From: Bugula neritina
Taxonomy: Eukaryota; Bryozoa; Gymnolaemata; Cheilostomatida; Bugulidae
Assembly (NCBI GenBank): GCA_964035545.1
Contig: CAXIUT010000100.1
Coordinates: 1 to 36,083 of the forward strand
Reading direction: 5' to 3'
Length of the DNA: 36,083 bases
Shown here: positions 1-36,083 of the stretch, piece by piece
Numbering within the stretch: position 1 is the first letter of the stretch
Layout of the letters: every line of letters begins with the position of its first letter
Made by a program: the position numbers and the translations under genes
The notes under the pieces: generated by a model
Told to the model about the DNA's origin: nothing
Database searches by the model: none
What the model saw: the letters and a program-made list of their open reading frames with translations, nothing else

Positions 1-81
1 CCCAACCCCAACCCCAACCCCAACCCCAACCCCAACCCCAACCCCAACCCCAACCCCAACCCCAACCCCAACCCCAACCCC
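1..81. repeat. Left telomere, C4A2 repeats
   Basis: Thirteen and a half CCCCAA units, perfect throughout. Read outward on the G strand the tract is (GGGGTT)13GGG, 81 nt. The junction with unique sequence, read outward, is ...ATCAA then GGGG. The repeat is that of Tetrahymena and its relatives, not the G4T4 of hypotrichs. It caps the 5' end of the window, so this is a chromosome end and not an arbitrary cut. Confidence 0.97.
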
Positions 82-120
82 TTGATTCAGATATTATTAA
101 TAGTATAAATATAATAGTAG

Positions 121-503
121 ATGAGCAAATAGAGTAAAAAATAGTTATCTATTTAATAAAAGAAAATCATATCTGAGGTAAATGAGATGCATTTTAAAAA
201 TTACAAACTCTACAAACTTAGTTTATATGGAGCTTTAATAAAATGTGGCTTGAAGATGAATGACTAAAGAAAATACTATTAATGTGTTGATTCTATCAAT
301 AAAAAACAAATTTAAGGAGAGCAAGCCATGCAAAATAAATTAGCAAAATATGAAGTAGATCTCTAATGATTTAGAATATTTATTTGACTAAGCTCTCTAG
401 ATGTGAGAGATCTGATATCTAGTGTGTTGATTTATTGAGAAAACAGATGAAAGTTGAAATATATGAGATATTTGATTGTTTATATGAGACTAAATTTAAT
501 TGA
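121..503 (+). CDS. Small cysteine-containing protein, possibly FAM136A/DUF842-like
   Basis: Two exons, 121-354 and 375-503, joined by a 20-nt intron (GTAGATCTCTAATGATTTAG, 355-374), give about 120 residues ending at TGA 501-503. Without the splice the frame stops at 367. Visible features are two spaced cysteine pairs (a KCGLKM...YQCVDS stretch and a SRCERSDIQC stretch) around an amphipathic helix with QNKLAKYE. That layout recalls FAM136A, a mitochondrial intermembrane-space protein with paired cysteines and a conserved N-E-L-x-x-F-Q-x-R-L helix, of about 138 residues in humans. The resemblance is by eye only and the family call is tentative. The start codon is 40 bp from the telomere, so the promoter must be tiny or include telomeric DNA. 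Confidence 0.55.
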
Positions 504-568
504 AGTAGTAATACGTCATATATAATTATGTCTGGGATAAATTCTGAAGGCTTTATATAATTTTACTA

Positions 569-1018
569 ATGACTTTGGACATAAATCATCAGAGACTTAA
601 CATTCTTCAAGAAATAACCTATATTGAACACATTGGTTCAAGAATGCCAGATAGACAAAGAAATCGAAAAGAGATTGATCAGATCAAAGTACTACTCAAA
701 CTTGTCTCCAAACATTTATACTAACTTGACTTTCTTTAAAAAAACCAACCAGAATTACTTCTAACTTCTAAATTTAACCTCTATACGGATGCTAATACAA
801 GAATGAAGAATCATATTATTCGTAAAGGCTACCAATTGAAAAATTTGTCAAAACAGTAATAAATAAAACCGTACAGTATATCAGCTTTGAAGAGTCTTTC
901 AAACATTTTATTCAATTTATAGATCATAGAAAAAAAGATGAAATGCATTGACAAGGACATAGTTGGAGTAAAAGAGGATAAAGTTTTGACTTTATTGACT
1001 AGTGATATAATAAAGTGA
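569..1018 (+). CDS. Unidentified 149-aa helical protein
   Basis: An intronless ORF opening MTLDINHQRL and ending at TGA 1016-1018, with TAA/TAG read as Gln. It is rich in K, L, I and Q, with no membrane segment and no motif I recognise. An in-frame TGA lies at 545-547. The 20 nt GTCTGGGATAAATTCTGAAG (531-550) has intron form, and splicing it would add a few upstream residues, so the start is uncertain. It converges on the minus-strand gene ending at 1123 with a 104-bp spacer. It could be a chance ORF, but its length and convergence with a real gene favour a gene. Confidence 0.45.
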
Positions 1019-1122
1019 TTTTATGATTCTTATTCTTTAATAGACAAATAATCAGAATTTGAAAAAACATTAATTTTAAAAAACTATTCTTAAACTATAT
1101 TTATCAGATTTTTTGAACATTT

Positions 1123-2556
1123 TCAAGATCTTTCAAGTGAAGATAGGAAAGATAGGTTCTTTTTGTAAAGAGCAACTGATTCTCCAATAGTAGGTAGGTT
1201 AATTGGAAGGTTATAGTTAGCTGATATGAGGGCCATTTTGTTTTTTATGGTTGAAATATCACGATTTTATTCTAATTCTACTTTTTACTGTTTGTTTTAT
1301 TTGGCATATTTGAGAAGTTAGATCAGATATTAGTCTATTTTTTACTATGAAAGATAAATATGACAATTTTTACTATTATTTTCTTTGAGATAATTGACAA
1401 ATGACTCGATTTATATTTGTTAAGGAGAGATGATATTGAACTATTTCTTTTATTCAAACTATAATTTATATCTTAGATCTTTTATAGACTTTTATTTGTA
1501 GACATTTTGTTGTTCTATATTTATCAGAGTTAATAGTTTTTAAAATTCTAGATGAAAGAAGTTAAGCTTTAGATATCCATGTATTTATTTTAAGTTATTT
1601 ACTGAAGTATTACATATGATATAATTCAAATATTGAATCGTAGTAACTTCTTGAACAAATATACAATCATTAGCAAATACATTTGAGTTTTACTTGAGTT
1701 ATTTTATTATTTTGTTCATAGTATTACTATTGTCATTTTGTAGTTGATATTGATTTAATGATTGATAATGTTTTTTGTTGATAAGTAATTATTTTTATAA
1801 GATAGATGGTGTTATTTATCTTTATTTGTAGTTGTTAAAAATAAATATGTTTTATTATTTGTCTATAAGTTTGTTTATTTTGTTTGATATCACTGATATT
1901 TACTAGTTTGTTTTATAATTGATACAATGAAATACTAAACTTCTTTATTTATTAGATATTTTTAATTTTAATTTTAATTATTTTTTAGATGTCCAATCTT
2001 TTAAAGAATATTGGTTTATTTTATTTTTAAAAAGGATGTGAGTTATTTTTTGTTGTAAATAATTATTTTTATTATTGATTTTTAACTAAAAATCTATAAA
2101 CTTCTATGCTCCTTATATTTTTTATACCATAATATATTTATAAGCCAAATTAAACCTATCTATATCAATAGATTTCAATAGCAAAGCATTATCTTTAGCA
2201 TAATTTCTTATTTTTGATAATACTATTTATTAATCTCCTTAAAAACTATAATTTAGTAAATGTTAGCATATTGATACTGAAGACAAAGGTGTGAGTTGAT
2301 TGTGAATGATAGATTTTTTTATCTTTTTGAAATAAATACTCTTTTATTCTGTTGATATTTCGTCCAAGTTGATTACTGTTTGGGCGAATCTGCTTGTATA
2401 TGAAAGTGAAGTACTAGATGTGTTGAGAGGCTGTTAGTAGTATTATGTATTTTATAGAAAATGTTTGTTATATTTGTTTATTATTTTGTCTATAGATATA
2501 GGTGGTGGTGGTTTTGGGTTGGTTATTTTTTGGAGTATTTTAGTTAATAAGATCAT
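1123..2556 (-). CDS. Unidentified 477-aa protein
   Basis: A single open frame of 478 codons from ATG 2556 to TGA 1123-1125, open only if TAA/TAG are Gln. The N-terminus has a short proline run (PKPPPPIS), followed by a long helical Lys/Asn/Gln-rich protein (for example YAKDNALLLKSIDIDRFNLA near residue 110). No signal peptide or clear membrane span. I recognise no family. An alternative in-frame ATG at 2604 overlaps the upstream gene's TGA (ATGA); ATG 2556 is preferred because it gives a 44-bp gap to that gene. The regular codon pattern over 1.4 kb makes a real gene likely. Confidence 0.65.
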
Positions 2557-2600
2557 TGTTAATATTAAATGAGGTGATTAATAAGACAAATAATAAGATA

Positions 2601-3977
2601 TCATTTTCTTTTGGTTATTTTGCTGAATTGAAATTGATTATTTCTCATTTTTTATATTTGTTATTCCAGATAGAAGTTTTTATTTCTATTTTTTAAATTT
2701 GATTACTCATTTATATTTTTAGGTTGATTTAAACTATTTTTATTTTGATTTGATTATGATTCTTTTCTATTTTGATTTGTTTATGTTTCTTTTCTATTTT
2801 TGATTGGAGTTGGTCTATCCTGAGTATATGTTCTTTTTCTATTGCCTGTTGTGTTCTAAAGGTTGATATTTGAAAGAGTATTGGTATATGTTCTTAGTAG
2901 TTCTTAATTTCCTGTTTTTTTATGAGTTTTTTGTAATTATGTCAGTTGTGCTATTTGATTATTAAGATCTAAAATATTTTAATCTTCATTTAGATAAGAT
3001 GTATTCTTTCTGAAATAGTTCTATTAATATTATTTTTTAGTCAATTTTCCTTAAGTATGAGTTAATTATTTACTATTACTTCTGTTGATGAGTTATTATT
3101 TGAGATGAAGTTATGTTTATTTTTTATTGATATTAGACAGTTGTTATTTGATGATTTTTCTAGCTATTTATGCTTCTTAGTAGAACCTTCTAAAGTTTAG
3201 GTTGATAGAGCTAATTTTATCTTAAAGTGTAATTCTCATTTATTTTTACCTTTGAAGTTATAATTTACATTTATTGACTTCTTCTATAAGTTATTTTTAT
3301 TTCTAGCATGGCAAATTATGAATATGACTTTCTATCTTTTATATTCCTTTCTATATTTTTATCTTTAACTATCTGTTCTCATTTTTAAGGTTTAATGTTT
3401 TTCTTTCAAATTATGTTAATTTATTTCTATTATCTATCTTCTCTTTATATAGTTCTTTTATTGTCTATACTTGATTTAAGTTCTTTGATAATGATATGAG
3501 TTATTTCTTTAGATGTTGACTTGATGGACTCAAAAAAAGAGAACTTTATAGTTTCTATTTCTATATTTTTAATATATTTATCTATTAGTCTAGTTATATC
3601 ATCAATCTATCGATTGTTTCATTGCTAACTGGGTAGTTTTATTAGGGAATTGATTTTAAAGCTATTTTGTTTACCATCTAACCTATTAAAGATTTTGATA
3701 TTGTATTTAATTATTTATTCATTGTTCTTCTGTTGTCGCTTTATTGTTTTTGTTTCTAGAAACGATTTATATTTATTGTTTATTGAAGTACTGTTCGATT
3801 TGTATTATTTCTAGCTAACTCAGAAGGATCTTTTTTAGTATATTTAGGTTATTCTGGTTTATAAGCTAGAGGCTCTTATTCATATTTTAAAGGTTTAGTT
3901 GGTTAATTTTGATTCCTTTTTAGAGGTTTTAACTATGGCATTATGTCTTCATATATTATCTAGTGCTAAGGAATCAT
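2601..3977 (-). CDS. Coiled-coil protein, Gln/Lys/Asn-rich, 458 aa
   Basis: One exon of 459 codons from ATG 3977 (MIPQHQIIYEDIMPQL) to TGA 2601-2603; an in-frame TGA lies just upstream of the ATG. After a basic, proline-containing N-terminal 50 residues, the middle (about residues 115-330) is almost continuous heptad-like Leu/Ile/Lys/Gln sequence typical of a long coiled coil. The C-terminal quarter is low-complexity and contains a nine-residue tandem repeat, NRKETQTNQ / NRKESQSNQ. Much of the Gln is TAA/TAG-encoded. A cytoskeletal or basal-body role is plausible for such proteins in ciliates but is not shown here. It is divergent from the E1-like gene across a 125-bp spacer. Confidence 0.7.
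2742..2797 (-). repeat. 27-nt tandem repeat inside coiled-coil gene
   Basis: Two adjacent near-identical 27-nt units encode NRKETQTNQ and NRKESQSNQ, followed by a decayed third unit beginning NKN. The period is nine codons, so changes in copy number keep the frame. Confidence 0.7.
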
Positions 3978-4102
3978 AACGAACTTTTATATTATTAATT
4001 ATTGTCAATAACATCAAAATCAACTAATGATTTTTAGTTATTTAAAGTTGATTATTTTAGAAGATTTATAGTTGATAGATATGATAATTAGATAATTAGA
4101 TA
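3978..4102. promoter_or_regulatory. Divergent promoter region
   Basis: The only spacer between the minus-strand coiled-coil gene and the plus-strand E1-like gene, so both promoters must fit in 125 bp. Just before the E1 start codon is a short tandem repeat of GATAATTA (three copies, about 4083-4106), possibly a binding site or slippage product. No TATA-like or known ciliate element can be assigned with confidence. Confidence 0.4.
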
Positions 4103-6889
4103 ATGGAGAAGACTCTTAAGTAAAATTTTAGTGTATTTGGCCGTACAACTCTAAGAAAATTTGGAAAAATGAAGATCTATATCTAAGGGCTATCTCGTGT
4201 ACTCTCCTTATTATCTAGATTGGAGCTGATCTAACTACTAATTTGGTCATTTTATCTCCTCAACTAATCACTCTTCATGATTAAGACTTGATTCGATTCT
4301 AAGACTGCTATAATACCTATCGTATATTTGATTTGAGGTAGATTACGGTCGAGAGTATGTCGGTAAGAAGAAGCGGGCGGATCACTTGATTGAGATTTGT
4401 CATCGATTGAATAATAAGGTGTATGTTGATAAATTAAATAATGAGATCGAGAAAGAGGACTGTTTGAAATACGATGTGATAATATTTTGTGACATTTACG
4501 ATATAGGAAGAGTGATGGAGATCGATAAGTTTGTAAGAAGTCAAAAAAACTCTAAAACTGTAATTATGTATACCATTCAACTTGGTTTTTTTGGACTTTT
4601 TGCGACTGACTTCGGATAGGAATGGGAAATGTTCAATTCTGGAGTAGAGTTCTCTAAAATCAATATAAAAAATATCACTAATTAATAAAAAGGAAAAGTT
4701 ACTACTCTTCTGCCTCATTAATACAAAACAGGTGATTTTGTTGTTATTAAATACGTTTAAGGCATGAAATATGTCAATAATGATGCTCGTCCTGTAAGTG
4801 TGATTGATTAATATACATTTTTGATCTAAGATACTCGTAATTTTGGAGTTTATACTAAAGGAGGTATATGCTAGAAGGTGGATTTAGTATAAAAATTGAA
4901 ATTTATCTCACTTGAAGAGCAATTAATCAAAAGACATTCTGATGTTATGTTGTTTGCCAAGGCAGTAATCGCATTCTTCCAAAGTAATAGTCGAATTCCA
5001 GGTTTATTTGATTAACATCACTAATAAGAATCAATGAGACTATTGAAACAATTATCTTAAAATATAAATCAGAAATATGACTAAGTTCGAGCAAGAAATT
5101 TCTTCAAAATATGCTAATACAGTTTTTATCCCTTGGTAAACATGTTAGCAGCAATAACTTCACTGTAAGTGGTAAAGTGTACGGGCAAGTATCGTCCAAT
5201 AAATAGTCCATTGGTTTTTGATTGGTCGAATAAACTATCTTTCTAGGTGAAAAAGAAGATGGACAATCAGATAGTTAATATCATAGATACTATTACTTTG
5301 CAGAAACTGGCTAAATTGCAGTATTAATGATGATATGTAGGATAGGGATAGTGGATGATGGATATCAGAGTTTATAGTTGTTGAATTTATTGTATTCATG
5401 TTCGATAGCTGATAAGAATCGGGTTATTTTGGTTGGTTTGGAAAGCATACATGAAAATAAGTAGTCTGATGGGCTGATTTTAAAAGCTCATATAAAGTAT
5501 CAGGTGGCAAACGATTTATACAAAAATAAGAAGACTGAAACAATACCGTGTTCATTATCTTTTTCTAATGACTACTTGCTGACAGATGTTTGGAAGAAGA
5601 TAAGGATATTGATCAATACTACTGACAAATTAAATGACTATGTATATAACAACGTGATATGGAATCAAATCGATATCCTTGATTCTGAAATAAATGAGTT
5701 GCAGGGGATCATGAAAATATGTGCGGCTAATAAATCGCAACTCAAGCAGAGAAGCTAAAATAAAAATATCTAGGGTATGATATCTAATATAAAGGTCATA
5801 AGTAGTTGGTGGATTACAAGGGATGTGTTTAGAAATCTCTTGATGAGTTTAGACTGATTTTTATAGATATATTTGAAGATGTGAGATGTTTTTTCAAGAT
5901 AGGTGGGGTGTATATCGATCGAGTTAAGATGGATCCATTGCGTAAGAATATATTTTTGTTGATAATATGTTGTTTGGAGGATAGTTCTTTTATTGAGCCT
6001 TAAAATATAGTTAAAATGTGTAAATACATTTTTACAGAATTATATCCTACTGTACAATTCGATAGTAAAGATCCCTTGGTTATGGATTATATCAGATCCA
6101 TATATTTCTTACTTTGCTGGTTTTTATACTAAAAAATAAACTAAAATATAAGAAATTAACCATTATTTTGATTAGTTTATCAATACCAATTTTGATTAGT
6201 CTAAATTAACACAAAAATAAAAATATGATATTGCCTTTGCTAAGCTAGCAATGGGCAATAGTCTTACTATCCCTTATATGTCTTTGAATTAATTGTTCAG
6301 AAAAGAACATACTGTTAAACTTATTTGGAATGGAAGTCAAATTCATGCCAAATCAGCTGCTATTGACTAAGATTTTAGTTCTAAAAAGTTTTATAAGTAC
6401 TATTTCAGAAAGTTAAAGCCTTGTCCTTTTATCAGTCAAATTTTAAACTCATTGTTGCCTATTGCTATTGTTGAGAGTGTTTATGGAAGGTTAAATAACA
6501 TTACTATAGATATGATCGATGGAAAGGCAACTTTTGTTGATTGTCCTCCTCCTAAGCCATTTCAAGCTGCTTCTGGGATAACTTTGATACCTAGTGTGTG
6601 TACTGAGTGGACAATAATAATAATAGAGGGGCCTAAGAAGGTGACTCAGATAATATAGAGATTTAATTTTATGTAGCAGATAAATGTGACTAAAATTCGT
6701 TGTGATAATTCTGATTTATATGATAGAAATTCAAAGAAGAACCCATACTTATAACAAGTAATAGACAAGATACCAGTGATAGCTCAAAATCGAGAAGACC
6801 GTAATTCTATTTAGTTGCATATTGAGGCTGAAGACAAGAATGGCAAGTTATGCGAGGTGAGTCGTGTGAAGTATGTATTTGGTTCTTGA
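4103..6889 (+). CDS. Divergent ubiquitin-activating enzyme (E1, UBA1-family)-like protein
   Basis: About 895 residues after removing 20-nt introns at 4199-4218, 4322-4341, 5321-5340 and 5847-5866. E1 layout is visible: an inactive adenylation half with KIYIQGLSRIGADL and LITLHD (residues 25-53), then KYDVIIFCDIYDI and YTIQLGFFGLFATDFG; a second Rossmann region near 393; a C-terminal ubiquitin-fold domain ending CEVSRVKYVF. In true E1s the second half binds ATP through GAGAIG and DxDxIExSNLNRQ and carries a Cys in a P-x-C-T motif. Here these read IGIVDDGYQ, a stretch without the Asp/Arg residues, and ISNIK with Ser541 at the Cys position, so it may be a pseudoenzyme. A further frame change is needed around 6050-6135; a 19-nt GT..AG fits but removes a conserved FDSKDPLVMDYI match. 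A 20-nt intron-like stretch at 6871-6890 makes the C-terminus uncertain. Confidence 0.75.
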
Positions 6890-6917
6890 GTGATTTATAT
6901 CAATAGATAATGATCGA

Positions 6918-9717
6918 ATGAAATAGAAAATATTTAAATTCTTTGTAATAGAAGACCTATGCTGAGAAAGGTTCAAACTAGTCATGGTCGTAGAAAATAT
7001 ACCCATTAACAGATACCCAATCAATAGCATCGTTCTAACATATAACTCGCCCTCCTACTTCACATCCTTACTCTTCAATCAGACATATGAGATCTCATTA
7101 AACTATCCATAATAATTTGACTAAATCTAACAATGAAAGAGATATTGATCATGTGGAAATTAGTAAAACTGTTGATGGATTTTTTTAGATTCCAACTGTT
7201 AAAGAAAATTATCATGTGCCTAAATATTTTATGCATTTATTGACTGAAATTAAACTACTTTTTAGAGGAAAAGAATAATATGGAGAAAGAGGTGTTAACT
7301 TATTGATTAGTAATTTGAGTAAAAAAATAGGATAGATGTATAGATAGAATAGTAGTAATAGATAAAAAAATAAGAATTTGTAAGAATAGTTATCAAAGAT
7401 GAGATAGAGTAATGAAGATTTGAATAAGAAGATAAAAAAGTATGAATCAACTGTATTGCAGATGAATCCTTTGATAAAAGATCATACTAAATAAAAAAAT
7501 TATGGACTTATCATTGAAAATGTCAAACTAGCTCAACTAAATGCTACATATTTGAAACAAAATAAAAGATTTGTAAGAAAATGGAGGTTAAAACAAAGTA
7601 GAAGTCAAGAAAGAAGTACAATAAAGCTAAAGTACCTAAGTGTTGAGACATTTGAATAGAATTTCATATTTATAAATGAAATTGAAAAACTCAGAGGATA
7701 AATAAGTTGAGCTAGGATCTTTGGTTTAAAAAAATTAGTATAAGATTAAAGAACTTTAATAAAAAATATAGAATTTCTAACAATAAAAAGATAAAATTAT
7801 TTAAAAATTGAATCAATGGAGAGAAAGAGGTCAAATGCAAATGGAAGATAATGAGATGCATATGACTAGACAAAACTTTTTACTTTTTTCTTTGAAAAAA
7901 TTGAGATAAATCAATAAGGGATTAACTCAAAAATTAATGAATAATAATGATGACAATAATATTATAAAAAGTTAGACTGATTCGAATCCTTATTTTCAGT
8001 ATGAGGTAGATTTTTTCAAAAGTATAAAAAACGTGTATTTCGATTCAAAGTACAAATAGTATAAACTGACTTTAACAAGCAAAAAACAATAAAATTTATA
8101 GCTAACAAACTTTGAACTAGAATAAGAGTATTTAGAATATCGCAAGTATTAATAGGTTAATTTGACTTTATTAAATTATTTTATGCCTAATTTCTATTCC
8201 TTTATTGAAGATTCAATTACAAATGAAATATCTAATACTAGAGTTAAGGGAAATAGTTCAGTATCTAGAGTATTTATACAAATTTTAAGAGCTATTATGA
8301 GAAGTAAATTAAATTAATTTTTGATGTATAGCTAGGAAAGTTATACTAGATTTCCTTAATTTGTTTATACATGGTTTTAAAAATTTTATTTTAATAGCTA
8401 AAAAAATGATATAGCCACTTTAGAACCCTATATGCAAAAACCTTGTTCTCAGGATTTATTTTATAGAGATCTGATGAATATTAAACTAGATCAGAGTTGG
8501 TAAATTATTACTTTTAGATAGTTTTTACTAGAAGAATTGACTCTTGAGGAACTTTATTTTTATCTTATGTGTTAGAATTTACTCTTTAGAAAGGCTGGAA
8601 TTACTAAAGCTAAACAATATCAGGGTGATTTTTCAATATTAGTAGACTATACATCAGCTAACTGGTATTGGATATGGTATTAAGTGATTTTGAAAGTTGG
8701 AACTTGAGTTATCTTATCTCTAAAATGCGATAAAAAATAGTTTATAAAAAAAATGTAGAATATATCTAATGTGGCTTCTTTTTGAGATGTTTAGTCGAGT
8801 ACTACAAAATATAGAGAATTAATAGGTATAAATATATAGTTAAATTGTGTTAATAATTTAAATCTGATGATAAGGGACTCAGGTTTTCATCTTTTATATC
8901 GATTATTAACAGATTTACTGAAGTTAGTACTGAACAAAAAATAAGATTATATCGAGAGTGTTTTTGTTTGGGAAGAGGTAAAATAACTGCAGATATCATA
9001 TTTACTGTTTGTAGTTAAAAACTAATCTTTTGAAATATCTTAAACTGAAGTGTTTTTACAAGATGCCTCTTTTGTCATCTCATAATACTATTCAATTGGG
9101 ATTTAACAAAAAGATTAATTCACCTTCTTAGTTATAAAAGAAGTCAATAATTTGGTACATTTATGATAATTTAGTCTTCAGCCATCTGATCCTTATTTAT
9201 ACAAAATATATTCTAAGATGATGTCGTTGGTTCGAGGGAGAGCAAGTTTCATGGTGAGTTATAGAAAATGGGACTGGTTGATATGATAAATTATTTTGGT
9301 CAGATGCAGAAAGTATTCAATGATAAACAAAAACCAGCTGATAGTAGTATACTTAAATGTCGTCATTTTATGCATTTTATGTGCGAGATAGTTAGTAAAA
9401 TAAAAGTTATTAGTTTTAATCATTTTTATTAACTTCTAGAAGAATAAAATAAAAAAAGAAAAAATTAGCCTTTTTGGGTCTAAATATACTAATCTTAGTT
9501 ATGTTAAATTTTATCTTAAGAATTTATTGCTGTTATGAAGATTTACTAAAAATTGTCAAAGTAGATAGAATGGAAGAACAAGGTGTATGACTTTAGATTG
9601 AATTTCGCTGCTAGGAAGATCCAAAAGATAGTAAGAAAGAAATTTATAGCTCCTTATATTTAGCTTTATAAAATAATATATAATGAGCAAAAAAATGGAT
9701 AACAACCTAAACCTTGA
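6918..9717 (+). CDS. Large coiled-coil protein with C-terminal IQ-like motif, ~880 aa
   Basis: Reconstructed from at least six exons. Introns: 7616-7640 (25 nt), 8677-8696 (20), 8927-8945 (19), 9155-9181 (27), 9223-9242 (20). The start is uncertain: ATG 6918 with a 22-nt intron, ATG 6959 with a 23-nt intron, or ATG 7087 without one. The N-terminal third is coiled coil (from NLSKKIGQMYRQN to KNSEDKQVELGS). The middle is a helical, aromatic-rich region of unknown fold (for example LLEELTLEELYFYLMCQNLL). Near the end FAARKIQKIVRKKF resembles an IQ calmodulin-binding motif. No catalytic motif seen. Such proteins are common in ciliate cytoskeletal structures; I cannot name this one. Exon joins rest on frame continuity and GT..AG ends, so single-residue errors are possible. 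Confidence 0.6.
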
Positions 9718-9750
9718 TTTTTATGATATTTCTGTTATATTTAAATTTAA

Positions 9751-11259
9751 ATGATAAAAGTTCCTCACATTAAACTGCAGCAAACCAATATTGTTACTAT
9801 CAATGGTAAGAAAAAAGAAGGTTAACTTCGTCAGGAAATTACCAATAAATCTGTTAGTACTATAAATCATCTTTCTATTTTTGATTCTAGAGTCGATCTT
9901 GATTAGTTGCCTATTTTAAATAATAATGTTTAAATTTTGACTATTCGAAAGAGTATTATTGAAAAAATTAGTTCTGGAGTGATAGTAGGATAAAATTTAC
10001 AAATTGTTGAGATGCCTAATTGTAATTTAAGCTTTATACCTAAAATATAATCTAAATTTTTGAGTAAATTGAATTTAAGTCACAACTGTATCTCATAAGT
10101 GTCGTTTATTGGTAATATATAGTCATTAAAGATTTTTGATCTTCGAGATAATAGAATAAAAAAGATAGCTAAGGAGATAGTATCAAAACCACAATTACAG
10201 ATATTTCATGAGTTTTTATGGTATAGTAATAGATAGATTATTCATTAATCTTCTGTTTCATAAGAATTTTAAGATAGTTAAATGATAGATGTCGATTCTT
10301 TTATTGAAGATTCTATACTTTAGTGGTAAAATTAAAAGTTAGTATAAATTTGTTAAGATATTATTGATCAAGATAATGAATATTTGATGGGCCAAATAAT
10401 CAAATATCTAAATGATGAGTTTATCTAACTTATATTTGATGTTTCATGGAGAAAAAAGAAACATAATGTACTTACTTTACTCGTTAAAAAGTCAAAAGTA
10501 AAAGAGTTGAGTCTTTAGGAAAGAGTTATGTTACTTATTCCTTAGTTGTTGCCTCTATAGGTATTGAAAATAACTCCTTTAGAACTGATTGTGAAAGCAC
10601 TATCAAGTGGTTTTTCAGATGTAAAGAGAATATAATTGTTTTTCTATCATTTAGAAATATAATCGAAAGGTAATAATATTTTTATCGAATCTGAAAAAGA
10701 TCTAATAAACTTTATGAATTATTCAGTGAAGTATATTCATAATTATGAATCTTAATTTTTGATAAGTCAGAAAACATTCTTTAATGGCTACGATTTTGAA
10801 AATAACGCTATAATAAGATATTTTTTACATCTATAAAGTATACCATTAACTCAGATATTAATTCAAAGCTAAGAATTCAAAGAGAAAATATTTATGTTGA
10901 GTTCGTTTAAGCAGATGATAAAGTCAAATAATAAGTTGTATAAATATCTTTTAAAGATGAATAAAACTTATTTAGAGAGTTCAAAAAATGTGAATTCAAG
11001 TTGGTATTATCCTGAATATCGATAAAGGAAATCATTTTGTATAAAGAATGACCTTTATGATTTTTAGGCTTTGAAAGAGTATGAACAGATGCAGTGTAGT
11101 TATTTGAAGAAAGATTTCAAATACTCAATTAGATTTAGTAATAAAGATAATGAAATATCAGTGTCTAGAAAGATATAAAACGGACTTAAAAGACAATCTC
11201 TCAAATCAATAAAAAATACTATCAGTTAGTATTCAACTCGTTCAGTATTTAAATGTTGA
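9751..11259 (+). CDS. Leucine-rich-repeat protein, 502 aa
   Basis: A single exon of 503 codons, ATG 9751 to TGA 11257-11259, only 33 bp after the previous gene. LRR units are visible at about residues 70-145: LQIVEMPNCNLSFIP, LSKLNLSHNCISQV and LKIFDLRDNRIKKIA match the LxxLxLxxNxI pattern. The remainder is a helical region of about 350 residues with no identified domain. LRR proteins of this layout are often axonemal or scaffold components; the sequence gives no specific partner. No membrane segment. Confidence 0.75.
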
Positions 11260-11363
11260 TTTAATATGTTTTGATAATATTTTATTTATAAGCTATTTAG
11301 ATAATATTTCAATTATAAGTTTTGTATTTAGATAGAATCTGTATTATATTTTAAACTTTAAGA

Positions 11364-12530
11364 ATGAAAGGAGAGTAAATGTCAGAAATTATTGATGTAG
11401 TCTATTTGAAAAATTAGGTCTTATGCTTGGAAATTTGCAGACTTGGGAAAAAAGTAAAGAAGAAGTTTTTAGAACTTTGTACTGTGGAGTGATTGAAACT
11501 AAGATAGCTAAACTTTAAAAAAGTTAAAAAGAAGTCAAAAATTAAATATTAGGAGTTTGTTAAAATATTGAATGTTCAGTATTCTTTTCTTTGTAAACTT
11601 AAAAGATAAGACAAATAAGTTGAAGTCTCCAACGCATATCCAACTTTTCAAGAATTTTCTAAAAACTTCAATCCAATCAAAAGTTCTCTTTTAGAATTAA
11701 GTTAATTCATGGGTAAATTTATTGGAGTAACAAATTATGAGTACACTCAGATGAAAAAGGTATATGACTAAGCAGCTGAGATAAAAAATCGTTATTAATA
11801 TCAGAAAAGCAAATACTTTCATAGTTACAATTTAAAAAAGTAGCAGATTTATTCAAAAAAACATATGAAAAAGCATTTCTAAATGACTAAATATATTGAT
11901 TTGTTGTCAATGGTCGATAAAGAGAGAAAGATTCATGAAGAAACATATTTGAGGATACATAATGTGCTTACTAAAGATATGGACATAAAGGTAAGAATGT
12001 ATAAGGATATTTGTGATAACTTGGAGTACATTGATAAGCTTTATGAAAAAGGATTGAAATCTAATATTATTTTGAATTTGATTAAATATTTTAAAGAAAG
12101 ATACGAAAAAAGTGTTGAAGAAAAGGCTGAATTCAAGGAAAATGAGGATAACTTGCCAAGAATTGAAGATAATTATAAATAAATAAGTCAGTAATTTTTT
12201 AAATATTTTGATTCTTTTCTTGAAGAAATAACGGTAGCTAGTTGGAATATTTCTTTTCAAAAAAAACTTTAAAATTCTCAAAGACCTGAAGATAATATAA
12301 AAACTAACTTGATTTTGACTTTTGATAACAAGATGTTGGTCTACAAAAACGAAAATAGAGAGTTATTATTTGAACAAATAATAGAGGAAGTTAAGATTCA
12401 GTCAAATTCTGAAGGAGTATTCGATATAAAAGATAAAAAATCAAAAGAAAAATCAAACATAGCTTTTGATAGAGTAGAACAATAGGATTAATTTTTACTA
12501 CATCTTCAAAAAATGAATGTTCAAAAATGA
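11364..12530 (+). CDS. Helical/coiled-coil protein, possibly MAP65/Ase1/PRC1-like
   Basis: Exons 11364-11380, then a 20-nt intron 11381-11400 (GTCAGAAATTATTGATGTAG), then a probable 25-nt intron in about 11551-11577, then a long exon to TGA 12528-12530; about 373 residues. The first coding segment reads FEKLGLMLGNLQTWEKSKEE followed by Lys/Glu helices, an N-terminal pattern like that of microtubule-bundling MAP65/PRC1 proteins (W/F-x-x-I/L-G, then spectrin-like helices). Later coiled-coil stretches include LLSMVDKERKIHEETYL and KYFKERYEKSVEEKAEF. No unambiguous microtubule-binding signature, so the family call is weak. It converges on ALG1 with a 45-bp spacer. Confidence 0.5.
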
Positions 12531-12575
12531 TAGTTAATACTATTTTATATCATATTCAGTATGAAATCAATCAAA

Positions 12576-13771
12576 TCAAAATGGAAATTTTTGTTGCCAT
12601 TATTTTTGCCAAGTATATTTCGATTATTTTTTAACTTATTCTTTCAGAGTTCCTAAAATAGAATCATTTTTGCTGATTTCTAGTATCCTTGAAGCAAGCT
12701 CTTCTTTTGAATCAAATACAAAACCATTTTTTTTATCTTTAACTAGTTCTGGAAGAGCTGAAAAATTAATAGCCAATACTGGAAGTCCTGCGCCAAACAT
12801 ATCGACAACTTTCATAGGCAAATCAAGACCTGAACTTGAATAGTGTAAACAAACACCAAAATCACAAATTGATAATAATTTTGGGTAATCATCTGCTTCA
12901 AGCCAAATAGCTGTGACACTTATTTTTTTCCAACTATCTTTTTTAGAGTCAATTATTTAGAGATATTTTTGTTTTTATGGACCTTTTCCAGTGATAAAGG
13001 TTCTGATGACTTTTTTTGCATCTTAAGATCGATCATATAATTATAGAGCATCTAGAAGAATGCTAAAATCTTCATCTTTAGTCCATGAAGTACTACTAAC
13101 AAGTAGTAGTTAATCTTTTTATATTTTTTTCTAATTATACTTAGCTAAAAACTTATTTTTATCTTTAACTTATTATATCTGTTTGAATGGTCTATCATAG
13201 AGAGTAGTGGCATTAATTCCCCAATTTTTTTAGAGATCTTCTTTCATTTGATTTGATACACAGAGAAAAGAATGTGCCTTTTTAGCAAAAAAGTGTTCAT
13301 ACCAAGTTGCTACTTGGATGATTATTTTGTTTTTTATGTTGAGATTCAGGATAGTATACCCATAGTTATGAAAATCAATCACTATTTTATATTTAGCTAT
13401 GAATGAAGTCAACCAAATAGCAAAGAGATTCGGAATTGATGGAGGGTTCTTGATAAATAAAGTAATACTTGAATAAGTACAAACTATAGGCTACGATGTT
13501 TCCATCCTAATAAGTATAAAATTTGCAATATTTGTAGAACTATTCTGATAAGAGCATAAAGGTAGAAGGATATTTTTCTTATAGATTAAACTTTTCTAAG
13601 ATGCAGATCAATAAGTTTGATGTTTTAGTTAGAAGTGACTGAACTTCTTGGACTGGTTTCAAAGTATCCCATGAAATAAACTTGATATTCTTTGCTGAGT
13701 TATAAAGCATGGTTTTGCATTCTAGGAGAACGTCCAATATCTCCATAAACAAAGACTCCTACACTTTTCAT
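12576..13771 (-). CDS. ALG1: ALG1, chitobiosyldiphosphodolichol beta-1,4-mannosyltransferase
   Basis: Adds the first mannose to GlcNAc2-PP-dolichol on the cytosolic face of the ER, an early step of N-glycan precursor assembly. 391 residues after removing a 20-nt intron (13449-13468). Conserved blocks in order: GDIGRSPRMQNHAL near the N-terminus, LIQNPPSIP, KIVIDFHNYGY, WYEHFFAKKAHSFLCVSNQM, LLVSSTSWTKDEDFSILLDA, FITGKGP, AIWLEADDYPKLL, and SSSGLDLPMKVVDMFGAGLP, followed by EELASRI. The intron restores the NPPSIP block exactly. An in-frame TGA just before ATG 13771 fixes the start, so the N-terminal membrane anchor of yeast Alg1 is absent unless an upstream exon exists. It is divergent from the next gene across 104 bp. 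Confidence 0.93.
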
Positions 13772-13875
13772 TTTTGATAATAATAATCAAAGTAAAAAAT
13801 CCACGTATGTGTTTTGAAAAATCTTAAAAGTTTTATTTTATCAGAAATATGAAGATTAGATAATAAAACAGTATA
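13772..13875. promoter_or_regulatory. Divergent promoter region
   Basis: A 104-bp AT-rich spacer between the ALG1 start (minus) and the next plus-strand start. It must carry both promoters. No specific element recognised. Confidence 0.35.
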
Positions 13876-15859
13876 ATGTTAGATATAAATGATATATTTA
13901 TTACTTAATGGATAATTTTAATAGGCGCAGGTTAAATACTGAGATATTATCTAAAACAGAGAAGGTACATCTTTCTAATATAGGCTTTAGAGGCAATTAA
14001 ACGATACGACGGAGATAAATCTGGAGTATATTTTAATTTAAATATTGGAGGAAATTCTAGTTCATTACTCAATTAGCTTGATTAAGATTATAGCCGACTC
14101 ACTAATCATAAAGTACTACAACTGGATCATAAATATAGAGTCAGTCTTTTCAGTTATTCTGAAGAATTCTATAATCTAGAAATGAGAAATTATATTTTTC
14201 CTATGAGAGTTGTAATAAAAAATGTTAAAAGTTAAGGAACTATTTTTATAGGATATGATCAAGAATATCCAGGAATATATCAACATAAAAAACTTAAATT
14301 CTTCTAAAACGAATCTCCTTAAAAATAAAAAAATTATGATTCCAAAGCTATCATCAATAGAGATATGATAATAATTTTAAAAAACAAAGGAAATAAAACT
14401 ATCAATAATATATATTTTACTTTGTCTGCAGGAAAGAATATGTTTATGTGTGACTTTAAAGTGTAATTTTTGGGATTTCTTAAAGAATAAAGAACAAAAT
14501 CAGAAATAAAACTTAAATCTGAGAAATCTTAAAATAAACTAAAATCAGGAAAATCTATTTAGATCAATGACAGATCAGGTAAAAACATTCTCTTCCCTGA
14601 AAGAACAAAGACAAATCCAAGTTAATATAATATTAAAGGTTAAAAATAGTTTATTAGATCAAAACTCATTCAGTAACAGGGAGGCAAACCAATAAAATTA
14701 TAAAATCTAACTCTTCTAGATCAAATAGAATTAGCTAAAAAGAATAGTAAGAAAAATTCTCAATTTAATCAAACTGGATCAGGTTCTGCTATATTTGGAA
14801 GGAAATAATTTACAGTTAAAAGTCGAACAACATCAATGAAATAAATAAAAAAATAAAACTTGAAGTCAGAAAGTGATATGAAAATTCAAGAGACTAAAAG
14901 AAATAAAGCTATACTTGAAGAATATCGCTTGAAAGATAAATAATTGAAGTAGACGGCAAATAAATGCAAAAGGATGATAGAAAGTTATAAAGTAATTTTA
15001 TAATAAATTAGAAAACATATAATTAGCAGTGTTTGAAGAAGAGGAAATGGAATAAAAATATAGTTTCTATTCTTTATTGTGCTAATTTTATTAAAAATAC
15101 TTTCAAATTAACTTAAGTAATTTATATTTTATTTAGAAACGAGTCCATAGCTTATCATATCAGATCAAAACTCATTATATATGCAATAAATTTGCTAAAA
15201 AGTTAAAAAAGAAATATCATTAAACTTGTGCATTAGTTCCTTTTCGTTCGAGAAGAACTTCAAATTAAGATCTATCAGCGTTGCATTTATTTACAAAATT
15301 ATTCTTTAAACATGACCACATGAAAGCTCAAAAGATAATAAAAGAAACATTTGATCATATCAATCCTTTGTTAGTTGTAAGACATTCAATTAATGAAGCA
15401 GTTAAGTTTAGAAAGAGTGTTAAGTTGATTCAAAGAGTTTATAAGACTAAGTACCATGGTAGGATGTATTGTTTGCTTTATTTTGTTGATAATCATGTTT
15501 AAAAAACTGTTAAGTAGTATCCTCATTTTCAAATGTTTGTTGATAATTTTTATAAAAGTGGAAGCAACAGACAAATTTGCCTGGATTATATTAAAGACTA
15601 AAGTGAAAAATATCGATTTATCTATTAAGCATACAAGAGAAATTTGGAATAAATTGAATAAATTATCAAAATCAACTTAAATATAGCAATGTAAAAATCT
15701 AAAGTAAAAAATGAATTAGTGGTTCCTCGTAGACCAACTAAACCAATGCATAGATTTTTTAGAAATTCAGATATACTTAAATCAATGGTTAGAAGTTGGT
15801 TCGAAATAGAAAATAAAAAATATACGAAAAAAGAACAAAAGAAAATACGAAACGCATGA
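13876..15859 (+). CDS. Unidentified protein with N-terminal hydrophobic segment and IQ-like motif, 647 aa
   Basis: Best read as one gene with 20-nt introns at 14992-15011 (GTAATTTTATAATAAATTAG) and 15117-15136 (GTAATTTATATTTTATTTAG); the spliced length is 648 codons to TGA 15857-15859. Unspliced, it would be two ORFs (13876-15036 and 15047-15859) only 10 bp apart. The N-terminus has a hydrophobic stretch, WIILIGAGQI (residues 11-20). The next region (about 40-190) looks like a beta-rich globular domain (GVYFNLNIGGNSS, NYIFPMRVVIKNV). A basic Ser/Lys-rich linker follows, then a C-terminal helical part with VKLIQRVYKTKYHGRM, an IQ-like motif. No family recognised. The single-gene model is inference from the two typical introns. 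Confidence 0.6.
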
Positions 15860-15918
15860 TCTTTATCAATTATTTATCGCAACTTTTTAAAAATATAAAT
15901 AATTAGTTTTATAATAAA

Positions 15919-16791
15919 ATGAAAACAGATAAATATTAGTTTGATTTTAATATCAGCAATGAATCGAAGAAAAAGTCATAATAATAATCTCTTCTATTAG
16001 TAGTAAAAGATATATTTCCTTATTTAAAAGTTAAGTCAATAACTTTTATTCTTTAATTAATGAGTCTTATTCCTTTAGCAATAGAAGTATGCTTTTCAAC
16101 AGTTATTCCTTAGTAATAAAATCAGTATAAAAATACATTTGTTGTCTTATTCCGATTCCTTTTTGAAAGTATAATCTTTTTAAGATTATCGAGTTAGTAC
16201 TAAACTCGATTTGGGCTTAAATACTATTCAGCTATTTTAGTCATTATTGTAATAATGCATATTTTTTGTCTAATTGTTGTTGGAACGATCAATATTTACC
16301 TTTTAGTGAATAGTTCATCTTTATTGGCAATTTATATTCTAACTTTAGTTGATTTCGATCGATTCAAGGAGAGCGATATCATATAATTTTAAAAATAATA
16401 AAAAGTGATAGAAAATTACGACCTTCTTGACTTAAATGATACAATAATCAAATTAAAACCCAAAGACAATAACTTTTCTTATTAAAGCTACACAAATCGA
16501 TAGTTCTATAAACATAACATGAGCTCTTCTCAGACTAAATCTAAAAATATAGCAAAGAAAGCTAATAATAAATCAAAGAAAAAACACTCAAATCTTCTAT
16601 CTACTATAATTGACTAAAATTTAGTTTCTTCAGAACATTAATCATTTGAAATAAAAGTATACAAAATAGTTTTTTTTCATTTTGTTTTATTTTCTTCAAG
16701 AGAATTTATATTTTTCTTGATCTTAGTGATAGTATAAGTAGTGGTGTACTTGTCAGTGTCGAAAAAAGTAATAAAAAAGATTTTCGAATGA
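15919..16791 (+). CDS. Multi-pass membrane protein, 290 aa
   Basis: A single exon, ATG 15919 to TGA 16789-16791. Four likely membrane segments: SITFILQLMSLIPLAIEV (about residues 40-58), a moderately hydrophobic VVLFRFLFESIIFL (about 73-87), YSAILVIIVIMHIFCLIVVG (about 103-122), with a short NIYLLVNSSSLLAIYILTLV continuation, and a C-terminal EFIFFLILVIVQVVVYLSV (about 263-281). Between them lies a basic Ser/Lys/Asn-rich loop of about 90 residues. The N-terminus is polar with a Gln run and no signal peptide. No family recognised. Confidence 0.7.
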
Positions 16792-16845
16792 TTTTTTTAT
16801 TGATTAAACAATAATTAAAGACTTTTATAATTATTAAGTTCAACA

Positions 16846-17400
16846 ATGGCAAGTAACAGATAGCTTGATATAGGCAATTTAACTTTGTCTGATTATAACG
16901 CTGTTAAAACAGGAGCTGATCTTGCCTAAACTAATTAGCATATTACTGTCCAATTGGTAGGTAACTTGCAATTCATCCTTAACTCATTAGTCGAAGAAAA
17001 AAAGAAATAAATCATGGCAGTATAAGTCTTACCAGAAGAAGAACAGATTCATGATTTCGAAAAGCCTAAATTATTCCTTAAATTACCTCAAGGAACTACT
17101 GTTTTTCCCAGAAGTAGAAAGTTACCTGCTGCTAAAAAATAATCTAAATGGTAGAAATTTGCTAAAGAAAAAGGAATAAAGAAGAAGAAAAAAGCTGGAA
17201 TGTCATATGATCCAACTTTGAAAACTCAGGTAGCTCGATGGGGCAAAAAATCAAAAACTAACAAGATGGAACCTCCAGTTATGTAGGAGAAGGTATTTGG
17301 TCGTAATCCTTTCACAGATACTAAGAATGAGAAGAAACTAAGAGTATTTAACAATAAGTTGAAGCAAACTAAGAACAGATCAAAAAGACATGCAAAATGA
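16846..17400 (+). CDS. RRS1: RRS1, 60S ribosome-assembly factor
   Basis: RRS1 works with RPF2 to load 5S RNP onto pre-60S particles in the nucleolus. 184 residues, one exon, TGA at 17398-17400. The family signature is clear: LPRSRKLP-type core (VFPRSRKLPAAKKQSKWQKF at about 86-105), then AKEKGIKKKKK, then SYDPTLKTQVARWGKKSKTN, and a strongly basic C-terminus (KQTKNRSKRHAK). The N-terminal half (GNLTLSDYNAV, a helical stretch to NSLVEEKKKQ) also fits. It is shorter than human RRS1 (365 aa) but close to yeast Rrs1 (203 aa). Its stop lies only 11 bp from the stop of the convergent gene. Confidence 0.9.
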
Positions 17401-17411
17401 TAAATGAGATA

Positions 17412-18323
17412 TCAATTTTATTAAAAATCAAACTATATTTTATCTTGACTTTTATCATGCATAAGAGGAATGCTATCTACCTTATAGAACTTACCATTGA
17501 TATCACTATTAAATCTATTTCTTGTTGGATCTAATTCATATGATTTTTAATCTTTTAGTAGAAAATTTCCTCTTCTTGTTGATGATTTAAATTGCCAAGA
17601 TTTCTATTAGATTGTTTAATAATATCTACTTCTGGCAGATAGAGTTTGTTCTTATTTATAACTTCCAGGTCCAGGAACGTTATTGATGTTATAGAGGTTT
17701 CCTTTAGTCTATCTGTATTTAGACCATTAAACTCCTCTTGCTTGCTGACTAGGCTTCATATGTTTAAGAAGAAAGTGAAGTCTTTATCTTTATTTTTTAT
17801 ATAATTTAAGACTATTTACGGTTTATAAACTACATCTGGCTCTTTCCAAGATGTCAGTTTGAACTCCATCGTGTTGAACTAGAAGATTGATTTTAAGATT
17901 TTATTATTAATTATTTAATATTTAACTGAGTTTTTTAATTCTATTTTTCATTCCTTCTTCAAGATTTTTGCTTTTTCGATAATTTTTTTAATTTTAGTTA
18001 TTGTTTACTGTAGATTTATCATTAATAGTTTAGCTAGTATCTTTTTTTTATTATCTAAATGACTTGAATCTGGGTTCTATACTTTGAAAAGCTGGAGATG
18101 CTTTCTAATTTACTTTTATTATTATTGTATTATTATTTTTACGAATAGCTTAGAATTTTGGCTTTACGATCGGTAGGCTGATATTGTATTGACCTGGACC
18201 TACAGAACATCTTTGAGACTAATCTGGTAAGCGACGATGTTGTTTGGATTGAAAGACAGTAGAAGGGATAGAATGGAGTTCTTTATTTTTGGATTTAGAA
18301 AATAATCTTTTTGCTTCTCTCAT
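17412..18323 (-). CDS. STPG/SHIPPO-repeat ciliary protein, 303 aa
   Basis: A single exon, ATG 18323 to TGA 17412-17414. Two sperm-tail PG-rich (STPGR/SHIPPO) repeats are visible: CSVGPGQYNI starting at residue 39, followed by a segment containing ASPAF and RF, and VPGPGSYK near residue 210. Proteins with this repeat line or bind ciliary and flagellar microtubules, including as microtubule inner proteins. Between the repeats is a helical basic stretch (NLEEGMKNRIKKLSQIL). A ciliary role is expected from the family and from the organism being a ciliate; the exact orthologue is not identified. Confidence 0.72.
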
Positions 18324-18492
18324 ACCTTACTTTATAACAAATTATATTGTTTAAAGTTTGTTAATTTTATTATTTTTAATTTAATATAACTCAAAAAAAT
18401 GAATATTAAGATTATTTAATGATCTATTGATAAAATTGAATTTTAATAAAAGTGAACTATTATAAATTCTCAGTTCATAAATTACATAAGTC

Positions 18493-20158
18493 ATGATGAG
18501 CAGTAGTGATAGTTAACGTTAATCTCACAGAAACGATTAAAGAAGTAGATCTCGATAGAAAGAGCGAAGAGGCTATGAAGGTAATTTTGAAGTTATGTAG
18601 GTCGTGATAAAAAAGTTAAGATTAAAATACCTGATCTTTCAGGAGCTATCTATTCTATGAAACAGTTTAGTCTTTTACAGGTAAATTTGAGATGATGTAG
18701 ACTGAAAAAATCAATCCTGATACTATTCAGAAGGGATATGATAAATATAAGAGGGATTGGTAAAGGAGGCAAGATGAAGAATTTATCAACTCTTGTAAAG
18801 TAATTCTGACATTATGTAGAATGACGCATGGTTCAATGAAAAGTATAATCCTGAACTTTTGGATTTACATGAAAAATAAAAGAGGGAATTGGCGCTCAAA
18901 AACTATTAATAGTTCATTTCCCGGTTGAAAAATGGGTTTTATAGCTAAATAAACCTAAGAACAGAAGAGCTGGTACTTTTTTATTGATTTAGAATGATAT
19001 TGGAACTGTTTACTAACAAGAAGAAGACTAGGAAATGAATAATGGTCTTAGTAGCTTTATAAATAATCAAACTATTGAGATCATTGTGAGTCATAATATT
19101 AATTTGACAAAGAAGCCATATTTTGGGTTTGATCCTGATGAAGCTACTTTGTTTGTGAAAGGGCTATCTAAAGAAATATCAAGATATGATATGAAATCTG
19201 CTTTATAAAATATCAAAGGATGGAAGTCTATTGCTATGTCAGATCCTTTGAAAAGAGCTAACTATACAAGAAACTGCTGGATTTAATTCTAAAGTGAAGA
19301 GGACTGTCAAGCTGCTCTGATAGTGATGAATGGATTAATCATTAAAAATACAACATTAAGTGTTTCTAAAGCATACACAAAAGTCAAAAGAATAAAAGTG
19401 CTTAAAAACTATCCATCATCTAGAATAATAACAGATATTACAACTATGATTAAGTTGATAAATAAATTAGATACGCAGGTTGGTATTATTGCTAATAACT
19501 ATATTTTTGACTGCTTTTATGAGACACCTCAACAAAAGTATGATATCTTATTACTTTACTTGAGAAGAATACATTATTTTGACTTCTATACTTGCACCCA
19601 ATTCTAAAATGAAAGGATTCTAACGCTGAAGATTGGTTCTGCTTTTCTTAGAATAGAAGCTGAATATTAGGAGTTAGCTAATACTCAAACTGTATTCAAA
19701 AAGATTCAATAAAATGCATAGAAAAAGATAGAATAGATCGCTGAGGTGCCTGAATATATGAAATTACTACGAGAGTAGGTTTAAAAGTTCATCAGAGAGA
19801 ATTAAAAGCTATCAAGAGATGAAGTAAAAGAGATTTGGAAATGTCAGTTTTGCGATAAAAAGTTTAAAACTTGTGAGTTTTTAACAAAACATATAATAAC
19901 AAAACACGACTAAATCAAACAGAAGGTAATTATTTTAATATTTAGAAAATACAAATAGTGATGGAACAGCTGTACTTCAAGGATCCTTTCAGAATAACGA
20001 ACTATTATATCAGAGATTAAAACAAAATCAGAAAGAACTTCAGTGGAGGCTATAAAAGAGATAGAAAGAAGTAGCCTTATCGTGATTTTGATGAACCAGA
20101 GGTTGAAGTAAATGTCAAAGTAGGATCCAAATCACTGATTAACTTCTTGGATATATGA
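18493..20158 (+). CDS. SRRT: ARS2/Serrate homologue, RNA-processing scaffold
   Basis: ARS2 links the nuclear cap-binding complex to RNA processing, decay and small-RNA pathways. 521 residues after five introns, all exactly 20 nt: 18581-18600, 18681-18700, 18800-18819, 18973-18992, 19926-19945. An Arg/Ser-rich N-terminus (QRSRSRQKERRGYEGRDKK) leads into the DUF3546-like block with QTEKINPDTIQKGYDKYKRD and DEEFINSCKNDAWFNEKYNP. An RRM-like core follows (TLFVKGLSKEISRYDMKSAL). The single C2H2-type finger, CQFCDKKFKTCEFLTKHIIT plus KH (about residues 419-440), matches the ARS2 finger. The C-terminus has DPFRITNYYIRD and YRDFDEPEVEV, like the ARS2 leg region. ATG 18493 and 18496 are both possible. 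In ciliates this protein could touch small-RNA-guided genome rearrangement, but that is inference. Confidence 0.88.
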
Positions 20159-20346
20159 TTTCTGTTCATTGTCATATATATTTTTATTGTTAGCAGTTAT
20201 TGATATTATTATTAACGTTTTTATAATTGCACATGCATCAAGTTTAAAGTGAAGAGGATAATTCATAGAAAGAGACTCTAGAGAGGAGCTTTTGCAAAAG
20301 AATTTAACTGGTAAATCAACAGTAGACATTGATTCGATACAAAAAA

Positions 20347-21116
20347 ATGATTTAAGAATTCGAACTAAAAGTTATTTAATCAAATGATGAGATTAAACGA
20401 CTTAATATTGCTCTTACAAAACAGTAACAGAAATAACACAAGAAAACTATCTATTTCAAGTCAATTATGTATATGATATTTAAGATAGTGATGATTTATA
20501 ATAAAAGATTGAAGACTATCGATTCAAGATGAAAGATATGGAGGGGACAAAAGCAAGAAAAAAGAATGGAAAAAGACAAAATAATGAAGGATAATTATCA
20601 ATGCTATTATCCAATTAAGGTTTTGAAAGTTAAAATAAAGAAAATATCAATTCTTTTAATACTGATTATTAACCTTGCAGGAATCCTAAATGTGTAAATA
20701 TTATAAAAAATATTCATTTTTAGTGTGAATCAATAACAAAAAATATATAAAAAATGATTAAATCGTTAAATATCAGACAATTTAATGAAGTTGAGTTTTA
20801 TCAGGAAAATATGAAAAAAGAAAGATAAAAGAGAAAAGGTGATTAAAATAAAAGCTCATTATATATCTTAAAACAACTACAACTCAAAATCAATGAACTA
20901 GAATCAATTTGGAAGAACGAATCGAGTAAAAAAGAATAAACTGAACCTTTTTTTGAAAGTATTAAAAATATCAAAGCAAAGCAAGCTAATCTCGTTCGAA
21001 TACCTTTTCTCTAGAAAGTAAAAGTTGAGGAAAACAAAAAATAGTGCTCAAAGATTGTGAAGGAATGCAGATAGAAAAAGGATCGGATAGAATATAATTT
21101 GAAAGTTAAGAAATGA
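20347..21116 (+). CDS. Coiled-coil protein, 249 aa
   Basis: Two exons around a 20-nt intron (GTATATGATATTTAAGATAG, 20469-20488), 250 codons to TGA 21114-21116. The start is an N-terminal heptad helix (IQEFELKVIQSNDEIKRLNI), then a basic linker (GTKARKKNGKRQ). A C-x4-C pair (CRNPKC) lies near residue 107, with further cysteines later. A second coiled coil follows (LKQLQLKINELESIW). The C-terminus is Lys/Cys-rich. No family recognised. It follows ARS2 after a 188-bp spacer. Confidence 0.65.
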
Positions 21117-21167
21117 TTAAATATTGTATATTTATATAATTAAGCGGGTGTAACTATCGATTGGCAA

Positions 21168-22538
21168 ATGGAAGTCTAAAAATACTTTTTTTCTTTAGCA
21201 TAACCTTCTTTAAAATGTCCTAAAGCAAAACCTATATTCTCCTGTCTTTACACAATCTCTGTTGCAGCATCTTGCTTTTTAGCAATGATGATAATATTCG
21301 GCTACCTTATAATTCTTCCAAATAATAATGTTTTGAGTAAATGTCTGAGGGATACTAAACTATAAATAGACAAAGAAGCATTTTATTTTGTACATACTTC
21401 TAAAATAACAGAAGAACTAATTTTGAATAAAGTTAATGAAACTTGGAGATCTGATAATTGTTTTGTCATAAAGAATAAAAAGAATAACTCTGATGATGAA
21501 GAAATGTTATCTTTTGGATGGGACTTTTTAGGAATGGCAATGAATTTGGATAAAAGAAACTCTCTGAACTATAATAACTATACTATCTTTTTGAATAATG
21601 AACATTTTATGTATAATTTCTTTAATTTGGATAATTTAGTTATCAATGAATTACTTAGTGACGATTTTTAAACTTAGTTTTTCAAGACAGACTTCATTAA
21701 ATGGTCTAGAGGAAGAATTATAAATATCTAAAAACAAACTTCATGGCTAGATAGAATAATTGAACTATTTAAAGTGACTTTTATTTATATGGTTCTATCT
21801 ATTGTTATAAATGTAGGGAGCTGTGCGATAATTGGGATGTGTTTATCTTAATTTATAGCTTTAAATGGGTGTTTAGGTCCTGAAATAAATTTTGCAAGGG
21901 AGATGCCTTGCTTTGGTATGCAAACAATTATCCAAGCAGCTTCAAGAATTAGATCTCTAAAAAGTTCTAAGATATTTATAGGTTGTGCTCTTTTTTTATA
22001 TTTTCACTTCTTATGGATTTTAGGTCAGGTTTATGAAGTAGAAATCACATTTCTTTTAGATCAGAATCATAAAAATTTTACATTTCTAGCAAATTTCAGA
22101 CTAACAATCTTTATTTTCGAATATTGTTCACTTATATGGATGAGAACAAGAACTTTTCTTCAACATTTTCCTCTCATTCAAACTATATTAATGATAACAG
22201 TCCTCCTTTACTCTCAGATAAGTGAAGCAGGTTTTACAGTCAACGCTTGTTGGCTTGCTTTATCAGTTGGTTCTGCCATATTTTGTAAAATGATCATAAT
22301 ATATGAGATTCCTGCTCAGACTGAATGGAATCCTGATAGTTAATATACTCCTACTAAGACTAGACCTAGGATAGGATATAATCCTTTGTTCTATATGAGT
22401 TGGGTTAAGAGTCTTCCTGATGAATGGACCTTGTTGATGCCTTTGTTTGGTCGGTAAAAGTTTTCAGAACAAGAATTGTTTGTGGTTGATAGGAAGATGT
22501 AAGAGTTGGGCTAGCTTTTAGGCAACAGAAGACAATGA
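21168..22538 (+). CDS. Multi-pass membrane protein with large soluble loop, 456 aa
   Basis: A single exon, ATG 21168 to TGA 22536-22538. A first span at about residues 26-54 (FSCLYTISVAASCFLAMMII and following) is followed by a roughly 140-residue soluble loop (rich in N and D, such as NNSDDEEMLSFGWDFLG). A cluster of likely spans then lies between about residues 200 and 380: VTFIYMVLSIVINVGSCAII; IFIGCALFLYFHFLWILG; LTIFIFEYCSLIW; IQTILMITVLLYSQI; and a WLALSVGSAIFCKMIIIYEI segment. The C-terminal about 65 residues are cytosolic-like. Topology resembles a seven-span or six-span receptor-like protein, but I see no diagnostic motif. Spacing to the previous gene is 51 bp; it converges on importin-beta across 66 bp. 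Confidence 0.7.
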
Positions 22539-22604
22539 TAATTCATGTGTTGTTATGATATTATTAGATTGATTAATGATGAATATACACATTATTGATA
22601 ATAA

Positions 22605-25185
22605 TCATCTTCTCATTTTGAGTTTATCTTCCATAAAGAAGATGAGATCTTTGACGTCTGATCTATCTTTGAATTTGTAGATGGTATCAATTAGTTTGTT
22701 GATTGGACCTGACTCCATGATTCTGACTACTTCAGGTTTGAATTGGGCATTATTAGAGTAAAAGAGAGCGCAGTCACAGACTAAAGTCAGACAGTTTCTG
22801 AGATAATCCTAAATAGATATATATATACCACTGTAGGTTTAAGTTGAACATCACAACTTTTGACAATAAAGGTACATATAAATGGGAAATGATTTGCCAT
22901 TTTAGGGTTACAAAATTCATGGTCATTCACTGCAAAAACTATGCAGTGATACATTTAAATCAGTGATTATTTAAGTTCTTAGGCATATTGTTTTTAATTT
23001 TATAATTCTGAAAAACTATAAACTGCATTGAAACAATTTTATACTATTTCTAGGAGAGTATCAATGTAATTTTAGGTTTGCTTTTTGAGACCTAAAGCTA
23101 AATCTCCAAAACACTTTAATATTTATGTTTTTAGCTATCTGTCTAGATTTTGTTTCATGTATAAAACTAGCTGTTGAAATATTTTTGACATCTAAGGAAT
23201 CAAATAATGATCATGATTTCTGGCAATATCCATAATACATGATAGACTTGTTTTAAAAATTATTTTTTGATCATAGAGCGTGAGTCCATTCAGTATGACT
23301 GGCCAATATTTTTAGAATTTATTTTTAAAATCTTTTCGATAGCAAATAGCTGCTGCACTGATCATATTGATGCTTTATGATTCTGTTCCATAGGAACGTA
23401 GATGTTGATCGATAAGGGAAAAGACCATCTCTTTTAGTTGTGCTTTTGGAAGATGATTCTTAGAAACAGCGAGAAGACAAGTATGAATAACACTCATGAG
23501 TTGATCAAGAACAATATTTTTGTCTGGAATATTCATTTGACTGAATTCTTGATATTTCATAATTAAATGTAGAGCTAGTTAATTGATGATGGGAGTATTA
23601 TTAGTTGCCATTATGATGTTCATTAAGATTATGACTGCTTTGTCGAGCTAATCTTTATTAGCTGATTTAGATAGTCCATCAAGCATCATAATAAGCAATT
23701 ACTTAATGATTTGTTCAGGATCATTGGCAATTGGTTCAGGAAATTGTTTTAAAACTTAAGTAATATTACCTAAAATAGTCAAACTTAAAACTCTAACGAG
23801 ATCATCTGTGCTTGAGCCCATTTTAAGAAGATATTCAAAAATAAGTTTTATATCTTGATTTCCCATGAAAACTTCTGGAAAAAATTATGAGAGAGTGACT
23901 AATCCGCTTAAAGAATTTCTAATAACAACAATTTATTTATCTTTGAGAAGGTTTATGAAGAATCCAAATGCTTTTCTAAAGTTATCTTAAATCTAATTTT
24001 TATCAGGATAATTAACTAGACAACTAAAAAGTAGGACTGTTGCTTGTCTTTACCCCGCATTATTACTCTCCACAACAGTTTATACTCCATTTATTAACAT
24101 ATTTAACATCTATCTATCTGCACACTACATGAAAAACGTCAGAGTTGAAACTGCTGCTTCTCTTAGTTCTGAAAAATCAACATCCTTTTCATTAGTAATG
24201 ACAATTAGACTCATAATTTACGTTTGTATATCTTTATATGAATTACTGATATAATTAGTTAGTTTGTTATTTTGACTATTTATTCTTTCGTTTATTTCCT
24301 GTGCTCTTTCAAGATATTAGGTAGCTATTGTCTACCAGAGAGAAAGAGCATGTAGAGAATCATCGTTTCTGAGTTGCATGTGTTTGATAGTTATTTCCAC
24401 TATTGAATTTATGTAAGGATCAAGCAGATGATAACAGTGTTTGCAGTATTAATATAAAATTTCATAAACAGCACCTCGAATTTTTTTGTTTTGAATGCAT
24501 CTCATCATAAATTTGATAAGTTCATCACTGAAAGCTTTTGTTTCAAGGATCGAACGAAGAAATTGGATACTATTTCTTAGAGCATTTAGAGAAATTTATA
24601 CGATTTATCCCTATTTTTAAAGTCCAAAGAGAAGACTACCTAAAATTTCTTTTGAAGTATCTTGTTATATTTTAGATTGTGTATTTTTAAGTTCTTAGCA
24701 GATATAGCCCAAAGTAATAACTGATGCTCTTCTAACATTGTAGTCACTATGATGAGAATTTTAAGCAAGTGTAAAGATAATATCGACCCATTCGTTTCTA
24801 GGGACTTAGATTGATACTATCTGCGCTATTGCATTTGCTCCTGCTTTTATTATTACTATATCGACTTCTATCAGAGTTGAGAGAAGCATTTATTTAATTG
24901 TTTGTTTTACATCTCCCGCAATTCTATCCCAAAAAAAGGTGCCTTGCTAATCCTTCGTAAAATAAAGTTTACTTTGAATGATATCATACGCTTGAAGACT
25001 ATGGCTGAAGAGTGCCTAGAAAAGAGTGTTTTTTGTTGATTAGAGATAATTTTAGCTAGGGTGAGGAAAAATTCTGTGTAATTATGAGAAGCTGCTTGGT
25101 AGATTTGTTGCTCTGCATCTTCTCTAATGCTTTTGTTCTCAACTTCTTGAAGTGCTTTGCAAATGAGATCTTCAATGTGATTCAT
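22605..25185 (-). CDS. KPNB1: Importin subunit beta (karyopherin beta-1)
   Basis: The nuclear import receptor that carries importin-alpha/cargo through pores and is released by Ran-GTP. 846 residues after two 20-nt introns (24953-24972 near the N-terminus; 22809-22828 near the C-terminus), against about 870 in other eukaryotes. HEAT-repeat landmarks: the N-terminal REDAEQQIYQAASHNYTEFF (importin-beta N domain), VPRNEWVDII, NVRRASVITLGYICQELK, KQNLDRQLKTQILKCFGDLA, and the C-terminal DYLRNCLTLVCDCALFYSN. Both introns must be removed to restore these blocks. Many Gln are TAA/TAG. ATG 25185 is 136 bp from the internal telomeric tract at 25322, making this gene terminal if the tract marks a chromosome end. 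Confidence 0.93.
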
Positions 25186-25321
25186 CTTAGTTATAAATCT
25201 GATTTTAAGCGCTTATCATAATAACTCCGCTAACTATTAACTACTCTCTAATTAAAAAATCAATATTTTCTTTATTATTTTAAATACTATCTTAACTTTG
25301 ATCACAAGTTTATTTTATCAA
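25186..25321. promoter_or_regulatory. Importin-beta upstream region
   Basis: 136 bp of AT-rich sequence between the importin-beta start codon and the internal telomeric tract. It must contain the importin promoter. The junction reads TTTATCAA then GGGGTT, sharing ATCAA with the left-telomere junction. No other element recognised. Confidence 0.4.
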
Positions 25322-25402
25322 GGGGTTGGGGTTGGGGTTGGGGTTGGGGTTGGGGTTGGGGTTGGGGTTGGGGTTGGGGTTGGGGTTGGGGTTGGGGTTG
25401 GG
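25322..25402. repeat. Internal telomeric tract 1, (GGGGTT)13GGG
   Basis: A perfect 81-nt G4T2 tract in the orientation of a right chromosome end, yet followed directly by ordinary sequence (AAAGAGAAGATAAAAATAAA). It equals the left telomere in length and phase. No C4A2 tract follows, so it is not a head-to-head fusion of two capped ends. See findings for the competing explanations. Confidence 0.97.
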
Positions 25403-25533
25403 AAAGAGAAGATAAAAATAAAAAGTATTTTGATGAGTTTAATGATTCAAAAAAAAGTATTTTCAGATGATTTGCAAAAAAAGTATTTGATGAGAAAGTT
25501 AAGTTAGATTAAATTAATTATTTCTTTGGGGAA
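25403..25533. other. Spacer after internal telomeric tract 1, with imperfect repeats
   Basis: 131 bp between the tract and the stop codon of the next minus-strand gene. It holds three imperfect copies of an AAAAGTATTT(T)...GATGA motif (about 25421, 25452 and 25479). No gene seen; plus-strand readings through the tract (Gly-Val repeats) look like by-products. Confidence 0.5.
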
Positions 25534-26694
25534 TCAAGGAAGGTTAGGAGACAGTGAGTCACTTTTATTGTTCATGTTTTAACTTTCTTCTTTACTTTTG
25601 ATAAAGAATTCCATTCTTTTTTGTTTTTGGATGATCCAGCTGTGCCAGGTTAGGAAGTCGATAATCGGATATGAATTTTAAAGATGAAGAAGAGGATATT
25701 TTTTTTGACTGTTTTATCCTTTGAATTCTTCTTTCACGATCATTGTGTTTGGCTGAAGAAGAATTTAATCATTTTAAATGTTGTTGCTGTATTATTATTC
25801 GCTTTCATCTTTTTCTGAGATTCTTTATTGTTTAAGATAGGCCTCTTTATCGTAAATAGATTGAGAATAGTTCACTTGAGGAGGTTGAATCCACATTTTA
25901 TCCTGAGACATATTGAATTAATTGAAGGTATTATTATTAGATTGTCTCCATTAATAGACTTTTTGAGATAAGTTTAGTTACTTTTATTTATTCTTTATAT
26001 CAATATCTGAAAATTTAAGAACTAGTTCTTTTCTGAGATCTTCAATTATCTGGAGAGTTTTAAGATACTCATTCTTCTTGATAATGATATATTTGCTTTT
26101 TTGATAAAGCATTTTCATTGCTTATTCTTCTTAACCATTCAAAAAGAGAAGAATAGAACCAATAGAATAATTCATTTATAGAATTTAATCTTGTCTGAAG
26201 TGAATAAAGTTACTGTTAGTCGTTACTCCTATTTCTGATTTATATTTATCCATTTTACTATTAACTTCCATACAAAACTGTTAAAGTGACCAAAGAATGT
26301 TACAAGGTGAAAGGTACCACTTCAAATAGCTGATAATGATGAAATAATAGACTCTTGAGTTTCTATATGGGAAGAATCTTGTGAGCATTTCTTCTTTATC
26401 ATCATTGTTTAGTCTGCTACAGACTACATTTTTGATGATGCCTATGTACTTCTTATGACAGTTATTGGTACTCCTTTTGTACTTTCCTTTCTTCTTGTTA
26501 ATGGTTTCTATCTTTTATTTAAAACGCATTTGATCAACAATCTGTTTCATATGTTGCTGGTTGTAGGATTCTGGTGGCCTTGGGTCGAATGGCATTCCTC
26601 TCATCGAAGAATAGTCATATGGATTAAAAAAAGATGGGAATTCACCTAGATGAAATGGAGTTGCATCTCCCATCTGACTCATTGAATTATTCAT
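25534..26694 (-). CDS. Unidentified 386-aa protein
   Basis: One exon of 387 codons, ATG 26694 to TGA 25534-25536, open only with TAA/TAG as Gln. The N-terminus is Met/Pro/Phe-rich (FHLGEFPSFFNPYDYSSMRG, FDPRPPESYNQQHM), followed by a basic region (NKKKGKYKRSTNNCHKKYIG). The middle is aromatic (VYYFIIISYLKWYLSPCNIL) and then helical with heptads (YLKTLQIIEDLRKELVLKF). The C-terminal third is Gln/Asn-rich. No domain recognised. The aromatic stretch is weakly hydrophobic and probably not a membrane span. Composition and frame length support a real gene. Confidence 0.6.
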
Positions 26695-27211
26695 CTAAAT
26701 TTATGTCAAGCTTTTAAAAAACATTTGCAATAATCTATGCTCTAAAAAAGAGCTTAGCTAGTATTTAGTTTAACTTATAAAAGTGAAAAGAACAGCTCTA
26801 AGGGCGCACTTTATTGTATATAAAAATTGATAATATACAAAATCTTCTTTCGTTTCTCAAATGAAATCACAAAAAAATAATAATTGATCAATGTTCAACA
26901 TGTATCAATAAAAGTTCACTCCGAAAGCTCTTATTCATTTGATTTTGTTCTGAGGTTTAAAATGCAACTGAAAGATTTGATTTATATGATTTCTTATTTA
27001 ATGATATAAATTTATGAAAAGTCATTTACAACATTTTTAAAGCATCTTTAAACGAAAAAGAATTCTTTAATAGCTTTTATTATTTATTTTAGACCTTGGT
27101 TATTTAAGAACTTGATTATAATAGTTGAGATAAGATTAAAGTTGATAAAAACAAATGATAAATTTTAAATGTTTCAAAACAATAGGTGAAAGCAAAGATT
27201 TGTCCTGAGCT
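26695..27211. other. 517-bp intergenic stretch, nothing certain
   Basis: Upstream of the 386-aa gene and downstream of the MRM2-like gene, one of the two largest gaps in the window. It contains a plus-strand ORF of 75 codons (26962-27189, opening MQLKDLIYMISYLM) that is hydrophobic and low-complexity, with no support as a gene. No tRNA, snRNA or terminator-like structure could be recognised by eye. The gap is long for this chromosome, so a small non-coding RNA gene is possible. Confidence 0.4.
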
Positions 27212-27949
27212 TCACTTTGATAATTTATTCAATAAAACATCAATATCATTCTTCTTCTAAATATTTTAAATTTGAATTTATTGTAAATTCACTAACAAAT
27301 TCTAAAGATTCAATTTTCTTTCTTTTTACCTACAGATTAGATAATGCTAAGCTGATTATGATCTTGATGACTTCGGTTTATAGCGTTTCACGTCCTTAAA
27401 AAAGTATTTGAGCAACCAAAAAAGCGACCTTTGCATCTATCCTTAAATTGTTTTCATGATGAGATTACAGCTCGCAGAACCTAGAAGCAGATTTAGCTCT
27501 AAAGTACATTTATTGAGCTAAATGGCTTCAAGATGAGTTTAAAACAGAGTTCCACTAAAATTGGGTGCCATATCGCTTACAATAACATCAAAATGTTCGT
27601 ACTTTTATTTTAATAAATGATGAAGTTTAGGATTTCGAGCATCACAGTTGTAAAAATTGATTCCTTAGAGCTACTTCATTGGAAGAAGATCTACAGAAGC
27701 TACCTATATTTTTGGATTGATTATTTTTAATACTTGACTCCAACTTCCTGGAGAACAGCCTAGATCAAGAACTTTTGAGGCATTCTGAATAATAGAAAAC
27801 TTTTATTCAATTTATAGAAGTTTAAAAGAAGCTCGACTTCTATATCCTAATTATTGAGCTTTTTTAACATGAGAATCATTAATATGGTTTAAATACCATG
27901 ATTTTTTGTTTTGAGATAAGAACCTCTTGGTGATAGTTGAAAGGATCAT
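27212..27949 (-). CDS. MRM2: FtsJ/RrmJ-family rRNA 2'-O-methyltransferase, MRM2-like (mitochondrial)
   Basis: SAM-dependent ribose methylation of large-subunit rRNA. 245 residues, one exon. The N-terminus MILSTITKRFLSQNKKSW looks like a mitochondrial presequence (Arg/Lys, no acid) and runs into the family start YLNHINDSHVKKAQ and LGYRSRASFKLLQI. The SAM motif is VLDLGCSPGSWSQVL, then VIVSDMAPNFSGT, LIMKTIQG and YKPKSSRSQSAQHYLIC. Of the K-D-K-E catalytic tetrad, Lys (FKL), Asp (SDMAP) and Lys (IMKTI) are present. The fourth position, Glu in SREVYIV of E. coli RrmJ, reads Gln encoded by TAG. The start is fixed by the targeting-like N-terminus; 59 bp separate it from the C2 gene stop. Confidence 0.88.
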
Positions 27950-28008
27950 TGATAAATATAAAGATAATTAATACATTGATTATTAATATAAAGTTAGATT
28001 GTAGATAA

Positions 28009-28806
28009 TCAAAAATTGAATGGAAGTATTTCAAAGTGATATTCAATTTTAATAGTCCCTGCCATTTTTTTATCAAAAAACAAACTAAATTGTCTTTGTT
28101 TTGGTTTTTCACATGGAATAAGAAGTCCTTCTTTTAGCATTAAGATCTATACTGAGCAAACTAGATCATCATTTAGTGGATCTTCATCAAAGACATTGAT
28201 CATAAGTTTGCTTTTTCCTGATTATTTTACTTGAAGTTCTATTCTTTCAGTCCAAACACAATGCTTTCCTTCATCGATTTTAGCTTTAGTTGAATAGGTT
28301 TATTTATCAAGTTTTATTTGAAGATAAGGATCCATTTTAGTCAACATCTAAGTATCTCTTATTAGATCAACTTCTATTGTTTCAATAGTAAACTTTCCTT
28401 GAATGTTATTAAGGTAAATAATCTCCAAGTCAACTTGTAACATATTGTCTATTTTCAAATTGGAATCATTTCTTTTATCTTTTTATATTTTTTTTATCAT
28501 GATTGCTTCAATAACATGCTTAACTCTTGGCATTTAAGATAATTTTTTCAAAGGAAATCTTAGTTCTCCTTGATATCCACTTTTATCATCACTAAATTAC
28601 AACTATAAGCTTTCCTTTCCACCGCTCTAAAACATGTGAACCTGATTGATTTGTACAGCTCCTTCTGAAAGATCAGGAGTATCTAAGTAACCTTGATCAG
28701 CTATCCTGGTCATTAGTTTGGAAGGACCTAGTTGATACTTTCCCATTGGAATAACATCATTGATTTTGAGGTAGACAAGCCCTTTGATTTGATTATCTTA
28801 TTTCAT
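28009..28806 (-). CDS. C2-domain protein, 265 aa
   Basis: One exon, ATG 28806 to TGA 28009-28011. The C-terminal half is a C2 domain: LQVDLEIIYLNNIQG at the first strand, DPYLQIKLDKQTYSTKAKID, CVWTERIEL, and LMINVFDEDPLNDDLVCSV, with Asp residues in the usual calcium-loop positions (MDPYL; FDEDPLNDD). The N-terminal half (GLVYLKINDVIPMGKYQLGP, ELRFPLKKLSQMPR) may be a second, degenerate C2 fold. C2 domains bind membranes, often in response to calcium. No transmembrane segment, so probably peripheral. The gap to the upstream RING gene stop is 67 bp. Confidence 0.75.
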
Positions 28807-28873
28807 TTTCGTTGATATTAATTATAGATGAGTAAAAAGTTACAAAAATTATGACTAATGTGAAGATATTGAC

Positions 28874-30140
28874 TCATTGAATAAAGGATAGAGAATCATT
28901 TAGTGTATCCATACTAATGAATACATATATTTTGGATCCATCAGCGAATTATTAAATTTAGTTAGATCCTAGTTGTAGACATTGTTTTTTCGTTTAATTT
29001 TATATTTTTATGATTTTTACTAGACTCATATATCGACATCTAATGATATCTCCCTGTGTAAAGCTAAAATCATTTTTTCTAACTATTTTATACTTGCTTT
29101 CATGGATATCTTTTCTCTTTAACTATCCATACTTATTAACAATATAATCTAAGGAATTAATGTTCATATTGGAGCAGAATCCAAGAAGTATATTTCCCAT
29201 CATTTTATTTATCTTTATATTCCACTTAATAGAGGCAAAGCTGTCAGTATAGATTGGACTGAGAATATAAAAATGTAAGAAATCAAATTTTTATTTGGAC
29301 TAGTTGAAAGATGGTTTGATAAGAGTTGGATTAGGAAAGGTAAAATGAGTAGTAAAAGTGGTATAGTAGGATATGAGTAGATCTAGAGGTTAGCCTACTA
29401 CTAATGCTTTGGTTATATTTTACATTCTATCACATTTGGAATTGAGTTATTGAATTCCTTGTGAAATATTGGCTACTTGGCTGCCTATTGTGCCGATTGA
29501 GTTGGCATAGCAATCAAAGGTTCTTTCATATTTTTATGATAGTTGATTAAAATGTATATGTTAATGTAGATATTTAACTTTTGGCATACTTCCTCCACAA
29601 TAACCACATTAAATCATATATTTTTGACAGGAATTTATATGAGAAGGATAATTTTTAGAAAGAATTTGACCTTTACATCCTCTGCAAGGCCTTACTAAAT
29701 TTTATAATTTCTACATTTGAATTGGCATATTGCCATGTGAGTATTAACATCTCCATAACTCAAAACCTACTTGCATCCGTTGCTTGAGTTGGGACAATGC
29801 AAATGGAGGCTATCTAAAATGGATTTGAGGATCGGAGGAATCTTACTACTGACAAACAATCTTTTACACTGGGGGCAAACTGAACTGTTTGGCTCATGAG
29901 ATATACATTTTTTAAGCCAGGACTAAATGCAGAAACTGCAGAAAGCATTCTGGCATCCGTTCTGAGAGCCACAGGTCACAGGCTACCAAACAATATGATG
30001 ACAGATGGAACCTAACTATCTATTTTAATACAAATAAGGTGATCAACTTCGATAAGAGACTCAACTACAAGACTTCGTTCGAGAGAAATTTGATTTTATT
30101 CTTCTAAATCGGAGTCTGAATCTTCATTGTACTTAAGCAT
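28874..30140 (-). CDS. RING / TRAF-type zinc finger / SPRY-like protein, probable E3 ubiquitin ligase, 408 aa
   Basis: Two 20-nt introns (30012-30031 and 29695-29714), both restoring zinc-binding cysteines to frame. RING finger from Cys37: CSICHHIVWQPVTC, CQNAFCSFC, then CPQCK, the C3HC4 layout that recruits E2 enzymes. TRAF-type fingers follow: CPNSSNGCKQVL with THMAIC, then PCRGCKGQIL with HINSC and CGYCGG with H. A short helix (GSQVANISQGIQQL) leads to a C-terminal SPRY-like domain (MMGNILLGFCSNMNI, FSFTQGDIIRCRYM, IYVFISMDTLNDSLSF). RING-TRAF-SPRY combinations are numerous in ciliates. The substrate is unknown. It is the only RING gene here; the E1-like gene at 4.1 kb is in the same pathway, but linkage is probably accidental. 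Confidence 0.85.
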
Positions 30141-30229
30141 GTGTCAATAATAATAAATATATGTATTGATTGATAATAAGTTAATTGACTTAATATAGTT
30201 TAATAGATGATTTAATTTGTTGATTTTAA

Positions 30230-31669
30230 TCAAATAGCTTGCCAGTTCTGAATCATGATTTTTTGAAGAGCCATGAGGGCTTGTTCTCTGACTGATTTAT
30301 CTTCGCTGTATCTGGCTTTTTCCATGATGATTTCTTTAATTTGTTGGGACTCAATAACTCTAAATTATATCATTTTTACGTTTTTCCTCTTGGATAAAAT
30401 CTACAAAATTATCCAATATCATAGCATGCAATAGCTACATTGAGAACTCTTTTGCTGTTCAGTAAAAACTTAAGTTTTCTAAATATAATTATGTTTACTT
30501 GATAAGATGATACTCATTTGCTTCGAATTTGAGGGCATTTTCTTTCCAGAAACGTTCATTATGAACAGAACTCCATTCCAGCATATCTGCATTGATTTAT
30601 TTGACATATTTATCAAAAGAACTTAAAATTCTGATATTGCTTTACAAAATAGATCCAACATCTTTGATAGCATTGATTAAATCTTAATCCTTGATGTTTC
30701 CCTTCAAAATTGTATCAATTATTTTTAGAAGTCTGTTGTCAATCATGAGTTAAAGGCAACTTTGACTGTCTTGAATATTTTTAAATATCATAAAAGCAAC
30801 ACGAGTGATTTTTTATCGAGAAACTTTTTGTAAAATTTAACAGATAAACTTGATAACTCCGAATTTGGGAATTCCAATGAATTTTTAAATTGTATCTTCC
30901 AAGAAAGAAAGCATCCAAACATTGAGTAGAGTATAATAGATAAGTTGAATATCGTTTCCACTTCGATTAAGGCATTCCAGTAGGAAAGCTCCACCCCCAT
31001 ATTCCATGAAGAGTTCTCCTAAATGACGATGCTTATTAAGATGAACAAAACAAGAGACTAATCCATAATCAGAAATGAAATCTTTTTGGGATCTAAATAG
31101 ATGGAAAAGTACTTCTTTTGGAGGAGTTCGAGAAGGAAGTTTTTTTGTTCATTATAAAATTGTTCATGAGGAAGTTATCCTAAAATAATTGAGATAACTC
31201 TATATGTAGCAAGAACTTTTAGGGAAGAATTTTCTTCATCTTATCTTTTCTTTTCAATCACAGTTGCAATTCCTTTCAATTTTGAAATTAGGTTGTTGTA
31301 TTTTCCTGCTTTCATCTCTTAAACTATTGTTCTAAGAGCTTGTCTGTCCTCTGTTAGAACGGCATCAAGAGTGGTGAGGACATACTCCATAAGATCACCT
31401 TCACGATTGAGGCAGATCACAATATCAAGGAAAGCTTAGGTAAAGGCTTCTGGATCTTCTGCAAGAAGTTCTTTTTGTCCAACTTTATTTCTTTGGTTGA
31501 ATTTGAGGAAGTTATCAACAGTTTTAGCTTTGAGAGCTGACTCTTTACTGGAGGTATTGAACTGACTGAAGCCTAGTTTGACTCTGTTAGAGATAGCATT
31601 AAGTTCTTTTTCCTTTTGGTAGAAGCAGAGAGAGTAGTTAAAGTACTTTTTCTAATCTGGTTTTTGCAT
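30230..31669 (-). CDS. ATP6V1H: V-type proton ATPase subunit H
   Basis: Subunit H (Vma13) is the armadillo-like V1 regulator that couples and inhibits the vacuolar proton pump. 459 residues (human about 483) after three 20-nt introns: 31093-31112, 30479-30498, 30360-30379. Recognisable blocks: FLDIVICLNREGDLMEYVLT with TLDAVLTEDRQAL, SSLKVLATYRVISIIL, WMLSFLED, GVIKFICQILQKVSRQKITR, VHNERFWKENALKFEANEYH, VLNVAIACYDIGQFCRFYPR, and the C-terminal SVREQALMALQKIMIQNWQ. Each intron is needed to reach the next block. The start ATG 31669 is 105 bp from the internal telomeric tract at 31775. Confidence 0.93.
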
Positions 31670-31753
31670 AAGATTTGATAATAGTCAACATGGTAGATTT
31701 TATTGATTTAAATATATCTTTCAATTAAATTCATAAGAATTATTCAAGGCAAA

Positions 31754-34156
31754 TCATTTTTAATTATCGAATATGGGGTTGGGGTTGGGGTTGGGGTTGG
31801 GGTTGGGGTTGGGGTTGGGGTTGGGGTTGGGGTTGGGGTTGGGGTTGGGGTTGGGTCCTGCACAAATTGTAAAGCAAGAAGCCAGTAAGGTTCCATAGCT
31901 TATTAAAATCAAACAAATAAGATTGTAGTAAACAGAATTAAGCATACCTACACATAAAGAATTTCTCATATCGATAATAGAATCTCCAAGAACTCTACAA
32001 TCAAGTCCATTAAAACTACCTGCAGTCAAATTGTAGTATTTATTAAAAGCAGATTAAAGAATTGTCTGATATATACTGATATTTGCCTGAGTGCCTTTGA
32101 ATGCTGTATCATAATCATTTATTTTTGTTTGAAGGGTTGCTATATCTGCATTAACACCAGTCATTTTAGTCTTTCTTGGAACATTCCAATTATTTTATAA
32201 ATTTACAAGATAGTTAAAATAGTTACATGTGTTAGCACCATATCTACTAGCTAAAGTAGTTGCGAATGAACTATCTCCTGAAGAACTCTGAAATTGCTGC
32301 ATAATTTAATAACATCCAAGAGGGCATTTAGTCAAGTCAGATAGATCAAGGCAGGCTGCATTCTGTGCCTTCCCACCAGGACAAGTAAAGGTATCATAAG
32401 AAGGCATCCAAGAATCTCCGTTTACATTAATAGTATCACAAGTAATATCAAGTGGAAATGCTATTGTCCTAATAGCAGTGAAGAAAGCTGAAGTTGTTGT
32501 ATCTTGAACATCTAGAAGTTGTGCATTCATAACTTTATCTACAGTAGATGTCCCTGAGGTAAAGGGATTTGTTAGATTTGCTGTAGAATAACTCGGAATA
32601 ATTGTATTTAGTCGCTGGGCATTTTGACTGATAGTAAGTAGTTAGGCAAAAGAAGAATTTAAGGACGGACTAATTTTGTCCATAACATATCCAGTTCCAT
32701 CTGCCATGCAGTTTGAGTAGAAACTTCCTAATTAGCTGAACCCAAGTTTTGTGAACACTTCATTAGTCCCTACTCCAGTTGAAAACTTTTTATCAATGTA
32801 TCCACAGACTTGAGAAAGATTGGGAGCTATCAAAGCCATTATGATCATTATAGAAAAAGATAAAAAAGCAAGAAAGAAAAGGAATGCACAAGCAAAATAC
32901 ATGAATAATCTAACTTTAACAACAGAAAAGCAAGCTAGAATGATAGAAGCCAAAAATCCAATGATAGAAAGAGCAAAGAAGGCTCCATAAAATGCTTTAC
33001 ATAAGATAAGCATTTGATTTAGATTATCTTGATCCTGAGTTATAATAAAACTACATCAAACAAGTATGACCATTTATTGATAAAACTATTTAAGTTACTT
33101 TATAAGGCACTGATAGAGGTGATTGAATCTCCAAATTGAGTTCGAACGACAGGTTATGTGGTAGTTACCAGATTATTATAGGCAGCTATCATTGGATCTA
33201 TCGCATCGTTTATTTATTTAAAGATAGTTGTAGTTGTGCTATCTATATTTCCCAAGATAGTAGTTGAACTATTTAATGGTCCATAGTAAAGTTATTTGAA
33301 CTGAGAGGTAATGCTTACGTAGTTAGTTCCAACATTATCATCTGTGAATGCATTTGTATAGACACTATTAGAATAGGTTGAATAAGTGGATGCTAGAGAT
33401 AGTTGGAAAATGCTTTGTCTTGAGGCAATATCTGCAGCATTTCCTAGTGACTGATTTATTTTAGAATTACATTAGAATTTTGAGTCCAAATTGTGTCAAA
33501 ACTTGAATTAAAAGTTTTTATATCAGCAGACAAAGGTGAAAGACCAACAAAAAAACGATTATCTACAGTCTATGATAATTTTCCATTCAGAGTATCATCT
33601 CCTACTGCAGAAGATTTACAGCCCAGATCATTGTAGTAATATACTATTTAAACTCCTTTCATAATACCGAGAAGGGCACCGACCATAATAGATAAATAGA
33701 AAAAAACAGCAACGTATGATGTCCATTTTAACTAGCATTTTCCATACATTTATTTATCAGGTTTACGGCATTTATGGCAAACTGGATGTTTTTCTAGATT
33801 AAGAGAGAAATACCAGGCCAGACACAGCAACAGCAGAGGGGAATCCAGATAAAAATTAATACAACAAAGGCTACTAGATGTGGCATAATAATTATTAGAG
33901 TGGTAGAGTTGATGGTTGTATAGTTGCTATCATAAAGGATGGCCTAAATCTCAGAATCAGTGAGATAGTTGTATTGTTTAATGTAGCTGCTGCTTTATGA
34001 GATTTAGCTGTCTGTATAGTTGCCCATGTAGTAAAGACATGTGGATTAGTGATAAGCATTTCTTGATGTTGAGATGCTTGTGTCTGATACAGAAATAGCT
34101 GAATGAGATATTGCGACTAGAGATGTGATTAAAAAGAGTTTTTGAAGAAATTTCAT
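31754..34156 (-). CDS. Prominin-like five-span membrane glycoprotein, reading into telomeric tract
   Basis: 780 codons with three 20-nt introns. It starts MKFLQKLFLITSLVAISHSA, a clear signal peptide. First span AFVVLIFIWIPLCCCCVW, a cysteine-rich loop (HPVCHKCRKPDK), second span (YVAVFFYLSIMVGALLGIM), a long extracellular loop with N-glycosylation-type sites, spans three and four (YGAFFALSIIGFLASIILAC; YFACAFLFFLAFLSFSIMII), a second large Cys-containing loop, and a fifth span (LICLILISYGTLLASCFTIC). This order, including the Cys-rich loop after span one, matches prominins of membrane protrusions and cilia; tweety-type proteins are an alternative. Residue 747 is followed by (Pro-Asn)13-Pro from the telomeric tract and then IFDNQK and TGA 31754-31756. 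Deleting the 81 nt also leaves the frame intact, ending CAGIFDNQK. Confidence 0.72.
31775..31855. repeat. Internal telomeric tract 2, (GGGGTT)13GGG
   Basis: A perfect 81-nt tract, identical to tract 1 and to the G strand of the left telomere. It is preceded by CGAATAT and followed by TCCTGCACAAATTG. It lies inside the reading frame of the prominin-like gene on the minus strand, where it encodes 27 codons of alternating Pro and Asn. 105 bp upstream of the V-ATPase H start codon. Confidence 0.97.
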
Positions 34157-34694
34157 GTTCATTCTTTTAGAGGAACTAGCAGAAATCATGAAGATAATAA
34201 CTTTTTTGAGTTGAATATTAAGGTTATTATTTTATCAGTTATAATTTGTTCTATAAAATATGTTAATAAGAAGAATATTAATCCGATTAAATCATATTTT
34301 AAGATTTATCATGTTTTTTATTGATTTTAAGTAAATATTTTCTTTCGTAAGAGTAATTTTTGAACAAAATATTAAAAAATCAAAAATAGTAGCAAGAGTT
34401 TCTTTTTAAAAGATCTTTAACATGTGGAAGTTTAGTTATATCAAAGTTGATTTTTTAATGATAACTTAATTTAAATAACTACCTCCAAAAGATAAATCCA
34501 AAAAAACCTATTTTACCAATACTTTTCAGGTTCAGATCTTTTAAATTGATCATGAAAACTAAAGAAAAATGATGAAAATTATGGTAACGATTAATTTGTT
34601 GATTTTAATTTTCAATTGATGATCGGAGATTGAATTAATAATTAAAGAAGAAAGGAGTATAATTTGTAAAAATATCAACTCAGTTGACTTATCT
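34157..34694. other. 538-bp intergenic stretch, nothing certain
   Basis: Between the prominin-like start and the small ORF ending at 34695; very AT-rich. It contains a short plus-strand open reading from 34142 that has no protein-like character. No RNA gene, repeat or regulatory motif recognised; it should include the prominin-like promoter. Confidence 0.4.
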
Positions 34695-34895
34695 TCATGA
34701 TAATTTGATTGATTAAAATTCCTTTTCTTTTTCTATCTACAAGTCGATGTCGGTGACACTTTCACATTCTTCTGATTTGAAGTGAGGGATAGAAGGAGTG
34801 ATTCTTTTGATTTTTCTGAAAGCTACTTTTATGTCTTCTAATAGTACTCTATAAGGCTTTTTGCTTCTGACAATTGTAAGAAACTTTTTACCCAT
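34695..34895 (-). CDS. Small basic protein, 66 aa (hypothetical)
   Basis: ATG 34895 to TGA 34695-34697, 67 codons. The sequence has a protein-like mix: MGKKFLTIVRSKKPYRVLLE, then VAFRKIKRITPSIP and an acidic tail with SEECESVTDID. The same frame stays open upstream to about 35174, overlapping the WD-like gene in another frame, so it could also be a 3' exon of that gene. No 19-22 nt intron joining them in the right phase was found. Function unknown. Confidence 0.4.
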
Positions 34896-35010
34896 GAACA
34901 ACTGTTAAGTTAAGATTATAATATAAACTATTGCCTGATTAAATATTATTTTATGTAACAGCCCTTCAATCAGAAGTTCATCTAATTATTTATAAAGAAA
35001 TATATACAGA

Positions 35011-35853
35011 TCAGATATGGAGACAAGAATATGTCTAATCAAATGAAAAAACATAGAGATGACCTGTCTATCCTGCTCCAAAGATAGTATTACCTTTATT
35101 GAGAAGAGAAGTAATCGAATCTCCTTTTTAAAAGAACTAGGCTTTGGTGCTTTTATATGATAGACCTTATTCATTGAGGATATTGAAGTAGGTGACTGTT
35201 TGCCAGGAGGTTGCTAAAACTCCATGATGAAACGGGATCATTCTTTAGCAGGGAATATATTTTTTTGATTTGATGGGGACAGAAACAAAACCTGTGATAT
35301 CGTTGCTTCCATATAGTTTACCATTGGTTTATAAAAACTGATGAAATCTGCCTATATTTTAGACTGTATTATTTTGGTCGATAGAATAGGCATTAGTTCC
35401 AGCTAGATAGTATTTGTTTTTGAATTTTACTATTTGAGTGATTGGACTCTCTACATCTATTGTATTGATTATTTTATAGTTATTTTTATCAATGAAATGA
35501 ACCTTTCCATCGTGTCCTATTGTTACAAATTGGTTTTATTCTTCTAAAATATCTGATATGGAATCATTGTGTAGTGATATTTTGTTAACTATTTTCAAAT
35601 TATTCGGGTCAAGAAGGAGAAGTTAGCCTTAACCTGTACCTACATGGATGTTTTTATGATTGATATGTAAAGATGTAAGGTAATTTCTTTATAGGTTTTT
35701 GTCTTGGATGAGTTTGAGTGTTTATGCGTCTGTGATGTCTAAGAAGAAGCTGTGTCCGACTGTTGCAAGTTGTTGTTAGGATGGAGATAAAAATTTAAGT
35801 GATGTTATTTAACTTCTTTAATGAAGTTCTACTTTATTGATATTTTGGATCAT
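35011..35853 (-). CDS. WD40-like beta-propeller protein, 280 aa
   Basis: One exon, ATG 35853 to TGA 35011-35013. Repeated blade-like segments of about 40 residues: ITSLKFLSPSQQQLATVGHS with FFLDITDAQTLKLIQ; LTSLHINHKNIHVGTGQGQL with LLLDPNNLKIVNKI; ISDILEEQNQFVTIGHDGKV with HFIDKNNYKIINTI; ITQIVKFKNKYYLAGTNAYS; ending ITSLLNKGNTIFGAGQTGHL with YVFSF. This is the WD/propeller pattern with poorly kept W-D dipeptides. It has about six blades, so it may be incomplete or pair with the small ORF downstream. Partner unknown. It is the last gene before the right telomere, its ATG 150 bp from the tract. Confidence 0.7.
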
Positions 35854-36003
35854 AGTTAATTAATATTTTTTCTTTAATATTCAAATATATTTTTGTATAA
35901 AATGGAATAATTAACAATATTTATTGATTACTATAAAGTAATACAATTTGACAATTTTATTTTGAATGACAATAATTATTTCCAATTATTTAATATTGTT
36001 TAA
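35854..36003. promoter_or_regulatory. Right subtelomeric spacer and promoter of WD-like gene
   Basis: 150 bp of highly AT-rich sequence separating the last start codon from the right telomere. It must contain that gene's promoter. The junction reads TTGTTTAA then GGGGTT. No other element seen. Confidence 0.4.
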
Positions 36004-36083
36004 GGGGTTGGGGTTGGGGTTGGGGTTGGGGTTGGGGTTGGGGTTGGGGTTGGGGTTGGGGTTGGGGTTGGGGTTGGGGTTGG
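36004..36083. repeat. Right telomere, G4T2 repeats
   Basis: (GGGGTT)13GG, 80 nt, perfect, running to the last base of the window. It matches the left telomere's repeat and length within one nucleotide, so the window spans a whole chromosome. Confidence 0.97.

What the first reader, a model, noticed from the sequence alone, without database searches (positions are those of the whole stretch)
25322..31855. Two internal telomere tracts identical to the chromosome-end tracts
Seen: 25322-25402 and 31775-31855 are both exactly (GGGGTT)13GGG, 81 nt, same orientation, no mismatches; the left end is the same 81 nt and the right end 80 nt. Neither is followed by C4A2. Inference: (a) alternative telomere-addition sites, giving nested chromosomes that share a left end, captured in one consensus; (b) an assembly or amplification chimaera of telomere-capped fragments; (c) true insertion of mature-telomere-length blocks into an otherwise continuous chromosome, as in break repair or germline-encoded tracts. 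Equal length argues against random interstitial repeats. The lack of a facing C4A2 tract argues against simple end-to-end joining.
Basis: partly seen in the sequence, partly recalled or inferred. Interest (0 to 1): 0.92.

Follow-up and report, generated by a model that had tools for sequence, protein, structure and literature searches.

The report
Telomere tails misplaced inside assembled contig
The two telomere blocks inside this ciliate contig are almost certainly ends of shorter versions of the chromosome that the assembler wrote into the longer version, so they mark ordinary alternative chromosome ends and are not real internal telomeres.

Summary
In detail: 25322-25402 and 31775-31855 are each exactly (GGGGTT)13GGG. 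They are not peculiar to this contig: 78 such internal tracts were listed in 38 small contigs, and whole-assembly counts point to hundreds. Three facts identify them. (1) 65 of 78 stop at ...TTGGG, the phase of real chromosome ends; 8 more read GGGG, as expected where the next native base is G. (2) Of 30 contigs with one-way tracts, 29 have them forward; in 8 scaffolds orientation switches, and a run of N stands at all 5 switches examined of 10. Biology cannot know contig orientation; an assembler can. (3) At one tract (C11) a minisatellite found nowhere else in the assembly continues on both sides, so there the flanks are native neighbours. Best reading: a Paramecium-like macronucleus with alternative telomere-addition sites, whose overlapping minichromosomes were merged into artificial long contigs, with telomere tails of shorter forms kept inside. 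Whether a tail was inserted or overwrites native sequence is unresolved; base composition favours overwriting. No reads were available, so molecules ending at or crossing a site were not seen.

The parts
1..81 (-). left chromosome end, CCC(AACCCC)13
25322..25402 (+). internal tract 1, (GGGGTT)13GGG; read as the telomere tail of a shorter chromosome form ending at 25321
   Evidence: by analogy with the tracts
31775..31855 (+). internal tract 2, (GGGGTT)13GGG; read as the telomere tail of a shorter chromosome form ending at 31774
   Evidence: by analogy with the tracts
36004..36083 (+). right chromosome end, (GGGGTT)13GG
22787..25185 (-). importin-beta-like gene left of tract 1 (exons joined by eye, approximate); start codon at 25185, 136 nt from the tract, so tract 1 is outside the gene on this side
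   Evidence: main ORF 22787-24889
25534..26730 (-). ORF right of tract 1, its stop 131 nt from the tract; no Pfam match
30788..31669 (-). V-ATPase subunit H-like ORF left of tract 2 (start 105 nt from the tract)
31857..33013 (-). ORF (last part of a predicted membrane protein, by eye) that runs into tract 2; it stays open through the tract because 81 is a multiple of 3, and stops at 31754
   Evidence: no match above Pfam's cut-off

Best explanation
The contig is an artificial merger of overlapping macronuclear minichromosomes of a ciliate whose chromosomes end at alternative sites. In the cell, some molecules end at about 25321 and 31774, capped with about 80 bp of G4T2, while others run on. 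The long-read assembler joined the forms through shared sequence and kept the telomere tail of a read from a shorter form as a 3' overhang, so the tail now stands inside the contig. Shown here: tract ends mostly have the phase of mature chromosome ends; tracts are one-way in most contigs, with N runs at the switches examined; flanks at one site (C11, not in the window) are native neighbours. Inferred: existence of ending and crossing molecules, the assembler step, and that the tail overwrote about its own length of native sequence rather than being inserted.
For: Phase: 65 of 78 listed internal tracts end TTGGG and 8 GGGG; the 7 telomere-bearing contig starts printed all begin CCCAACCCC, the same phase. 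Orientation: of 38 contigs listed, 29 forward-only, 1 reverse-only, 8 mixed; the 8 mixed ones are 57-418 kb long, and a run of N lies at 5 of 5 switches examined, 10 switches in all (200 N at four, 116 N visible at C20 where my fetch began inside the run). Contiguity: 40 of 40 copies of a 20-mer minisatellite unit lie in C11, one left and 39 right of its tract; a TTTA array stands on both sides of a C35 tract. Spacing median 10.0 kb, n=47, like the 8-16 kb minichromosomes of Paramecium bursaria (PMC7702705). No second copy of either window junction found in the assembly.
Against: No reads, so neither ending nor crossing molecules were seen. Contig C24 (54 kb) shows only a reverse tract in the listings and was not checked for a gap; the 29 forward-only contigs were not all read for gaps. 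Contiguity is shown at C11, not at the window's sites. The assembler is unknown. For the sub-claim of overwriting: at C10 a gene finds its stop 4 nt into the left flank if the tract is simply cut out, and the C11 repeat register also fits a simple cut (by eye); both favour insertion.
Confidence: 0.86

Rival explanations
1. Real internal telomere blocks in macronuclear molecules: a capped chromosome end was later joined to a broken end of another piece (break repair), giving A-telomere-B molecules.
For: Tract ends keep the phase of mature telomeres, as a joined capped end would; A-tract-B is what the contig literally reads.
Against: One-way orientation (29 forward-only to 1 reverse-only contigs) with N runs at 5 of 5 examined switches; contig strand is arbitrary to the cell. 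Many such joins would be needed. At C11 A and B are native neighbours, which random joining would not give.
Confidence: 0.05
2. Chimaeric contigs: unrelated telomere-capped chromosomes concatenated by the assembler.
For: Each internal tract looks like a complete chromosome end; the right-hand piece lacks its own C4A2 start. Contiguity of the flanks was not shown at the window's own sites.
Against: A minisatellite unique to C11 spans its tract; a TTTA array spans a C35 tract. Two pieces that both begin with C4A2 cannot be overlapped through a G4T2 end (reasoned). Scaffold joins of capped pieces look different here: G4T2, 200 N, C4A2 (three of three seen from both sides).
Confidence: 0.06
3. Germline-encoded or old interstitial telomeric repeats kept in the macronucleus.
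For: Perfect repeats in fixed places.
Against: End phase GGG in 65 of 78, no sequence decay in the window tracts, and contig-dependent orientation. No germline sequence was available to look at directly.
Confidence: 0.03

Closest known systems
Alternative telomere addition in Paramecium bursaria (PMC7702705; sections 5, 7 and 17 read, other passages seen)
   Same: C4A2/G4T2 telomeres, GC near 28-29%, minichromosomes of 8-16 kb with highly variable ends; reads merged into 'artificial long contigs'; very short introns (a likely 20-nt GTA..TAG intron in C20).
   Different: Here only the assembly is seen, with tails left inside it; the species was not identified.
Alternative telomere addition sites (ATAS) of Blepharisma stoltei (PMC9942806; section 5 read, other passages seen)
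   Same: Telomere-bearing reads at many internal positions, so that macronuclear chromosome boundaries cannot be defined.
   Different: CCCTAACA repeats, another genetic code, average molecule about 130 kb.
Alternative fragmentation isoforms in Oxytricha (PMC6937825; passages seen)
   Different: Mostly gene-sized chromosomes, G4T4 telomeres (as given in PMC7599177, passages seen).
Tetrahymena breakage at chromosome breakage sequences (PMC7599177; passages seen)
   Same: Telomeres of G4T2 added de novo.
   Different: No breakage sequence found in the window or in 176,023 bp of other fetched ciliate loci; spacing here is about 10 kb.

Membership tests
alternative telomere-addition sites (Paramecium/Blepharisma kind) | telomere of the organism's own macronuclear repeat with a mature end at an internal position | tested here: met
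   tract repeat equals contig-end repeat; end phase GGG in 65 of 78
alternative telomere-addition sites (Paramecium/Blepharisma kind) | molecules that end at the site and molecules that continue through it | not testable with these tools
   no reads held
alternative telomere-addition sites (Paramecium/Blepharisma kind) | both sides are native neighbours in the longer form | tested here: inconclusive
   met at C11 and suggested at C35; no marker to test it at the two window sites
alternative telomere-addition sites (Paramecium/Blepharisma kind) | several sites per region, kb apart or clustered | tested here: met
   median spacing 10.0 kb, n=47; clusters such as C53 11524/11688/12415
Tetrahymena-type programmed breakage | 15-bp chromosome breakage sequence at the site (in forms that are not cut there) | tested here: not met
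   0 in window, 0 in 176,023 bp of other fetched ciliate loci, some overlapping; if tracts overwrite native sequence, a breakage sequence could have been lost
end-to-end chromosome fusion | G4T2 meeting C4A2 | tested here: not met
   no facing tract in the window; seen elsewhere only across N runs
interstitial telomeric sequence | orientation independent of contig strand | tested here: not met
   forward in 29 of 30 one-way contigs
interstitial telomeric sequence | present inside single molecules | not testable with these tools
   no reads held

The most novel reading that the evidence does not exclude
The macronucleus really carries mature-length telomere blocks inside its minichromosomes, made by joining capped ends to broken ends, perhaps as intermediates of chromosome-end remodelling.
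Probability: 0.05. Interest if true: 0.85.

Novelty: new member of a known kind. Interest (0 to 1): 0.22.

Why it matters
It explains a striking feature as a recurrent assembly signature, warns that genes beside such tracts may be truncated or carry false Asn-Pro, Gln-Pro, Gly-Val or Trp-Gly repeats, and gives a way to map alternative chromosome ends of a ciliate from an assembly alone: each tract would mark one alternative end. If real internal telomeres were shown instead, that would be very surprising.

Tried and rejected
Tried without result: a search of the assembly with 12 kb of window (not scored); relatives of an adenylate kinase and of the V-ATPase H ORF in viral contigs (none confirmed); PDB and Pfam for the C40 protein that runs into a tract (0 matches; one match below cut-off); a codon-based coding score at 8 junctions (too weak; replaced). 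A paper search for the GGGGTTT repeat did not name the second organism.

Considered and rejected: C1-C9 as the germline of the same ciliate. They hold no match to the window junctions. Of 44 tubulin hits there only 1 covers the whole profile, and 28 of 44 have no in-frame TAA/TAG, while all 4 hits in small contigs cover the profile and 3 of 4 contain TAA/TAG. This is suggestive, not proof; germline genes can also be split.

Insert or overwrite: results on both sides. For overwriting: in 27 junctions the left flank is AT-rich over its last 80 nt (GC 0.165-0.228) while the right flank starts at 0.306; the right 60 nt are richer than the left 60 in 24 of 27, Wilcoxon p 5e-5. An adenylate kinase 8-like gene begins abruptly at the C20 tract: its best PDB relative has 52 residues before the matching point, and a direct join offers 16 after an in-frame ATG (counted by eye, introns not considered). 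For inserting: C10 stop codon at 4 nt; C11 repeat register (by eye). Perfect tracts that end in GGG have lengths that are multiples of 3, so reading frame cannot decide at the window's second tract.

Mended on recount: one search counted sites too, some of which can be variant repeats in a contig's right-end tract (C39 75784 is one). One search uses sites only; its counts are the ones given (one search had 34 forward-only, 1 reverse-only, 8 mixed; median spacing 9.4 kb, n=62). Odds of two rivals were raised by 0.01 each, and the best explanation lowered by 0.01, because of the unexamined switches and the C11-only contiguity test.

Full report
What is there. The two tracts are exactly as described, and no other internal ones were found in the window. 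The window is the whole of contig C98, one of 295 contigs. C1-C9 are large: C1, C2, C4 and C9 are 35.6, 33.6, 24.8 and 10.9 Mb, and hits in the other five lie beyond 12 Mb. The right end of C1, the left end of C4 and an internal stretch of C3 beside an N run carry arrays dominated by GGGGTTT. Tubulin hits in C1-C9 look split by introns (1 of 44 covers the profile), unlike the 4 in small contigs. I take C1-C9 to be another organism and the small contigs (C10 onward) to be the macronucleus of a ciliate that reads TAA and TAG as Gln; the species was not identified. Of 8 small contigs whose starts were printed, 7 begin with C4A2; C295 does not.

Not peculiar to this contig. In the whole assembly the pattern TTGGGGTTGGGGTTGGGH, which needs a non-G after the tract, occurs 403 times forward and 85 times reverse (it also hits variant repeats inside tracts, contig-end tracts and a few arrays of C1-C9, so the number of tracts is lower). 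Contigs read whole or in part show forward tracts at C10 (3), C11 (2), C99 (1), C200 (1) and a degenerate one at C50; none in the first 10 kb of C97 and C295.

Tract ends are mature ends. A pattern that lists each tract's last bases gave 78 different internal tracts in its first 100 rows, after dropping repeated rows and one tract at a contig start; 65 end in GGG, 8 in GGGG, 4 in GG, 1 in TT. The listing needs three perfect last repeats and an A or C within 7 bases. Real contig starts read CCCAACCCC, the same phase (7 of 7 telomere-bearing starts). GGGG is what GGG followed by a native G would give. So most internal tracts are whole telomeres down to the terminus, as at the end of a read.

Orientation betrays the assembler. 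Among the 38 contigs of that listing, 29 hold only forward tracts, 1 (C24) only reverse, 8 both. The 8 mixed ones are 57-418 kb long. They have 10 points where orientation switches; I examined 5 (C15, C20, C39, C40, C55), and each holds a run of N: 200 at four, and at C20 116 visible where my fetch began inside the run. At C39, C40 and C55 the gap is flanked by G4T2 on the left and C4A2 on the right; at C15 and C20 only the right side was looked at, and it is C4A2. One N run, at C58, does not mark a switch. Thus the tracts seem to point one way within a gap-free piece, and the scaffolder flipped some pieces. A process in the cell cannot depend on the strand in which a contig is written; a layout step that keeps a read's 3' overhang can. 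That some long-read assemblers build contigs by appending the suffix of each next read is recalled, not checked; the assembler used here is unknown.

The flanks are neighbours. In C11 the tract at 5253-5309 lies in a minisatellite array. Its unit TCATTAATAATACTATTGAT occurs 40 times in the whole assembly, all in C11, once left and 39 times right of the tract. In C35 a TTTA array stands on both sides of a tract. For the window's own sites no such marker exists; both junctions are single-copy in the assembly. Tract 1 lies between the start of an importin-beta-like gene (ATG at 25185, 136 nt away) and the stop of the next ORF (131 nt away). Tract 2 lies between a V-ATPase subunit H-like ORF (105 nt) and an ORF that runs straight into the tract.

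Inserted or overwritten. Base composition is lopsided: over 27 junctions with clean flanks (9 from contigs read at length, 18 from the 20 stretches; tracts beside N or with short flanks dropped), the left flank has GC 0.165, 0.215, 0.183 and 0.228 in the four 20-nt bins nearest the tract, the right flank 0.306 at once; 24 of 27 have the richer right side. If breaks fall in AT-rich intergenic stretches, about 80 nt of the right half is missing, which is the length of a tract. An adenylate kinase 8-like gene at C20 seems to lack its N-terminus. Against this, C10's gene finds a stop 4 nt away on a simple join, and the C11 register suits a simple join (by eye). I put overwriting at about 0.6.

Mechanism. 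A Paramecium-like macronucleus breaks its chromosomes at variable places and caps them. P. bursaria has 8-16 kb minichromosomes with C4A2/T2G4 ends, highly variable addition sites and GC 28.8%, and its authors merged them into 'artificial long contigs' with FALCON (PMC7702705). Here the spacing from contig start or previous tract, in forward-only contigs, is median 10.0 kb (n=47; the listing is partial, so true spacing is smaller) and the window's GC is 28.0%. Blepharisma shows the same phenomenon under the name ATAS (PMC9942806). Tetrahymena-type breakage sequences were not found. That the ciliate is P. bursaria or near it is a guess from these traits.

Verdict. The sites are probably real alternative ends, an ordinary thing for such a ciliate. 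The tracts as internal sequence are most likely not real. I saw no paper describing this assembly signature, but my searches for it were only, in open-licence papers, mostly seen as listings.

Noticed in passing
G000 C1 right end (L001-L005), C3 near 17.88 Mb (L006-L008), C4 left end (L020): Large chromosomes of what I take to be a second organism carry arrays dominated by GGGGTTT, more than 9 kb at the start of C4 and one inside C3 beside an N run; an unusual telomere-like repeat whose owner I did not identify.
   Followed up: partly
L053 (C20:41900-44300), 65 nt right of the tract: A likely 20-nt intron (GTA..TAG) in an adenylate kinase 8-like gene, as short as those known from Paramecium (recalled).
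   Followed up: partly
L012 (C11:5164-7533): A minisatellite array of more than 2 kb (period 29 or its multiples), its unit found only in this contig, interrupted by a tract near its left edge.
   Followed up: yes
window 31754-33013 (-), 31703-32269 (+) and 25012-25470 (+): ORFs read through the tracts and so gain false (Asn-Pro)n, (Gly-Val)n or (Trp-Gly)n stretches; gene predictions here would be wrong.
   Followed up: partly
left flanks of tracts: C10 9690 and 19623, C200 9933, window 25322 and left end: Several telomere junctions follow TTCAA or TCAA at or within 4 nt (such as ATTCAA|GGGG); none of the 27 sampled left flanks ends in C. Possibly a preference of the site; not tested statistically.
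   Followed up: no
P0001-P0007: Proteins from public sequence collections 55-83% identical to parts of the C20 adenylate kinase, probably fragments from related ciliates predicted with the wrong code.
   Followed up: partly
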